Positions 1 to 64,000 of a stretch of 64,000 nt of DNA are shown one piece after another (the first letter of the stretch is position 1; every line of letters starts with the position of its first letter). Location of the stretch: NCBI GenBank assembly GCA_009773635.1, contig WSYC01000006.1, forward strand, positions 49,688 to 113,687, in the 5' to 3' direction. The notes below the pieces were generated by a model that saw only the letters and a list, made by a program, of their open reading frames with translations, searched no databases and had not been told where the DNA came from. The stretch comes from Beijerinckiaceae bacterium (GTDB lineage Bacteria > Pseudomonadota > Alphaproteobacteria > Rhizobiales > Beijerinckiaceae). Both the position numbers and the translations under genes were made by a program.

Positions 1-95
1 TGGTTGCGCTGTCGTTTCAGGCGGCGGGGGCGATTTTCCTCAGCGTCCGGCGCGACTGGCGGCGGCCGCTTTCGGCTGAGCGCTCTGTCAGCTAG
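1..95 (+). CDS. C-terminal end of a protein cut by the window start
   Basis: The frame starting at base 3 is open to a TAG at 93-95 and encodes about 30 residues. A hydrophobic run (FQAAGAIFLSV) is followed by a basic stretch (RRDWRRP), as in the last membrane helix and cytoplasmic tail of an inner-membrane protein. No motif identifies the family. The next gene begins 66 bases on in the same direction. The call rests only on codon use and the hydrophobic-then-basic pattern. Confidence 0.4.
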   Translation, partial: VALSFQAAGAIFLSVRRDWRRPLSAERSVS

Positions 96-161
96 GCGAT
101 AGACAACCACGCAACAAAATTGCACTGTCCGGAACCAGAGTCACAGAGACGGAAATCACCG

Positions 162-2120
162 ATGTTTTCGAGCGTCCTGATCGCAAATCGCGGCGAAATC
201 GCCTTGCGCATTGGCCGAACGGCCCGGCGGATGGGCCTGCGCGTCATTGCCGTTTATTCGGAAGCCGATGCCGAGGCGCCCTTCGTCGCGTTTGCGGACG
301 AGGCCTATTGCATCGGTCCGGCCCCGGCGCGCGAGAGCTACCTCGTTACTGAACGCATTCTCAATGTCGCGCGGCAAGCGGGTGCTCAATGCCTGCATCC
401 GGGCTACGGTTTCCTGTCGGAGAACGCGGAATTTGCCGAAGCCTGCGCGGCTGCCGGCGTGGTATTCGTCGGCCCGCCGCCCTCCGCCGTTCGCGCGATG
501 GGGCTGAAGGACGCCGCGAAAAGCCTTGTCGAGAAGGCCGGGGTTCCCGTGGTGCCGGGCTATCACGGCGCAATTCAGGATGCGGCCTTCCTCAAGGAGA
601 AGGCCTACCAGATCGGCTATCCCGTGCTGATCAAGGCGGTTGCGGGCGGCGGCGGCAAGGGAATGCGCCGGGTCGACAAGCACGCCGATTTTGAAGAGGC
701 GCTCGCCTCCTGCCAGCGCGAGGCACAGAATTCCTTCGGCAACGCGCATGTGCTCATCGAGAAATACGTGCTCGCGCCGCGCCACGTCGAAGTGCAGATT
801 TTCGGGGATCAGCATGGCAATGTGCTGCATTTCTTCGAGCGCGATTGCTCGATGCAGCGACGCCACCAGAAGGTGATCGAGGAAGCGCCCGCGCCGGGCA
901 TGAGTGAGGAAACTCGTGCAGCCTTCGGCAAGGCGGCAGTCGAGGCGGGCAGGGCGGTCGGCTATTATGGCGCCGGCACCGTGGAATTCATCGCCGATGG
1001 GTCGAAGGGTCTCAGGCCCGATGGCTTCTATTTCATGGAAATGAACACAAGGCTTCAGGTCGAGCATCCGGTGACCGAGGCGATCTCCGGGCTTGATCTC
1101 GTGGAATTGCAGTTCCGCGTCGCGGCGGGCGAAAAACTGCCGATGGCGCAGGGCGATCTTTCGATCAACGGCCATTCGGTCGAGGCGCGGCTCTATGCCG
1201 AGGAGCCCGAACGCGGCTTCCTGCCCTCGACCGGGCGGCTGCACGCGCTCCGGCTTGCGGGCGGCGAGGGCATCCGCATCGATTCCGGCGTCATCGAGGG
1301 CGGGGAAGTCACTCCCTTCTACGATCCGATGATCGCCAAGGTCATTGCGCATGGCGCAACGCGCGATGTGGCGCTCGACCGGCTGCGCGATGCGCTGCTG
1401 GGGTCGGTGGTCGCCGGGCCGAAAACCAACGCCCGCTTCCTGACGGCGCTCATCGATCACCCGGATTTCCGCGCCGGCAAGCTCGATACCGGGCTCATCG
1501 ACCGCAATCTTGAGGCGCTTGGCGCGGTGCCGCCGGCGCAGGATGCGCAGGCCGTCGCCGCCGGCGTGCTCGCGCTGGTCGCGGAGGAAAAGGCCCGGCT
1601 TGAAGCCGTGGCCGTTGCCCGCTCCGGCTGGGCTTCCGACCCCTGGAACGAGGCGGACGGCTTCTCGAAGGCCCCCGGACGGCTCGGGTCCGTCCGGGCC
1701 CGCGCCGAGGGCGAGGATATCCGCATCGTGCTCGATGCTGCAGCCGGTGAAGCCTTCGCGGGCGAAGCGGTCGCTGATCGCGAATTCACACTGGTGCCGG
1801 GCGACGATGCTGTTTTCGTGCTTGATCGCGGGCGCCAGACGCGGGTGGCGCTCGTCGATGCGCTGGATGTTTCCTTTGATGATCACGGCGGCGATGCCGG
1901 CGGCAACGTCAAATCGCCGATGCACGGCAAGCTCGTCGCGCTGTTTGTCAGCGAGGGCGAGGCGGTCGAGAAGGGGCAGCGCGTCGCCATCGTCGAAGCG
2001 ATGAAGATGGAGCACCCGGTGCTCGCCCCGCGCGCGGGCACGGTCGAGGGCATCGCCTTTGAAGCCGGCAGCCAGCTCGGCGAGGGCGCGCGGATCATGG
2101 TGATCGCTGATGCTTCGTAG
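162..2120 (+). CDS. Biotin-dependent acyl-CoA carboxylase, biotin-containing alpha subunit (methylcrotonyl/propionyl/acetyl-CoA type)
   Basis: A 652-residue subunit that carboxylates its own biotin with ATP and bicarbonate for transfer to an acyl-CoA by a separate beta subunit, which is not in the window. Biotin carboxylase domain at the N-terminus (start MFSSVLIANRGEIALRIG; glycine-rich ATP loop GGGGKGMRR; EMNTRLQVEHPVTE). Biotinyl domain at the C-terminus with EAMKMEH, biotinylated Lys near residue 615. Length and the segment DEAYCIGPAPARESYL fit methylcrotonyl-CoA carboxylase (leucine breakdown) best, but propionyl-CoA carboxylase cannot be excluded. The ATG at 162 is chosen over an in-frame start at 120 because homologues begin with this segment. 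Confidence 0.9.
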   Translation: MFSSVLIANRGEIALRIGRTARRMGLRVIAVYSEADAEAPFVAFADEAYCIGPAPARESYLVTERILNVARQAGAQCLHPGYGFLSENAEFAEACAAAGVVFVGPPPSAVRAMGLKDAAKSLVEKAGVPVVPGYHGAIQDAAFLKEKAYQIGYPVLIKAVAGGGGKGMRRVDKHADFEEALASCQREAQNSFGNAHVLIEKYVLAPRHVEVQIFGDQHGNVLHFFERDCSMQRRHQKVIEEAPAPGMSEETRAAFGKAAVEAGRAVGYYGAGTVEFIADGSKGLRPDGFYFMEMNTRLQVEHPVTEAISGLDLVELQFRVAAGEKLPMAQGDLSINGHSVEARLYAEEPERGFLPSTGRLHALRLAGGEGIRIDSGVIEGGEVTPFYDPMIAKVIAHGATRDVALDRLRDALLGSVVAGPKTNARFLTALIDHPDFRAGKLDTGLIDRNLEALGAVPPAQDAQAVAAGVLALVAEEKARLEAVAVARSGWASDPWNEADGFSKAPGRLGSVRARAEGEDIRIVLDAAAGEAFAGEAVADREFTLVPGDDAVFVLDRGRQTRVALVDALDVSFDDHGGDAGGNVKSPMHGKLVALFVSEGEAVEKGQRVAIVEAMKMEHPVLAPRAGTVEGIAFEAGSQLGEGARIMVIADAS

Positions 2121-2469
2121 CGTTCTTGTGATTGCTGCCTTGCTGTTTGCACGCGGTGCTCTCGCATGTTCGTGCGGAATTATCGACCCGGAAGTTCTGC
2201 GCGAGCGCTCAAAGGTGATTGTTGAGGGTAAGGTAATTTCTGTGACTGAGGCGCCTTCTTCTATTGCCGGACATAACCGTGCCCGTATTCAGGTTACCAA
2301 GGTGCTCAAAGGGAAGGCTTCCAAAGTCGTCGTCATTTTGACCCCCAATCACTCCCAGACATGCAGATATGTGTTCGAGAGGGGGCAGCGAGGAGAGTTT
2401 CGCGCAAACATAGAAAGCGGCAAGCTTTCGACCAATTCCTGCCTGATGATCGGGGCAAAGCGGGACTGA
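2110..2469 (+). CDS. Small exported protein with mature N-terminal Cys-x-Cys (TIMP/NTR-like, hypothetical)
   Basis: A 119-residue protein. Residues 1-19 form a signal peptide ending in a hydrophobic core and Ala, followed at once by CSCG. The rest has beta-strand-like segments (VIVEGKVISV, RARIQVTKVLKG) and two later Cys that could form disulfides. A Cys-x-Cys at the mature N-terminus followed by an OB-like barrel is the layout of the tissue-inhibitor-of-metalloprotease/netrin module; assignment to it is inference. It overlaps the carboxylase stop by 11 bases and its own stop overlaps the next ATG (TGATG). Base composition is more AT-rich than its neighbours. A similar protein is encoded at 61526-62014. 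Confidence 0.75.
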   Translation: MLRSVLVIAALLFARGALACSCGIIDPEVLRERSKVIVEGKVISVTEAPSSIAGHNRARIQVTKVLKGKASKVVVILTPNHSQTCRYVFERGQRGEFRANIESGKLSTNSCLMIGAKRD

Positions 2470-2903
2470 TGGCGCTTCATATCCTCAAGCTCTGCGTCGG
2501 CTGCGAGTCGATCGCCGATCTCGAATCCTGGATCGAGGAGAACCGCCTCCTCCACAAGCGCCTCGGGCGGACATACCGCCAGACGCACACCACCCGCATG
2601 GTGCCCAGGCGGATGGCTGAAATCGCCGGCGAGGGTTCGCTCTACTGGGTCATCAAGGGCCGCATCGCCGCGCGTCAGCGCATCGAGGCCATTGAGCCGT
2701 TTACCGGAGAGGATGGCATCTCGCGTTGCCATATCGTCCTGGAGCCGGTGGTTGTGCCGGTGCAGTTGCGCCCCTGCCGCCCGTTCCAGGGCTGGCGCTA
2801 CCTCCTGGACAAGGACGCGCCGAAGGATATCACCGCCGGCGAAACCCCCGAGGACATGCCCGAAGCGATGCGTGAGGACTTGCGCGCGCTGGGGCTTTTG
2901 TGA
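2469..2903 (+). CDS. DUF1489 family protein
   Basis: A 144-residue soluble protein beginning MALHILKLCVGCES, with conserved-looking segments TRMVPRR, YWVIKGRIAARQ and RPFQGWRYL characteristic of the alphaproteobacterial DUF1489 family. No function is established for the family and no catalytic motif is evident. The ATG overlaps the preceding stop by one base, so the two are probably translationally coupled. A longer in-frame extension to 2361 would lie inside the preceding gene and is rejected. Confidence 0.85.
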   Translation: MALHILKLCVGCESIADLESWIEENRLLHKRLGRTYRQTHTTRMVPRRMAEIAGEGSLYWVIKGRIAARQRIEAIEPFTGEDGISRCHIVLEPVVVPVQLRPCRPFQGWRYLLDKDAPKDITAGETPEDMPEAMREDLRALGLL

Positions 2904-2964
2904 TCGAACCGTTGGCGAATGAACCTGCCCGGATTCCGGCCGGGTCAGCAGGAACGGGTCACGG

Positions 2965-3669
2965 ATGAACTATATCATCTCCATGGTGGTGTTCGGCGCC
3001 ATCGTCTGGTGGTTCGCGCTTGGGCCGGGCCGCAAGGCCGGGGACCAGCTCTCGCCGCTGACCCGCAAGCTCGTCGGTGCGGTTGCCGGTGGCGCTGGCA
3101 TCCTGCTTGCGCTCAAGGGGCGGATCGATTTCGCCATCGTGCTGATCTCGCTCTCGGCCTGGCTGCTTGGCTTCAAGCTGCCGGCGATGTTCGACCCGAT
3201 CGGCCGGGCGCGCCGCAGCGAAATCCACACGCGTGCGCTCACGGTTCTGATTGATCTCGGCACCGGCGATCTCGATGCGCAGATTACCGCCGGCACCTAT
3301 GCCGGTCGCACCTTGGGCAAGCTCGGCCCGCAGGAACTCATTGCTTTTGCCCGCGAGATGGCGGCGTTGGACCCGCAGGGATTAAACCTCGTGGCTCAGG
3401 ATCTGGACCGCCGGTCGCCCGGCTGGCGTCAGCACGTGCAGTTCGACGCGGCAGCGGGGAACGGCGCGGCGGCGAGCCAGAGTGAAATGCGTGACGAGGA
3501 AGCTTATCAGGTCCTTGGCCTTGAGCCCGGGGCTTCCGAAGAGGCCATTCGCGCGGCGCATCGGGCGCTGATCGCGCGGTTTCACCCCGATCGGGGCGGT
3601 TCCACCTACCTCGCGGCCATGGTCAACCGCGCCAAGGATATCGCGCTGGCGGCGCAGCGGCGCGGCTGA
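2965..3669 (+). CDS. Membrane-anchored J-domain protein (DnaJ-like)
   Basis: A 234-residue protein with hydrophobic segments near residues 1-20, 35-50 and 55-75, a linker, and a C-terminal J-domain from about residue 175 (YQVLGLEPGASEEAIRAAHR, then FHPDRGG with the HPD tripeptide that stimulates DnaK ATPase). The type III layout (no Gly/Phe or zinc region) suggests an inner-membrane co-chaperone presenting its J-domain to cytoplasmic DnaK, similar in design to Pam18/DjlA. It follows DUF1489 by 61 bases on the same strand. Client proteins are unknown. Confidence 0.85.
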   Translation: MNYIISMVVFGAIVWWFALGPGRKAGDQLSPLTRKLVGAVAGGAGILLALKGRIDFAIVLISLSAWLLGFKLPAMFDPIGRARRSEIHTRALTVLIDLGTGDLDAQITAGTYAGRTLGKLGPQELIAFAREMAALDPQGLNLVAQDLDRRSPGWRQHVQFDAAAGNGAAASQSEMRDEEAYQVLGLEPGASEEAIRAAHRALIARFHPDRGGSTYLAAMVNRAKDIALAAQRRG

Positions 3670-3760
3670 GGCACGCGTCAGCGGGCGGCTGAGATCGGCC
3701 ATGATGCGGTCCAGTTCAAGGTCGTCGCGGGGGTCAAGCATCCTGCTGGCTCCGATAAAA

Positions 3761-5635
3761 TCAGATTTTCTGGGCAATGCAGTTGAAGCCGGAGCGCTTG
3801 AGCGCCTTGCAGGCCTCCTGCGCACTCTCGGCCTCGAAGCCGGCGAAGCGGGCGCGGTAGAGCGTCGTGCCCCCCTTCGCGACAGCCTCGGTGAAAGGCT
3901 CGGCGGATTTGAGCAGCCGACCGGTCTTCTCGACCGCTGAATCAAGAACCATGCGCGCCTTGGCGTCGCTCTCCGCCGCCGCGAGCTGGATGATCCAGCC
4001 GCTTCTTGCTGGCGCGGCTTTGGCTGTAGCGGTTGGTCTGACGGCCGCTTCCTTGATCGGTTCCTTGGCGGGCTCCGCGGCGGCGACGCGCTTGGGCAGC
4101 TCCGGCACGGGCGGCGGCGTCACGGCGGCGATTTCCGCCCGTTTGGCCATTGTCGGCACACGTTCTTCGGTTTTCGAGGCGGCATCGGCGATCGATTTTG
4201 CGGCCGCAGTGCTCGGCAGCGGGGCAGCAGGCGAGGGGGCTGTGGGCAGAGGCTGCGCCACTTCCGCTTTCGGCGCTTCGCCCGGGATCGCGTTGGTGTA
4301 GCGGACGCTGCCCGGCGGCACGAGGCGGTTCTCGTCGCGCCGCGGCGGCAGGTCCGCAGCCTGCGGGCCCGGAACCCAGCGCATTGCCGGCGAGCGCGGC
4401 GTGGTGCCGACGAGCGCGAGCGGCGTCGTTGCGCTCTGGACGATGTTTGTCGAGCCACTGGCGGCCAGCGCCAGCGGACGCGAGCGGGTCAGGCCGGGAT
4501 CATCCCCCTGACCACGTGGCCCGGTTTCGGCGATCACGGCGGTACGCGGCCGACTTGGCGGCACCGGCAACGCGGAGTTCTGATACAACCCGACCGGAGC
4601 CTGCACCGGCTGCGGCGCATTGATGGCCACGCGGGGGGCGGGGAGATTCGATGCCGGGCGAGCCGGTGTCGTGCCGCCGTCTTCCTCATCCTCGTCTTCC
4701 GGTGTCTGGCGCGCGGCAACCTCGACCGTCTTGTTGGTGAGGCGGCGACCGGCATAGGCGCGGTCCATATGGTTTTCGATCAGGCCGGCGACCTGCGCAT
4801 CGCGCGAACGACCCGACCGACCACCGAGCACCACCGTAATCAGGTGGCGACCATCCGCCTTCGCGGAAGTCAGGAGATTGAAGCCGGAGGCGCGGGTGTA
4901 ACCGGTCTTGATGCCATCAACGCCCTCCACCTGCCCCAGCAGGCGGTTGTGATTGCGATGGCCGCGCCCCTCGTAGGTGAACATGCGCGTGCCGAAATAC
5001 GGGTAATAACGCGGAAAACGGTCCTGAATGACGCGGCCGAGCGTCACGAGATCGCGCGCGGTCGTGATCTGGCCGGGGTTTGGCAGGCCCGAGGCATTGC
5101 GGAACGTGGTCCGGCTCATGCCGATCGCGCGCGCCTTGCGGGTCATCATCGCGGCGAAGCGGTCCTCGTCACCGCCGATCGCCTCGGCGACGACAACCGC
5201 AATATCATTGGCGGATTTGGTGACGAGCGCCTTGATCGCATCCTCGACGGAAATCGTCTCGCCGGGGCGCAGACCGAGCTTCGACGGCGCCTGGCTGGCA
5301 GCCTCGCGCGAGACCGGAAGTTCGGTGGAAAGCTTGAAACGCCCCGTCTCCAGCTGCTCGAACAGCATGTAGAGCGTCATCACCTTCGTGACGGAGGCGG
5401 GGTGGCGGCTTGCGTCACCGTTGGTCGACTGCAACACCTTGCCGGAGTTCACGTCGTAGACCATCGAGGCGAAGGGTGGATTGTAGCCGCCGGCGCGGGC
5501 ATGGCGTTTGCGGCGAGCCTCGGCTTCCGGCACAGCCAACGCAACCGTCAGCACCGCGGCGAGCACGAGGGAAGCAAGAGCCCGCACGGCCAACAGCCGG
5601 CGCGCCGAACCAACGCAAGACATACGCATACTCAC
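3761..5635 (-). CDS. D-alanyl-D-alanine carboxypeptidase (PBP5/6 family) with C-terminal SPOR domain
   Basis: A 624-residue exported penicillin-binding protein that trims the terminal D-Ala of peptidoglycan stem peptides. Signal peptide at residues 1-40. Serine-peptidase S11 motifs are all present: S81-x-x-K84 (ASVTK), S141-A-N143 and K243-T-G245. A long Pro/Ala-rich low-complexity segment (about 310-530) leads to a C-terminal SPOR-like domain (about 545-624) that would bind denuded glycan strands at the septum. The PBP5-plus-SPOR arrangement is common in Hyphomicrobiales. MRMSC at residue 4 is an alternative start. It is transcribed divergently from the phasin gene. Confidence 0.9.
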   Translation of the reverse strand: MSMRMSCVGSARRLLAVRALASLVLAAVLTVALAVPEAEARRKRHARAGGYNPPFASMVYDVNSGKVLQSTNGDASRHPASVTKVMTLYMLFEQLETGRFKLSTELPVSREAASQAPSKLGLRPGETISVEDAIKALVTKSANDIAVVVAEAIGGDEDRFAAMMTRKARAIGMSRTTFRNASGLPNPGQITTARDLVTLGRVIQDRFPRYYPYFGTRMFTYEGRGHRNHNRLLGQVEGVDGIKTGYTRASGFNLLTSAKADGRHLITVVLGGRSGRSRDAQVAGLIENHMDRAYAGRRLTNKTVEVAARQTPEDEDEEDGGTTPARPASNLPAPRVAINAPQPVQAPVGLYQNSALPVPPSRPRTAVIAETGPRGQGDDPGLTRSRPLALAASGSTNIVQSATTPLALVGTTPRSPAMRWVPGPQAADLPPRRDENRLVPPGSVRYTNAIPGEAPKAEVAQPLPTAPSPAAPLPSTAAAKSIADAASKTEERVPTMAKRAEIAAVTPPPVPELPKRVAAAEPAKEPIKEAAVRPTATAKAAPARSGWIIQLAAAESDAKARMVLDSAVEKTGRLLKSAEPFTEAVAKGGTTLYRARFAGFEAESAQEACKALKRSGFNCIAQKI

Positions 5636-5944
5636 AACTCCGGCACCCTTGAGGGGCGCGAACCAGACCGGGCGGACCCGGACCGAACAGATTGCTAAAA
5701 TGCAGTCGGTCTGGTTACCCGAGTCTTAAGTCAGCGCGGGAAATCGGATTCGCGTCCGGGTTGCAGGAAGCTATGCGCGCGGGCGTTTGCGCTATGTCAA
5801 AATCTCATGGTGCAGTGCAAAATAGTTGCTTGACATTTTGTGCATCGCAACATAGATCGGAGGGGTAGCTGGAGCGGTAACGCGGCTGGCAAAGAACTCA
5901 CTGAACGATCCAGAAGATCCATCCTGACGATAAGGGGAACCACC
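5636..5944 (+). promoter_or_regulatory. Divergent intergenic region with putative phasin promoter (-35 TTGACA at 5830, -10 near 5853)
   Basis: This 309-base gap separates dacA from the phasin gene. TTGACA at 5830-5835 is followed after 17 bases by a weak -10 (TAGATC, 5853-5858), giving a leader of roughly 80 bases. TGCA-containing near-palindromes (TGCAGTGCAA at 5812-5821, TGCATCGCAA at 5841-5850) surround the -35. Phasin promoters in this class are often repressed by PhaR through TGC/GCA-rich sites, so PhaR control is a reasonable guess, not shown. Confidence 0.45.
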
Positions 5945-6280
5945 ATGACCAACGCATTCGAAGATATCCAGAAGTTCGGCAAAGAGAACCTCGACACCGC
6001 CGTGAAGGCGTTCGGCGCCCAGCAGAAGAGCGCCCAGGCGATCGCTGCCGAAGTTGCCGATTATTCCAAGAAGGCCATCGAGGCCGGCTCCGCCCAGTTC
6101 GAGAAGCTCGTCGGCGTGAAGACGCTCGACAAGGCCATCGAAGTCCAGTCGGAATTCGCCAAGACCGCCTACGAGGGCTATGTTGCCCACGCGACGAAGG
6201 TCGGCGAACTCGTCACCGCCTATGCCAAGGAAGCTTTCAAGCCGCTCGAAGGCGCGATCGCCAAGGCGCAGGGCAAGTAA
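5945..6280 (+). CDS. Phasin family protein
   Basis: A 111-residue, almost entirely helical protein (MTNAFEDIQKFGKENLDTAV...) without signal peptide or Cys, ending in a Lys/Ala-rich tail. It matches the Phasin_2 pattern: amphipathic helices that coat polyhydroxyalkanoate granules or act as small stress proteins. The ATG at 5945 follows AAGGGG about 8 bases upstream; the longer frame to 5840 is upstream leader. It is monocistronic and ends at a strong terminator. No other PHA gene is in the window. Confidence 0.85.
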   Translation: MTNAFEDIQKFGKENLDTAVKAFGAQQKSAQAIAAEVADYSKKAIEAGSAQFEKLVGVKTLDKAIEVQSEFAKTAYEGYVAHATKVGELVTAYAKEAFKPLEGAIAKAQGK

Positions 6281-6327
6281 GCTCTACAAGCAAGCTTTAG
6301 ATGCCGGAGTGTTTTTCCGGCCAGTTC

Positions 6328-6355
6328 AGGCCCGGTCGAAAGACCGGGCCTTTTT
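6328..6355 (+). terminator. Rho-independent terminator of the phasin gene
   Basis: A perfect 10-bp stem (AGGCCCGGTC / GACCGGGCCT) with a GAAA tetraloop runs into TTTT, 48 bases after the phasin stop. Confidence 0.9.
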
Positions 6356-6605
6356 GTCTGTGAATTTGTCACCCGAGGGGGTTTAAACCGGGGCGTCGGG
6401 TGCCTACCTCCTCCCGGCGGGCGGATAATTCGCGTCGATCTTTCGCCCGGCAGCTCCCGACGTGCGGAACCCGCTTGATTGTATGGCAAACCGGCATAAC
6501 CTTCTTCCTGTCAGCCCTGATTTGCAGGACAATCGCATGTGTGCAGCCATGCCCGGTATGGAGCGACAATCCCCGAAAGCCGTGAGGCCCGGGCAGGATA
6601 TCCGC

Positions 6606-6932
6606 ATGTCCGGTAACCGTATGTCTGGCAAACCAGCGAGCGGAACCGCGCTTGCCACGCGAACCAAGGTAGCCCGCAAACGGCCCGACCTTTACCGCGT
6701 CCTGCTGCTGAACGATGATTACACGCCGATGGAGTTCGTGATTCACGTGCTCATGCAGTTCTTCAATAAAAACGAGGAGGAGGCGACCGAGATCATGCTT
6801 CATGTCCATCACCATGGCGTGGGCGAATGCGGGACCTTCACATTCGAGATTGCCGAAACCAAGGTGACACAGGTGATGGATTTCGCGCGCGAGAACCAGC
6901 ATCCTCTGCAATGCGTCATGGAGAAGAAGTGA
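6606..6932 (+). CDS. clpS: ATP-dependent Clp protease adaptor ClpS
   Basis: A 108-residue adaptor that binds N-degron substrates and delivers them to ClpAP. Core motif [14 protein letters not shown] (Asn and Asp bind the substrate N-terminus), then the helix [19 protein letters not shown] and the final segment ENQHPLQC. The ATG at 6606 is preceded by AGGA at the right distance; in-frame ATGs farther upstream (6462, 6537) would add a poorly conserved extension. clpA follows after 128 bases, the usual clpS-clpA order. Confidence 0.95.
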
Positions 6933-7060
6933 AACCGCACCGCGCTCCCCGGAGGTGTGCGGCCTGACGGGGCAGAACGAGACACGACCATGGCACCTTC
7001 CGGTGCCGGACCGGGATTTCCGGCGCCACAGGGCGCCAAACCAGGAAAGCGAGCGGGACA

Positions 7061-9577
7061 TTGCCCAGTTTTTCGAAAAGCCTCGAAAACGCATTGCATC
7101 AGGCGCTCGCCCATGCCTCCTCGCGGCGGCATGAGTTTGCGACCCTCGAGCACCTTCTGCTGGCGCTGATCGACGATCCGGATGCGAGCGCCGTCATGCA
7201 GGCCTGCAACGTCGATCTCGAACAGCTCAAGCAGACCGTCATCACCTATATCGATACCGAGCTGGAAGCGCTCGTCACGCGCGACCGCACCGATACCAAG
7301 CCGACAGCCGGGTTCCAGCGTGTCATCCAGCGCGCGGTGATCCACGTGCAGTCCTCGGGGCGTGAGGAAGTCACCGGTGCCAACGTGCTCGTCGCGATTT
7401 TTGCCGAGCGCGAGAGCCACGCCGCCTATTTCCTGCAGGAGCAGGAAATGACGCGCTATGACGCGGTGAATTACATCTCGCACGGCATCGCCAAGCGGCC
7501 GGATGCGTCGGAATCGCGCAGCCCGCGCGGCGTCGATGACGACAATGAGGAAAATTACGAAGCGCCGCCGATGGGCGGGCAAGCCGAGAACAACAAGCCG
7601 AAGAAGGAGAGCGCGCTCGCGCTCTACGCCACTGATCTGAACAAGAAGGCGAGGACCGGCAAGATCGATCCGCTGATCGGGCGCGAGAGCGAGGTCAACC
7701 GCACGATCCAGGTGCTCTGCCGCCGGCAGAAGAACAACCCGCTGCTGGTCGGCGACCCCGGTGTCGGCAAGACCGCGATCGCCGAAGGCCTCGCGAAGAA
7801 GATCGTCGACGGGCAGGTGCCGGATGTTCTGGCGGATGCGACCGTCTATGCGCTCGACATGGGCACGCTGCTCGCCGGCACGCGCTATCGCGGCGATTTC
7901 GAGGAACGCCTCAAGCAGGTGATGAAGGAGATCGAACAGCACCGCAAAGCGATCCTGTTCATCGACGAGATCCATACCGTGATCGGGGCCGGCGCGACCT
8001 CCGGCGGCTCGATGGATGCCTCGAACCTCCTGAAGCCCGCGCTGGCGGCCGGCACGCTCAGGTGCATCGGCTCGACCACCTACAAGGAGTACCGCCAGTA
8101 TTTCGAGAAGGACCGTGCGCTGGTGCGCCGTTTCCAGAAGATCGATGTCAACGAGCCCTCGATCCCCGATGCGATCGAAATCCTCAAAGGGCTCAAACCC
8201 TATTTCGAGGATTTCCATCGCCTGAAATATACCAACGACGCCGTGAAAGGCGCGGTGGAGCTGTCTGCCCGCTACATCCACGACCGCAAGCTGCCGGATA
8301 AAGCCATCGACGTGATCGATGAAACCGGAGCGTCGCAGATGCTGCTGGCCCCGGCCAAGCGCAAGAAGACCATCGGCCTCAAGGAAATCGAGGCGACCAT
8401 TGCCACCATGGCGCGCATCCCGCCGAAAACCGTCTCGAAAGATGACGCTGAGGTGCTCAGGAACATCGAGACGACGCTGAAACGCGTCGTTTACGGGCAG
8501 GAAGCCGCGATCACGCAGCTTTCGTCTGCGATCAAGCTGGCGCGTGCCGGCCTGCGCGATGCCGAGAAGCCGATCGGTTGCTACCTGTTCTCCGGTCCCA
8601 CCGGCGTCGGCAAGACCGAGGTGGCCAAGCAACTCGCCTCCGTGCTCGGCGTGAAGCTCCTGCGCTTCGACATGTCGGAATACATGGAGAGGCACACGGT
8701 CTCGCGGCTCATCGGCGCACCTCCGGGCTATGTCGGCTTCGATCAGGGCGGCCTCCTGACCGATGGCGTCGACCAGAACCCCTATTGCGTGCTCCTCCTC
8801 GACGAAATCGAAAAGGCGCACCCGGATCTCTTCAACATCCTGTTGCAGGTGATGGATCACGGCAAGCTGACCGATCACAACGGCAAGGAAGTGCAGTTCA
8901 GGAACACCATCCTGATCATGACGACCAATGCCGGTGCCTCCGACATGGCGAAATCCGCCTTCGGCTTCACCCGCGCCAAGCGCGAGGGTGAGGATACCGA
9001 GGCGATCAACCGCATGTTCACGCCCGAGTTCCGCAACCGGCTCGATGCGGTCGTCACCTTCGGCAACCTGCCGCGCGAGGTGATCGCGCAGGTCGTCGAC
9101 AAGTTCGTCGCGCAGCTGGAGGCCCAACTTGCAGACCGTCATGTCACCATCCAGCTCTCGGACGAGGCCCGCGACTGGCTCGTCGAGCACGGCTATGACG
9201 ATGCCATGGGCGCGCGGCCAATGGGTCGGCTTATCCAGTCCTCGATCAAGACCGGGCTCGCCGAGGAAGTGCTGTTCGGCAAGCTGAAAAACGGCGGCAA
9301 TGTGCGCGTCGTCGTCGTTGAAGCCGAGGGTGGCAGGAAGCTCGGGTTTGAATACCCGGAAGGCCCGGTGAAGCCGAAAGCGGAACCGTTGCCCGCGAAG
9401 CCAAAAGCGAAAGCAAAACCTAAAGCAGCGCCGAAGCAGAAGGTCGCGGCCAAAGCGGCCCTGCCGCAGCCGCAGCCGCCCAAACCGCTGCCCGCGCCGG
9501 AGAAGAAGCCGGATGATGGTGATGAACCGCCCCGGCCGCGCCGCTCGCCGGTGCCGAAGCTGCCGCTGAAGAAATAG
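7061..9577 (+). CDS. clpA: ATP-dependent Clp protease ATP-binding subunit ClpA
   Basis: An 838-residue AAA+ unfoldase of the ClpAP protease. N-terminal Clp repeat domain (about 1-145) binds ClpS; an acidic linker follows; D1 has Walker A GDPGVGKT and D2 has GPTGVGKTE with DMSEYMERH and arginine-finger regions. The start is a TTG at 7061, since the encoded [18 protein letters not shown] is the canonical ClpA N-terminus and no in-frame ATG precedes it. The last ~65 residues are an unusual Lys/Ala/Pro-rich tail ending KLPLKK, beyond the normal end of the family. Confidence 0.96.
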
Positions 9578-9580
9578 CGC

Positions 9581-9602
9581 CCTGCACGCGAAAATCGTGC
9601 AG
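9581..9602 (+). terminator. Hairpin after clpA (possible weak terminator)
   Basis: CCTGCACG and CGTGCAGG form a perfect 8-bp stem around a 7-base AT-rich loop, starting 4 bases after the clpA stop. No U-tract follows, so it may be a Rho-assisted stop or an mRNA 3'-end stabiliser. Confidence 0.4.
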
Positions 9603-9661
9603 GCGTGGTGCGTGCGTGCTCGACGCTTGGAGTGATCGGGGCTATCCCTGAAGCCAAGTCC

Positions 9662-10456
9662 ATGCCCGCCGATTCTCCGCCTGCTGCCCCCTCTGTGCCT
9701 GTCCGGCCATGGCCAGTGTTCTGGTCCGGGGTATGGGCGGCTGCGGGCCTGCCATCGCTGATGCTGTTTGCGACGATGCTCGGTATCGGCGGCCTCTGCC
9801 GCGATATCGGCTATCCCGTCGGCGCGGCGATGCTCTCCACCGTGCTGATCTGGGCCGGGCCGGCGCAGGTGCTGGTTTTCGGTTCGATCGCGGCCGGGGC
9901 AGCGCTGCCGGCGATCGCGATTGCGGTTTCGCTCTCGTCGATCCGCTTTGTGCCGATGTGCATGTCGCTGCTGCCGTTGATGCGGCGCGATGCTGTGCCC
10001 GCAACGACCGAAACCCCGGCGCAGCCGGCGACGCCGGTCTGGCTGATGCTGCTGCTCTCGCATTATGTCGCTGTGACCGCCTGGGTCGAGGGCGTCCGTC
10101 GCCTGCCGCAGATGCCGCAGGGCGAGCGCATTCCGTTCTTCCTCGGCTTTGCCAACACCGTGCTGCTGGCGGCGACAATCGCGACCGGCGCGGGCTACTA
10201 CCTCATCGGGCAGCTTCCGCCGGCACTGGCTGCGGCGCTGCTCTTCATCACACCGGTCTATTTCACGCTGGCACTGGTGGCCGGCGCGCGCCGGATGATC
10301 GACTGGCTGGCGCTCATTCTCGGGTTTATAGCGGCGCCCGTGATGGCGCATTTTGCGCTCCCGGGCCTTGATCTGGTGATTGGCGGCGTCGGAATGGGCA
10401 CCCTGGCCTATGCGATCCATCGGTCTTGGGGCCGCAGGAAGGCTGGCTCCGCATGA
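9662..10456 (+). CDS. azlC: AzlC family branched-chain amino acid exporter, large subunit
   Basis: A 264-residue inner-membrane protein with about seven hydrophobic segments and the AzlC-like region GYPVGAAMLSTVLIWAGPAQVL. AzlC and the small partner AzlD form an exporter of branched-chain or similar amino acids. The ATG at 9662 is preferred over a GTG frame start at 9605. The azlD-like gene follows after 13 bases, the standard pairing. Substrate is inferred from the family. Confidence 0.88.
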   Translation: MPADSPPAAPSVPVRPWPVFWSGVWAAAGLPSLMLFATMLGIGGLCRDIGYPVGAAMLSTVLIWAGPAQVLVFGSIAAGAALPAIAIAVSLSSIRFVPMCMSLLPLMRRDAVPATTETPAQPATPVWLMLLLSHYVAVTAWVEGVRRLPQMPQGERIPFFLGFANTVLLAATIATGAGYYLIGQLPPALAAALLFITPVYFTLALVAGARRMIDWLALILGFIAAPVMAHFALPGLDLVIGGVGMGTLAYAIHRSWGRRKAGSA

Positions 10457-10469
10457 CAGGCCTTCTGGA

Positions 10470-10835
10470 ATGACAAGCTTTCTGGCTAGCCTTGAGCACG
10501 CGAGCGGTGGGCTTTGGCCCTATCTCGTTGTCATCCTGTTCGGCTTTTTGCCGAGCGAGGTCTGGCGTTGGGTATCGGTCTTTCTGGTCAAGGGGCTGTC
10601 GACGGAGTCCGAAATTCTCGTCTGGGTCAAGGCTGTGGCCTCGGCCCTGCTGGCGAGTGTTGTGGCGAAAATCCTGCTCAGCCCCAGCGGCGCGCTGGCG
10701 GCGGTGCCGGCGCTCTGGCGCTGGAGCGCGATGGCGGGCGGGCTCGCGGCTTATTTCGTGCTGAGGCGCTCCGTGCTGGCAGGGGTGGTGCTTGGCGAGG
10801 CCATCCTGATCGCGGCAGGGTTTCTAGCGCGCTGA
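10470..10835 (+). CDS. azlD: AzlD family small subunit of amino acid exporter
   Basis: A 121-residue membrane protein with three to four hydrophobic segments (LWPYLVVILFGFLPSEVWRW..., AGGLAAYFVLRRSVLAGVVLGE), typical of AzlD, the obligate partner of AzlC. Its 3' end overlaps the 3' end of the opposite-strand gene at 10824-11270 by 12 bases. Confidence 0.82.
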   Translation: MTSFLASLEHASGGLWPYLVVILFGFLPSEVWRWVSVFLVKGLSTESEILVWVKAVASALLASVVAKILLSPSGALAAVPALWRWSAMAGGLAAYFVLRRSVLAGVVLGEAILIAAGFLAR

Positions 10836-11270
10836 AGGAATTTGCAGCAACGTGCGCAACGTGATCCCGTTCGCGTGCCGGATCTCGGTGATCAGCCAAT
10901 CGCCGGATGTGCGATCGAGTTCGAAAGTCGCGGTCTGTTCTTTCCCGGTATTGCGAAACCGCGCTTCGACCCTGCCGCGCGTAGCATCCATCATGCGCGT
11001 CGGCCCGACCCGAACGTCGCTCAAGCGGATCTCGGCCGCGTTGATGACAGGATCGACGGAGATATCGGTGCGCGCCAGCGCCACGCGGATGCGATGCACG
11101 AAGGGCAACGTCATCAGGTCTGGCGCGTCCTTGCCGGCATAGCGCTCGAGAACGCTCTGGATGATCGTCTGCGGCTCGTCATAGAGGTCGAGCGCGGCAG
11201 TTTTCGGTATCGCCAGCACCAGCGTGGCGCATCCCAATGTGCCGAGAATGGCGCGACGAAGGAGCGCCAT
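10824..11270 (-). CDS. Exported hypothetical protein
   Basis: A 148-residue protein with a signal peptide (MALLRRAILGTLGCATLVLA) and a mature part of about 125 residues. The pattern RVEARFRNTGKEQTATFELDRTSGDWLITEIR resembles the NTF2-like/DUF3828 fold of small periplasmic proteins, which is only a suggestion. The start at 11270 gives a clean signal peptide; the longer frame runs into the HIT gene. It lies 7 bases after the HIT gene and is probably co-transcribed with it. Confidence 0.7.
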   Translation of the reverse strand: MALLRRAILGTLGCATLVLAIPKTAALDLYDEPQTIIQSVLERYAGKDAPDLMTLPFVHRIRVALARTDISVDPVINAAEIRLSDVRVGPTRMMDATRGRVEARFRNTGKEQTATFELDRTSGDWLITEIRHANGITLRTLLQIPSAR

Positions 11271-11277
11271 GCTGCAA

Positions 11278-11703
11278 TCAGCCCAGCGCGGCGCGGATTT
11301 TCGCCGCCTGCTCTGCCTGCACGGTCTTGTCACCCATGGGGGCAGGGTGCGGGGTCATGCGCACGTCATTCCAGCGCGGGAGCACATGGAAGTGGATATG
11401 AAACACTTCCTGCCCGCCGGCAGCTTCTGAAAACTGCTGCAGGGTGAGGCCATCCGCGCCTAGTGCACTGACTGCGGCCTTGGCGATCCGCTGCGTCTGG
11501 CGGATCAGCACTGCGAGTTGCTCCGGCGCGATATCAAGGAGGTTGCGGGCGGGAGCCTTCGGAATCACCAGCAGATGCCCCGGCGAGCGCGGCATGATGT
11601 CCATGAAGGCGAGCACATCCGCATCCTCAAACACCTTGTGGCAGGGGATTTCGCCGCGGATGATTTTTGCGAAGATGTTGGTGTCGTCATAAGGCGTCGT
11701 CAT
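11278..11703 (-). CDS. HIT family nucleotide-binding hydrolase
   Basis: A 141-residue protein with the histidine triad HIHFHVLP (His-x-His-x-His) near residue 97 and the N-terminal IFAKIIRGEIPCHKVFED typical of bacterial HIT/Hint hydrolases, which cleave nucleoside phosphoramidates or dinucleotides. Start MTTPYDD at 11703. A HIT gene near the acetyltransferase-GDPD-RidA genes is a recurrent arrangement in this order. Confidence 0.92.
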   Translation of the reverse strand: MTTPYDDTNIFAKIIRGEIPCHKVFEDADVLAFMDIMPRSPGHLLVIPKAPARNLLDIAPEQLAVLIRQTQRIAKAAVSALGADGLTLQQFSEAAGGQEVFHIHFHVLPRWNDVRMTPHPAPMGDKTVQAEQAAKIRAALG

Positions 11704-11794
11704 GGCGGAGATTCCCAACGTTGGAGTGGTGAAGCCTTATGCCAAGCCCGGCGTTCGATTGCATCCCCCCTGATGCGGTTTGCCGTGCGCGTCA

Positions 11795-11820
11795 CAAAAA
11801 AGGGCAGCCGGAGCTGCCCT
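11795..11820 (-). terminator. Rho-independent terminator
   Basis: Read on the minus strand, AGGGCAGC and GCTGCCCT form a perfect 8-bp stem with a 4-base loop, followed by a run of T. It sits 22 bases after the stop of the Tyr/Arg-rich protein gene. Confidence 0.85.
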
Positions 11821-11842
11821 CTGATGACGCGTCTGGCCGTGC

Positions 11843-12181
11843 TTACCAGTAGATGCGCCGGACGTAGCGGCGGCGGTAATACACGCGGCGGCGCGGGCGC
11901 ACATAGTAAACCCGGCGGCGAACGTAGCGACGGCGATAGTAATACTGCGTCGGCTCCGAAGCCGGCAGGTCGGCGTCGCGGCCGATCTCGGCATCCTTCG
12001 CGGCCGGCGCGGGAGCCGGGGTCGGCGAAACGGGGGCTGCTTCGGCCGCCGAGGGGGCCAGAATAGCGGTTGCACCGACAGCGACTGCCGCGAGGCCGAA
12101 CAGCGCCTTGAGTGTCGAGCGCCGATTCAGGACCTTGTCCTCCATCGACCCTGTCATCTGCGATCTAGTTTCCTGATCCAT
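11843..12181 (-). CDS. Exported Tyr/Arg-rich protein with twin-arginine-like signal
   Basis: A 112-residue protein starting MDQETRSQ. Residues 19-50 hold NRRSTLKALFGLAAVAVG and an Ala-rich cleavage region, which looks like a Tat or Sec signal. A Pro/Ala linker follows, then a C-terminal tail made almost wholly of Tyr, Arg and Val, in which the block YYRRRYVRR occurs twice. Such very basic aromatic tails could bind polyanions, but no function is known. GGAGG lies about 10 bases before the ATG. Two matching palindromes lie upstream and a terminator downstream, so it is an isolated, regulated unit. Confidence 0.75.
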   Translation of the reverse strand: MDQETRSQMTGSMEDKVLNRRSTLKALFGLAAVAVGATAILAPSAAEAAPVSPTPAPAPAAKDAEIGRDADLPASEPTQYYYRRRYVRRRVYYVRPRRRVYYRRRYVRRIYW

Positions 12182-12247
12182 TGTACGAAGTCCTCCATTG
12201 TGAAGCACCGACCGTTCGACTCGTCCTCAAGTCGCCACGCGGGCCAA

Positions 12248-12265
12248 GTGTGCGCCGTGGCACAC
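12248..12265. promoter_or_regulatory. Palindromic operator-like site 1 (GTGTGC-N6-GCACAC)
   Basis: A perfect 6-bp inverted repeat with a 6-base spacer, 67 bases upstream of the Tyr/Arg-rich protein start. An identical pair of half-sites recurs exactly 50 bases farther upstream. Such paired sites suggest binding of a dimeric regulator; the regulator is unknown. Confidence 0.5.
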
Positions 12266-12297
12266 CGGTTGACAATGTTAAATTTCTACTTGGCGTA

Positions 12298-12315
12298 GTG
12301 TGCGTCAACGCACAC
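12298..12315. promoter_or_regulatory. Palindromic operator-like site 2 (GTGTGC-N6-GCACAC) overlapping a possible -35
   Basis: Same half-sites and spacer length as site 1; here the pairing extends to 8 bp per arm. Read on the minus strand, its centre contains TTGACG, a plausible -35 for the Tyr/Arg-rich protein gene, so occupancy could block RNA polymerase. A stem without U-tract just after the acetyltransferase stop is an alternative reading. Confidence 0.5.
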
Positions 12316-12336
12316 AGGGCGCGGCAGAACCTCACT

Positions 12337-13710
12337 TTATGCTGTGGTTTGCTCACGCCGGAAGGGGGTCAATGTTTCCAGTTCGGCCTGAACGGCGTCC
12401 ACATGCCGGCGTTCCCGATCCAGATAGGCCGAAATCGCGCGCTGGAAGCCTGCATCGGCGAAACGATGTGCCGAATAAGTCCTGACGGGCTCATAACCAC
12501 GCGCGAGCTTGTGCTCGCCCTGTGCGCCAGCCTCGACGCGGGCAAGGCCGTGCGCGATGGCAAAATCGATCGCTTGATAATAGCACAGCTCGAAATGCAG
12601 GAAGGGGTGATGCTCGATCGCGCCCCAGTTGCGGCCATAGAGCGTGTTGCCGCCGATAAAATTGAGCGCGCCGGCAATGGCACGACCGGCTCGCTTCGCC
12701 ATCACCAGCAGGGTCTTCTCCGCCATTGTCTCGCCAATCAGGCTGAAAAAGCGTCGTGTGAGATAGGGCGAACCCCATTTCCGGCTGCCGGTATCCATGT
12801 AGAACGCGAAAAACGCATCCCAATGCGCCTCCGTGAGGTCCTTGCCGCTCACCCACTCGATGGTGATGTCATTGGCCAGCGCCTCGCGCCGCTCGCGCTT
12901 GAGCACCTTGCGTTTGCGCGAGGCGAGCCCGGCGAGAAAATCGTCGAAATGCCGGTAGCCCCGGTTGGTGAAGTGGAACTGCTGGTCCATCCGCGGCGCG
13001 AAGCCCTGCGCGAGAAACGCATCGCGGTCGACCGGTGTCAGAAACGTCGCGTGGATCGATGAACCCTCGATGCGCGCGCGCAAGCCTTCCAGTCCGTTGA
13101 TCAGCGCGGGCCTGATGGTGGCGGGGTCGGCCTCCGGCGCTATCAGGAATTTTCGCGCCGTTGCCGGAGTGAACGGCACCGAGACCTGGAGCTTGGGGTA
13201 ATAGGCGCCGCCGGCACGGGCATAGGCTTCCGCGAAGGCGTGATCGAAGACGTATTCGCCGCGTGAATGCGTTTTTGCGTAGGCCGGAATGGCCCCGATG
13301 GCCCGCCCGTCGGCGCTGCGTGCGACAAGATGAAGCGGGGTCCAGCCTGTTCGACCGCCAACCGAGCCGGACTCTTCGAGCGCGCTCAGAAACGCGTGGG
13401 AAATGAAGGGGTTGTCGATATCTTCCTCAGAGGTGTTCTCCGGGACTTCGCGGCGTGATTCACCTGCTTCGTGTTCTGAATCATCGCGCTCGTTGTGCCC
13501 ATGTCCGATGGCGCCTGCCTGCATGGCGGGCGGGTGATAGGCTTCTGAAACTGAGTCCGGGTGCGCCGCTACATCCTTGATCTCAGGAGGCTTTGGGCCT
13601 GTATGCAGGCCTCGCGCAAGGTGATCCCAGTCCGCCGCTGCGATGTCTTTCAGCGTGGTGAGAACCTCGATGGAAGCGGGCGCTCCAAGGTCAGGATTTC
13701 CGGATGTCAT
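12337..13710 (-). CDS. GNAT-superfamily N-acyltransferase (COG3146/DUF482) with N-terminal insert
   Basis: A 457-residue protein of the DUF482/FemAB-like family. Family segments include NPFISHAFLSALEESGSVG, the basic helix ASRKRKVLKRERREA, DTGSRKWGSPYL and GARVEAGAQGEHKLARGYEP-like C-terminal core (here ARVEAGAQGEHKLARGYEP). The acyl acceptor is unknown. Between residues about 35 and 95 there is a polar, low-complexity segment (His/Glu/Ser-rich) not expected in the family, separating the first strand from NPFISHAF. It is third in an apparent RidA-GDPD-acyltransferase operon, 68 bases after GDPD. Confidence 0.82.
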   Translation of the reverse strand: MTSGNPDLGAPASIEVLTTLKDIAAADWDHLARGLHTGPKPPEIKDVAAHPDSVSEAYHPPAMQAGAIGHGHNERDDSEHEAGESRREVPENTSEEDIDNPFISHAFLSALEESGSVGGRTGWTPLHLVARSADGRAIGAIPAYAKTHSRGEYVFDHAFAEAYARAGGAYYPKLQVSVPFTPATARKFLIAPEADPATIRPALINGLEGLRARIEGSSIHATFLTPVDRDAFLAQGFAPRMDQQFHFTNRGYRHFDDFLAGLASRKRKVLKRERREALANDITIEWVSGKDLTEAHWDAFFAFYMDTGSRKWGSPYLTRRFFSLIGETMAEKTLLVMAKRAGRAIAGALNFIGGNTLYGRNWGAIEHHPFLHFELCYYQAIDFAIAHGLARVEAGAQGEHKLARGYEPVRTYSAHRFADAGFQRAISAYLDRERRHVDAVQAELETLTPFRREQTTA

Positions 13711-13778
13711 CCTGACAATCTAGCGCAGATGCCGGCGTCTCCAAGGCCCCAAATGGCCTGATCGTACCCTTCAACCAT

Positions 13779-14543
13779 TCATGCCGGGGTGAACCGCTCG
13801 AACACGATCTGGTCGACGTGCGGGGCAACCTTGTCGGCAGCCTCCTGCGAACGGATGGTCCAGCTCATCACCGGCATTCCGAGCTGCGAGCGCGCGAGAT
13901 AGGGACCCGCCGAGGGCAGGTCCTTGTGGTTCCACGAAATGAAATCCGGCCGCGAGACACCAAAATGCAGGAGATTGGCCAGCGCGCGCTTCTCCTCTGC
14001 ACTGAGATGATCGTATTCGCCATGGCTGTAATCGCTCTCGCCGACGATGCCGAGCGGCTGCATGACTCCAGCCTCGCGCAAGGCAACCAGCTTGGCGGGA
14101 TCGAAGGATTTGAACACCAGCGGCCCGGCGTAATCGCGCGCCAGCGCCGCGACGCGGGTGGCGATCCGGCCATCGCCGTCGAAGCGGCTCTTGATTTCAA
14201 CAACCAGCGGCACTCGCCCGGCAACCTGGGCGAAAAGGTCCGCCAGCGTCTCCATCCGGTCCGTGCCGACCTTGAAGGCGAGGGTGCGCAGCTGCGCGGC
14301 CGGCAGATTGTCGGTGCGGCCCGCGCCCTCGGTCAAGCGGTCGAGCAGGAAATCATGGAACACCATGGCCTCGCCATCCGCGCTCGCCTGAATGTCACAT
14401 TCGATACCGTAACGCCCGGTGATGGCGGCATCGAACGCGGTCCGCGTGTTCTCGACGAGGCCGTTCTCGATCAGATGCAGGCCACGATGGGCAATCGGGC
14501 GGGCCATGAAGCCCGCCGGCAAGGGGCGAAAGGATACAGGCAT
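13779..14543 (-). CDS. Glycerophosphodiester phosphodiesterase
   Basis: A 254-residue enzyme that hydrolyses glycerophosphodiesters to glycerol-3-phosphate and an alcohol. GDPD motifs: AHRGLH near residue 18, ENT, the metal-binding ECDIQASADG and the catalytic FHDFLLDR. VVEIK and the final VDQIVFERF also fit the family. No signal peptide, so a cytosolic enzyme of the UgpQ type. It lies 21 bases after the RidA gene on the same strand. Confidence 0.92.
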   Translation of the reverse strand: MPVSFRPLPAGFMARPIAHRGLHLIENGLVENTRTAFDAAITGRYGIECDIQASADGEAMVFHDFLLDRLTEGAGRTDNLPAAQLRTLAFKVGTDRMETLADLFAQVAGRVPLVVEIKSRFDGDGRIATRVAALARDYAGPLVFKSFDPAKLVALREAGVMQPLGIVGESDYSHGEYDHLSAEEKRALANLLHFGVSRPDFISWNHKDLPSAGPYLARSQLGMPVMSWTIRSQEAADKVAPHVDQIVFERFTPA

Positions 14544-14564
14544 AGTGGGTCTCGTTGCGGCTTC

Positions 14565-15035
14565 TTACTGGACTTCGAACAGGCCTTCGACTTCCACCGC
14601 GCAATCGAGCGGCAGAACCGGGACGCCAACGGTCGAGCGGGCATGTTTGCCGGCCTCACCGAGTACGGCGACCATCAGATCCGAGGCGCCGTTCATGATC
14701 TGGGGCAGGGCGGTGAAGTCCGGCGTTGCCGCAATGAAACCGCCGAGACGCAGGCAGGCCGTGATCCGGTCGAGATTGCCGAGGGCGGCCTTCGCTTGTG
14801 CGAAGAGATTGATGGCGCAGTATTGCGCGGCGATGATCCCGTCCTCCGGGCTGACGGTGCCGCCGAGTTTGCCCTTGTGGCGGTCGGCGATCTTGCCGTC
14901 CGGCCCGACGCAGATCTGGCCAGCGAGAATCAGCAGGTTGCCGGACCGGCGGAAGGGCACATAATTTGCGACCGGGGCGACCGGGGTGGGCAGGGTGATA
15001 CCGAGTTCACGCAGCCGTGCTTCAATCTGTGACAT
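14565..15035 (-). CDS. RidA family protein (YjgF/YER057c/UK114)
   Basis: A 156-residue member of the RidA family, probable reactive enamine/imine deaminase or relative. Beginning MSQIEARLRELGITLP and containing NLLILAGQICVGPDGK and GVPVLPLDCAVEVEGLFEV, it matches the longer Rid subgroup (YjgH-like) typical for this operon. The usual catalytic Arg is not evident: the final motif reads LPLDCAVEVE, so the activity of canonical RidA should not be assumed. The ATG at 15035 has AAGGAAAA upstream; it is first in the operon. Confidence 0.88.
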   Translation of the reverse strand: MSQIEARLRELGITLPTPVAPVANYVPFRRSGNLLILAGQICVGPDGKIADRHKGKLGGTVSPEDGIIAAQYCAINLFAQAKAALGNLDRITACLRLGGFIAATPDFTALPQIMNGASDLMVAVLGEAGKHARSTVGVPVLPLDCAVEVEGLFEVQ

Positions 15036-15308
15036 GCAATTTTCCTTTTGCGATAATGGATGCGCGGAACCTAGGCCGAATGTGACGGTGGAAACAGCCC
15101 GAAAAAGCGGGAGTTCAAAGGAATTATCACGCCTCACCGACAGGGTTGGGGATGTTTTGCCGGAATCACCCGACTATGCCAGCATGATCTTCTGCCTTGG
15201 AATTGCCCGGTTGGAATGCCCAACTCAGGTCTTCCAAGGCTGCTTTGATTGCAGCATCCGGGCGCAATCCCGATGTCGTTGGCCCTGAACTCGAAAGTCC
15301 TGTCTCCC

Positions 15309-16220
15309 ATGTCTGCTCGCTCCGGTCTTGTCGTTGATGCCCCATCTGGCCGGTTGTCCGGGCGTGCACGCCACGCATCGCGCCTTGTTCTGGCCGCCGG
15401 GCTTGCTGTTCCCGCTCTTGCCGGGCCAACCACAGCCACGCCGGGCGCGGGGGTCGAATTGCAACCGCATCGCATCGCCTATGAGGTGAGCCTTGGCCCG
15501 AGAAGCGGCGGTGCGGGGGGTGGCAATGCCTTTTCTTCGGCGCAAGGGCTGATCGCGCTCGAATTTACCGGCAATGCCTGCGATGGCTTTGCGACCAACT
15601 TCCGGCAGGCGATGACGCTCGCCGATTCGGATGGCATGATCCGCAACCTCGATTTCAAGGTCAACCTCTGGGAGGAGGGGGCTGGCAAACGCTTCCGCTT
15701 CACCGTTCACAACCAGATCAACGGCCAGACGACGCGCAACGCCGACGGCGAGGCCAGGCGCGTGCAGGACGGCTCCGTCTCGGTCGCCATGAACCGCCCG
15801 AAGGGCAAGAAAGGCGATTTTGACGGCTCGATCTCTTTTCCGTCCGCGATGATGAGCAACCTCGTGCAGGCCGCGCTCAAGGGCGAGCGCCGCTTCGACG
15901 CGCGCCTGTTCGACGGCGCGGAAGGGGGCGAGAAGATCTTCGATACCATCGCCACCATCGGTGCGAAAATCGAGGGCGAGAAGAACGCGCGTCTCGAACC
16001 GGCGATGCGCGGTGACAAGCTCGATGCCATCCCGCGCTGGCCGATTTCCATCGCCTATTACGACAATACGCCGGGGGATCGCCTGCCGGTCTACACGATG
16101 CGGAGCGTCACCTTCGCCAATGGTGTCGTCAGCGATCTCCTGTTCGAATTCGCCGATTTCAGCCTCGCCGCAAAGGCCGTGCGCTATGAGGCGTTGCCGG
16201 CCGAGCCTTGCAAGAAATAG
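15309..16220 (+). CDS. eipB: EipB family periplasmic envelope-integrity protein (DUF1849)
   Basis: A 303-residue exported protein from this start, with a signal segment RLVLAAGLAVPALAG. The mature part starts VELQPHRIAYEVSLGP and continues NGQTTRNADGEA, FPSAMMSNLVQAAL and RWPISIAYYDN, characteristic of DUF1849/EipB, a periplasmic beta-spiral protein needed for envelope integrity in Brucella. Two Cys, in GNACDGF and at the very end (AEPCKK), correspond to the conserved EipB disulfide. The start is uncertain: an in-frame ATG at 15273 is possible. Confidence 0.88.
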   Translation: MSARSGLVVDAPSGRLSGRARHASRLVLAAGLAVPALAGPTTATPGAGVELQPHRIAYEVSLGPRSGGAGGGNAFSSAQGLIALEFTGNACDGFATNFRQAMTLADSDGMIRNLDFKVNLWEEGAGKRFRFTVHNQINGQTTRNADGEARRVQDGSVSVAMNRPKGKKGDFDGSISFPSAMMSNLVQAALKGERRFDARLFDGAEGGEKIFDTIATIGAKIEGEKNARLEPAMRGDKLDAIPRWPISIAYYDNTPGDRLPVYTMRSVTFANGVVSDLLFEFADFSLAAKAVRYEALPAEPCKK

Positions 16221-16253
16221 GCTCGCACCGCACGCCCCGGAGTGTCGGTCGCC

Positions 16254-16538
16254 TCAGTCGAAATCCGGCCGGCCGCCAAGGCGCTGCCGTGCATCGGCCA
16301 GCATTTCCGGTGCGATGCGGCGGTTGGCAGCATAGGCGAGCAGCAGGGCTTCATCCGCCAGAAGGTGATCCAGCACCGAAACCAGAAACAGCGGTTCGCC
16401 GGCGGCTGCACGCAACGAGCCCGGTTCGATACCCGTGATCGCGAGAAAGCGGCTGATCCGCTCGACGTCTTCCGCGAGAAAGCCAAGGGCATCAATGGCC
16501 ATGGCCTCGGGATCGGGGCGTTCGCGCTTGAGGGCCAT
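16254..16538 (-). CDS. DUF3572 family protein
   Basis: A 94-residue helical protein (PDPEAMAIDALGFLAEDVERISRFLAITG... [16 protein letters not shown]) that fits the alphaproteobacterial DUF3572 family of unknown function. The start at 16538 has GGAGG nearby. It is convergent with eipB and divergent from divK; in many Hyphomicrobiales this gene lies next to divK. Confidence 0.85.
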   Translation of the reverse strand: MALKRERPDPEAMAIDALGFLAEDVERISRFLAITGIEPGSLRAAAGEPLFLVSVLDHLLADEALLLAYAANRRIAPEMLADARQRLGGRPDFD

Positions 16539-16737
16539 GAAACCTCCGGGATCGGCAGGGGCTGGTGTCGTCGAACACTGCAAGCCTCTCTAAACCATCT
16601 TTGCCGAAGGCGGCAGCGCAAAGTACCGAAGTCAGGCTAGTTACGGATTAATTCAGGGTTCGCACCTAGGGTGATGAACGGGGACGCCTTCCGCTCGGGA
16701 CGCGTCAATTCGTCATACGGGGTGTCAGGCGGCGGAG

Positions 16738-17103
16738 ATGGGCAAGACCGTTTTGATCGTTGAGGATAACGACCTCAACATGAAGCTCTTCAACGATCTG
16801 CTTGAAGCGCATGGCTATTCGACGTTGAAATCGCGCTCGGGCCTTGAAGGATTTGAACTGGCGCGGCAGCACCGCCCGGCACTGATCCTGATGGACATCC
16901 AGCTGCCGGAAGTCTCCGGCATCGATATCATCAAGCTTCTCAAGGAAGACGAGGAGCTGCGCCGTATTCCGGTGATCGCGATCACTGCCTTCGCGATGAA
17001 GGGTGACGAGGAACGTATTCGGGAATCGGGCTGCGAGGGCTATCTCTCCAAGCCGATCTCGGTTGCTAAATTCATTGAGACTGTCCGCAGCTTCATCGGC
17101 TGA
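16738..17103 (+). CDS. divK: Cell-cycle response regulator DivK
   Basis: A 121-residue single-domain receiver. Phosphoacceptor Asp53 in [10 protein letters not shown], acidic pair in VEDND, Thr in AITAFAM and Lys in YLSKPI are all present. DivK relays phosphate signals from PleC/DivJ to control DivL-CckA and hence CtrA. The start [22 protein letters not shown] is a near-textbook DivK sequence. pleD follows after 44 bases, the conserved divK-pleD order of this class. Confidence 0.97.
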
Positions 17104-17147
17104 ACGGGCGGACAAGGGCGAACAGGTAGTCGAAGGAACATGGTCTG

Positions 17148-18518
17148 ATGACCGCGCGCATTCTGATCGTTGATGATGTCTTCGCCAATATCCGGCTGCT
17201 CGAAGCGCGGCTGACGGCGGAGTATTTCTCTGTGGTCACCGCGATGAGCGGGCCGCAGGCGCTCGACATCTGCGAGCGCGGCGAGTGCGATGTGGTTCTG
17301 CTCGACGTCATGATGCCGGGCATGGACGGCTATGAGGTCTGCCGCCGGCTCAAATCCGCGCCCGCGACAGCGCATCTGCCGGTGGTCATGGTCACGGCGC
17401 TCGACAGCCCGTCCGATCGACTCACCGGGCTTCAGGCGGGGGCTGATGACTTCCTCACCAAGCCGATCAACGAGCTGGCACTGCTCACGCGCGTGCGCAG
17501 TCTGGCACGCCTGAAACACCTCACCGACGAGCTGCGCGCCCGCGCGACCGGCTCGACCGGCCTCGGTCTGCCCGACCCCCTGAGCCTTGCGGCGGCGGAG
17601 GACGGGCTCAACGGCCGCGTCCTGCTGATCGAGGATCGCGTCAATGCCGCCGAGCGCATGAGCGCAGCGCTGCAGCAACACCATGTCGTCGATGTCGAGA
17701 TCGATGCCAGCCACGCGGTTCGGCGGCTCACGGACGGGGGCTATGATGTCGCCATTCTCAGCCTCAACCTGACGGATGCTGATCCCCTGCGGCTGATCTC
17801 GCAAATCCGCTCCGACAACAACCTGCGCAACCTGCCGATTCTCGTGCTCACGGAAACGATCGAGGACCCCCGAATCAACCGGGTGCTGGATATGGGCGTG
17901 AACGACTATCTCGTCCGCCCTGTCGATCGCAACGAGCTGATCGCGCGCACCTCGACCCAGATCCGCAAGAAGCGGTATCAGGATCGTCTGCGCGAAAACC
18001 TCCGGGCATCGATGGAGTTGGCGATCGTCGATCCTCTGACGAAGCTGCACAATCGCCGCTTTCTCCAGACCCAGCTTGCGAGCCTCTTGGGTAACGCCAA
18101 TGCCCGCGGCGCGGCGGTTTCGCTGCTCGTGCTCGACCTCGATCATTTCAAGCAGATCAATGACCGCCACGGCCATGATGCCGGCGACGATGTGCTGCGC
18201 GACTGCGCCGAGCGCTTGCGTCACGCGGTGCGCAGCATCGATATTGTTGCGCGCTTCGGGGGCGAGGAATTCGTTGTCGTCATGCCGGATACCGAGCCCT
18301 TCGCCGCGCAGCGCGTCGCCGAACGCATCCGGGCCTCGATCGAAACCGTGGCCTTCTCCGTCTCTGGCGGGACAAAGTCGGTGACGGTCACGGCCTCCAT
18401 CGGCGTGGCAACGACGTCTGTCCCGGGGCAGGACGGCGATGCCCTGTTCAAGCTGGCGGACGCCGCGCTCTATGACGCCAAGCGTGACGGGCGCAACTGC
18501 GTGCGGATCGCGGCCTGA
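17148..18518 (+). CDS. pleD: Response regulator diguanylate cyclase PleD
   Basis: A 456-residue protein with REC1 (Asp53 in VVLLDVMMPGMD), a degenerate REC2 adaptor (about 155-275, no aspartate in the usual place) and a C-terminal GGEEF domain (RFGGEEFVVVMPDT). The allosteric RxxD product-inhibition site (RSID) lies just before GGEEF. It makes cyclic di-GMP at the pole when phosphorylated. Domain order and length match Caulobacter PleD. Confidence 0.97.
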   Translation: MTARILIVDDVFANIRLLEARLTAEYFSVVTAMSGPQALDICERGECDVVLLDVMMPGMDGYEVCRRLKSAPATAHLPVVMVTALDSPSDRLTGLQAGADDFLTKPINELALLTRVRSLARLKHLTDELRARATGSTGLGLPDPLSLAAAEDGLNGRVLLIEDRVNAAERMSAALQQHHVVDVEIDASHAVRRLTDGGYDVAILSLNLTDADPLRLISQIRSDNNLRNLPILVLTETIEDPRINRVLDMGVNDYLVRPVDRNELIARTSTQIRKKRYQDRLRENLRASMELAIVDPLTKLHNRRFLQTQLASLLGNANARGAAVSLLVLDLDHFKQINDRHGHDAGDDVLRDCAERLRHAVRSIDIVARFGGEEFVVVMPDTEPFAAQRVAERIRASIETVAFSVSGGTKSVTVTASIGVATTSVPGQDGDALFKLADAALYDAKRDGRNCVRIAA

Positions 18519-18823
18519 GCCCGCCCTTACGGCAAGCATCATGCCCGCTTGGCATTGCGGCGGATGAGCCTCTGACAGATCGAGCTCTTGCAGATGAGCT
18601 CTTGCCATTCGACACGACTTGCTTAGCCTTGGGCCTTGGCAGAATCACGGCCCGGAGCGCGGTGCGCCCGACCAGCTCTTCCTCGCGGGGTGCTCAGGTC
18701 CGCCGCATCTCCTGGGTCCCACGGGGTCAGGCCGGTTCAGGATCCGGGGGGTTGCCTCCTCACCGGGTTCTGGACCGGCCAACTTCCCTGCGGCAGGCCG
18801 CTCTTTCAGCAAAAGCACCGGAC
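18519..18823. other. Intergenic region between pleD and rpmG, no gene recognised
   Basis: About 300 bases without a convincing ORF. GAGCTCTTGC occurs twice (18581-18590 and 18596-18605). GC-rich stretches from 18650 to 18790 could fold but match no RNA family that I can recognise. A small RNA cannot be excluded. Confidence 0.4.
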
Positions 18824-18850
18824 AAAGAAAAAGGCGCCGGAAAGCGCCTT
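18824..18850 (-). terminator. Rho-independent terminator of rpmG
   Basis: On the minus strand a 7-bp stem (AAGGCGC / GCGCCTT) with a 6-base loop runs into TTTCTTT, 69 bases after the rpmG stop. Confidence 0.8.
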
Positions 18851-18918
18851 GTTCTGACCCATTAGATCATCCTGTCAAGAAAGCGTCAGGCGATGCGCCG
18901 ACAGCTCCCCAAGCAAGC

Positions 18919-19086
18919 TTACTTGATCTTGGTTTCCTTGAATTCGACGTGCTTGCGGGCGACGGGGTCATACTTCTTGAACGCCAGCTTTTCGGTCGCG
19001 GTGCGGGCGTTCTTCTTGGTGACGTAGAAGTAGCCGGTATCGGCGGTCGAGAGCAGCTTGATCTTGATCGTGGTGGCCTTCGCCAT
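18919..19086 (-). CDS. rpmG: 50S ribosomal protein L33
   Basis: A 55-residue protein beginning [20 protein letters not shown] and containing YVTKKNART and [12 protein letters not shown], diagnostic for L33. It lacks the CxxC zinc pairs, so it is the Cys-free (C-minus) form usual in proteobacteria. The ATG has GGAGG upstream. Confidence 0.97.
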
Positions 19087-19276
19087 GGTCAATCCTCCGG
19101 CGGATGCAGGCCCGTCAGGGGCCCGTTCGCCACGTGAAACAAATCGCCGAGCGATTGACGCCCGGCGTGAGCGGCCCGTATCGCGAAAAGGCGGGATGAA
19201 GTCAAGGCGGAATTGTTATTTGCGCGCCTGTCGTCGGGCAAATTTATCGTTGGCTCCTGTTCCGGGGCGCCGGTTT

Positions 19277-20437
19277 TCATCGTTGCCGCGCCGATTTCAG
19301 CATCCGCGTCAGAACCAGCCCGGCGTAGAGCGCCATCAGCATCGCGAGCGCCACAGGCATGCCGAGTGCGCCAGCCTTGTCCATGCCATAGCCGATCGTT
19401 GGCGGGCCGACCATCAGCCCCACGGAATAGAGAAGCACGAAGGCTGCGTTGGCCGAAGCGAGGTCCGTTCCCGAAAAGCGCGCGCCGAGATGCGCGAGCC
19501 CTACGGTATAAATCGCGCCGGAGATGCCGCCGAGCAGGAACAGCAGCCCCGCGAAGGCCCAGAACCCTGGCGGGCCGAAGGGCAGGGTCATCGCCAGCAG
19601 GGCCGAGAGGGATGACAGCACCAGCAGCAGCGTGCGCCGGTTCATCCGGTCCGACAGCAGCCCGATTGGCAGCTGGAAAGCCACATTTCCGAGGGTGAAC
19701 GCACTCAGAAGCAGTGTCGCCTCCTGCTCCGGGTAGCCGAGGCGCACGTTGTGAACCGGCAGCAGCATGATCACGCCGGTTTCCACCGCGCCGAAAATCA
19801 GCGCACCGAAGGTTGCGGACGGAACCAGGAATACGAAATGCGCCACTGAGCCGGAGGCCGGTTGCTCCAGCGTTGGCGCGGAGCGTCCGACCAGAGCCAG
19901 CGGCACCAGCCCCAGCGCCATCAAGCCCGCTGTCGCAAGGTACGGCAGGGCCCCACTCGTGCCGATGAGGGTCAGCAGCGCCGGCCCCACCGCAAAACCG
20001 GCATAGAGCGCGGTGGCATAAAGCCCCATCACCAGCCCGCGCTGTTTCGGGGCCGCAGCAGCGTTGATCCAGAATTCGGCCAGCGTGAAGATGATGCCGA
20101 TACCGCAGCCAAGGGCAAACCGCAGCGCGGCCCAGGCCAGCACATTCGGCACGAGATAGAACAGCGCCATGCCGATGGCCGAGATTGCGAGCGCGCCTGC
20201 CAGCACGAAGGGCACGCCCATTGCCAGCGCGAACCGCGGCACCAGCGGCACTGCCAGCACCGTGCCGAACCCCGCTGCGGTTGCCGTCAGGCCGGAGAGC
20301 GTGCTCGACGTTCCCCAGCGCTCCATTTCCAGCGACAGCAGCGGATTGGATACGGAGAGGGCGATGCCAACCAGTGTCACCAGCATGATCGCGGCAACGA
20401 TGACGCGTGTGTCCCCTCTCGGTTCGTCTGTTGTCAT
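19277..20437 (-). CDS. MFS transporter
   Basis: A 386-residue inner-membrane protein with about twelve hydrophobic segments. Typical major-facilitator loops are visible: the 2-3 loop is degenerate, but the 8-9 loop reads GLLSDRMNRRTLL, and YATALYAGFAVGPAL fits helix 5. Layout resembles YfcJ/YcaD-type MFS exporters. Substrate unknown. Start MTTDEPRG at 20437; the longer frame to 20533 is poorly supported. Confidence 0.87.
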   Translation of the reverse strand: MTTDEPRGDTRVIVAAIMLVTLVGIALSVSNPLLSLEMERWGTSSTLSGLTATAAGFGTVLAVPLVPRFALAMGVPFVLAGALAISAIGMALFYLVPNVLAWAALRFALGCGIGIIFTLAEFWINAAAAPKQRGLVMGLYATALYAGFAVGPALLTLIGTSGALPYLATAGLMALGLVPLALVGRSAPTLEQPASGSVAHFVFLVPSATFGALIFGAVETGVIMLLPVHNVRLGYPEQEATLLLSAFTLGNVAFQLPIGLLSDRMNRRTLLLVLSSLSALLAMTLPFGPPGFWAFAGLLFLLGGISGAIYTVGLAHLGARFSGTDLASANAAFVLLYSVGLMVGPPTIGYGMDKAGALGMPVALAMLMALYAGLVLTRMLKSARQR

Positions 20438-20571
20438 GGTGTGCTGCTGGTCATGAGGGTGATGCTTGCGGGATTTCGGGGTTACGGCGATGCAGGCACC
20501 AGTCGCCGGCGCATCCATGCTAGGATTTGCCATCGATTCGAGCTTTTCATCTTATGTCATGGCAGGCGGGC

Positions 20572-21141
20572 ATGTCCTATCGACGACAGGTTTCCGGCTT
20601 TTTCCTCGTGGCGGCGCTGCTGACGGGGGTTGTCGGGCCGCTCATGGCCCAAACGCCGCAGAAGACGCTGTTCGGCACCCGCGATTTCGAGATGGATTGG
20701 CAGCTCGCCCCGGCGGGCAAGGTGCTGCGCGTGCGCTTTTCTGCAGCGACGAAACGCCTCCGGATCGAGGCGCTCGATGGTTCGGAGCAGGTGATGCTGC
20801 GCGATCTCGTCAAGGGTGATATCGTCATCCTGATCGCGCAGGGCCAGAAGGGTGCCTACGCGCAGACATCGCCGCCGCTGGCACCCTTCGCGCCTCAGGA
20901 GGTCGGCGGCACGCGCGAGATCGCCGGCAATCCCTGCCGCGAATTCTCGGTGCAGGGGCAGAAACTCTGCGTCACCGATGACGGCATCCCGGTTGGCGTG
21001 GACTTCGGCACCGGAAGCCTGACGGCACAAAGCCTTGTGCGGCAGGCGCAGCATCCGGCGCTGTTTCTGGTGCCGAAGGACCTTGTGCTCAAGCCTGTGC
21101 CGGGCTCCGGCGCGAATACACTGCCGAAACTGCCGTTTTAA
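20572..21141 (+). CDS. Exported hypothetical protein
   Basis: A 189-residue protein with signal peptide (MSYRRQVSGFFLVAALLTGVVG...MAQ). Mature part has beta-strand-like segments and one Cys pair (NPCREFSVQGQKLCVTDDGIP) suggesting a disulfide hairpin; the pattern loosely resembles DUF4412-type periplasmic proteins. No function known. The start at 20572 is chosen for the signal peptide; an upstream ATG at 20527 is possible. It ends 4 bases from the convergent NUDIX gene. Confidence 0.7.
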   Translation: MSYRRQVSGFFLVAALLTGVVGPLMAQTPQKTLFGTRDFEMDWQLAPAGKVLRVRFSAATKRLRIEALDGSEQVMLRDLVKGDIVILIAQGQKGAYAQTSPPLAPFAPQEVGGTREIAGNPCREFSVQGQKLCVTDDGIPVGVDFGTGSLTAQSLVRQAQHPALFLVPKDLVLKPVPGSGANTLPKLPF

Positions 21142-21145
21142 CGGT

Positions 21146-21925
21146 CTAGGCGATCAGCTCTCGGCGAAACTCCTTGCCGATGCGGTAGTAGAACGGCACG
21201 GGCGCGGGCGCCTCGATGCCGCCTGCCGCGAGCCGCTTTTCCAACTCGCCGAGAATGATCCGGGTGATGACCGGGAGTGGTTGCGAGATCGTCTCTTCAA
21301 TCGTCAGCCAGGCGAGTTCCGTGAGTTCGGAATCCGGCCCGACGACATCGCCGATCGTATGGCGGATGGCATCGGCCTCCACGATGAAAAACCGCGTATC
21401 GAAACGCTTGGTGCGCCCCGGCGGGGTGATCGCGCGGGCGAGATAGCGGATCGGCGCGAGGTCCGGCAGGTGGCCGGTGGCAAGAAAATCGCCCCAGACA
21501 CCGGATACGGCGACGGGCGTGGGTGTCGCCTGTTTCCGGCCGATCACCAGCCCGGTTTCCTCGAAGGTCTCGCGGATCGCGGCCAGTGCCAGCCGCCGGG
21601 CGCGCGACGGATTGCCGCGCGTCGTCCGGGCGATCAGCGCCGCCTCGACCTCGGGCGCAAGGCCGGAGGCGATGGGGGCTGCGGCGTCGGCGCGTTCGGC
21701 CCGCCCGCCGGGAAAGACGAACTTGTCCGGCATGAACTTGTGACCGGGGTGACGGCGCCCCATCAGCACGCGCGGAGCGGGGCCGGAGCGGTCAAGAACC
21801 AGCAACGTCGCAGCATCACGTGGGCGCATACGGCCCGCTGCGGCAGGCTTGCCGCCGGCTTCCCGCGCATGGACTGCATCCGCCTCGGCGGCCAGCGCGG
21901 CGCTGTTGGGGAATTCCGTCTTCAC
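21146..21925 (-). CDS. NUDIX hydrolase (NUDT7/NUDT19-like)
   Basis: A 259-residue hydrolase. The Nudix box is split by a long insert: GGRAE is followed some 40 residues later by AAIRETFEETGL (REx-x-EE metal-binding core). This spaced form is typical of the NUDT19/CoA-pyrophosphatase-like subgroup, so a CoA derivative is a plausible substrate. Its ATG overlaps the DUF983 stop by 4 bases, making it the last gene of the topA-rnr-DUF983-nudix operon. Confidence 0.88.
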   Translation of the reverse strand: MKTEFPNSAALAAEADAVHAREAGGKPAAAGRMRPRDAATLLVLDRSGPAPRVLMGRRHPGHKFMPDKFVFPGGRAERADAAAPIASGLAPEVEAALIARTTRGNPSRARRLALAAIRETFEETGLVIGRKQATPTPVAVSGVWGDFLATGHLPDLAPIRYLARAITPPGRTKRFDTRFFIVEADAIRHTIGDVVGPDSELTELAWLTIEETISQPLPVITRIILGELEKRLAAGGIEAPAPVPFYYRIGKEFRRELIA

Positions 21926-22371
21926 GGCGCGGCGGGCTCCGGCACCTTGGCCGGAATGGCGTGGATATCGCCGTCAGGATCAAAGGCGTGCATGCGCAGC
22001 GCCCATTGGTAGGCGATCAGCGCGCCCTTGACCGGCTGCATGATCGCCAGCGTCATGATGATCGTCAGTGTCGGCCAGAGCGCCATGTGCCACCACATCG
22101 GCCATTCCGCCGCGCGCTCGAAGAACAGGTTCGCTGCCACGATGATATGGCCGACGATCATGATGGTGATGTAGGGCGGCATATCATCGGCGCGGTGGCC
22201 GTCGAGCCGCTCGCCGCAGGTTTCGCAGACCGGGTTCACCTTCAGGAAGCTCCTGAACATCTTGCCCTCATTGCAGTTGGGGCAGCGGCAATGGAGGCCG
22301 CGGCCCATCGCCTGCTTCCAGTCCCGCTTCGGGAGGGTTTCGCCCTTGGGCGTCTCTGACCAGGTCTGCAT
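21922..22371 (-). CDS. DUF983 family membrane protein
   Basis: A 149-residue protein with a zinc-ribbon-like N-terminal part (HCRCPNCNEGKMF and NPVCETCGERL, two CxxC pairs) and two hydrophobic helices (YITIMIVGHIIVAANLFF, WPTLTIIMTLAIMQPVKG). This is the DUF983 architecture; function unknown. Start MQTWSETPKG lies one base after the rnr stop, so translation is probably coupled. Confidence 0.9.
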   Translation of the reverse strand: MQTWSETPKGETLPKRDWKQAMGRGLHCRCPNCNEGKMFRSFLKVNPVCETCGERLDGHRADDMPPYITIMIVGHIIVAANLFFERAAEWPMWWHMALWPTLTIIMTLAIMQPVKGALIAYQWALRMHAFDPDGDIHAIPAKVPEPAAP

Positions 22372-22372
22372 G

Positions 22373-24767
22373 CTAATCCTCGATGATGAACCCACGGCGG
22401 TTGCGCCCCTTGCCGGGGGCAAACGCATCAGGTTTTCCGAATGTGTTTTTCCTTGGACCACGATCCTCGCGCGGCGACAAGGCGGATTTTCCGCCAAAAC
22501 GGCCCTTGCCGCCGGTGACCTTGACGTAGCGGCCCTCGCTCAGCATCTCGAAGCGCAGTGCGCCCGCCATCGGCTGGGCCTCGACGAGTCGGACGTTGAC
22601 CCCATCACCGAGGCGGTAGCTCTCGCCGGTGCGCGAGCCGGTCAGCGCATGGGCAGCCTCGTCATGGCGGAAGAAATCATTGCCGAGGGTGGAGGCGGGT
22701 ACAAAACCATCCGCGCCGGTTTTATCGAGTTTGACGAACAGCCCGGCGCGCGTGACGCCTGCGATCCGGCCCCGGAAGCTCGCCCCGACCTGATCGGCGA
22801 GATACATCGCGATCAACCGGTCGGTGGTTTCACGCTCGGCCGCCATGGCGCGGCGTTCGGCGGCGGAAATGCGGGCGCCGATCTCGCGCATCGCGTCGAG
22901 CGTCGTCTCCGGCAGGCCGTCATAAGCGCCCTTTTGGCCCATGTTCAGCGCCTTGATCAGCCCGCGATGGACGATGAGGTCCGAATAGCGGCGGATCGGC
23001 GAGGTGAAATGCGCGTAACGGCGCAGGTTGAGGCCGAAATGGCCGATATTCTCCGGCGCATATTCGGCTTGCGCCTGTGACCGCAGGATGACCTCGTTGC
23101 AGAGCTGGACGTTTGGCGTGTCCTTCACCCGCGCGAGAATGCGGTTGAAGAGCTCCGGTCGCACCGATCCCTGCTTCGGCAGGGTGATGGCGATGGTTTC
23201 GAGGAAGGTGCGCAGCGTTTGCATCTTCTCGAGGCTGGGGTTGTCGTGGATGCGGTAGAGCAGCAGCACGCGCGCCTTTTCGAGCGTTTCAGCGGCGGCG
23301 ACGTTCGAGAGCACCATGAATTCCTCGATGAGGCGGTGCGCATCGAGCCGTTCGGGCACGATGACATCGACCACGTGGCCCTGTTTGTCGAGCACGAGCT
23401 TGCGCTCGGGCAGGTCGAGATCGAGCGGCTCACGGGCATCGCGCGCGGTTTTCAGCGCCGCATAGGCATCCCACAGCGGGCGGAGGATGGGCTCCAGCAG
23501 CGGGCCGGTGGCCTCGTCCGGCCGCCCGTCGATCGCGGCCTGCGCCTGCTGGTAGGCGAGCTTTGCCGCCGAGCGCATCAGCACGCGGTGGAAGCTGTGC
23601 GAGAGCTTCTCGCCGCGCGCATTGATGACCATGCGCAAGCCGAGCGCGGCGCGGTTGACGTTCGGCTTGAGTGAACAGAGATCGTTCGAGATCCGCTCAG
23701 GCAGCATCGGCACGACTCTGTCCGGGAAATAGACCGAGTTGCCGCGCTCCAGCGCTTCATTGTCGAGCGCGGAACCGGGCCGCACGTAGGCCGCGACATC
23801 CGCGATCGCGACATGGAGGATCGCGCTCGGCGTGCACGGCGTCATCGTGGTCGCGCGCGTCGGCGGGGTCGATGGTGATGAGCGGGATGGCGCGCCAGTC
23901 CTCGCGCCCGGCGAGCGTGGCCTCGGCGGCCATATCGGCCTCGCGCAGGGCGGCGTCGGGGAAGACATTCGGGATTTCATGCGTGTGGATCGCGATCAGC
24001 GAGATCGCACGTTCGGATTTCGTCGAGCCTAGCCGCTCGCGCACGCGGCCGGATTTCAGCCCGAGGCGGGAATCGCGGCCGATTTCCACCGCGATCAGAT
24101 CGCCGTCTTCGGCGTCGCCGGCTGCAACGCCGGCCGGGATGAGAATTTCCTGCCCCTTCGCCTTCTTGTCGATGGGAATGAGCCGCCCGCCGCCGCCCTT
24201 GTCGGCGCGGAACACGCCGACGGCGCGTTTGGCCTGATGCGAGAGCACCTTGATGACCTTGCCGGTATAGCTCGGGGCATCCGGCCCGTCCTCGACATCA
24301 TCCTCGTCGAAGGGCTCGATGCGCACCAGCACGCGGTCATTGAGGCCCGGTACTGGCCCGGCATCGCGGCCCCGGCGCGGCGCGGACAGCAGGATCTGCG
24401 GCGGATTGCCGCGCTCGATGTCCCATTCGGCGGGCACGGCGAGAAGATCGCCGTCGCGCGTTTTTGCGATCACATCGGCGACGATCACGGACGGAAGCTG
24501 CCCGGCATGGTGCAGCCCGCCACGCTTGCGATCCACCGTGCCCTCGATCTCCAGTTCTTTCAGAACCTTCTTGAGCAGCATCTTGTTCGCGGGATTGAGC
24601 ACAAAATGCCGCGCGATCTCGCGCTTGCCGACCTTGCCCTTGGACGCGGCGATAAACGCCAGAATCTCGTCCTTGGTCGGAAACGGGCGCACGCCCGGCG
24701 TTTTCGGCTTGCGGCGGGGGGCATTGGGAGGCGGGGGCGGGCGACGGATCATGGGTTCTTGTCGCAT
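22373..24767 (-). pseudogene. rnr: Ribonuclease R, disrupted by a frameshift
   Basis: Two overlapping frames together encode RNase R. The upstream frame (24767 to about 23840) carries the N-terminal helix-turn-helix, cold-shock domains and the start of the RNB domain up to ITIDPADARDHDDAVHAE with the catalytic aspartates. The downstream frame (about 23835 to 22373) resumes at HVAIADVAAYVRPGSALD and contains the rest of RNB, the S1 domain (SFRGRIAGVTRAGLFVKL) and a basic tail. The junction also lacks several residues normally found between the two motifs, pointing to a small deletion that is not a multiple of three. No slippery sequence is evident. A real lesion or a sequencing error are both possible. 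An alternative start is MIRRPP at 24752. Confidence 0.85.
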
Positions 24768-24836
24768 GCCAGCCCCGGCACCGGAAGGGCATGATCGCCA
24801 AAAAACACAAGGATGACTATGCGTGCAGGCGCAGCG

Positions 24837-27605
24837 CTATTTTGCGGCCTTTTTCGCAGCCGCCTTGGGTTTGGCGGCGGCCTTGGGTTTAGTCGCAGCC
24901 TCGGGCTTTGCCGTTGCCTTGAGCTTTGCCGTTGCCATGGGTTTAGCCGTTGCCTTGGGTTTAGCCGCTGCCTTCGCGGCTGCCTTGCTGCGTGCGCCCT
25001 TTTTCGCCGCCGGAATACCGCCTGTGGCTTCGATCCGCGCCGCGATCAGCCCCAGCGCGGCCTCAAGGGTGATGTCGTCCTTGTTGGCGGTCTTGGGGAT
25101 GGTCGCGTTGACGGTCGTCCAGTTGACGTAAGCGCCGTATTTGCCGTCGCGGACGGTGATATCGCCGCCATCCGGGTGCTGGCCGACAATGCGGCCCGCC
25201 ACGGCCGCGCCGCGCCCGAACCGCTTGCCGCCGCCGGCTTCTTTCGTCGCGATGAGATCGACCGCGCGGTTCATGCCGACCGTGAACACATCGTCGGTCG
25301 CTTCGAGGTTGGCGTAGGTCTTGCCGTGCTGGACGTAAGGCCCGTAGCGCCCGATGCCGGCGAGGATCGGCTCACCCGTCTCCGGGTGCTTGCCGATTTC
25401 ACGCGGCAGCGCGAGGAGTTGCAACGCGGCGTCAAGATCGACGCTCCTGACCGTCTGCCCCTTTGCGAGCGAGGCGCGCCTGGGCTTCTCGCCCTCGCCA
25501 AGCTGGACGTAGGGCCCGAAGCGCCCGTCACGGACCGTGACTTCGAGCCCTGTCGCCGGGTCCTTGCCGAGCACTATGGTGCCGGAGGCGCCGCCTTCCT
25601 CGCCTTCTTCACCGGCTGGCACCGAGAGGGGCCGCGTGAACCGGCATTCCGGGTAGTTCGAGCAGCCGATGAACGGGCCGAGCTTGCCGAGCTTGAGCGA
25701 AAGCTGGCCGGACCCGCATTTCGGGCAGGCGCGCGGGTTCGAACCATCCGCCTTCTCGGGGAAGAGCATCGGGCCGAGGTGCTCGTTGAGCCCGTCGAGC
25801 ACGGCGGTGGTGCGCTGTTCCTTGGCGCTCTCGATCGCGAGTTTGAAATCGGACCAGAACTCGCGCAGCACCTGCCGCCAGTCGACCTCGGCGTTGGAAA
25901 TCCGGTCGAGATCGTTTTCGAGATCGGCGGTAAAATCGTATTCGACGTATTTGAGGAAGAAGCTCTCCAGAAACGCCGTGACGATGCGGCCCTTGTCTTC
26001 GGGGACGAGGCGCTTCTTCTCGATCTTGACGTATTCGCGGTCGCGCAGCACGGCCAGCGTCGCCGCATAGGTCGACGGGCGGCCGATGCCGAGCTCTTCC
26101 ATGCGCTTGATCAGGCTCGCCTCGGAGTAGCGCGGCGGTGGCTCGGTGAAATGTTGCGCGATGGCCAGCGATTTCCTGGCGATCGCATCGCCGGCAGCCA
26201 TCGCGGGGAGGCGGCGGTTTTCCTCGTCGTCATCGTCATCCGAGGTTTCGGTATAGAGCGTGAGGAAGCCGTCGAACTGAACCACCTGGCCTGTTGCGCG
26301 CAGGTCGAGTGTCCGGGTGCCAGCCTTCGCCGGGTTCTTGTCTTTTGACGCGGAAACGTCACGCGAACCGGAGGCCACTTCGCTTGTTTCCGCTATGATA
26401 TCAACCGTCGTGCGTTCAAGCCGCGCCGATTCCATCTGCGAGGCGATGGTGCGCTTCCAGATCAGCTCGTAGAGGCGGAATTCATCGTCCGAGAGCGCGC
26501 TGCGCACGGCTTTGGGGATGCGGAACGCATCCGTCGGGCGGATACACTCATGCGCTTCCTGCGCGTTCTTCGCCTTGGTGGTATAGGCGCGCGGCACCTC
26601 GGGCAGATAGCCCTTGTCGTAGCCCTTGGCGATGAAGGCGCGGACCTGCGTCCGTGCTTCGGGCGCCATATCGACGCCATCGGTTCGCATATAGGTGATG
26701 AGACCCGTGGTCTCGCCGCCGATGTCGATGCCCTCGTACAGCTTCTGCGCGATGCGCATCGTGATTGCCGGGGCAAAGCCAAGCTTGCGCGAAGCTTCCT
26801 GCTGAAGGGTCGAGGTCGTGAACGGCGGGAAAGGATGCCGGCGGGCCGGCTTCGCTTCCACGGAGGCAACGGCAAGCCTTGCCGTCTCCAGCGCGGCCTT
26901 GAAATCCTCGGCTTCCTTGCCCGAACCGATATCGAGGCGGGTGATCTTCTTGCCGTCCGCGCCGGTGAGGCGGGCCTCGAACTCCTCGCCCTTGGGCGTC
27001 GCGAGCCTGGCGACCAGCGACCAGTATTCACGCGTCACGAACCGCTCGATCTCGCCTTCGCGGTCGCAGACGAGGCGCAGCGCGACCGATTGCACGCGCC
27101 CTGCCGAGCGGGCACCGGGCAGCTTGCGCCACAAAACCGGGGAAAGCTGGAAGCCGACGAGATAATCGAGCGCCCGGCGCGCGAGATAGGCGTCAACCAG
27201 CGCCTGATCGATCTGGCGCGGATGCGCCATCGCATAGGCCACCGCATCCTTGGTGATGGCGTTGAAGGTGACGCGCTCGATCTTCTTGTCTTTCAGGACG
27301 CGGCGGGATTTCAGCGCTTCAAGGAGATGCCACGAGATCGCTTCGCCTTCCCTGTCCGGGTCGGTCGCGAGGATGACGCTGTCGGCGTCCTTTACGGCAG
27401 CGGCGATGGTGGCCATCTGCTTCGAGCCGCGCCCGTCCAGCTCCCAGATCATCGCGAAATCGTTGTCGGGATCGACCGAGCCGTCCTTGGAGGGAAGGTC
27501 GCGCACGTGGCCATACGAGGCGATCACCTCGTAGCCGCGGCCGAGATACTTGTTGATCGTCTTGGCCTTCGAGGGCGATTCGACGATGACAACGCGATTT
27601 TCCAT
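24837..27605 (-). CDS. topA: DNA topoisomerase I
   Basis: A 922-residue type IA topoisomerase that relaxes negative supercoils. TOPRIM domain at the N-terminus (VVIVESPSKAKTINKYLG, ATDPDREGEAISWH), catalytic Tyr near residue 305 in LITYMRTDG, a C4-type zinc finger (CPKCGSGQLSLKLGKLGPFIGCSNYPEC), topo C-terminal repeats (ATGLEVTVRDGRFGPYVQLGE) and a long Lys/Ala-rich tail. Residues about 404-424 (EVASGSRDVSASKDKN) are an in-frame insertion matching a palindromic repeat found elsewhere in the window. The ATG at 27605 precedes the family-standard start. Confidence 0.96.
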   Translation of the reverse strand: MENRVVIVESPSKAKTINKYLGRGYEVIASYGHVRDLPSKDGSVDPDNDFAMIWELDGRGSKQMATIAAAVKDADSVILATDPDREGEAISWHLLEALKSRRVLKDKKIERVTFNAITKDAVAYAMAHPRQIDQALVDAYLARRALDYLVGFQLSPVLWRKLPGARSAGRVQSVALRLVCDREGEIERFVTREYWSLVARLATPKGEEFEARLTGADGKKITRLDIGSGKEAEDFKAALETARLAVASVEAKPARRHPFPPFTTSTLQQEASRKLGFAPAITMRIAQKLYEGIDIGGETTGLITYMRTDGVDMAPEARTQVRAFIAKGYDKGYLPEVPRAYTTKAKNAQEAHECIRPTDAFRIPKAVRSALSDDEFRLYELIWKRTIASQMESARLERTTVDIIAETSEVASGSRDVSASKDKNPAKAGTRTLDLRATGQVVQFDGFLTLYTETSDDDDDEENRRLPAMAAGDAIARKSLAIAQHFTEPPPRYSEASLIKRMEELGIGRPSTYAATLAVLRDREYVKIEKKRLVPEDKGRIVTAFLESFFLKYVEYDFTADLENDLDRISNAEVDWRQVLREFWSDFKLAIESAKEQRTTAVLDGLNEHLGPMLFPEKADGSNPRACPKCGSGQLSLKLGKLGPFIGCSNYPECRFTRPLSVPAGEEGEEGGASGTIVLGKDPATGLEVTVRDGRFGPYVQLGEGEKPRRASLAKGQTVRSVDLDAALQLLALPREIGKHPETGEPILAGIGRYGPYVQHGKTYANLEATDDVFTVGMNRAVDLIATKEAGGGKRFGRGAAVAGRIVGQHPDGGDITVRDGKYGAYVNWTTVNATIPKTANKDDITLEAALGLIAARIEATGGIPAAKKGARSKAAAKAAAKPKATAKPMATAKLKATAKPEAATKPKAAAKPKAAAKKAAK
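26336..26396 (-). repeat. Palindromic repeat element inserted in frame in topA
   Basis: Bases ACGCGAACCGG (26361-26371) and CCACTTCG (26375-26382) equal those of the intergenic element at 47562-47668, at the same distance from each other. Flanking arms GCGGAAAC (26350-26357) and GTTTCCGC (26386-26393) are perfectly complementary though they differ from the arms of the other copies. The copy is read through in frame as part of TopA. Confidence 0.75.
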
Positions 27606-27903
27606 CACTTCCCTTTCGGCAGTCCCGCCAGCAGCAGCCTGCAAACGCGTTGAGTCCCAAGACACAAGCCCCAGGACAAAACCTGCCCGGACGCCATTTC
27701 GATGTCCGGTGTCGTCAGTCAGCCGCAATCCCGGTCGGCGCGGATAAGTGGCGAGCGGGGCGGGGTTTGTCAAATCGGGTCAAACCAGCACGCAAGGATT
27801 GTGTATACTGCATAAAATTTAGATCTTTCGAAAGTTGCTGTTTACACATTTAGGTAAGGGTTGGTTGTCGCAGTGCCTCAGGGCCTTTGAAGGAAAAGCT
27901 GGA

Positions 27904-29376
27904 ATGTTTGGGCTTGGCTCTTTTGCCGGTGATCTCTATGCCGCGCTGAAAAAAACGAACTCCATCCTTGAGATGGGTCTTGACGGCAAGATCCTCGACG
28001 TCAACGAGAATTTCCTTGGCCTCGTCGGATATTCCCTTGATGACCTTGTCGGGCGCAATTTTTCGATGCTGGTTCCGTCGGACGAACGTGACTCGGACCA
28101 ACACAAGGCGATGTGGAAGGATTTTGCCGCAGGGGTCTCGCATTTCATCGAGTGCCGCGTGGTCGCCAAGGGAGGCGACGAACTCTGGGTCTTCGGCCGT
28201 TACAATGTGGTCCTGCGCGGCAAGAAGCCGTATCGGATTTTCTTTTTCGCGACCGATGTCACGGCGGCACGGCAGGAGCGCGCCAAGAGCCAGAGCGTTC
28301 TGCAGGCTATCCGCCGTGCGCAGGCCGTGATCGAATTCACACTTGAAGGCATCGTCATCGATGCCAATGAAAATTTCCTCGATGTTCTCGGGTATTCGCT
28401 GGCGGAGATCAAGGGGCAGCATCACCGCATGTTTATCGACCCCGAGGAGGTGCGCTCCGAAGCCTATCGCGAGTTCTGGGACAAGCTGCGCGGCGGCGAG
28501 TTTCAGGCCGCCGAATACAAGCGCATCGGCAAAGGCAGCAAGGTCTGCTGGATCCAGGCGAGCTATAACCCATTGTTTGATGCCACCGGCAAGGTCATCG
28601 GCGTCATCAAGTTCGCAACCGACATTACAGATGCCAAAACCGCCCGCCTGATCCGGGCCGAGGCCCAGACCGAGGTCAACGCCGGCTTGAGGGATGTCAC
28701 CACCGCCGTGACCAGCACGAACGAGCAGGCGACCAGCGCGGCCGCCGCTGCGGTTCAGGCATCGACCAACGTCAATGCCGTTGCGGCCGGCGCGTCCCAG
28801 CTATCCTCCTCGGTGACGGAGATCAACGAGCAGGTGTCAAAAGCGCTCGAGATTTCGAACGCCGCCGTGCAGCAGTCGCAGCAGGCGAGCGAAACCATCG
28901 CCAGCCTTGTCGAGGATGCCAACAAGATCAGCCGCGTCGTCGAGCTTATTTCGTCGATCGCGAGCCAGACCAACCTGCTCGCGCTCAACGCGACCATCGA
29001 GGCGGCGCGCGCCGGCGAGGCGGGACGCGGGTTTGCGGTGGTCGCCGGCGAGGTAAAGAGCTTGGCCGCCCAGACCGCACAGGCAACCGGCGAGATCAGT
29101 TCCCATATCATGACCGTTCAGGCGTCAAGCCAGATGGCGCAGGGCGCGATCGATGCGATCTCGAACACGATTTCGAGCATCAACGGCATTTCGATCAGCA
29201 TTTCCGCCGCCGTTGAAGAGCAGGCCGCGGTGACGACGGACATGTCGCACAACATGCAGGAAGCCGCGAAGGGGGTCGAGATGATCACCCAGAGCATGGA
29301 AGAGGTCGCCCAGCTCACCGGGGACGCCAGCCATTCCGTGATGCAGATCGCGGAGGCGGCCAAGCGCGCCGCCTAG
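27904..29376 (+). CDS. Cytoplasmic methyl-accepting chemotaxis protein with two PAS domains
   Basis: A 490-residue chemoreceptor without transmembrane segments. PAS1 about residues 10-115 ([27 protein letters not shown]), PAS2 about 130-240 ([30 protein letters not shown]), then a signalling domain with the hairpin tip [33 protein letters not shown] proteins of this type often sense redox or bind haem/flavin; the cofactor is not evident here. GGAAAAGC precedes the ATG. No che genes are nearby. Confidence 0.93.
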
Positions 29377-29480
29377 GCGGCGCTGCCCTGATTTTCCGGC
29401 ACTCCTCTTGATTTTCAAGGGGACAGCGCCCCGGCGTGCTTGCGGGAAGGGCGGGGTTAGCCTAATCCGCTAGACTTACC

Positions 29481-30428
29481 ATGAGCGCGCCATCGTCATT
29501 CGTCTTCCCGCATCGTCACCTCCTCGGGATCGAGGGGCTCTCGCGTCCCGATATCGAGGGTCTCCTCGATCTGGCGGAGGAAGAGGTCGCGATTTCGCGG
29601 CAGGTCGAGAAGAAGAAATCGAGCTTGCGTGGCCGCACGCAGATCAACCTCTTCTTTGAAGCCTCCACGCGCACGCAATCCTCGTTCGAGCTGGCGGGCA
29701 AGCGCCTCGGCGCGGACGTGATGAACATGTCGGTCGCCAATTCCTCCGTGAAGAAGGGCGAGACGCTGATCGATACCGCGATGACGCTCAATGCCATGCG
29801 GCCGGATATCATCATCGTCCGCCATCATGCGGCGGGCGCGGTGCATCTTCTGGCGCGCAAGGTGGATTGCTCGGTCGTCAATGCCGGGGACGGCGCGCAC
29901 GAACACCCGACGCAGGCGCTGCTCGATGCGCTCACCATCCGCAACCACAAGAAGCGGATCGAGGGGCTCACGGTCGCCATCTGCGGCGATATCGCGCATT
30001 CCCGCGTCGCCCGCTCGAACATCATCTGCCTGCAGGCGCTCGGGGCCCGCGTGCGGCTCTGCGCCCCGCCGACGCTGATGCCGGCTGGCGTCGAGCGCTA
30101 CGGCGTCGAGGTGTTCACGGATATGAAGAAGGCGCTTCAAGGCGTTGATATCGTGATGATGCTGCGCCTCCAGCGCGAACGGATGAACGGCTCCTTCGTG
30201 CCTAGCGTGCAGGAATACTTCCACTATTACGGGCTTGATCGCGAGAAACTCGCCTACGCCAAGGATGACGCGCTCGTCATGCACCCCGGCCCGATGAACC
30301 GGGGCGTCGAGATCGCCTCGGACGTGGCGGATGGCGCGCAGAGCCTCATCCGCGAGCAGGTGGAAATGGGCGTCGCGATCCGCATGGCGGTGCTCGAAGC
30401 GCTCGCAAGGCGGCTGCCAAATGGGTGA
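29481..30428 (+). CDS. pyrB: Aspartate carbamoyltransferase catalytic subunit
   Basis: A 315-residue enzyme making N-carbamoyl-aspartate, the committed pyrimidine step. Carbamoyl-phosphate loop [46 protein letters not shown] and [12 protein letters not shown] are intact. No regulatory pyrI is present; instead a PyrC-like gene follows two genes downstream, as in bacteria whose PyrB assembles with an inactive PyrC homologue. Confidence 0.97.
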
Positions 30429-30448
30429 GGAGAGAAGTCAGGCCCATG

Positions 30449-30585
30449 CGTCATGGCCGGGTTTAGCCCGGCCATCCACGACTTGTCCGCTTCGTGCAGG
30501 CAAAGTCGTGGATACCCGGCACAAGGCCGGGCATGACGTCGGAACCATTTCCCGTTCGGCACTTCGTGCCGCCGGGAATGACAGG
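30449..30585. repeat. Large palindromic intergenic repeat, Hyphomicrobiales type, copy 1
   Basis: The outer arms CGTCATG (30449) and CATGACG (30532-30538) enclose ATCCACGACTT and AAGTCGTGGAT, with additional small hairpins (GGCCGGG / CCCGGCC). A further palindrome at 30549-30585 (CGGCA-cttcg-TGCCG) follows. The core ATCCACGACTT...AAGTCGTGGATACCCG recurs at 61199-61285. It lies between pyrB and the next gene and would be transcribed as part of the operon mRNA. Confidence 0.85.
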
Positions 30586-30599
30586 GGAGCAGGTGAAGC

Positions 30600-31118
30600 A
30601 TGAGCATGATCGAAGCCTGGTTCGGTGATCTCCTGCTGCTGCTGATGCAGCAGCCGCTCGTGCGGTGGGGCGTGGCGCTGGCCGCCTCGCTCTGGGTCTG
30701 GCTCATCGGCGACGAGGATGCGCGCTTGCGCAAATTCTACCTCTTCGCGCCGTTCCTGATCGCGGCCTTCGTGCAGTTCGGCGATGCCGTGATCCCCGGC
30801 AGCAGCAAGATATCGCAGCTTCTCGTGGTGCAGGAGGCGGCGGGCAAGATGGCGAGCCTCATCGGCCTTGGCGCGATCGTGCTGGCCGCGATCCTCGGCT
30901 TGATGCGCGGCATCGGCTTCGCGATCGGCGTCGCGGTCCTGCTTTGTGCCTATTTCGTCGAGGGCTTTGGCGCCAAGGGCGGCGAGGGTGGCTTCCCCGC
31001 GCAGGCCTTTGGCCAGCTGCTGATGCTGCTCCCCACCGTTCTCGTGGTGCTGCTGACCGCCTATGGCATCGGCGCTTCCTTCCGCCGTTTCAAAGAGCAG
31101 CGTCGTCCTTATGAGTGA
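30600..31118 (+). CDS. Hypothetical inner-membrane protein
   Basis: A 172-residue protein with about five hydrophobic segments (VRWGVALAASLWVWLIG, YLFAPFLIAAFVQFG, MASLIGLGAIVLAAILGL, FAIGVAVLLCAYFVEGFG, LLMLLPTVLVVLLTAYGIG) and a basic C-terminus. No family motif recognised. Its stop overlaps the start of the pyrC-like gene by 8 bases, so it is translated from the pyrB-pyrC transcript. A transport or scaffold role is only speculation. Confidence 0.75.
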   Translation: MSMIEAWFGDLLLLLMQQPLVRWGVALAASLWVWLIGDEDARLRKFYLFAPFLIAAFVQFGDAVIPGSSKISQLLVVQEAAGKMASLIGLGAIVLAAILGLMRGIGFAIGVAVLLCAYFVEGFGAKGGEGGFPAQAFGQLLMLLPTVLVVLLTAYGIGASFRRFKEQRRPYE

Positions 31119-32406
31119 ACACCGTCCCGTCCTGCTGACAAACGCGCGGCTGCTCGATCCGGTCACCGGACGCGAGGGGCCGGGCGGCGTATTGGTCGCC
31201 GGCGGGGTGATCCGCGATTTCGGGCATGATGTTGTCGCCGGTTCGGTGGCGGATGCCGAGATGGTCGATTGCGGCGGCAACCTCGTCGTGCCGGGGCTTG
31301 TTGATCTCCGCGCCTTCATTGGCGAGCCGGGCGAGGAATACCGCGAGACGCTGCGTTCGGCCTCCGAAGCGGCGGCGGCGGGCGGCGTGACGACCGTTGT
31401 CGCCCAGCCGAACACCTCGCCGGTGATCGATGATCCGGCAGTGGTGGATTTCGTGCTGCGCCGCGCACGTGATACCTCGATCGTCAATATCCGCGTTGCC
31501 GCCGCGCTCACCAAGGGCTGCCGTGGGCAGGAAATGAGCGAGATCGGCCTTTTGAAGGAGGCCGGTGCCGTTGCCGTCACCGATGGCGACCGCCCCGTTA
31601 CCAACGCGCAGGTGATGCGCCGCGCGCTGATGTATGCCCGCGTGTTCGACATGCCGGTGATCCACCACGTCGAGGACCCCAACCTCGTCGGCGAAGGCGT
31701 GATGAACGAGGGCGAGTTCGCAACACGCCTCGGGTTGCCCGGCATTCCGCGTGCGGCCGAAACCATCATGCTCGAACGCGATATCCGCCTCGTTGAACTC
31801 ACCGGCGGGCGCTATCACGCCGCGATGATCTCCTGCCGCGAAAGCCTCGATGTCATCCGCCGCGCCAAGCATGCCGGCCTGCCGGTGACGGCGGGGGTTT
31901 CGATCAACCATCTCACCTTGAACGAGATGGATATCGGCAGCTACCGCACGTTCCTCAAGCTCAATCCGCCGCTGCGGAACGAGGAAGACCGTCTCGCGAT
32001 GGTCGAGGCCGTCGCCGAGGGGCTGATCGACGTCATCGTCTCTGATCACAATCCGCAGGATGTGGAAACCAAGCGGCTCACCTTCGCCGAATGCGCGCCG
32101 GGCGCGATCGGGCTCGAAACCATGCTCTCCGCCGGCCTCAGACTGGTGGAAGCGGGGCAGATCAGCCTGCCGCGCCTGCTCGAAGCCATGTCCGGGACAC
32201 CGGCGAAGCTCGCCGGTCTCGACGCGGGCCGCATGGCGAAGGGCGCGCCGGCGGACCTGATCGCGCTCGATCCCGAGATGCCCTGGGTGGTTGATGCCGC
32301 AGCGCTCAAGTCGCGCTGCAAGAACACGCCCTTCGATGAAGCCCGCCTCTCCGGCAAGGTGACGATGACGATGGTTGCGGGACGCATTGTCCACACGTAT
32401 CGTTGA
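31111..32406 (+). CDS. Dihydroorotase homologue lacking metal-binding His residues (PyrC'-type)
   Basis: A 431-residue amidohydrolase of the dihydroorotase class I fold (LLDPVTG, GVTTVVAQPNTSPVIDDP, SDHNPQDVETKRL, APGAIGLETMLSAGL). The normal DxHxH motif is replaced by LVDLRAFIGEPGEE, and the HIST motif reads MISCRE, so at least three zinc-ligand histidines are missing while the late Asp (SDHNP) remains. This is the pattern of the non-catalytic PyrC' that supports aspartate carbamoyltransferase in Pseudomonas. A functional dihydroorotase would then be encoded elsewhere. Confidence 0.88.
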   Translation: MSEHRPVLLTNARLLDPVTGREGPGGVLVAGGVIRDFGHDVVAGSVADAEMVDCGGNLVVPGLVDLRAFIGEPGEEYRETLRSASEAAAAGGVTTVVAQPNTSPVIDDPAVVDFVLRRARDTSIVNIRVAAALTKGCRGQEMSEIGLLKEAGAVAVTDGDRPVTNAQVMRRALMYARVFDMPVIHHVEDPNLVGEGVMNEGEFATRLGLPGIPRAAETIMLERDIRLVELTGGRYHAAMISCRESLDVIRRAKHAGLPVTAGVSINHLTLNEMDIGSYRTFLKLNPPLRNEEDRLAMVEAVAEGLIDVIVSDHNPQDVETKRLTFAECAPGAIGLETMLSAGLRLVEAGQISLPRLLEAMSGTPAKLAGLDAGRMAKGAPADLIALDPEMPWVVDAAALKSRCKNTPFDEARLSGKVTMTMVAGRIVHTYR

Positions 32407-32454
32407 GGAAAATCGGGTCGTCGAAGACAATCTGAAGCACGCGTTGGGGGAACC

Positions 32455-33078
32455 ATGGCGGAAATTGCCTCATTTGGCTGGCTGAACGCCGCGATTGCCC
32501 TGCTCTTCGGCTATCTCTGCGGCTCGATCCCCTTCGGGCTGATCCTGACACGGCTTGCGGGCACCCAGGATATCCGCACCATCGGTTCGCAGAGCATCGG
32601 CGCGACCAACGTGCTCAGAACCGGGCGCAAGGACCTTGCCGCCGGCACGCTGTTGCTCGACGCGCTCAAGGGGACAGTTGCGGTGCTGATCGCGCTGAAA
32701 TGGGGGCAGATGGCCGGCATCCTCGCGGGGCTCGGCGCGTTCCTTGGACATCTCTATCCAGTCTGGCTGAAATTCGAGGGCGGCAAGGGGGTCGCGACCT
32801 TCATCGGCGTTCTCATCGCGCTGTGGTGGCCGGGCGTGGTGCTCTTCGGCGCGATCTGGCTCGGCATCGCGTATCTGACGCGCTATTCGTCGCTGGCGGC
32901 GCTGGTGGCCTCGCTGCTTGTGGCGGTGACACGCATCGGGCTCGATATCGGCAGCGCAATCCAGAACGGGCTTGGCGGGTTTATCGTGGTGATGGTTGCG
33001 CTGCTGTGGTGGAAGCATCAGGCGAACATCAAGCGGCTCATTCTGGGCACCGAAGGCAAGATCGGCGAGAAGGGATGA
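32455..33078 (+). CDS. plsY: Glycerol-3-phosphate acyltransferase PlsY
   Basis: A 207-residue inner-membrane enzyme transferring acyl groups from acyl-phosphate to glycerol-3-phosphate, first step of phospholipid synthesis. PlsY motifs [31 protein letters not shown], and [18 protein letters not shown] are all present among about five helices. Its stop overlaps the dprA ATG (ATGA). Confidence 0.96.
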
Positions 33079-34295
33079 GGGCGCCGCGCGCGATGGCGGG
33101 GCGGGCAGCGGGCATCCAGCTGAGCGATCAGCAGCGGCTCGACTGGCTCCGGCTCTCCCGCGCGGAAGGCATCGGCCCGCGCACCTTTCAGGGACTGATC
33201 AACCGCTTCGGCGGCGCGGCTTCGGCGCTCGAAAACCTGCCGTTGCTCGCGAAATCGCGCGGGCGGCACGTACGTATTCCCTCAGTGGCAGAAATCGAAA
33301 CCGAGATGCGGCAGGCCGAACGCTTCGGTGTTCGCCTGCTGGCGTCCGGCGAGGCGGATTATCCGGCGCGGCTGCTTGAAATTGACGGGCCGCCGCCGAT
33401 CCTTGGTGTCCGTGGCAATCCTGATCTCTTGCATGCGCGGGCTGTCGCCATTGTCGGTGCGCGCAATGCCTCGGCCTCGGGGCGCAAAATGGCGGCGCGG
33501 CTGGCGGCGGGGCTGGCGGAGGCCGGGTATGTCGTGGTTTCCGGCCTCGCGCGCGGCATCGATACCGATGCGCATCGCGCCAGCCTCGATCGCGGCACGG
33601 TCGCGGTGCTGGCGGGGGGGCTCGACCGGCCGTATCCGCCGGAGAATGAGGCACTTTACGCCGAGATCGCCGAGAAGGGGGCGGCGATCTCCGAGATGCC
33701 GCTCGGACTTTCCCCGCGCGGGCGTGATTTTCCGCGCCGAAACCGGCTGATTTCCGGGCTTTCGCTCGGTGTCGTCGTCGTTGAGGCTGCGCGGCGCTCG
33801 GGCTCTCTCATCACGGCGCGCATGGCGGGCGAGCAGGGCCGGGAGGTGTTCGCCATTCCCGGCTCACCCCTTGATCCGCGCTGCGAAGGGACGAACGACC
33901 TGCTGCGCGAGGGGGCGTCCATCGTCACCGGCGTGGAGGATATTCTTGGCGTGCTCGCGCCGCTTGCGGGCGAGATCGAGCGCGCGCCGATGCTCTTCCG
34001 TGAGAAGCCGGCGGTGGAAAGCGACGCTCTGTTCGAGGAATGGGATGCGGCATCCGGGCAGGCCGAGGGGGCACTTTCCAGCTATGCGAGCGAAGATGAA
34101 GAGCCACCGGGTGACACTCTCGCGCCAGAACTACGGCTTCTGGCGCTGATGGCGGTGGACCCGGTCGAGATCGATCTGCTGGCACGGATGAGCGGGCTGC
34201 CGGCACGGGCTGTGCAGGAGGCCTTGATCGAACTCGAGATCACCGGCGCGATCACCCGCCACCCTGGCAATCGGGTGGCGCGGGCTATCAGCTAG
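33075..34295 (+). CDS. dprA: DNA-processing protein DprA
   Basis: A 406-residue protein that loads RecA onto incoming single-stranded DNA during transformation. N-terminal HhH-like region ([20 protein letters not shown]), Rossmann core with [28 protein letters not shown], and [27 protein letters not shown], then a C-terminal winged-helix ([26 protein letters not shown]). ATG at 33075 overlaps plsY; MAGRAAG at 33093 is an alternative. The TAG stop coincides with the start of a CTAG-bounded repeat. Confidence 0.96.
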
Positions 34296-34345
34296 AGTAT
34301 CCGCCCGCCAAGTGGGTACCGGTTGGCGGAAAAAGCGGATGTGGA
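34292..34345. repeat. CTAG-bounded palindromic repeat after dprA
   Basis: CTAGAG at 34292 is followed by ATCCGC, AAGTGG, CCGGTT and GCGGAT in the order found in the reverse complement of the 47562-47668 element. The arms ATCCGC (34299-34304) and GCGGAT (34335-34340) pair perfectly. The TAG inside the initial CTAG is the stop codon of dprA. Confidence 0.7.
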
Positions 34346-34356
34346 TGCTCCGGATT

Positions 34357-35265
34357 TCACGTCAACAGTGCAAGGAGCAGTGGCAGCGTCAGCATGGACA
34401 GCAGCGTCTGCCCGGTCGTGATCGCGGCCATCAGCGGCGCGTCGCCCCCCATTTTCCGGGCCAGCAGATACGAGGCGCTCGCCGTCGGCACACCGAGACA
34501 GACGATGGCGATCACCAGCCCATTGCCCGAGAGCCCCACAGCGTGCGCCAGCGCATAGCCGATCAACGGGGTGACAATGAGCCGCAGCAGGATGCCGAAG
34601 AGAAGCGCCGGGCTTGGGCGTTGCAGATCCCGGATGTTGAGCCCGGCCCCGACGAGCATCAAACCGGAGCCCAGCGCACAGTTGCCGACAATATCGAGCG
34701 CCATGCCGAGGGAGCGCGGAACCGGTGGTGCAAGAACGTTCAATGCCAGCCCGGCAAGCGTGCCGAGGATGAACGGATTGGTCGCCAGCCCACGCACCAG
34801 TGAACCCCCGCCGGTGCCGTGTTTCCTCAGAATGAGAACGGACAGCACATTGAGGAGCGGGATCAGCGCCGCAATTGCCACCGCGGCGAGCGTGACGCCA
34901 TCGTTCCCGAACAGGTTCGCGGACACCGCCAGCGCGATGAAGGCATTCCAGCGCAGCACCCCCTGGAAAATCGACGTGAAACCCGGCGGTGTCGTCCGAA
35001 AGAGCCGTTCGATCAGGGGACGAAAGGCGACCAGAAGCGCGCTCAGGATGGCGATGGTGCCGACCAGCGCGAAGGCCAGCTTGCCGAAGGGCACGGTTCC
35101 GAGCTTGGCATGGAGAAGGGTCTTCGCCACGAGAACCGGCACCAGAACATAGTAGGAAATGGTCTCGAAGCCTTGCCAGCTCGCCTCGTTGGGCAGAAGT
35201 GTCTGACGGAGCGCCCAGCCCAGCGCGATGACGAGAAAAACGGAAAGCAGGGAGTCGATGATCAC
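34357..35265 (-). CDS. AEC family transporter (auxin efflux carrier-like permease)
   Basis: A membrane protein of about 302 residues with ten hydrophobic segments. The first helix IIDSLLSVFLVIALGWALR and the segments NPFILGTLAGLALNVL and GSGLMLVGAGLNIRDL fit the AEC/Mem_trans family of malonate, malate or auxin-like permeases. Substrate unknown. The start is uncertain: GTG at 35265 (CAGG upstream) places the first helix at the N-terminus as in homologues; an ATG at 35325 would add 20 residues. Confidence 0.85.
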   Translation of the reverse strand: MIIDSLLSVFLVIALGWALRQTLLPNEASWQGFETISYYVLVPVLVAKTLLHAKLGTVPFGKLAFALVGTIAILSALLVAFRPLIERLFRTTPPGFTSIFQGVLRWNAFIALAVSANLFGNDGVTLAAVAIAALIPLLNVLSVLILRKHGTGGGSLVRGLATNPFILGTLAGLALNVLAPPVPRSLGMALDIVGNCALGSGLMLVGAGLNIRDLQRPSPALLFGILLRLIVTPLIGYALAHAVGLSGNGLVIAIVCLGVPTASASYLLARKMGGDAPLMAAITTGQTLLSMLTLPLLLALLT

Positions 35266-35538
35266 GCCGGGCACCTGACAGAAAGGAAGCACGACCCTAG
35301 CAAGGTCCGGCAGCACCTGTCGCATGAATTCGCGTGATCGGAGCGGCGCGGTGCATGAATGGATGCTGCCGACCCACACAGGGCATCATCATCTTTACGA
35401 TGACTGGAAACTATCTTGGCCGTTCAGCGTTGATTTATGTGAGTGCCTATACAACATTTGACGAATGTTTCGCAGGTGCGGCAACACCGCCCCGGAAATC
35501 GGCCAGAGTGTCTGGTCCGGCTCATGGAGGGCCTCGAT

Positions 35539-36138
35539 ATGAAAAAGCTTGATGGCAAGAAGGCCTGTGGATTGACGTTCGGGTTTGCGCTGGCGCTCGC
35601 TGCCTTGAGCCCGGCACCGGCGATGGCGAGCCCCTTCGGCGCTATCGCGGAAATCAATGGCCAGTCGGCCCTGCCGCTGGTCGATGTCCAGGCGCGCCGC
35701 GTGCGCCCTGCCGGTCGTCCCGTTGCTCGCAATCGCGGGCGCAATGGTGCCGCCGTCGCAGGCGCGTTGATCGGGGCTGCGATCATTGGCGGTGCGATCA
35801 TCGCGAATTCGAACCAGCGCCGCCGCGTTTATGTCGACGATGGCTATTACGATGGCGGCGATCCGTACTACGGCGCGCCGACAGGCTACGCCGTGCCGTC
35901 CCCCTATTATGGCGGGGGCTATTACCAGCAGCCGCAGCCGGTCTATCGCCAGCCGCGGTCGTATTACCAGCCGCACGTGCGACAGCCCTATTATGGCGGC
36001 CAGCAACCCGGCGCGATCATCGCGACCCCGGACAAGGAAACGCCCTATACCTACGCACCAAGTCCCAACTATCAGAAATATGATGGTTACTCTGGCAGGA
36101 GGGTCCGTGACCCTGCCGGCGGTGGTGTCATGCGCTGA
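35539..36138 (+). CDS. Exported Tyr/Gln/Gly-rich protein with glycine-zipper-like segment
   Basis: A 199-residue protein with a signal peptide (MKKLDGKKACGLTFGFALALAAL...AMA). After a basic region comes a small hydrophobic Ala/Gly/Ile segment (VAGALIGAAIIGGAIIANSNQ) followed by RRRVYVDDGYYDGGDPYYG and a Tyr/Pro/Gln-rich low-complexity tail. This layout recurs in small outer-envelope proteins of Hyphomicrobiales, function unknown. The inverted repeat AACATT-ttgac-AATGTT-like element at 35454-35470 lies upstream. Confidence 0.75.
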   Translation: MKKLDGKKACGLTFGFALALAALSPAPAMASPFGAIAEINGQSALPLVDVQARRVRPAGRPVARNRGRNGAAVAGALIGAAIIGGAIIANSNQRRRVYVDDGYYDGGDPYYGAPTGYAVPSPYYGGGYYQQPQPVYRQPRSYYQPHVRQPYYGGQQPGAIIATPDKETPYTYAPSPNYQKYDGYSGRRVRDPAGGGVMR

Positions 36139-36150
36139 TCTGGCGCGGGT

Positions 36151-36603
36151 TCAGGGGCGCTGATCCGTTGACGCCAATTGGCGGAACCTGTCCAGCACGC
36201 CCTGAAGAATGAACGCAGCGGCGGTGGCATCGATCACCGCCGCTCTTTTTTTGCGCGACAGATCAACCGAGATCAGCGCCCGCTCGGCGGCGACCGTTGA
36301 AAGCCGCTCGTCCCAGAACAGGATGGGGATCGGCCTGAGGGTCGCAATATTGCGGGCATAGGTGCGGGTCGACTGCACGCGCGGGCCGGCGGTGCCGTCC
36401 ATGTTGAGCGGCAGGCCCATCACCAGCGCCCCGACATCGAACTGATCGATCACAGCGAAGAGATCGACCGCATCCTCTCGGAATTTGCGCCGGGTGAGGG
36501 TTTTCAGTGGCGTCGCGATCGAGCATTCAACATCGGACAGCGCGAGGCCGACGGTTTTCTCACCAAGATCAAGGCCGAGCAGGCGCTGCCCGCGCCGGAT
36601 CAT
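36151..36603 (-). CDS. ruvX: Putative pre-16S rRNA nuclease / Holliday junction resolvase-like protein RuvX (YqgF)
   Basis: A 150-residue RNase H-fold nuclease. Motifs GLDLGEKTVGLALSD, VMGLPLNMDGTAGPR, FWDERLSTVAAERAL and VIDATAAAFILQGVLD are all present, with the acidic residues in the first, third and last. YqgF completes 16S rRNA 5' maturation in E. coli. It converges with the exported protein gene across 12 bases. Confidence 0.95.
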   Translation of the reverse strand: MIRRGQRLLGLDLGEKTVGLALSDVECSIATPLKTLTRRKFREDAVDLFAVIDQFDVGALVMGLPLNMDGTAGPRVQSTRTYARNIATLRPIPILFWDERLSTVAAERALISVDLSRKKRAAVIDATAAAFILQGVLDRFRQLASTDQRP

Positions 36604-36792
36604 GCCCGGCAGGTCTTCGACCCGAAGATCGGGGTTGCGGGTGGGCGACGGGGAGGGGATGTCGGACAGGGCGGTCTCCAGCTCAGGTTCCCTGCGTGCG
36701 ACTGTTTATGCTGCGCCGCAAAAAAAGTATTAGGTCATCTGCCTCTGGGCTAATAAACCCCTTTGATCGACAGTGATAGTCAGGAGAAGCAC

Positions 36793-37548
36793 ATGCAGAT
36801 TACCTGGTTCGGCCATTCGGCCTTTGCCCTCGAGAGCGCGGACCGCCGTGTGCTGGTCGATCCGTTCCTGACACACAACCCGGTGTTCGAAGCACAGGGC
36901 GTGGGCACCTTCGAGGAGAAGTTTGCCGCCGCCATCAAGGGCACAACGGACATCGTTATCACCCACGGGCATATGGACCATATCGGCGATACCTTGGCGA
37001 TTGCCCGCGAAACCGGTGCCACCGTGTTCTGCAACTGGGATCTCGGCCAGTGGCTTGGCGCGAAGTGGGAGGCCATGAACACCGGCAAGCCGCTCGCGAT
37101 CGAGACGATGAATGCCGGCGGCCGCGTCGAGCATAACGGCGTCTCGATCCGCCTTGTGCGCGCGGACCATTCCTCGGGCGTGTGGGAGAACGGCATTTTC
37201 CAGACGCTGGGCTCGGCGAATGGCGCCATTATTTCCGTTCCCGGCGCGCCGGTGATCTATCACATGGGCGATACCGATATTTTCGCCGGCATGGGCCTCA
37301 TCGAGGAATTGCACAAGCCCGATATCGTGATCGTGCCGATCGGCGATCGCTTCACGATGGGCCCCTCGACGGCGGCGCTCGCGGTGCGGCGGTTTTTCCC
37401 GCGCTCCAAGGCGGTGATCCCCTGCCATTTCGGCACCTTCGGAGCGCTCTCCGGCACGGTCGAGGAGTTCAAGCGCGAGCTGGGTCCGCTCGGCACGCAT
37501 CTGCTGGAGCCGCAAGTGCATGTGCCGGTGATGTTCTCGATCGGTTAG
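36793..37548 (+). CDS. UPF0173 metal-dependent hydrolase
   Basis: A 251-residue metallo-beta-lactamase-fold enzyme ([15 protein letters not shown]; metal motif [10 protein letters not shown]; later [13 protein letters not shown] and [11 protein letters not shown]). Family UPF0173 is widespread, substrate unknown. AGGAGA precedes the ATG by 8 bases. gatC follows after 98 bases on the same strand. Confidence 0.93.
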
Positions 37549-37646
37549 GGCATAAAAAACCGGGCGTTGCCGCCGATGTCAGGTTTGCTCTTAGGCCTCG
37601 CGTTCTGTTAAGAGCGCGGGAGCCTTGCCGTTTGGAGATTCACGCC

Positions 37647-37934
37647 ATGTCCGTTGATGCCGCCACTGTCCGCCGGATTGCCCGGTTGTCCCGGATCGCG
37701 CTGCCGGAGGCCGATGTTGCGGGGATGCAGGGCGAGATCAACGCCATTCTCGGCTTTGTCGAGCAACTCGGCGAGGTGAATGTCGATGGCGTCGAGCCGA
37801 TGACCTCGGTGACACCGATGGCGCTGAAAATGCGCGAGGATATCGTGACGGACGGCGAGAAGGCCGGCCTTGTCACCGCCAATGCCCCGCAAAGCGAAGA
37901 CAATTATTTCCTGGTGCCGAAGGTGGTCGAATGA
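37647..37934 (+). CDS. gatC: Aspartyl/glutamyl-tRNA(Asn/Gln) amidotransferase subunit C
   Basis: A 95-residue subunit ([49 protein letters not shown]) of the GatCAB transamidosome, which converts Glu-tRNA(Gln) or Asp-tRNA(Asn) to the amide. The fold stabilises GatA. gatA follows after a 91-base gap holding a palindromic repeat; gatB is not in the window. Confidence 0.95.
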
Positions 37935-37945
37935 ACGCTTGAGCG

Positions 37946-37996
37946 ATCGTTCGACCATCCCGGAAGGCGCGAAGCGGCTGTCCGGGATCCATCAAG
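37946..37996. repeat. Palindromic intergenic repeat between gatC and gatA
   Basis: ATCCCGGA (37957-37964) and TCCGGGAT (37981-37988) form an 8-bp stem around a loop containing GCGCGAAGCGGC. This is the hairpin type commonly scattered between genes in Hyphomicrobiales. It could lower or stabilise expression across the gatC-gatA junction. Confidence 0.6.
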
Positions 37997-38025
37997 TTTC
38001 ATGAAAACGATACCCGAGCATTCGC

Positions 38026-39540
38026 ATGACCGACCTGACCTCGCTGACCCTGACTGAAGCCCGCAAGGGGCTTGTCGACAAGACCTTCACGTCGGTGGAC
38101 CTGACCAAGGCTCATCTTGCCGCCATGGAAGCCGCGCGGCCGCTGAACGCCTATGTGCTGGAAACGCCGGAAAAGGCGCTCGCCATGGCCGCCGCCTCCG
38201 ATGCGCGCCGCACCAAGGGCGAGGCCGGGCGGCTTGAAGGCATTCCGCTCGGGATCAAGGACCTCTTCGCCACCGAAGGCACGCGCACGACTGCTTCTTC
38301 CAATATTCTCGGCAATTTCATTCCGAAATACGAATCGACGGTCACGAGCCAGCTCTGGCGCGATGGCGCGGTGATGCTCGGCAAGCTCAACAACGACGAG
38401 TTTGCGATGGGGTCCTCCAACGAAACCAGCGCCTTCGGGCCGGTGGTGAACCCGCATCTGCCCGCGAACTGGGATGAGGGCAAGGCCAGGGCTGCGCTCG
38501 GCGGCGACAAGAAGGGCCTGTTGGTGCCCGGAGGCTCCTCGGGCGGCTCGTCCGCTGCCGTTGCCGCCAATCTCTGCCTTGGCGCGACCGCGACCGACAC
38601 CGGCGGCTCGATCCGCCAGCCGGCGGCCTTCACCGGCACGGTCGGCATCAAGCCGACCTACGGGCGTTGCTCGCGCTGGGGGATTGTCGCGTTTGCCTCC
38701 TCGCTCGATCAGGCCGGGCCGATCGCCAAGACGGTGAGGGATTGCGCCGCACTGATGACCTCGATGGCCGGGCATGACGCGAAGGATTCCACCTCGGTCG
38801 ATATCGCGGTGCCGGATTTCGAGGCTGCCGTGGGCAAATCCGTCGCCGGCAAGACGATCGGCATCCCGCGCGAATACCGCGTCGAGGGCATGCCGGCGGA
38901 AATCGAGGCGCTGTGGAAAAAGGGCGCGGAGATGCTGCGCGCGGCGGGCGCGAAGGTTGTCGATATCTCGCTGCCACACACGAAATACGCGCTGCCGGCG
39001 TATTATATCGTCGCGCCGGCGGAAGCTTCCTCCAACCTCGCGCGCTACGACGGCGTGCGTTACGGTGTGCGCGTGCCGGGCAAGGATATCGCCGATCTCT
39101 ATGAGAAAACCCGCGCCGCCGGCTTCGGCCGTGAGGTCAAGCGCCGCATCATGATCGGCACCTACGTGCTTTCGGCGGGCTATTACGACGCCTATTACCT
39201 GCGCGCGCAGAAAATCCGCACGCTGATCAAGCGCGACTTCGAACTCGCTTACGCTGCTGGCGTCGATGCCATCCTGACGCCGGCCACGCCCTCTGCCGCC
39301 TTCGGCATCGCCGAAATGGCGGATGCGGACCCGGTGCAGATGTATCTGAATGACGTTTTCACCGTCACGGTCAACATGGCGGGCCTGCCGGGCCTCGCGC
39401 TGCCGGGCGGCACCGATGAGCGCGGCCTGCCACTCGGGCTTCAGCTCATCGGCCGCCCGTTCGACGAGGAGACGCTGTTCTCGCTTGGCAGCGTGATCGA
39501 GGATCAGGTCGGGCGGATTACGGCCAAGCGCTGGTGGTGA
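38026..39540 (+). CDS. gatA: Aspartyl/glutamyl-tRNA(Asn/Gln) amidotransferase subunit A
   Basis: A 504-residue amidase-signature enzyme that frees ammonia from glutamine for GatB. The Ser-cisSer-Lys triad is visible: Lys in [10 protein letters not shown], cis-Ser and region [13 protein letters not shown], nucleophilic Ser in [12 protein letters not shown]-terminal segment [26 protein letters not shown] is typical. No frame disruption. Confidence 0.97.
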
Positions 39541-39550
39541 GGCCTCACCG

Positions 39551-39591
39551 CCTTGGACTTGCAGGGGCACAGTGTGCCTTGGACTTGCAGG
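39551..39591. repeat. Short tandem repeat (CCTTGGACTTGCAGG twice, period 26)
   Basis: The 15-base word occurs at 39551-39565 and 39577-39591, between the gatA stop and the end of the broken inhibitor gene. Confidence 0.7.
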
Positions 39592-39592
39592 A

Positions 39593-40064
39593 TCACCGGT
39601 AAAGCGTGATCGTGGTGCTCAGAAAGCCCCATTTTGCTGAACCGTCGAAGCGGTGCTGACCGGCGCGATTGAGAACCAGCGCCTCCTCGCTGCCCTTGTA
39701 GAGCGCCAGCCGTCCGTCCGCATAGCGCCAGGTTGTCACTCCCGCGAGTATGGAGCCCGCATTGCAGGCGGAAGCGGCGTTGCCTTGCGTTGAGGTTGCA
39801 TCGCCGTAAAGCGCGATGGTGCAACCAGTCCCGGTTGATGAGGAGCGGGAGGTCCATGTTCCGGGTCGTCTGGATGGAGCGGCCATCGGCGCTGACGTTC
39901 GTTTTCTCGCTGACGGTGGTGTGCTGGATCGGTGCCGGTGCCGTGGCACGGTTCGTGGCCGGAAGCGGCGGCGCGACGAGGGCGGTGCTCAGTGGCTCGC
40001 GCTCGGTGCAGGCGGCAAGCGCGGCTGCGGATATCGCGGTGGCGATAAAGATTCTGATTTTCAT
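39593..40064 (-). pseudogene. AprI/Inh-type protease-inhibitor lipoprotein gene with a frameshift
   Basis: The first frame (from 40064) encodes a lipoprotein signal (MKIRIFIATAISAAALAAC, lipobox LAAC) and a linker to NMDLPLLINRDW. Near 39833 the frame must shift by one base to continue as CTIALYGDATSTQGNAASACNAG... VTTWRYADGRLALYKGSE...FDGSAKWGF, ending ITLYR. The combined sequence, with its Cys pair, W, and G-x-L-x-L pattern, resembles the AprI/Inh (Omp19-like) family of metalloprotease inhibitors. One surplus T in the minus-strand TGGTTGCACC would explain the break. Pseudogene or sequencing error cannot be told apart. Confidence 0.65.
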
Positions 40065-40262
40065 GTTTTTCGATCCCCCGATGTCGAAATCCCATATCTC
40101 CGGCTTTTCGCCGTGTTGGAATTTACATGCATTTTCGAGGTTATCGGCCAAGGATGCCTGTGTCTACAGCATCTTGCACACGATGCATTGTGCGCTTTGC
40201 CAATACTCCCTGCCTTCACGCGAGCGATTGACAGCGTTTCAAACAGGGGGGCGCGAGCCTAG

Positions 40263-40289
40263 AAAAGGCCCGGTTTCCCGGGCCTTTTT
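40263..40289 (-). terminator. Bidirectional terminator downstream of rne
   Basis: AAAAGGCCCGG and CCGGGCCTTTTT form a stem of about 11 bp with a 3-base loop, T-rich on both strands. It begins 12 bases after the rne stop. Confidence 0.88.
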
Positions 40290-40300
40290 CATGTCTCGTG

Positions 40301-43120
40301 TCACTCGCCCGTCAGGGCCTGTTTGGCTTTCGCCCACCAGCCCGAGCGCTTGGGGCGGCTGGGGTCTTCGACTTCAGGCTCGACAACGACAGGCGCGGGC
40401 TTGGGCGCAGCGACCGGCGGGGCCGCCTTCACTTCCGGAGCGGGTGCTTTCGCTTCCGGCGCGGAGGCTCCGGCGATTGCCTCGGCTTCGACAACGGGAG
40501 CCGCCGCAACCTTCTTTGCGCGGCTGCGCGGAGCCTTCGCCGGTTTTTCAGCGGGTTCAGCCGCGACAACGGCAACGGCAGCAGGGGCCTCCTCGACGGT
40601 TTCGGCATCAGCCTTCTTGGCACGGCTGCGGCGCGGCTTTTTGGCCGGGGTGTCAGCTGCGTCGGCGGCAGGCGCTTCCGCAACGGCCGGCTCGGTGCTG
40701 GCATCGGCCATCACGGTGGTGGAGTCGGCGTCCTCGGCCTGAGTGTCCTCCCGCTCGCCCTCGGTGCGCTCCTCGCCCGGGCGACCATCACGGTCGCGCC
40801 GGTTGCGGCGACCACCACGGCGGCGGCGGCGGCGTTTGCGCTCGGCATCGCCGGGCTGGCCTTCACGCGGTTCCCCGTTCTCGTCGCCCTCGGCGTCGTC
40901 ATCGCCATCTGAGGCGGACTCGGCATCGGTTTCCGTGCCATTGCCTTCGGCGCGCGGCGCGCCCGGCTCGCGAGCACCGTCCCGGTCACGACCACCGCGA
41001 CGACGGCGGCGGCGGCGCTTCTTGCGCTCCTCGCTGCCCTCGGCGGTGCTTTCGGCCGAAGTCTCGGCCTCGTCATCCTCGGCCGTTTCCTCGACCTCCT
41101 CGTCCATCTCGATGTCTTCGGGGTGGACAGCGCGCGAAACCGGCCCGTTGCGCGGCGGCGCAATTCTTTCGCCAGCATGGCGCTCGCTGGCCGGGGCGGC
41201 TTCACCCTCCACAGCCTGCGCGATCATGCGCGGCTGGACAGGTTCGCCCCGCTCGACGACGAAATGCTGGCCGGGCGCAAGGGTCGCTTCTGCGATCACC
41301 GTCACGGTGACACCAAAGCGGGCTTCGAGCGCCGTGAGGCTCTCGCGCTTCTGGTTGAGGATGTAGAAGGCTGTCTCCAGCCGGGTGCGCAGCGTGATGT
41401 CATGCGTTGCGGAGCGCAGGAGCTGGTCTTCCAGCGCGCGCAGCACATGGAGCGCGAGGCTCGGCGTCGAGCGCAAGAGGCCCGTGCCGGCGCAATGCGG
41501 GCAGGGGACGGAGGAACTCTCCAGCACACCGGTGCGGATACGCTGGCGCGACATTTCCAAGAGGCCGAAATGCGAGATGCGGCCCACCTGGATACGGGCG
41601 CGATCGTTTTTCAGGCACTCGTTGACCTTGCGCTCGACCGCCTTGTTGTTGCGGTTCTCCTCCATGTCGATGAAGTCGATCACGACAAGGCCGGCAAGAT
41701 CGCGCAGGCGGAGCTGGCGGGCCACCTCTTCGGCGGCCTCCAGGTTGGTCTTCAGCGCAGTGTCCTCGATGTTGTGCTCACGGGTCGAGCGACCCGAGTT
41801 CACGTCGATCGCGACCAGCGCCTCGGTCTGGTTCATGACGATGTAGCCGCCGGATTTCAGCGTCACGATGTTCGAGAACATCGCGTCAAGCTGGCTCTCG
41901 ACGCCGAAGCGCGAGAAGATCGGCGTCGCGTCGCGGTAGGGCTGCACGGCCTTCGCATGGCTCGGCATGAGCATGCGCATGAAGTCTTTCGCCTCGCGAT
42001 AGCCTTCCTCGCCGGCGACCTGGATTTCCTCGATATCCTTGGAATAAAGGTCGCGGATCGCACGCTTGATCAGCGAGCCTTCCTCGTAGACGAGTGCGGG
42101 GGCGGTGGATTCCAGCGTCAGCGAACGGACGCTCTCCCACAGGCGCATCAGGTATTCGAAGTCGCGCTTGATCTCGACCTTGGTGCGCGAGGCTCCGGCG
42201 GTGCGCAGGATGACGCCCATGCCATCCGGCACCTCGAGTTCCGAGGCCATCGATTTCAGGCGCTTGCGATCCACCGTATTGGTGATCTTGCGGGAAATCC
42301 CGCCGCCTCGTGCTGTGTTCGGCATCAGCACCGAATAGCGGCCGGCGAGGCTGAGATAGGTCGTCAGCGCCGCGCCCTTGGTGCCGCGCTCTTCCTTGAC
42401 CACCTGCACCAAGAGGATCTGCCGGCGCTTGATGACTTCCTGGATCTTGTACTGCTTGCGCGAGCGATGCTGCGAGCGCATCGGCACTTCTTCCATGGCA
42501 TCGCCGCCGCCGCCGACCTCGTTGACGGCATCGCCGCCGTTCTGGCCGTCTTCCTGGCCGTTCTCGTCCTTGGCGGGCTCGATCTGTTCAACGGTGCTCG
42601 AGACATCCTCGGACGAGGCATCTTCTTCAGCCGCAGTTTCGACGATCTCACGTGCTTCGGCCTGCAGCGCCTCGTCATCGGGCGTGCCCGAATCATCCGT
42701 CACGGGTTGGGAGGCGACCTGATCGCCCCGGCCGCCGCGCGTGCGCTTCGGCTTGGCGGAACGGGACGAGCCCCCCGAACGGGATGAGCGCGACCGGCGG
42801 CCATCCTCGTCCTCGGCATCCTCGTCACGCGCGGCTTCGGCCTCTTCAGCCAGCAGCGCCATGCGATCCGCTGTCGGGATCTGGTAGTAATCCGGGTGGA
42901 TTTCGCTGAAGGCAAGGAACCCGTGGCGGTTGCCGCCGAAATCGACGAAGGCCGCCTGAAGCGACGGTTCGACGCGGGTTACTTTCGCCAGATAGATATT
43001 GCCGCGAAGGGGGCGCCGGTTGGCGGATTCGAAATCGAACTCCTCAACCCGGTTGCCGCGTATCACCACGACCCGGGTCTCTTCCGGGTGCGCGGCGTCG
43101 ATAAGCATCTTTGTTGTCAT
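40301..43120 (-). CDS. rne: Ribonuclease E
   Basis: A 939-residue endonuclease, the core of RNA decay and rRNA processing. Starts MTTKMLIDAAHPEETRVVVI. The S1 domain is split by an acidic, low-complexity insert (about residues 80-205) between FSEIHPDYYQIP and SRKQYKIQEVIKRRQILLVQVVKEE, as is usual in alphaproteobacteria. Catalytic DNase I-like part has VAIDVNSGRSTREHNIE and VVIDFIDMEE; the Zn-link is CPHCAGTG. The C-terminal third is Arg-rich (RRRRRRGG-type) and Ala/Pro/Lys-rich, a scaffold for degradosome partners and RNA. Confidence 0.96.
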   Translation of the reverse strand: MTTKMLIDAAHPEETRVVVIRGNRVEEFDFESANRRPLRGNIYLAKVTRVEPSLQAAFVDFGGNRHGFLAFSEIHPDYYQIPTADRMALLAEEAEAARDEDAEDEDGRRSRSSRSGGSSRSAKPKRTRGGRGDQVASQPVTDDSGTPDDEALQAEAREIVETAAEEDASSEDVSSTVEQIEPAKDENGQEDGQNGGDAVNEVGGGGDAMEEVPMRSQHRSRKQYKIQEVIKRRQILLVQVVKEERGTKGAALTTYLSLAGRYSVLMPNTARGGGISRKITNTVDRKRLKSMASELEVPDGMGVILRTAGASRTKVEIKRDFEYLMRLWESVRSLTLESTAPALVYEEGSLIKRAIRDLYSKDIEEIQVAGEEGYREAKDFMRMLMPSHAKAVQPYRDATPIFSRFGVESQLDAMFSNIVTLKSGGYIVMNQTEALVAIDVNSGRSTREHNIEDTALKTNLEAAEEVARQLRLRDLAGLVVIDFIDMEENRNNKAVERKVNECLKNDRARIQVGRISHFGLLEMSRQRIRTGVLESSSVPCPHCAGTGLLRSTPSLALHVLRALEDQLLRSATHDITLRTRLETAFYILNQKRESLTALEARFGVTVTVIAEATLAPGQHFVVERGEPVQPRMIAQAVEGEAAPASERHAGERIAPPRNGPVSRAVHPEDIEMDEEVEETAEDDEAETSAESTAEGSEERKKRRRRRRRGGRDRDGAREPGAPRAEGNGTETDAESASDGDDDAEGDENGEPREGQPGDAERKRRRRRRGGRRNRRDRDGRPGEERTEGEREDTQAEDADSTTVMADASTEPAVAEAPAADAADTPAKKPRRSRAKKADAETVEEAPAAVAVVAAEPAEKPAKAPRSRAKKVAAAPVVEAEAIAGASAPEAKAPAPEVKAAPPVAAPKPAPVVVEPEVEDPSRPKRSGWWAKAKQALTGE

Positions 43121-43685
43121 TGCAATCTCTTGATGGGGGGCGGGCTGTTCCCTTCGCCCCGGACGCGACAACCGCGCGCCAAAGGACGGCCCGGCCCACC
43201 ATGATGCCGGTAAACGACATCAGCGAGCGACGGACGGAACAGCGATAACTCTGGAAAGGAGGCAGGACCGTCAGCCGACAGGCGGCAGTCCGGTCCGGCC
43301 AAGCGGAAAACGGCGACATCGAACGGAGGGGGCGGTTTGCGGCAGCGCCAATGTCGGGCGTGCGGTCCCCGAAGCCGGTGAAGGCCTGGGAGAAAGACGT
43401 CACGTCCGACATCATCGTTGCTGGCATCAAGGCCATCCTCGCTCGAAAAGACACGCAAGATGCGCGTCACGGGGACTCCGGCTCGGAGAAGCGAAATTGC
43501 CACGAAGGAAAGGACCTTGCTGGCAAAGGCTCCCGGCGGAGTTTCCCGCATCCTGATACCGGGGCTGCGGAACCTGCGCTCTCCTTCGAGGAGGGATCGG
43601 TCCAACGAAAACTTGCCCCGGCGCAGAATGCACCGTAGACCCCGTTTAAGGTTGAGGGTCAGCTTTTGCAAGCGGAACAACGGCT
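43121..43685. promoter_or_regulatory. Long divergent intergenic region between rne and the amidase gene
   Basis: About 565 bases with no convincing ORF. It must hold the promoters of both genes and probably a long 5' leader for rne, since rne autoregulates through a long leader in E. coli. I cannot point to a specific conserved structure here; the leader interpretation is inference. Confidence 0.4.
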
Positions 43686-45026
43686 TTGACGCGAAGATCG
43701 GTTCAGCAAATTTTGTCTTTCCGAAATACCGGATGGAGCGGGCAGGGCCTTCGCTCTTTGAGCATCGCCTTGATTGTCCTTGTTTTTGGTCTTGGAGCGG
43801 CTGCCCTGCGAGCGCAGGAGCCCACAAGCCCTGCTGGACCGGCGGCATCCGGGGGCAAGATCGTTGCGGGGCCCGACTCGCTGGTCATCGGGCGGGCGCT
43901 GCATCTCGTCGAGGATCAGGGCGCGGAAGGTGCCGGACTGGTCATCGATCTGACGCAGGAGGTCAGGACCCGCGTCGAGGCGCTCGCAAGCCCCGCACGT
44001 CTCGTGATCGACCTCGATGGTGTTGCCTTCGCACCGGGCACCCAGACCGCCTCCACCAAGGGCATGGGGCCGGTCAGCGCCTGGCGGGCAGGGCTGTTCA
44101 TGCTCGGCCAATCCCGGATCGTGCTGGAGCTGGCGCGCCCGGCGCTGGTGGAGCGGGTGGATTTTGTCCGGCAGGCGGGGGCTGTCCGGCTCGTCATCCA
44201 GATCAAGGCGGCACCGCAGGCAAAATTCGACGAGCAGGCGAAGGCGGATCAGGCCCGGCGTCTTGCCACCCGGCAGCCGGAGGTGGCAGTTCAGCCTGGC
44301 CGTAAACCCGGTGCGAAGCCGCTGCTGGTGCTCGATCCTGGCCATGGCGGGATCGACCCCGGTGCCTCCGGCCCCAAGGGCGAGGCCGAAAAAGACCTCG
44401 TGCTGGCGCTCGGCAAGGCCCTGCGCAAGGCGATCGAGTCCGACGGGCGCATCGAGGTGCAGATGACGCGCGAGGATGATCGCTTCATTCCGCTGGGCGA
44501 ACGGGTCGCCTTTGCGCGATCACGCGGGGCGGCGCTGTTTGTTTCGCTCCATGCCGATTCGCTGTTTGGCGAAGGCGATGTTCGTGGCGCGTCGGTCTAC
44601 ACCATGTCTGACCGCGCCTCCGACGCCGATGCGGCGCGGGCGGCGGAGAAGGAAAATCGCGCCGATCTGGCCGCCGGTCTTGATGCCAGCGAGGACAAGC
44701 GCGAAGGCGTGGACGATATCCTCTTCGATCTAGCACGCCGCGAAACCCGGCTTTTCAGCCAGCTTGTGGCACGCCACGCCGCCTCTGCGCTCCAGAAGGG
44801 CGCGCGCCTGCACAAAACTCCGCTGCGCAGCGCCGGATTTCGCGTGTTGCGCGCGCCGGACATGCCATCGATTCTCGTCGAACTCGGGTATCTCTCGAAT
44901 GCGGAGGATATCGCGGTGCTGATGGGCGAATCATCGCGTGACAGGCTCGCAGCGGACCTTGGTGAGGCGCTGGTGCGGTTTGTCATCTCGGGGCGGGATG
45001 CGATCTCGACAAAAACCGTCGAATAG
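43686..45026 (+). CDS. N-acetylmuramoyl-L-alanine amidase (AmiC-like)
   Basis: A 446-residue exported cell-wall amidase. N-terminal hydrophobic signal (LSIALIVLVFGLGAAALRA), AMIN domain (about 65-180) for septal targeting, then Amidase_3 with zinc ligands in LVLDPGHGGIDPGASG, SLHADSL, and the Glu in ILVELGYLSNAED. It splits septal peptidoglycan during separation. The start is a TTG at 43686, as no in-frame ATG precedes the signal peptide; uncertain. It is followed by PBP1A after 121 bases, a conserved pair in this order. Confidence 0.92.
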   Translation: MTRRSVQQILSFRNTGWSGQGLRSLSIALIVLVFGLGAAALRAQEPTSPAGPAASGGKIVAGPDSLVIGRALHLVEDQGAEGAGLVIDLTQEVRTRVEALASPARLVIDLDGVAFAPGTQTASTKGMGPVSAWRAGLFMLGQSRIVLELARPALVERVDFVRQAGAVRLVIQIKAAPQAKFDEQAKADQARRLATRQPEVAVQPGRKPGAKPLLVLDPGHGGIDPGASGPKGEAEKDLVLALGKALRKAIESDGRIEVQMTREDDRFIPLGERVAFARSRGAALFVSLHADSLFGEGDVRGASVYTMSDRASDADAARAAEKENRADLAAGLDASEDKREGVDDILFDLARRETRLFSQLVARHAASALQKGARLHKTPLRSAGFRVLRAPDMPSILVELGYLSNAEDIAVLMGESSRDRLAADLGEALVRFVISGRDAISTKTVE

Positions 45027-45147
45027 CCGTTCAACGGGCGGCTCATGCCGTTTTTCAGCCACGGTTTAGGCTTTTCTGAAGTCTGGGGTTTGTGGTGGCC
45101 GCCGCCTTCTGGTATTCGGCGCGACTGGTCTGGTTAAGGATAGCAGC

Positions 45148-47565
45148 ATGCGGATGATCGCGCGTTTCTTCGCGTTTCTGTTTGGAACGGCCACCCTGGT
45201 CGGGCTGCTTGGTGCTGCTGTTGCTGGCTATGTCATCTGGCACTACTCGCAGGATCTGCCCGATCACGCCCAGCTTGCGAAATACGAGCCGCCGGTGACG
45301 ACGCGCGTCCATGCGGCGGATGGCACGCTGCTGGCCGAATATGCCCGCGAGCGCCGCCTCTATCTGCCGATCCAGGCGATGCCGAAGCTGCTGATCGCGG
45401 CCTACCTCTCGGCGGAAGACAAGAATTTCTACAAGCATGGCGGTGTCGATCCGGAAGGCATCGCGCGCGCCATCCTGCGCGGCCGCTCGTCGGGTGGCCG
45501 CCAGCAGGGCGCCTCGACGATCACGCAGCAGGTGGCGAAGAACTTCTTCCTCTCGCCCGAGCAGACCATGGACCGGAAATTGCGCGAGGCGCTGCTCGCC
45601 TTCCGGCTGGAGGCGACCTTCTCGAAGGACAAGATCCTCGAACTCTATCTCAACCAGATCTATCTCGGCTTCGGCAACTATGGCGTCGCGGCGGCAGCGC
45701 TCAATTATTACGGCAAATCCGTCCACGAACTGACGATTGCGGAAGCGGCCTATCTTGCCGCCTTGCCCAAGGCGCCCTCGACCTATCATCCGATCACCAA
45801 CCGTGACGCTGCGGTCGGACGCCGCAACTACGTCATCGATCGCATGGTCGATAACGGCTACATCACCAAGGAAGACGGCGTGGCCGCCCGCGCCGAGCCG
45901 CTGGTGGTGATTTTCCGCCAGCTGTCGCCGAATTCCTACGCCGCCGGCTTCTTCGCCGAGGAAGTGCGCCGCGATCTTGCCGAGCGCTATGGCTCGAAAA
46001 AGCTCTACGAAGGCGGGCTCTCCGTCCGCTCGACGCTGGATCCGAAGTTGCAGATTTATGCCCGCAAGGCGCTTTCCGACGGCCTCGTGCGCTACGATGA
46101 GGCGCGCGGCTGGCGTGGCTCGACGGAGCGCATCCTGTCGACCGGGGATTGGGGCCTGCTGCTTGCCGAGGTGCCGACGCTGACCGATATCGACCCCTGG
46201 CGGCTGGCGGTCGTGCTCTCGGCCGATGATACACAGGCGCAGATCGGGCTCCAGCCGGCCAAGCTCGGCGGTGGGCAGATCGATCGCAAGCGCGAGACCG
46301 GCGTTATCATGGCCGATGGTATGCGCTGGACCGGCAAGCGGCCGCGCGCGGCGCTGAACCCCGGGGATGTCATCTATGTCGAACCGATCGACGGCAAGCC
46401 GGGCCAGTTCCGCCTGCGGCAGGTGCCGGAAATCTCCGGCGCCATCGTCGCGATGGACCCGCAGACGGGACGCGTCAGAGCGATGGTCGGCGGCTTCTCC
46501 TTCGACAAGAGCGAATTCAACCGCGCGACGCAGGCGCTCAGGCAGGTCGGCTCCGCCTTCAAGCCGTTGGTTTATGCGACCGCGCTCGACAATGGCTACA
46601 CGCCCTCCAGCATCATCCTTGACGAGCCGATCGAGGTCGATCAGGGACCGGGGCAGGAGGTCTGGCGGCCGGAGAACTACGACGGCAAATCGACTGGTCC
46701 GCATACGCTGCGCTACGGCATCGAGCGCTCGAAGAACCTGATGACCGTGCGCCTTGCGCGGGATCTTGGCATGCCGCTCGTCGCGGAATACGCCAAGCGC
46801 TTCGGCATCTACGACGACATGCTGCCCGTGCTGGCGATGTCGCTCGGTGCCGGTGAAACCACCGTCCTGCGCATGACGGCAGCCTATTCGATGCTCGCCA
46901 ACGGCGGCCGTCGTATCCGCCCGACGCTGATCGACCGCATTCAGGATCGCTGGGGCGCCACGATCTACAAGCACGACGAGCGCATCTGCAAGGATTGCCC
47001 GGCGGAAGGCTGGACCAGCCAGGACGAGCCGCGCCTCGTCGACAAGCGCGAACGCGTTATCGACCCGATGTCCGCTTACCAGATGGTCTCGATCATGACC
47101 GGCGTCATCCAGCGCGGCACGGCGGGCTCACTTAAGCCGCTCGATCGCGCGCTCGGCGGCACGGATGCCGCCCCGCGTCTTGCCGGCAAGACCGGCACGA
47201 CGAACGACGCCAAGGACGTGTGGTTCGTCGGCTTCTCGCCGGAACTCGCGGTCGGGGTCTATCTCGGGTATGACAAGCCGCGCTCGCTCGGCACCTCCGC
47301 GACCGCCGGCCAATATGCCGCGCCGATCTTCGGGGCCTTCATGAAGGATGCGCTGGCGGGCAAGCCTTCCTACACCTTCAAGCCGCCGGTCGACATCAAG
47401 TTCATCCGCGTCAATGCCGCAACCGGCCAACGTGATGCCTCGGGCATTCTCGAACCTTTCAAGCCCAAAACCGCGCCGCCGGAGAGTTACAGCTTCGGCA
47501 CCACCACGGCCGGTTCTCCCGGGCCGGCCAGCGGCGTGGGAGCGACGACCGGTGGGCTTTACTAG
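45148..47565 (+). CDS. mrcA: Bifunctional penicillin-binding protein 1A
   Basis: An 805-residue class A PBP. N-terminal membrane helix (FLFGTATLVGLLGAAVAGYVIW), glycosyltransferase 51 domain with AEDKNFYKHGGVD and GASTITQQVAKNFFL, and transpeptidase domain with the active Ser469 in GSAFKPL and KTGTTNDAKDVWFVGF. An OB-like insert (about 315-420) precedes the transpeptidase, as in PBP1A. Its TAG stop lies inside the CTAG that starts a repeat element. Confidence 0.95.
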   Translation: MRMIARFFAFLFGTATLVGLLGAAVAGYVIWHYSQDLPDHAQLAKYEPPVTTRVHAADGTLLAEYARERRLYLPIQAMPKLLIAAYLSAEDKNFYKHGGVDPEGIARAILRGRSSGGRQQGASTITQQVAKNFFLSPEQTMDRKLREALLAFRLEATFSKDKILELYLNQIYLGFGNYGVAAAALNYYGKSVHELTIAEAAYLAALPKAPSTYHPITNRDAAVGRRNYVIDRMVDNGYITKEDGVAARAEPLVVIFRQLSPNSYAAGFFAEEVRRDLAERYGSKKLYEGGLSVRSTLDPKLQIYARKALSDGLVRYDEARGWRGSTERILSTGDWGLLLAEVPTLTDIDPWRLAVVLSADDTQAQIGLQPAKLGGGQIDRKRETGVIMADGMRWTGKRPRAALNPGDVIYVEPIDGKPGQFRLRQVPEISGAIVAMDPQTGRVRAMVGGFSFDKSEFNRATQALRQVGSAFKPLVYATALDNGYTPSSIILDEPIEVDQGPGQEVWRPENYDGKSTGPHTLRYGIERSKNLMTVRLARDLGMPLVAEYAKRFGIYDDMLPVLAMSLGAGETTVLRMTAAYSMLANGGRRIRPTLIDRIQDRWGATIYKHDERICKDCPAEGWTSQDEPRLVDKRERVIDPMSAYQMVSIMTGVIQRGTAGSLKPLDRALGGTDAAPRLAGKTGTTNDAKDVWFVGFSPELAVGVYLGYDKPRSLGTSATAGQYAAPIFGAFMKDALAGKPSYTFKPPVDIKFIRVNAATGQRDASGILEPFKPKTAPPESYSFGTTTAGSPGPASGVGATTGGLY

Positions 47566-47668
47566 AGCGTTTTCAGTGAATTCACATTCACTTCATTTGC
47601 TCTATCTTTTTGTTTTGTCGCATTTTCTTTACGCGAACCGGAATCCACTTCGTTCGAAAATGCTCTAG
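47562..47668. repeat. 107-bp CTAG-bounded palindromic element
   Basis: Termini CTAGAGCGTTTTC and GAAAATGCTCTAG are inverted repeats with one mismatch. The right part contains GCATTTTC and GAAAATGC arms around ACGCGAACCGG and CCACTTCG, the core shared with 26336-26396 and 34292-34345. This core is widely scattered in Hyphomicrobiales genomes from what I recall of them. The left CTAG holds the stop codon of mrcA. Confidence 0.85.
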
Positions 47669-47809
47669 CGCGCCCGAACCTTTGCCACCATCGATAAGGG
47701 TTTGCATCAAGGGTTTGGGTTTGCATAAGCAAGCCTGCTCGGCTATGCCGACCCGACTTGCAAGCCGTGCATTGCGGCTCCCCCTGATACCATGGAAAGC
47801 ACCTGAACT

Positions 47810-48938
47810 ATGCGCGCTGAAATCGAAGCGATGGTCGAGGCCATCCAGCAGTCTGTCGGGCTGCTGAGGAGGCATCTTTGACTGGGATCAGTCCACACGC
47901 CGGCTTCAGGAGCTGAACGCGAAGGTCGAACATCCGGATTTCTGGAACGATTCGACCAACGCGCAGAAGATCACGCGCGAGCGTTCCGATCTCGAATACG
48001 CGCTCAACGGCATCATCAAGCTCGAACGCGACCTTGATGACGCCAAGACCCTGATCGAACTTGGTGAGATGGAGGGCGATCAGGCCTCCATCGATGAAGG
48101 CGAGGCGCAGATCCGTGCGCTGGAGGCTGAAGCTGCCAAACGGCAGGTCGAGGCGCTGCTCTCGGGCGAGGCCGATTCCAACGATACCTTCCTCGAAGTC
48201 CACTCGGGTGCCGGCGGCACCGAGAGCCAGGACTGGGCCTCGATGCTGATGCGCATGTATACGCGCTGGGCCGAGCGGGCCGGGTTCAAGGTCGAGATCA
48301 TGGAAATGTCGGATGGCGAAGAGGCCGGCATCAAATCCGTGACGATGCAGCTCAAGGGCCGCAACGCCTATGGCTGGGCGAAGACCGAAGCCGGCGTGCA
48401 CCGCCTCGTGCGGATTTCACCCTACGATTCCAACGCCCGGCGGCACACCAGCTTCGCCTCGGTGACCGTCTATCCCGTGGTCGATGATTCCATTCAGGTC
48501 GACCTCAAGGAAAGCGATGTCCGCATCGACCTGATGCGCGCGCAGGGCGCGGGCGGGCAGAACGTCAACAAGGTCGAATCCGCCGTCCGGCTCGTGCATA
48601 TCCCCACCGGCATCATGGTGATGAGCCAGACCTCCCGCTCGCAGCACCAGAACCGCGAACTCGCGTGGAAGATGTTGCGTGCCCGCCTCTACGAGCGCGA
48701 ACTGAAAAAGCGCGAGGAAGCGGCGATGGCCGAGCAGGCCAACAAGACCGATATCGGCTGGGGCCACCAGATCCGCTCCTACGTGCTCCAGCCCTATCAG
48801 CTGGTGAAGGACCTGCGCACTGGCGTCACCTCCGGCACGCCGGGCGAGGTGCTTGACGGCGCGCTCGATCCGTTCATCGAGGCTGCGCTGGCGCAGCGCG
48901 TCCATGGTGGCGGCGAGGTCGTCGAGGATATCGATTGA
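47810..48938 (+). CDS. prfB: Peptide chain release factor 2 (programmed +1 frameshift)
   Basis: Encoded in two frames: 23 codons from the ATG at 47810 ([20 protein letters not shown]...), an in-frame TGA at 47879-47881, then continuation in the +1 frame from GAC at 47880 ([13 protein letters not shown]) to 48938, giving 375 residues, the normal RF2 length. RF2 reads UGA and UAA; GGQ is in [15 protein letters not shown]. The recognition tripeptide is SPY ([14 protein letters not shown]) instead of the E. coli SPF. mrcA lies upstream on the same strand. Confidence 0.97.
47867..47882 (+). promoter_or_regulatory. RF2 autoregulatory frameshift site
   Basis: An internal Shine-Dalgarno AGGAGG (47867-47872) sits three bases before CTT TGA C (47876-47882). 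When RF2 is scarce, ribosomes slip from CTT to TTT at the stop, giving full-length RF2. All classical elements are present. Confidence 0.95.
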
Positions 48939-48959
48939 GGGATGGGGCCGGTGTGAGCC

Positions 48960-50360
48960 TCACTCCGGCTTCAGCAGCTTTTCCGCCCGCACGAAGCGCA
49001 TGGGGTCGGCGGCGTCGTCGTCGATGCGGACTTCGTAATGAAGATGCGGGCCGGTTGAGCGCCCCGTTGTCCCGACATGGCCGATGACGGCGCCTTTCTC
49101 GATGCTGTCACCATCATTGACCGCGATCGAGGACAGGTGCGCATAGCGCGTCGTGATGCCATAGCCATGGTCGATCTCGACCATGCGGCCATAACCGCCA
49201 TTCGGGCCGGCATCGATGATTTTTCCAGCGGCAACGGCGCGGACAGGTGTACCGGATGGCGCGCGGAAATCGAGCCCGGCGTGCAGCGCCGGGCTGCGGG
49301 TGAATGGATCAAGCCGGGTGCCGAACCCGGAAGAAAGCTCGTAGCGCTCGCCGAGCGGCCGCCCGACCGGGATAGCCCGCAGGATGGACCGCGCTTTCTT
49401 CGCGCCTTCCACAGCGCCTTCCGCGCGGCTCATCGCTGTTTCGAACATCTCGCCGCCGCTACGGGCCGGCACCGGCGGGAGCAGCGGTCCGCCCATCGCC
49501 GTGCCGGGCCCGGCGTCCGGGCTCACATCGCGGAGCATCAATTCATCAAGCGGTGCAGGGCGGCGGATCGGAACAATGCCAAAAGCATTGCGTCCAAACC
49601 GGGCCGGGTCGATCCCGATCGCGGCGACGGTCTTGCGGCTTTTCGTGATTTCGCCTTCGGCGGCATCGCCGATCTTCTGGAGAAGCTCGACCTGCGCCCG
49701 TTCCATGCGGCTTGAACGGCGCTCGACTTCGTTGACGATCCCCTCCATCGGCCCGCGCATTTTCGGAGCCTTGAATCCTTGTCCAGACAATCCTTGGCCG
49801 GGCAGGGCGGGCATGGATTGCAGGATTGAGGGCACCGAATCCATCAGCGGGCGCGGTTTTCTGGGCACCGGATCGGCGAAAGGCAGGGCGATGGCGCCGG
49901 TCGGGATATCGCTGTCCTGAACCGGGCCGGAGCGGGTGGCAACGCCAAGGCCGGCGCGATCGGCGCGGCTGCCAAGGTCCGCGACGACGATCTGCCGGGC
50001 CTCAAGCTCCGCCTGCCGCGCGACAAGGCTGCCGACGCGATCCTCGATCGTATCCTGATTGACGAGCTGGCGGGCGGTGATCCGGTCGATCTTCGAGCGC
50101 AATTCGAGGATGCGATCCTCGTAGGCGTAGTGCGAGCGACGCTGCCCGGAAATCATCGACGCCATGACATCATCGCGCAGCACCAGATAGAGCGTCGCGA
50201 AGAGATACCAGGCCAGCAGGATCGCCGAGATCAGCAGCAGGGCGGTAACCGTCCGGTCGCCGATCTCGATGACGCGCGTGCCGCGCTCGGAACGGAGCAT
50301 GACCGCGAGGCGGGCGTTTGAATTCGCAAGCGGGCCTTGTGCAGGCGTACGGATGAACAT
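48960..50360 (-). CDS. M23 family metallopeptidase (LytM-like)
   Basis: A 466-residue membrane-anchored protein: one helix (TALLLISAILLAWYLFATLYLVL), a coiled-coil region (YEDRILELRSKIDRITARQLVNQDTIEDRVGSL), a Pro-rich linker and a C-terminal LytM domain with HAGLDF and HLHYEV zinc motifs, complete for peptidase activity. It probably cuts or activates cutting of peptidoglycan cross-links. Start MFIRTP at 50360 is preferred, an ATG at 50405 is possible. It converges with prfB. Confidence 0.88.
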   Translation of the reverse strand: MFIRTPAQGPLANSNARLAVMLRSERGTRVIEIGDRTVTALLLISAILLAWYLFATLYLVLRDDVMASMISGQRRSHYAYEDRILELRSKIDRITARQLVNQDTIEDRVGSLVARQAELEARQIVVADLGSRADRAGLGVATRSGPVQDSDIPTGAIALPFADPVPRKPRPLMDSVPSILQSMPALPGQGLSGQGFKAPKMRGPMEGIVNEVERRSSRMERAQVELLQKIGDAAEGEITKSRKTVAAIGIDPARFGRNAFGIVPIRRPAPLDELMLRDVSPDAGPGTAMGGPLLPPVPARSGGEMFETAMSRAEGAVEGAKKARSILRAIPVGRPLGERYELSSGFGTRLDPFTRSPALHAGLDFRAPSGTPVRAVAAGKIIDAGPNGGYGRMVEIDHGYGITTRYAHLSSIAVNDGDSIEKGAVIGHVGTTGRSTGPHLHYEVRIDDDAADPMRFVRAEKLLKPE

Positions 50361-50417
50361 GGAACGCGTAACCCCGAGAAACGCATGATCGATGCAGGTG
50401 ATCATGAATTGTTAGGG

Positions 50418-50432
50418 TTAATTCAACGCTAA
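50418..50432 (-). promoter_or_regulatory. Possible CtrA box upstream of the M23 peptidase gene
   Basis: TTAA-N7-CTAA at 50418-50432 is one base from the CtrA consensus TTAA-N7-TTAA. CtrA controls peptidoglycan hydrolase genes in Caulobacter. A single near-match in AT-rich sequence is weak evidence. Confidence 0.3.
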
Positions 50433-50454
50433 AAAGTTCAACCTCTGGTCGATT

Positions 50455-50931
50455 TCAGAGCGCTTTTGCCGCGCCAAGAACCTCGGCTGCATGGCCCGGT
50501 ACCTTGACCTTGTTCCAGACGCGCGCAACCACTCCCCTGGCGTCGATCAGGAAGGTGGTGCGCTCGACGCCCATGTATTTGCGGCCATACATGCTTTTCT
50601 CGACCCAGACGCCGTAGGCCTCGAGCATCGCCTTGCTCTCGTCGGCGGCGAGGGGGAAGTCGAGGGCATGTTTCTTCTTGAACTTGTCGTGGCTGGCGGC
50701 GCTGTCGGGCGAGACGCCGAGAATCGTCGTTCCCGCTGCTTCAAAATCGGCCCGCAGAGCATTGAAGTCGATGGCTTCCTTCGTGCAGCCGGATGTGTCG
50801 TCCTTCGGGTAGAAATAAAGGACAAGCTTCCTGCCGGCGAAATGGCTCAGCGAAACGCTACTTCCGCCGTCGCCAGGCAGGGTAAAGGCAGGGGCGGCAA
50901 TGCCGGAGGCAAGCAAGGGCTTGTCAGTCAT
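50455..50931 (-). CDS. bcp: Thioredoxin-dependent thiol peroxidase, Bcp/PrxQ family
   Basis: A 158-residue peroxiredoxin. The peroxidatic Cys49 is in YPKDDTSGCTKEAIDF. The Cys five residues later found in E. coli Bcp is Ile/Asp here, so this is a one-Cys form or uses another resolving partner. C-terminal RTTFLIDARGVVARVW fits the family. Start at 50931 has AGGACCTCC immediately upstream. Confidence 0.94.
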   Translation of the reverse strand: MTDKPLLASGIAAPAFTLPGDGGSSVSLSHFAGRKLVLYFYPKDDTSGCTKEAIDFNALRADFEAAGTTILGVSPDSAASHDKFKKKHALDFPLAADESKAMLEAYGVWVEKSMYGRKYMGVERTTFLIDARGVVARVWNKVKVPGHAAEVLGAAKAL

Positions 50932-51102
50932 AGGAGGTCCTTTGAGCAGGCTGGATGGGTGTGGCACCGGAACACGGCACCACACCGAAGATGGGGCATG
51001 CACGGCAGTTTGACGAGGGGCGAAACGCGCATTTGAACGTGCGGCCGTGGAGGCCGGATGCGCCGGGTGCGGCTGGGCACAGCGTCATCGGCCGGAGGGT
51101 CC

Positions 51103-54100
51103 ATGATTTTGTCGCCTTTTATGTGCAAACAGGAGGCGATTCCAGCCCGATGCCGACGAACAGGCTTGGCCCGGCGGCGGCAGCTGGTATTGGAGCGAAG
51201 GGGGGCGGCACTTGCTGTTCATCGAAAGGATCGGAAGTACGCGCGTTTGAAACACGATTTGGCCAATTTGCCGACGATTGCGGATGATACCGGCGGACAG
51301 GGCGCGATCTGCCTTGGCCGCAGGCGGCGCATCGGCGTGCTCGGCTGGTGCTCCATCAGCCTTGGTGTGATCATCGCGGTGAGTTTTGCCGTTGTGGGCC
51401 TCTTTATCTGGACCATCCAGCGCGAGAAGAATTCCGCGTTCCTCCGGCAGCATTTCGTTGAATTGCTGACCACCGGGCTCGGCCCTTCCAACAAGCTGGT
51501 GCTGGATGAGGCGGGCGTGCGGTTTTCCGGCGTCAATCCGACCTTCTCGGTCGGCGGACTGGCGATTTCAAACCCGGAAACCGGTGCGCAGGCCGAACTC
51601 GACAAGGCCGATTTCGCGCTCTCGAACCTCTCGCTCTGGCGGCTGTCGCCGGAAGCGAAATCGATCCGCTTCGAGGGCCTGCGGCTCATTCTGCCCCATG
51701 CCGCCGGGGCTGAAAACGCGCTGGAAGCCAATGAGGCGCTTACCTTGCTGCGGGCAACATTGGCGGCGGTGAACTTCGCCGTTTCGGGGCAGGACCCGGC
51801 ATTTCGGACGCTCAAGACGATCGAGGGGCGCGGCATTTCGATTCTCCGCCGCAACAGGGATGGTGGAACCGATCTCGTCCATAGCGGCATGACCGCCTCG
51901 GTTACCCGGGATGGCGAGGCGGGAATCACCGCCCGGGTGCGCAAAGCCGATCAATCCGGCGGTGTTGATCTCGTCGCCCGCACCACGCCGACCGCGGATG
52001 GCGGGCAGGCAGTCAACGTTGAAGCCTTGGATCTGACAGTCGGCGGGCTGCTCGAGCTGACGGGGGCGCGCCTCGAAGGCGTCGATCCGGCGTCGCGCGT
52101 CCTGCTCAGGTTGAATTCGAAGACCTCAGCCGAAAAGACCTTGCTGGAAACCGGCGTGTCCGTTGCGGTTCGGGGCGGGCATATCGTCCCCACCGATCGG
52201 GATATGGTGCCGTTTGACCTTGATGAAGCCGCGCTCGACCTGCGCATGAGGGCAGGCGCACCGGAGGTGCTGATCGACCGGCTTCAGGTACGCTTCAACG
52301 AAACCAATATTCTTGCGCGCGGCACCCTGAGCCCTGTCGAAGGAGCGGGGGGTGGCATCCGCCTCCGGCTGCAGGCCGAGCGCGCGGAACTCGATCGCCT
52401 GACCGCCGGCGAGGCCCCGCTGGCGCTCGACACGGCAACGCTCGAGGGCGTGATTGCGCCGAACATGCGCAGCTTTGCGCTCGACCGGCTGGAAATCCGG
52501 GAAGACGAAGGCATGGCTTCGCTGTCAGGCCGGTTCTCCTTGGAAAACGACGGGCTGATCGAAACCCGCGTCGAGGCACGCACATTCGATCTGCGCAAGG
52601 CGTTGCGGGTCTGGCCGATCTGGGTTGCCTCCAACATCCGCCGCTGGCTGCTCGCACATGCCGAATCCGGGCAGATGACCTCCCTGTCGCTGCAGACCTC
52701 GCTGTCCGGCGAGGCTCTGCAGGATGCCTTCAACCATCGCCCCATCCCGGACCAGGCATTGAAGCTGACCTACCGGCTCGACGGTGTCCGGCTTAAACCC
52801 GTTCTGGATGCTGCCGCGCTGAATGGCCTGTCCGCCGCGGGGGTGTCGAGCGGCCGGCGGGCGGACATCGAGATCGAGCGCGGCTGGGTCGAGCCGGCGC
52901 CGGGCCAGCGCTTCGATATCATGGGTGCCAAACTGCTGGTCGCGAACACCGCGCTTCGGCCTGCGTTGCTGGAGATGGCCATCCCGGCGCAAGGGCGGCT
53001 CGACGGCCTCCTGACGTTTCTGTCGGCGCCGTCCCTCAAGAACCTCGTCGGACTGCCGCCGGATGCAGCCGTGACCGAAGGGATATTCCAGGGACAGGCG
53101 CAGATTGCCCTGCCGATCAGCGCCAATCCACAAGCCAGGGATACCCGCGTCGATATCCGCGCCGAGACGAAGAACGTCGTGATCGACAATATCGTCAAGG
53201 GTGAGCGGCTGGAGGGCGGCGCGTTCAGCTTCGTCTCGAAATCGGGCGTTGTAACCGGAAAAGGCGAGGGCCGTATCGCCGGCGTGGTCAACCAGATCGA
53301 ATTCCGCACCGATGCTGCGAAGAACATGATCGCCACCGTCAAGGTGCAGCTGGACGAGGCCATCCTCGTCAAGCGCGGGATTGATCTGCGCCCGGCGGTC
53401 GCGGGGCCGATTGGGGCGACCTTCACGCTTCCGCTCGGAAAAACGGCACCGGTCGAGGTTGACCTCGATCTGGCAAAGACCCGGATCGAAACCGGCATTC
53501 CCGGCATCGGCAAGCGTGCGGGGCAGGCGGGGCGGGCAAAATTCGCCCTGAACACGCGGCAGGAGGGCACGAGCCTCGATGGCTTCGAGCTGGACTTCGG
53601 CACAATCCAGATGCGCGGGCGTATCGAGCTTCTGCGTGACGGCCAGTTCGGCAAGGCCGATCTTGGCCAGTTCAAGGTCTCCGCCGGCGACAACGCGAAA
53701 CTGATGATTGACCGGACGCGCGGCGTGCTCCGCGTCGGGCTTCAGGGCAACGCCTTCGATCTGCGCCCGTTCATGCGCGGTTTTCAGGGCGGCAAGATCG
53801 AGGACGGCAAATCCGGGGACGGCAAAGGGGCTGATTTCGATCTCGACCTGCAAACGACGGTGCTGGTCGGCTTCAACGGCGAATTGATGAACGCGGCGGA
53901 CGTGAAGGCGTCACGGCGGCAGGGGCGCATCACCCAGCTGGCGCTGCGCGGGCAGTTCGGTGGCGCGCCGATCACCGCGAAATCCGGCGATAACCGCGGC
54001 GAATTCACCGCCATTCTTGCTGATTCAGCGGATGCCGGCGCGTTGATGCGCTTTCTCGATATTTATGCCCGCATGCTTGGCGGGCGTCTGGCGGCTGAAC

Positions 54101-54585
54101 TCCTGGTCGGGGCGCAGACGCAACAGGGCGTTGTGCAGGTGCGTGATTTTCTCATCCGCGGCGAACCCAGCCTTCGGCAGGTCGGGGCCGCAAGCCGGAC
54201 GTCGCAGGGCCAGCCGATTGTGAACGATGAGGTGCAGTTCACCAAGCTGCGTGCCGATTTCGCCCGCCGTCCGGGCCGCCTTGAGCTCAAGGAGGCCGTG
54301 ATGTGGGGCGCGCAGATCGGCGGCACGCTCGAGGGGACGCTCGACTATGCCAGTGACCAGGTGAGCCTGAAGGGCGTGTTCGTGCCGGCCTATGCCCTCA
54401 ACAATTTCTTTGCCAGCGTGCCGCTGCTGGGGCCGATTCTCGGCGGCTCGCAATACGAGGGGCTGTTCGCGGTTCCTTTCGTGATCACCGGCAAGGCGAG
54501 CGCGCCGGTGTTCCGCACCAATCCGATCAGCGTGATCGCCCCCGGTTTCCTGCGCAAGATTTTCGAAATCCGGCGCGCGGAATAA
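51103..54585 (+). CDS. Large AsmA/YhdP-like (DUF3971) envelope protein
   Basis: About 1,160 residues. One membrane helix (LGVIIAVSFAVVGLFIWTI, near residue 85-105 from this start) is followed by a long beta-rich periplasmic region with repeated amphipathic segments, a central region around RVWPIWVASNIRRWLLAHAESG typical of DUF3971, and an AsmA-like C-terminal module (VSLKGVFVPAYALNNFFASVPLLGPILGG). Such proteins bridge the periplasm and are implicated in phospholipid transport to the outer membrane. The start at 51103 is chosen for GGAGG just upstream; the N-terminal basic region is poorly conserved-looking. Confidence 0.85.
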   Translation: MILSPFMCKQEAIPARCRRTGLARRRQLVLERRGAALAVHRKDRKYARLKHDLANLPTIADDTGGQGAICLGRRRRIGVLGWCSISLGVIIAVSFAVVGLFIWTIQREKNSAFLRQHFVELLTTGLGPSNKLVLDEAGVRFSGVNPTFSVGGLAISNPETGAQAELDKADFALSNLSLWRLSPEAKSIRFEGLRLILPHAAGAENALEANEALTLLRATLAAVNFAVSGQDPAFRTLKTIEGRGISILRRNRDGGTDLVHSGMTASVTRDGEAGITARVRKADQSGGVDLVARTTPTADGGQAVNVEALDLTVGGLLELTGARLEGVDPASRVLLRLNSKTSAEKTLLETGVSVAVRGGHIVPTDRDMVPFDLDEAALDLRMRAGAPEVLIDRLQVRFNETNILARGTLSPVEGAGGGIRLRLQAERAELDRLTAGEAPLALDTATLEGVIAPNMRSFALDRLEIREDEGMASLSGRFSLENDGLIETRVEARTFDLRKALRVWPIWVASNIRRWLLAHAESGQMTSLSLQTSLSGEALQDAFNHRPIPDQALKLTYRLDGVRLKPVLDAAALNGLSAAGVSSGRRADIEIERGWVEPAPGQRFDIMGAKLLVANTALRPALLEMAIPAQGRLDGLLTFLSAPSLKNLVGLPPDAAVTEGIFQGQAQIALPISANPQARDTRVDIRAETKNVVIDNIVKGERLEGGAFSFVSKSGVVTGKGEGRIAGVVNQIEFRTDAAKNMIATVKVQLDEAILVKRGIDLRPAVAGPIGATFTLPLGKTAPVEVDLDLAKTRIETGIPGIGKRAGQAGRAKFALNTRQEGTSLDGFELDFGTIQMRGRIELLRDGQFGKADLGQFKVSAGDNAKLMIDRTRGVLRVGLQGNAFDLRPFMRGFQGGKIEDGKSGDGKGADFDLDLQTTVLVGFNGELMNAADVKASRRQGRITQLALRGQFGGAPITAKSGDNRGEFTAILADSADAGALMRFLDIYARMLGGRLAAELLVGAQTQQGVVQVRDFLIRGEPSLRQVGAASRTSQGQPIVNDEVQFTKLRADFARRPGRLELKEAVMWGAQIGGTLEGTLDYASDQVSLKGVFVPAYALNNFFASVPLLGPILGGSQYEGLFAVPFVITGKASAPVFRTNPISVIAPGFLRKIFEIRRAE

Positions 54586-54766
54586 TCCGCCCCCGGTGTC
54601 AGTGCGGCCCGGCACAGCGCCGCGCCCCGCAAACATCTCTACATCGCGCTCCTGGCGAATGGGCGAGGCGAACTGCCATTTCCTTGCTCAGAGCCGACGG
54701 CGCCCCACGACCGACACCTGCGCGGATGCTGGGTCGCGCTCCAAGGGCAACCTCGTGGCCCACCTC

Positions 54767-55846
54767 ATGTGGGCGCGTTCGATGGAAATCTTCTTCCAGA
54801 GGTATGTCGGAGGGGGCGAGTCCAACGGCGATGTGATCGTCGATCCGTTCGACGCCGACGGTGACGGGCGGATGGATGATTTCTACAATCTCAATGATGC
54901 GATCGACAACGGCTGCGAAATCCGCATCGCGCTGCAAAAGAAAACCGGCAGGAACAGAGTCCGGATCGAAAGCCCGGATCCTTTGGTGGCGAGGGAATAT
55001 ACGCGCGACGCGTCTCTCGGGCAGGACGCAATCCTCATCATCGTTGATCCCACAGGCCTCGTCCTTCATGAAGTCAAGCGCCGCTCCCTTGATGGGGTAA
55101 CGTCCAGCTGGATCGACCCGCTTGCTCTGATCGGCATCGGCAAGCTCGGCTTCGTCGTCGTGCGCGGCGTGGTCGGTTTCACGCTCAGGCGCGGCGCAAC
55201 GGCGATGGCAAAGATCGCGCTGCGACGCCAGGTTTCGAAGGCGTTGGCGGAAGAGGCTCGGCGCGAAACCGCGCGGTCAATGAGGGCGGTGGCGCCTGCT
55301 GCCCGGCGTGTCACCAGTCGCGGCATGGGTATCCCCAAGCCGCCGCGTCCGGCAACGCCCGGTGGCCCACCGACGCCCCGCATCAGCAGTACGGGTCGCC
55401 CGGAATTCACGCTCGATGAAATGGAGCAATACCTCAACGCCGTGATGCGCAGCCACCCCGAGCTGGTGAAGCTTGTGGGAGCGCGCAACCTCAAGGGTGA
55501 GGCGCTGCAGCAGGAGCTCATGGCCGCAGTCAAGGCCTGGCAGATCAGAACCGGGCAGAAATTCGAAATCCTTCCGCGCGGCGCCGTCCAGCGACTGACG
55601 GGCGAGACCGGAAATTTCGCGACGATCCGCAACGGCAAGCTCATGATCGAGCAGCAGGTCGTCGATGATCTCGCGCACTTCCAGCGTGAGCTGGTGCATG
55701 AATTTGCCGCCCATTCGATGGGCGGGCGTGTTGCGAAAATCTATATCGTCGACAACGAGCGCTGGCACGCGCTCGAAATGCTTGAGATGTGGCTGAAGCA
55801 CACCGGCAGCTTCCAGTATTTCCGTGATCTCCTCGGCGGAGTTTGA
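54767..55846 (+). CDS. Uncharacterised protein with EF-hand-like loop and C-terminal HExxxH motif (toxin/effector-like)
   Basis: About 359 residues from this start. N-terminal part has VIVDPFDADGDGRMDDFYNLNDAI, whose DxDGDGxxDD resembles a calcium loop, then a strand-rich region (AILIIVDPTGLVLHEVKRR), a hydrophobic stretch (ALIGIGKLGFVVVRGVVGFTL), a basic helix, a Pro-rich linker (IPKPPRPATPGGPPTPR), and a C-terminal domain with ELVHEFAAHSMGG and NERWHALEMLEMWLKH. The layout recalls C-terminal toxin domains of polymorphic toxins with zincin-like active sites, but no family is recognised. No secretion signal. Start uncertain (54782 or frame start 54596 possible). It is inserted between the AsmA-like and tyrS genes. 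Confidence 0.65.
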   Translation: MWARSMEIFFQRYVGGGESNGDVIVDPFDADGDGRMDDFYNLNDAIDNGCEIRIALQKKTGRNRVRIESPDPLVAREYTRDASLGQDAILIIVDPTGLVLHEVKRRSLDGVTSSWIDPLALIGIGKLGFVVVRGVVGFTLRRGATAMAKIALRRQVSKALAEEARRETARSMRAVAPAARRVTSRGMGIPKPPRPATPGGPPTPRISSTGRPEFTLDEMEQYLNAVMRSHPELVKLVGARNLKGEALQQELMAAVKAWQIRTGQKFEILPRGAVQRLTGETGNFATIRNGKLMIEQQVVDDLAHFQRELVHEFAAHSMGGRVAKIYIVDNERWHALEMLEMWLKHTGSFQYFRDLLGGV

Positions 55847-55873
55847 CCTTGGCGCGCGTGGCCGACGCCCGGC

Positions 55874-57133
55874 TCAGACCGGGCGCAGCAGCACGTGCTT
55901 CTTCTTGCCGAAGGAGAGCTTGATCGCGCCGCTGTTGATCGCATCGGCGGGCTTCAGGACGGCCGTAGGGTCGCCAACTACCGCATCATTGACCCGGAGC
56001 CCTCCGGCCTGAATCTGGCGGCGCGCCTCGCCGTTCGAGGGCACAAGTCCCGCCTTAACGAAAACGGCGAGAACGCCGAGCCCTCTGGCAAGCTCTGCGC
56101 CGTCGATCTCGACCGTCGGAAGCCCCGCAGCCGCGCCGCCTTCCTCGAAGGTTGTCCGCGCGGTTTCGGCGGCGGCTTCTGCTGCGGCCTTGCCGTGCAG
56201 AAGTTCGGTCGCGGCATTGGCGAGGGCCTTCTTCGCCTCGTTGATTTCCGAACCCTGGAGAGCTTCGAGCCGGCGAATCTCCGTCATCGGCAGGACCGTG
56301 AACAGCTTGAGGAACTTGCCGACATCGGCATCCTCGGTGTTGCGCCAGTACTGCCAGAAATCGTAAGGGCTGAACTGCTCGGCATTGAGCCACACCGCGC
56401 CCTGCGCCGTCTTGCCCATTTTCGCGCCCGAGGCGGTGGTCAGCAGCGGCGTGGTCAGCGCGTAGAGCTGATGCGTGCCCATGCGGCGGCCGAGATCGAC
56501 GCCCATGATGATGTTGCCCCATTGATCGGAGCCGCCCATCTGGAGGTTGCAGCCGGCGCGGCGCGCGAGTTCGACGTAGTCGTAGCTCTGCGCGATCATG
56601 TAGTTGAATTCGATGAAGCTCATCTCCTGCTCGCGTTCGAGCCGGAGGCGCACCGAATCCATGGAAAGCATGCGATTGACCGAGAAATGTCGGCCGACAT
56701 CGCGCAGCATGTCGATCCAGTTCACTTTCGTGAGCCAATCCGCATTGTCGATCATGACGGCGTCGGATGCGCCATCGCCGAAGGTCAGGATCTTCGAAAA
56801 GACGGTACGGATCGCCGCCTTGTTGGCATCGATCTCCTCGATCGAGCGCAGGGCGCGCGTCTCGTCCTTGCCGGAGGGGTCGCCGATCCGGGTCGTGCCG
56901 CCGCCCATGAGCGTGATCGGCTTGTTGCCCGACTGCTGAAGCCAGTAGAGCATCATGATCGAGATATAATTGCCGATATGCAGGCTTGAGGCGGTGCAAT
57001 CGTAACCGACATAGGCGATCGCCTTGCCCTTGGCGGCAAGCGCATCCAGCCCCTCGAAGTCCGAGCACTGATGGATAAAGCCGCGCTCTTTCAGCGTGAC
57101 AAGAAACTCGGATTTGGGTTTGAAGTCGGTCAT
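55874..57133 (-). CDS. tyrS: Tyrosyl-tRNA synthetase
   Basis: A 419-residue class I synthetase. HIGH motif LHIGNY, tyrosine pocket [24 protein letters not shown], and KMSKS-equivalent GAKMGKT (a Gly-containing variant usual for this branch), then a C-terminal S4-like RNA-binding domain ([21 protein letters not shown]). Converges with the HExxxH protein across 27 bases. Confidence 0.97.
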
Positions 57134-57193
57134 GATGGCTATAAACGCTTTTTATTTCGAGAGTGAGCACAAAGCGATTGCATTCCAATTTGA

Positions 57194-57511
57194 TTAACGT
57201 GGAATGGTTTGTGTTATCGATTGTAAAAGAGGAAATATACTCATTGCCTGATCGCGTGGGTAACCTGCATTTATCAAAAGCACTGGAACCATAGTTGCGA
57301 CATGATTTGCATCGGTGTTGTATCGAGCATTTCTCATGAAAATTTCACGAATTTCATCAGGCTCTATTTTGCCTGCTGCGGTGATATATTCGCAAAGTTC
57401 AGCCGCGCATTTTCTATTCAATGGATCGCTGTTGCGTTTCCCATTGTTCCAAATGAAAAACGCAATAATAGCGACAACCGCTACAAGTATTATCCAGATC
57501 CAACCGTCCAT
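57194..57511 (-). CDS. Small single-pass membrane protein in an AT-rich stretch
   Basis: A 105-residue protein: one N-terminal helix (WIWIILVAVVAIIAFFIW), a short basic segment (NNGKRNS), then a soluble helical domain with two Cys (KCAAELCEYITAAGKI) and EIREIFMRNARYN. GGAGG sits 8 bases before the ATG. The stretch 57134-57560 is clearly richer in A and T than everything around it, which suggests recent acquisition. No family recognised. Confidence 0.7.
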   Translation of the reverse strand: MDGWIWIILVAVVAIIAFFIWNNGKRNSDPLNRKCAAELCEYITAAGKIEPDEIREIFMRNARYNTDANHVATMVPVLLINAGYPRDQAMSIFPLLQSITQTIPR

Positions 57512-57580
57512 TGCTCACGCCTCCAAATTGTGCATGAAATTAACTTTGGCGGAATATTGGGGTCCAAACTGTCCAGCCTC

Positions 57581-58231
57581 TCAATCCTTCACGATGCCCA
57601 GACGCTTGTCCAGATAAGAGCCGACAGTGCCGACAAGCTGGTCAACGCGGTTCTCGAAGAAGTGGTTGGCACCCTCGATCGTCTGGTGTTCGAGAATGAC
57701 GCCCTTCTGCACCTTCACCTTGTCGATGACCGAGATCACCTCGTTGACCGGGGCGACGCGATCCTTGTCGCCATGGACGAATAGGCCGGAGGAGGGGCAG
57801 GGCGCGAGGAACGAGAAATCGTAGCGGTTCGCCATCGCCGCGATCGAGACAAAGCCCTCGATCTCCGGGCGGCGCATCAGGAGCTGCATGCCGATCCAGG
57901 CACCGAACGAAACGCCGGCGATCCAGCACGAGCGCGCATCCGGGTTGATCGCCTGCATCCAGTCGAGCGCAGAGGCGGCATCGGACAATTCGCCCGTGCC
58001 ATGGTCGAACGTGCCCTCGGAGCGGCCAACCGAGCGGAAATTGAACCGCAGCACCGAAAACCCGCGCTCATGGAACGTGTAGAACAGCTGATAGACGATC
58101 TGGTTGTTCATCGTCCCGCCGAACTGCGGATGCGGATGCAGCACGATCGCGATCGGCGCGCCCTTCTTCTTGGCCGGCTGATACCGCCCTTCGAGACGAC
58201 CCTCAGGGCCATTGAAGAATACTTCAGGCAT
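57581..58231 (-). CDS. Alpha/beta hydrolase (COG2945-like)
   Basis: A 216-residue hydrolase. Oxyanion region LHPHPQFGGTMNN, nucleophile elbow GVSFGAW (Ser), later GDKDRVAP (Asp) and EGANHFFENR (His) complete the triad. This matches the small COG2945 group of serine hydrolases; substrate unknown. Start MPEVFFNGPEGRLEG at 58231. Divergent from the suf operon. Confidence 0.9.
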   Translation of the reverse strand: MPEVFFNGPEGRLEGRYQPAKKKGAPIAIVLHPHPQFGGTMNNQIVYQLFYTFHERGFSVLRFNFRSVGRSEGTFDHGTGELSDAASALDWMQAINPDARSCWIAGVSFGAWIGMQLLMRRPEIEGFVSIAAMANRYDFSFLAPCPSSGLFVHGDKDRVAPVNEVISVIDKVKVQKGVILEHQTIEGANHFFENRVDQLVGTVGSYLDKRLGIVKD

Positions 58232-58348
58232 GAACTCTTCCGTCTTCTGGCAGGAAAGCGCCGATTCTGCAGTGAATCCCGGCGCCGACCGCATGTTGTT
58301 CTTGACGAGGCTGACGCACCCGCTAAGGATTGGGAAGTGGAACGTTTC

Positions 58349-58363
58349 TTAGAATAATTCTAA
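58349..58363 (+). promoter_or_regulatory. Putative Irr-binding iron control element (ICE) upstream of the suf operon
   Basis: TTAGAA-TAA-TTCTAA is a perfect palindrome matching the alphaproteobacterial Irr box (TTTAGAA-N3-TTCTAAA type), 125 bases before the nifS ATG, in the 256-base gap between divergent genes. Irr/RirA control of suf operons by iron is established in Hyphomicrobiales. Confidence 0.7.
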
Positions 58364-58487
58364 AGAAGAGACCACTGATCGAGTTGGTTGTGGTGCGCCC
58401 GGCATACAAGCGCTTCGGCGCTGGGCGTTAGCATAGCCCGCTGGAAAATGCGACGATTTTCGTGGGTTTGATCTCACGCGAGGAGAC

Positions 58488-59648
58488 ATGATGGCCGCGC
58501 CGCGCGCCTATCTCGACTGGAACGCGACGACGCCGGTTCATCCGGCGGCGAAGGCGGCTGTCGTGGTGGCGCTGGAGCTTCTCGGCAATCCCTCATCAAT
58601 TCACGCCGAGGGCCGCGCCGCACGCGCACTTCTGGAGCAGGCGCGGGCGGATGTCGCGGCGCTGGTCGGCGGCGAGGCCGAGAACGTGGTTTTCACCTCG
58701 GGGGCGACGGAAGCCGCGAATGCGCTGTTCCGCGCCGGGGTTTCCGGTTGCTGCGGCAAGGATATCGCCGGCGGCCTGCGCCCGATGGTTTCGGCCATCG
58801 AGCACGCGGCGGTGATTGCTGCGGCGGGGCCGGAGGGCGCGGTCATTGCCGTCGATGGCGATGGAATTGTCGACGCCGAGGCCTTGAAGGCCATGCTTGC
58901 GGTCGGCGGCCCGGCACTGGTCGCGATCCAGCTTGCGAATAACGAAACCGGTGTGGTGCAGCGTATCCGTTCGCTGGCCGACATTATCCACGCCGCAGGT
59001 GGCGCGTTGATCGTCGATGCCGTGCAGGGACCGGGCAAGATGCCCGTCGATATTGCTGCGCTTGGCGCTGATGCCGTTTTCCTGTCCGCGCACAAGTTCG
59101 GCGGGCCGAAGGGCATTGGTGCGATCATCTTCCGCGATAGCCGCACGCGGCTGGCCGAAGCCCTCCTCAAGGGAGGCGGGCAGGAGCGCGGCCAGCGCGG
59201 CGGCACCGAGAACCTTTCCGGCATCGCCGGCATGGGCGCTGCAGCGCGTGTGACTCATGAAGCACGTGAAGTGCCTCAGAAAATGAGTCAGCTTCGGGAT
59301 GAATTCGAGAGTCGCCTGAATCGCTTGGCGCCGGATGCTGCCATTGTGAGTCAAGGCGCGCCGCGCCTTCCCAATACGACATGCTTCGCAATCCCCGGCC
59401 TTCGCGCCGAGCAGGCATTGATCGCTTTCGATCTCGACGGGATTGCGGTATCGAGCGGCTCGGCCTGTTCGTCCGGCAAGGTCAAGGCGAGCCATGTGCT
59501 CGAAGCGATGGGCCAGCCCGGTTGGGTGAAGGCCGGTGCGATCCGGGTTTCCATTGGCCCAACGACGACAATGGATGAACTGGAGCGTTGCCTTGCTTCG
59601 CTCGCGCGCCAGATAGAACGGCAGAAAAAGAATATCGCCGCAGCCTGA
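58488..59648 (+). CDS. Cysteine desulfurase (NifS/IscS-like), first gene of the suf cluster
   Basis: A 386-residue PLP enzyme that supplies sulfur for Fe-S clusters. PLP Lys203 in SAHKFGGPKG, catalytic Cys327 in SSGSACSSGKVKASHVL, start YLDWNATTPVHP. It is the NifS/IscS class, distinct from the SufS usually found later in the same operon. AGGAG precedes the first of two adjacent ATGs. A segment near 59250-59352 is unusually rich in GANTC sites. Confidence 0.94.
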   Translation: MMAAPRAYLDWNATTPVHPAAKAAVVVALELLGNPSSIHAEGRAARALLEQARADVAALVGGEAENVVFTSGATEAANALFRAGVSGCCGKDIAGGLRPMVSAIEHAAVIAAAGPEGAVIAVDGDGIVDAEALKAMLAVGGPALVAIQLANNETGVVQRIRSLADIIHAAGGALIVDAVQGPGKMPVDIAALGADAVFLSAHKFGGPKGIGAIIFRDSRTRLAEALLKGGGQERGQRGGTENLSGIAGMGAAARVTHEAREVPQKMSQLRDEFESRLNRLAPDAAIVSQGAPRLPNTTCFAIPGLRAEQALIAFDLDGIAVSSGSACSSGKVKASHVLEAMGQPGWVKAGAIRVSIGPTTTMDELERCLASLARQIERQKKNIAAA

Positions 59649-59717
59649 TCGGCTAGCGGCTCTGGAACGTAGGTTGATTTGGTAACCCTCGGCCCTTGAA
59701 GCCGAAGAGGAGGAACG

Positions 59718-61190
59718 ATGGCAGCGGTGCAGGAGACGGTTCAAACCGTCAAAACCATCGACGTTGACCAGTATAAATACGGTTTCGTGACGGACATTGA
59801 ATCCGAACTCGCGCCCAAGGGCCTGAACGAGGATATCGTCCGCTATATCTCCGCCAAGAAGAACGAGCCGGCCTGGCTGCTCGATTGGCGGCTGGAGGCG
59901 TTCCGGCGCTGGCAGACGATGGTGGAGCCGACATGGTCGCGCTGCCACTATCCGCAGATCGATTTTCAGGACCTGCATTACTACTCCGCGCCGAAATCGA
60001 CCGCAGGGCCGAAGTCGCTCGACGAGGTCGATCCGGAGTTGCTGAAGACCTACGCCAAGCTCGGCATTCCCCTGCGCGAGCAGGAAGTGCTGGCTGGCGT
60101 CGAGCCGCAGAACCGCGTCGCGGTCGATGCGGTTTTTGACAGCGTTTCCGTGGTGACAACCTTCAAGGCGGAGCTTGCGAAAGCGGGCGTGATCTTCTGC
60201 GCGATCTCGGAAGCGGTGCACACGCATCCCGAGCTTGTGAAGCAGTATCTCGGCACGGTGGTGCCCACGACCGACAACTTCTACGCCACGCTGAATTCGG
60301 CTGTGTTTTCGGATGGTTCGTTCGTCTACATCCCGCCGGGCGTGAAGTGCCCGATGGAGCTTTCAACGTATTTCCGCATCAATGAGTCAAAAACCGGTCA
60401 GTTCGAGCGCACGCTGATCATCGCCGACAAGGGCGCTTACGTGAGCTACCTCGAAGGCTGCACGGCCCCGAAGCGCGACGAAAACCAGCTGCATGCGGCG
60501 GTGGTGGAACTGATCACGCTCGATGACGCCGAGATCAAGTATTCTACCGTCCAGAACTGGTATCCGGGCGACGCCGAAGGCAAGGGCGGTATCTACAACT
60601 TCGTGACCAAGCGCGGCGATTGCCGGGGCAAGAACTCCAAGATTTCGTGGACGCAGGTGGAAACCGGCTCCGCGATCACCTGGAAATACCCTTCCTGCAT
60701 CCTGCGTGGCGATGGTTCCTCCGGCGAGTTCTACTCGATCGCGATCTCGAACGGGATGCAGCAGGTCGATAGTGGCACCAAGATGATCCATCTCGGTAAG
60801 AACACGACCTCGAAAATCATCGCCAAGGGCATCGCTGCGGGCAAATCCGACAACACCTATCGCGGGCAGGTTTCCGCGCATCGGAAGGCCAGCGGCGCGC
60901 GCAACTTCACCAACTGCGACTCACTTCTCATCGGGCAGGAGTGCGGCGCGCACACCATCCCCTATATCGAGAGCAAGAACGCTTCCGCGATCTTCGAGCA
61001 CGAGGCGACGACCTCGAAAATCGCCGAGGACCAGCTCTTTTATTGCATGCAGCGCGGGCTCGATGCCGAAAGCGCGGTGGCGCTGATCGTCAATGGGTTC
61101 GTGAAGGATGTGCTCCAGCAGCTGCCGATGGAATTTGCGGTGGAAGCACAGAAGCTGATCGCGATCAGCCTTGAGGGGAGCGTGGGGTAG
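59718..61190 (+). CDS. sufB: Fe-S cluster assembly scaffold SufB
   Basis: A 490-residue subunit of the SufBCD scaffold. Core beta-helix segments [65 protein letters not shown] and [22 protein letters not shown] are intact; the Cys in VEGC-equivalent YLEGC serves in sulfur transfer. GGAGGA precedes the ATG. It lies 69 bases after nifS. Confidence 0.97.
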
Positions 61191-61198
61191 CACCACCC

Positions 61199-61285
61199 GC
61201 TATGCTTGGGCTTGGTCCAAGCATCCACGACTTCACTTTGACCATCAGGAAGTCGTGGATACCCGCCCCAAGGGCGGGCATGACG
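61199..61285. repeat. Large palindromic intergenic repeat, copy 2 (after sufB)
   Basis: Contains ATCCACGACTT (61223-61233) and AAGTCGTGGATACCCG (61250-61265), identical to the core of the copy at 30449-30538, ending CGGGCATGACG in both. A smaller hairpin TGCTTGG / CCAAGCA starts it. It would lie inside the suf operon mRNA between sufB and the following small gene. Confidence 0.85.
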
Positions 61286-61322
61286 ACAAGAGACAACGAC
61301 GACCGGAAAACGGAACGGAACC

Positions 61323-61526
61323 ATGTCTGACATCACAACTCTCGAAGCCGAGCGCACCCGCATCACGGATGCCATCGCGGCGCTGTCGCCGGATATCGGA
61401 CGGCAATTGCCGGGCCGCAAGCTGCCGTCCTCGGCGGGCAGCAAACTCGATGCGCTCAATCGCCAGCTTGCGGTGGTGAACCTCAAGCTGAGGCAGGCAC
61501 AGGGAAAGAAGGGGAGTGTGGGGTGA
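61323..61526 (+). CDS. Small helical protein within the suf operon
   Basis: A 67-residue protein (MSDITTLEAERTRITDAIAAL... LDALNRQLAVVNLKLRQAQG) predicted to be mostly helical and able to form a short coiled coil. No family recognised. Its stop overlaps the next ATG by one base (TGATG). Small unannotated genes at this position in suf operons are common in related bacteria, role unknown. Confidence 0.65.
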   Translation: MSDITTLEAERTRITDAIAALSPDIGRQLPGRKLPSSAGSKLDALNRQLAVVNLKLRQAQGKKGSVG

Positions 61527-62014
61527 TGAAGGGCCGCATCATTCTAGCGATGTTTTGCCTCCTATCAGGTTTGGCTTCAGCGTCTGCTTGCCAATGCATT
61601 GATATAGGAGGTTTTTCTGGCGGCGCCCGCAAGACTGAGAAAGAGATACGCGCGGAGCGCTTGAAAAAGGCCAAGGTCGTGGTTCGTGGGCTTGTGGTGT
61701 CCGCCAAGGCGGGTGAAGACATCCAATGGCCGGTCGGCACGAAATTTGATGCCAACGGAAACGTTGCCGCGGCTACAAATGTTGGCGCATTGGCGGTTCT
61801 CGCGGAAATCAGGGTCGTTGAAACCCGAAAGGGCAGCGTCGAGTCCCTCATCAAAATCTACTCGGGTTTCGGTATAGGTGATTGCGGTATTGGACCGGCC
61901 TTTGTGATGGCCGTTTCCATGAAAAGACCTTTGACTCTTGGTCTAGAACCTATCGCCTCTGCGCCCAATAGCTACACCATCGATATGTGTAGCTATATCG
62001 ATACAGAAAAATGA
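61526..62014 (+). CDS. Exported protein with mature N-terminal Cys-x-Cys (TIMP/NTR-like, hypothetical)
   Basis: A 162-residue protein with signal peptide (MKGRIILAMFCLLSGLASASA) followed by CQCIDIGG. Mature part shows AKVVVRGLVVSA, LAVLAEIRVVETRKG and two further Cys (FGIGDCG, IDMCSYI). This is the same plan as the protein at 2110-2469: mature Cys-x-Cys, a V/G-rich strand, a basic KG turn before the next strand, late Cys. Composition is AT-richer than sufB and sufC around it, so it looks inserted into the operon. Function unknown; a metalloprotease-inhibitor fold is a hypothesis. Confidence 0.72.
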   Translation: MKGRIILAMFCLLSGLASASACQCIDIGGFSGGARKTEKEIRAERLKKAKVVVRGLVVSAKAGEDIQWPVGTKFDANGNVAAATNVGALAVLAEIRVVETRKGSVESLIKIYSGFGIGDCGIGPAFVMAVSMKRPLTLGLEPIASAPNSYTIDMCSYIDTEK

Positions 62015-62050
62015 ACAAAATCCATCACGGGAATTTGTAAGGGATCACCC

Positions 62051-62800
62051 ATGCTTGAAATTCGCAATCTCCACGTCGAAATCGACGGCAAGAAAATCCT
62101 CAACGGTCTCGATCTCACGGTGAAGCCGGGGGAGGTTGCGGCGATCATGGGGCCGAACGGCTCCGGCAAATCGACGCTGTCCTATGTCATCGCCGGCAAG
62201 GAAGACTACGAGATCACCGAAGGTGATATCCTCATCAATGGCAATTCCATCCTTGAGATGGAAGCCAACGAGCGCGCGGCGGCGGGCATTTTCCTGGCGT
62301 TCCAGTATCCGCTGGAAATTCCGGGTGTCGCGACCATGACCTTCCTGAAGGCGACGATGAACGCACAGGCGAAAGCGCGCGGCGAGGCGGAACTCTCCCC
62401 CGGCGATTTCATCAAGGCGGTGCGCGGCGCGGCAGCAAAGCTCGGCATCAACCCGGATATGCTCAAGCGGCCGCTGAATGTCGGCTTCTCGGGCGGCGAG
62501 AAGAAGCGCATGGAAATCCTCCAGATGGCGCTGCTCGACCCTTCCTATTGCATCCTTGATGAGACCGATTCCGGCCTTGATATCGATGCCTTGCGCATTG
62601 TCGCTGAGGGCGTGAACGCGCTGCGCTCCAAGGGGCGCGGCATGCTGGTCATCACGCACTACCAGCGCCTGCTCGATCATATTGTGCCGGATGTCGTGCA
62701 TGTCATGGCGAAGGGCCGCATCGTGAAATCCGGCGGGCCGGAAATCGCGCTGGAGCTGGAGAAGAACGGCTACGCCGAATACACCGATCAGGCGGCTTGA
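62051..62800 (+). CDS. sufC: Fe-S cluster assembly ATPase SufC
   Basis: A 249-residue ABC-type ATPase that drives SufBD. Walker A MGPNGSGKSTLSYVIAG, Q-loop FLAFQYPLEIPGV, signature NVGFSGGEKKRMEILQ, Walker B YCILDETDSGLDID and H-loop VITHYQRLL are complete. sufD begins 2 bases after its stop. Confidence 0.97.
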   Translation: MLEIRNLHVEIDGKKILNGLDLTVKPGEVAAIMGPNGSGKSTLSYVIAGKEDYEITEGDILINGNSILEMEANERAAAGIFLAFQYPLEIPGVATMTFLKATMNAQAKARGEAELSPGDFIKAVRGAAAKLGINPDMLKRPLNVGFSGGEKKRMEILQMALLDPSYCILDETDSGLDIDALRIVAEGVNALRSKGRGMLVITHYQRLLDHIVPDVVHVMAKGRIVKSGGPEIALELEKNGYAEYTDQAA

Positions 62801-62802
62801 AC

Positions 62803-64000
62803 ATGAGCGCTGTCACCAGAATGCGGACGCCGGCTGAGGCGGCGTTGATTGAGCGGTTCGCGGCAGAAAAAGCCACGCTGCCTGGCGCAGCGGAAGCCCG
62901 TGCAGCCGCATTTGCGCGCTTCGAGACGGCGGGCCTGCCGTCAAAGCGGGTCGAGAGCTATCACTACACGGATGTCCGCGCGCTGATGCGCACGGTGGCG
63001 CCGGATTTTGCTGGCAAGGCCGACGGGATGCGGCAACCGGAGACGGATGAACCCCGGATCAGCTTCTTCAACGGGGTGCTGCATTCGGTTTCGAACCTGC
63101 CGCCAGGGGTGAGCTGTGAGGCGCTGGCTTCAGCGCTGGCCAGTGGCACGGCACGTCTTGGCGTTGCCATGGGGCAGGCGAGCGACGCTGTTGTTGATCT
63201 CAACACCGCTTTTGCGCGCGAGGGCGTGGCGATCCGTGTTGCGGCGGGAATAACGGTTCCGGGCATCCTCCATATCAGCTTGACCGACGCGATGGCTGCG
63301 GCGATGCCGATCAGCAGCCGCCCGCGCGTGATCGTCGAGGTTGGTGCGGGCGCATCGCTCTGTCTGATGGAGAGCATCACCGGCTCTGATGGCATCGCCT
63401 ATCAGGTCAATTCGGTCGTCGAGCTCCTCGTCGGCGATGGCGCGAAGGTCGAGCATATCCGCGTCAACCTGGCCGGTGACAAGGCGCTCGTGCTCTCGAC
63501 GCTGGCGGCGACGCTTGGCGCGGAAAGCGAACTAATGTCGCTGAATTTCACCTCGGGCGGTGAGGTTTCCCGTCATCAGAGCTTCATCACCTATGCCGGC
63601 GAGAATGCCAAGCTGCGCCTCAACGGGGTGACGATGCTCAACGCGCGCCAGCACTGCGACAATACGCTGGTGGTCGACCACGCTGTGCCGCATGGGGAAA
63701 GCCGCGAGCTGTTCCGCGCCGCGATCGACGGCGAGGCGCAAGGCGTCTTCCAGGGCAAGATCATCGTTCGCCCGCACGCGCAGAAAACTGACGGGCAGAT
63801 GGCGTCGAACGCGCTGCTGCTTTCGGATGACGCTGCGATGAGCAACAAGCCGGAGCTGGAAATCTTCGCCGATGACGTGGTCTGCGCGCATGGCGCGACC
63901 TGCGGCGCGCTCGACGAGAACCAGCTCTTCTACCTGATGGCGCGCGGGTTGCCGCGTGCCGAAGCCGAGGCGCTACTGGTCGAGGCGTTTCTTGACGAAG
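62803..64000 (+). CDS. sufD: Fe-S cluster assembly protein SufD, cut by the window end
   Basis: Open from the ATG at 62803 to the end, 399 codons. Sequence starts MSAVTRMRTPAEAALIERFAAE and contains LPSKRVESYHYTDVRAL (SufD N-terminal), EVSRHQSFITYAGENAKLRLNGV, and GVFQGKIIVRPHAQKTDGQMASNALLLSDDA with VCAHGATCGALDENQLFYLMARG, the SufBD-family C-terminal core. The stop lies beyond the window. Confidence 0.95.
   Translation, partial: MSAVTRMRTPAEAALIERFAAEKATLPGAAEARAAAFARFETAGLPSKRVESYHYTDVRALMRTVAPDFAGKADGMRQPETDEPRISFFNGVLHSVSNLPPGVSCEALASALASGTARLGVAMGQASDAVVDLNTAFAREGVAIRVAAGITVPGILHISLTDAMAAAMPISSRPRVIVEVGAGASLCLMESITGSDGIAYQVNSVVELLVGDGAKVEHIRVNLAGDKALVLSTLAATLGAESELMSLNFTSGGEVSRHQSFITYAGENAKLRLNGVTMLNARQHCDNTLVVDHAVPHGESRELFRAAIDGEAQGVFQGKIIVRPHAQKTDGQMASNALLLSDDAAMSNKPELEIFADDVVCAHGATCGALDENQLFYLMARGLPRAEAEALLVEAFLDE

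Follow-up and report, generated by a model that had tools for sequence, protein, structure and literature searches.

The topA gene of this genome carries, in frame, an inserted member of a family of palindromic repeats. From sequence comparison, the inserted segment is very probably a small non-autonomous mobile palindrome that is tolerated within coding sequence and propagates as a selfish sequence, as has been proposed for the Rickettsia palindromic elements (RPEs). In the window (the whole stretch of 64,000 nucleotides of contig WSYC01000006.1 that was analysed) the host gene and the parts of the insert were located as follows.

24837..27605, minus strand: topA (DNA topoisomerase I), the host gene, from its ATG; ORF list and profile search.
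26334..26396, minus strand: 63-nt in-frame insert of topA, encoding IAETSEVASGSRDVSASKDKN; present in 0 of 109 other TopA loci.
26350..26393, minus strand: 44-nt quasi-palindrome, core of the putatively mobile element; alignment, covariation and folding.
26350..26357, no strand assigned: outer arm GCGGAAAC, 8/8 paired with the other arm.
26386..26393, no strand assigned: outer arm GTTTCCGC, partner of GCGGAAAC.
26364..26382, no strand assigned: inner hairpin CGAACCGG-NNN-CCACTTCG; pattern search and alignment of copies.

The profile search matched topA to solved topoisomerase I chains, and topA is the single match in its own genome; its program-listed ORF begins farther out, at a TTG at 27773. 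The insert had been estimated at 18-20 residues in the first-pass annotation and actually measures 21 residues (63 nt). Folding gave a z of -3.5 both for the 44-nt palindrome as DNA and for the 63-nt insert as RNA. The apex trinucleotide of the inner hairpin (NNN, 26372-26374) varies freely among copies. The TopA of relatives was compared, which was the test that the first-pass annotation had proposed against its own reading. The segment was absent in 109/109 other TopA loci (the named ones almost all carrying an Alphaproteobacteria label), including one gene of the same genus that is 90% identical, and the topA element is the repeat that is also found between genes.

The following copies were located elsewhere in the window.

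47562..47668, no strand assigned: 107-bp composite form, intergenic, with two palindromes flanked by inverted CTAGAGC(A/G)TTTTC ends.
47620..47663, minus strand: 44-nt palindrome inside the composite, of the same type as the topA insert; ACGCGAACCGGNNNCCACTTCG match and covariance model.
34291..34352, plus strand: third, weaker copy with variant inner arms CGCCAAGTGG...CCGGTTGGCGG; 28.7 bits, E 1.2e-4.

As had been noticed earlier, the blocks in topA recur in the composite: ACGCGAACCGGNNNCCACTTCG is present without mismatch at both 26361-26382 and 47631-47652. A search of the window allowing up to 3 mismatches gave four matches where 0.06 were expected, the remaining two having 3 mismatches each. 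The observation that the arms differ and yet pair perfectly was also confirmed, the intergenic copy at 47620-47663 having the fully complementary arms GCATTTTC/GAAAATGC in place of GCGGAAAC/GTTTCCGC. The CTAG of the composite provides the ORF 45148-47565 with its TAG stop, and the weak copy sits between the program-listed ORFs 32700-34295 (plus strand) and 34357-35379 (minus strand). An identity in Rfam was sought and rejected; the sole window match at gathering threshold was EcpR1 (18678-18785), which is unrelated to the element.

A genome-wide search with a covariance model, as suggested by the first-pass annotation, yielded 95 copies at E<=1e-3 in the 3.24-Mb genome, 14 of them in frame within conserved genes, as judged against orthologues, and 81 others. 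The pattern search found 59 copies against 0 in the reversed control. Of these, 51 were aligned, the 8 left out being four of the five tandem copies of L031, the loci L011, L025 and L037, and one L044 copy with a foreign arm. In this alignment 98.5% of the stem cells were paired and two-sided change occurred in 50 stem cells, compared with a mean of 6.8 after shuffling, which amounts to strong covariation. The arms vary between copies as blocks and not base by base. Of the compensatory change that had been proposed for the stem, the outcome stands, in that the stem was kept; as its route, block-wise arm replacement or templated correction is no less fitting than stepwise compensation. The inner hairpin is well conserved, but the search pattern favours such copies. 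Likewise the apex looks hypervariable in part because the pattern fixed its flanks; the apex entropy table, made from GTGG-filtered copies, shares this bias and the comparison of serS apices does not.

The element consists of the 44-nt palindrome in a unit of about 60 nt, and the net in-gene inserts mostly measure 60-63 nt. By a strict test the composite form of about 107 bp accounts for 7/95 copies and for 0/14 of those inside genes. Two comparisons were picked post hoc, when the counts were already known: the arms are perfect in 14/14 in-gene copies and in 47/65 other 44-nt copies (one-sided p 0.018), and the arm type GCAAAATC/GATTTTGC, which is read as A-K-S-S-E-V...R-E-D-F-A, lies inside genes in 6/7 of its copies in this genome. 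These arms make the encoded peptide more polar.

The genes that carry in-frame copies include serS, hemH, argC, queA and topA. When 15 candidate host genes, selected by eye and mainly in the usual frame, were aligned to congeneric orthologues (G006, G015), for 14 of them the orthologues lacked about 17-28 residues where the element lies. Host proteins scoring above NCBIfam cut-offs were those of serS, argC, hemH and queA, a LutB-type protein and diaminopropionate ammonia-lyase. Copies at gene ends (in the putatively named pdxJ, ZnuB-like gene and livM) were excluded from the in-frame count. The homology-confirmed inserts leave the host frame open, and 13/14 share one frame and peptide, the exception being xdhC, where the copy is read from the opposite strand. 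Since 13 in-frame copies besides that of topA are absent from congeneric orthologues, tolerated insertion into coding sequence recurs in this genome, which supports the mobile palindrome of the first-pass annotation.

As this selection of homology candidates by eye favoured the usual frame, the frame bias was judged by codon usage alone. A coding signal on both flanks was found for 11/95 copies, and 11/11 were read on one strand and in one frame (p 3e-9 against one in six). This holds for a cut-off of 0.05, lowered after the ranking had been seen from 0.15, which gave 6 internal copies; the next-ranked copy of this genome (G000), below the cut-off with a score of 0.03, has another frame. The test misses the homology-confirmed copies in the acetolactate-synthase-like gene (0.00), hdaA (0.03) and xdhC (-0.07). 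At other congeneric loci 14 copies had the usual frame and one, L344 of G005 (scores 0.09-0.10), passed in another. Stop codons were ruled out as the cause of the bias, since stops are absent from four frames of the palindrome in 85-92 of the 95 copies, and hydropathy alone is insufficient, as the frame COD1 is about equally hydrophilic (-0.79 versus -0.76).

The 17 congeneric genomes contain from 3 to at least 145 copies each. In-frame copies were also seen in cysS, pgi, thyA, an SDR gene, serS and hemH of other congeneric species; such genus-wide examples were picked for long frames and kept out of the frame statistic, and for those in glyS and glycine dehydrogenase, which were judged by eye, the codon-usage test gave no flag. 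The valS gene of G004 has two in-frame copies, and one of these sites is empty in the sister species G010. Most in-gene sites are not shared between species, and they are spread over unrelated enzymes. Same-site copies occur in serS (G000, G004, G010) and hemH (G000, G016), and their distribution is discordant with the gene trees; thus some of them may stem from recombination patches or from a single site having been used repeatedly. In the other genera sampled only 1/117 copies was internal. Matches were obtained in 11/18 named genomes, among them Bosea, Methylobacterium, Bradyrhizobium and Shinella. The repeat family is present in many, not all, of the Hyphomicrobiales examined and is normally extragenic.

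Could the segment be an ancestral part of TopA that was lost in relatives and came to resemble the repeat by convergence? The profile alignment to solved chains places the insert in a turn of variable length, where chain 6pcm_A is longer by one residue and chain 9gda_F shorter by four (the M. smegmatis and E. coli enzymes, respectively), and this would suit such a history. It is contradicted by the distribution among the 109 loci, and also by a match that spans the inner hairpin together with perfect unique arms and by the same element in thirteen unrelated genes of the genome, so that we give it practically no credence. Alternatively, the hairpin could be a spacer that is excised from the mRNA or bypassed in translation, so that the protein never contains the insert. 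Mitochondrial byp elements are a precedent for ribosome-skipped spacers, the RNA hairpin is strong and conserved genes carry the insertions without disruption. However, a removed spacer needs neither a frame nor avoidance of stops, whereas the 11 copies in G000 with coding flanks lie on one strand in one open frame and the host frame stays open through the homology-confirmed inserts; this explanation is highly improbable.

A selected function, in which the element is an intragenic RNA or DNA signal that benefits the host (through mRNA stability, polarity, or as a binding site for the nucleoid or replication), appears improbable as well, if somewhat less so. The perfect arms of the in-gene copies and the conserved inner hairpin point towards it, with the reservations given above for both. 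Against it, in-gene sites are mostly species-specific and scattered across unrelated enzymes, copy number differs between congeners from 3 to at least 145, and perfect arms could equally reflect the youth of the in-gene copies or a search that recognises good copies only.

From the occupied and empty sites we infer that the palindrome is mobile, and the open frames suggest that the insert peptide is translated and roughly neutral. Copies would land at many sites, and those surviving in genes would be the ones whose inserted length is divisible by three, whose orientation reads the small, hydrophilic and stop-free A-x-S-S-E-V-x-x-G-S-R-E-x-x-A-S, and whose site tolerates about 20 additional residues. 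The peptide would then be a loop-like passenger within the enzyme. The stem may persist because it is as a folded hairpin that the element is moved or copied, or because the arms are corrected against each other. Mobilisation by RAYT/IS200 was ruled out, as the Y1/RAYT transposase (PF01797) was found in 0/17 congeneric genomes by a search whose control was positive in 5/14 named genomes. No clear target duplication was seen by eye at the G004/G010 valS junction. Such duplications are hard to make out in this family, given that its CTAG ends are self-complementary and that junctions are obscured by divergence between species. The core pattern occurs in 12 viral-contig stretches. Carriage by phage or plasmid was rejected as the route: 18 plasmid records cover 33-66% of the 107-bp composite and none reaches 80%. 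The three plasmid matches inspected (H6, H8, H17) all overlap a gene 3' end by 3-4 nt. It is conceivable, though we rather doubt it, that the genus evolved a coding-adapted hairpin subfamily that re-entered the same serS and hemH codon positions in separate lineages; this would be a selfish element fitted to translated sequence, with its apex rewritten and its stem staying perfect.

Palindromes that encode protein segments have been regarded as peculiar to Rickettsia and Wolbachia and have often been tied to the small genomes of these bacteria. Here they occur in tRNA synthetases, ferrochelatase and topoisomerase I of a genus whose assemblies measure about 2.4-4.2 Mb. A 2024 review considers a similar mechanism conceivable in other prokaryotes (PMC10969869). 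Empty sites in related species and the two valS hits make frequency, site choice, fitness cost and mechanism measurable across close species, and protein families may hold such peptides as unexplained insertions.

Among known systems, the REP elements, which are moved by RAYT (Y1) transposases (PMC2817692, PMC3733652), resemble the present family in being short hairpins whose copies number from dozens to hundreds. They differ in their transposase, as no Y1 enzyme (PF01797) was found in the 17 congeneric genomes searched. REP elements are not known for arms that vary as blocks on either side of a fixed inner hairpin. RIME1 is about 108 bp long and contains two palindromes. The Rhizobium-specific intergenic mosaic elements to which it belongs (RIME; Osteras et al., 1995) are, like the present family, rhizobial intergenic repeats, and the two palindromes of the composite at 47562-47668 would liken it to RIME1 in architecture; in-gene copies here have the single-palindrome form. 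ERIC, the 107-bp form of Correia and QMITE of Coxiella are MITEs of about 100-200 bp with in-frame gene fusions (PMC2229807, PMC5896051). According to these sources they are small non-autonomous repeats that sometimes form such fusions, and their terminal inverted repeats have a counterpart in the CTAGAGC(A/G)TTTTC ends of the composite. The present family differs in the lack of a Y1 (PF01797) parent transposase and of a clear duplication at the valS junction, and in that one genome has 14 in-frame copies in conserved genes. For the RPEs of Rickettsia, lengths of 105-146 or about 150 bp are stated (Ogata et al., 2000, 2002; PMC2229807, PMC10969869). The comparison with them made in the first-pass annotation is apt as regards behaviour rather than demonstrated membership, as the present element is shorter (a 44-nt palindrome in a unit of about 60 nt) and is found in another bacterial order. 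As far as these sources describe the RPEs, in both systems a palindromic repeat is found between genes as well as in frame within conserved protein genes, and the in-gene copies encode a shared peptide.

The topA gene of the genome under study (G000) carries an in-frame palindromic insert, laid out as follows.

24837-27605, minus strand: topA
26334-26396, minus strand, inside topA: insert of 63 nt, encoding IAETSEVASGSRDVSASKDKN (21 residues)
26350-26393: quasi-palindrome of 44 nt, the core of the topA insert
47562-47668: composite intergenic copy of 107 bp, two palindromes with inverted CTAGAGC(A/G)TTTTC ends

The first-pass annotation had located this element and its arms correctly and had described an in-frame insert of 18-20 residues; the insert is present, but its true size, 21 residues, is slightly longer. 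An 8-bp outer stem, GCGGAAAC/GTTTCCGC, encloses the inner hairpin CGAACCGG-AGG-CCACTTCG. The block shared with the intergenic copy (47631-47652) showed 0 mismatches, and a search with it gave 4 matches in all, the other two with 3 mismatches each (0.06 expected at ≤3 mismatches). The comparison with relatives that had been proposed bore out the absence of the segment elsewhere: 109/109 other TopA loci examined lack 15 or more residues at this position (29 from the best of 60 other genomes searched, and 80 among the matches listed for named genome contigs), including that of the congeneric G006, which is 90% identical. TopA gave a single match in G000, and the insert-bearing topA is therefore the sole copy found. 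Judged by these alignments, the segment is an insertion. Its site corresponds to a length-variable turn in the solved chains 6pcm_A and 9gda_F. S, E, G and small residues abound in the element's peptide.

The element belongs to a family dispersed over the genome, an assembly of 35 contigs and 3.24 Mb. A search for CGAACCGGNNNCCACTTCG gave 59 copies at ≤1 mismatch (reversed control 0), and a covariance model trained on 51 of these, with 8 rows left out, detected 95 copies at E≤1e-3. In the 51-copy alignment 98.5% of the stem cells were paired, two-sided changes occupied 50 cells versus 6.8 in shuffles, and pairing fell to 24-47% when the partner columns were shifted by 1-3. The outer arms vary block-wise and mostly remain complementary; the commonest is GCATTTTC, and GCAAAATC, GCGAAATC, GCCTTTGC and GCGGAAAC are found among others. 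The inner hairpin is well conserved apart from a freely varying 3-nt apex (entropy 1.74-1.85 bits versus ≤0.28 for the 5 bases on each side, 74 copies, a contrast inflated by the search pattern and the GTGG filter), and weaker copies combine different inner arms with the same AAGTGGNNNCCGGTT apex. By a strict test 7/95 copies are composite.

Several arrangements of the element were also observed. The terminal CTAG of the window's composite (47562-47565) supplies the TAG stop codon of an ORF, and an overlap of 3-4 nt between the element and a gene's 3' end is also seen in plasmids of other genera (three records: L418, L419, L420). Five tandem copies with a period of 60 nt (20 codons) lie at 3096-3384 of locus L031 (G000:C21:106095-106383), flanked on each side by the 3' end of a gene, of which one is putatively pyruvate-kinase-like; tandem arrays elsewhere have periods of 58 (G006) and 62 (G008 and G010). 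In four loci (L011, L025, L037, L044) one arm is swapped for GAACCGAAGGTCC..., which looks like another small palindrome lying within the element. The core was also present in twelve viral-contig stretches (L406-L417). A separate feature of the window, at 18678-18785, is an EcpR1 small RNA (Rfam RF02500, 70.6 bits).

Fifteen apparent in-gene copies were listed in G000, and an orthologue lacking the element, taken from the congeneric G006 and G015, was found for 14/15 host genes. The fifteenth copy lies in a variable region of a putative imuB-like gene without Pfam match.

Host genes in G000 and insert length in residues (names from NCBIfam and Pfam matches; "below cut-off", family match below NCBIfam's own cut-off)
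acetolactate-synthase-like TPP enzyme: 20
serS: 20
topA: 21
diaminopropionate ammonia-lyase: about 21
argC: about 17-21
GlcE-like oxidase subunit: 20-21, below cut-off
hemH: 19
LutB-type protein: 26
AmpD-like amidase: about 21-22, below cut-off
HdaA-like protein: about 28, below cut-off
Ser/Thr kinase: 21, below cut-off
queA: 20
gamma-glutamylcyclotransferase-like protein: 21
xdhC: 18, weakly conserved stretch

None of the 14 in-gene copies is composite, and they show 10 different 5' arm sequences. In two comparisons, both picked post hoc after the data had been seen, perfect 8-bp arms occurred in 14/14 in-gene copies versus 47/65 other 44-nt copies (one-sided p 0.018), and AAAAT-type arms were inside genes in 6/7 copies versus 8/88 for all other arm types (Fisher p 2e-5).

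Thirteen of the 14 homology-confirmed copies are read as A-x-S-S-E-V-x-x-G-S-R-E-x-x-A-S; the exception is xdhC, on the opposite strand (FSFDASASREPVPTSLAEA). In a homology-free test, codon usage was scored on both flanks of all 95 copies. Eleven exceeded 0.05 on both flanks and all 11 share this one frame and strand (p 3e-9 versus one in six); the copy ranked just below these 11 (0.03) has a different frame. With a stricter cut-off 6 copies were left, 6/6 read in the usual way. Stop codons were ruled out as the cause of this bias, since four of the palindrome's six frames are open, each in 85-92 of 95 copies. An insert that was cut out of the message or skipped by the ribosome would need no open frame, which makes its removal ahead of or in the course of translation unlikely. 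Family membership, insertion, frame and recurrence are all shown: the topA segment is a genuine insertion, in frame, of a small mobile palindrome, as had been proposed from the window alone, and such insertion recurs.

The element was found in 17/17 congeneric genomes (3 to at least 145 copies each at E≤1e-4, with up to 150 candidates scored per genome). In-frame copies lie in valS, cysS and pgi (G004 and G010) and thyA (G010), host genes named by family search, and in serS (G004 and G010) and hemH (G016), named by their G000 orthologues; others lie in genes putatively named as an SDR oxidoreductase (G008) and the uvrB C-terminal region (G002) and, read by eye, glyS (G014) and a glycine dehydrogenase subunit (G009). 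G004 valS has a second copy at a site that is empty in G010, its two palindromes standing 63 residues apart (L298); empty sites were checked for this second site, serS and hemH. Among 55 copies in congeneric loci chosen for long frames, 15 passed the codon-usage test: 14 have the usual frame, and 1 differs in frame and strand (L344, G005:C4; scores 0.09-0.10). In the 30 best-scoring loci of G006, the nearest relative, 0/28 copies were internal by this test, and one (L175) may lengthen a putative queG-like gene at its N-terminus; among the equivalent 30 loci of G000, 5 in-frame copies are confirmed by homology (argC, lutB, amiD, xdhC, serS).

Outside the genus the same test, which relies on codon usage learned from the window and may under-call there, found 0/21 (G131), 0/20 (G149) and, in named genomes including Bosea, Bradyrhizobium and Methylobacterium, 0/25 copies internal. 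Fourteen more high-copy genomes of nine genera (16 of 46 loci chosen for long frames) gave 1/51, in a putative GluQ-type synthetase (L434, G127:C1:4152038-4155079). In-gene life looks like a trait of this genus, rare elsewhere within the samples taken.

The serS inserts of G000, G004 and G010 have a common site and arms, with apices GGA, TAT and CCT. Upstream of a putative leuD (L340-L343), by contrast, extragenic copies at the matching place in G004, G008, G007 and G010 have an identical apex trinucleotide. In gene trees built with the insert removed, whose deep forks are weakly supported, G000 falls outside the G004/G010 pair for serS; for hemH it is sister to the empty G006, and G016, with the same-site insert, lies elsewhere. 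Sharing of a site may therefore reflect short-tract recombination, reuse of one site, or an old insertion with many losses.

The element may move as a folded single strand, the hairpin being the form recognised or copied; a Y1 transposase was found in 0/17 congeneric genomes. In-gene copies would survive through their length and frame and through tolerance at the site, with a probably near-neutral effect.

Titles and abstract openings of the literature searched, with most subscription journals outside it, mentioned no protein-coding palindromes in Hyphomicrobiales. RIMEs and Sm-repeats are described as rhizobial intergenic repeats (PMC2573895, PMC2245857), and the published consensus sequences of Bradyrhizobium Br-REP1/2 differ from that of the element (PMC5082802). 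Further repeats on record are Bru-RS of Brucella (PMC2267715) and QMITE2-like stems, reported from Bradyrhizobium and Rhodopseudomonas (PMC5896051). In-frame insertions are reported as occasional for QMITE in Coxiella (PMC5896051), and Rickettsia palindromic elements, of 105-146 or about 150 bp, are described as in-frame fusions within conserved genes of Rickettsia (PMC2229807, PMC10969869).
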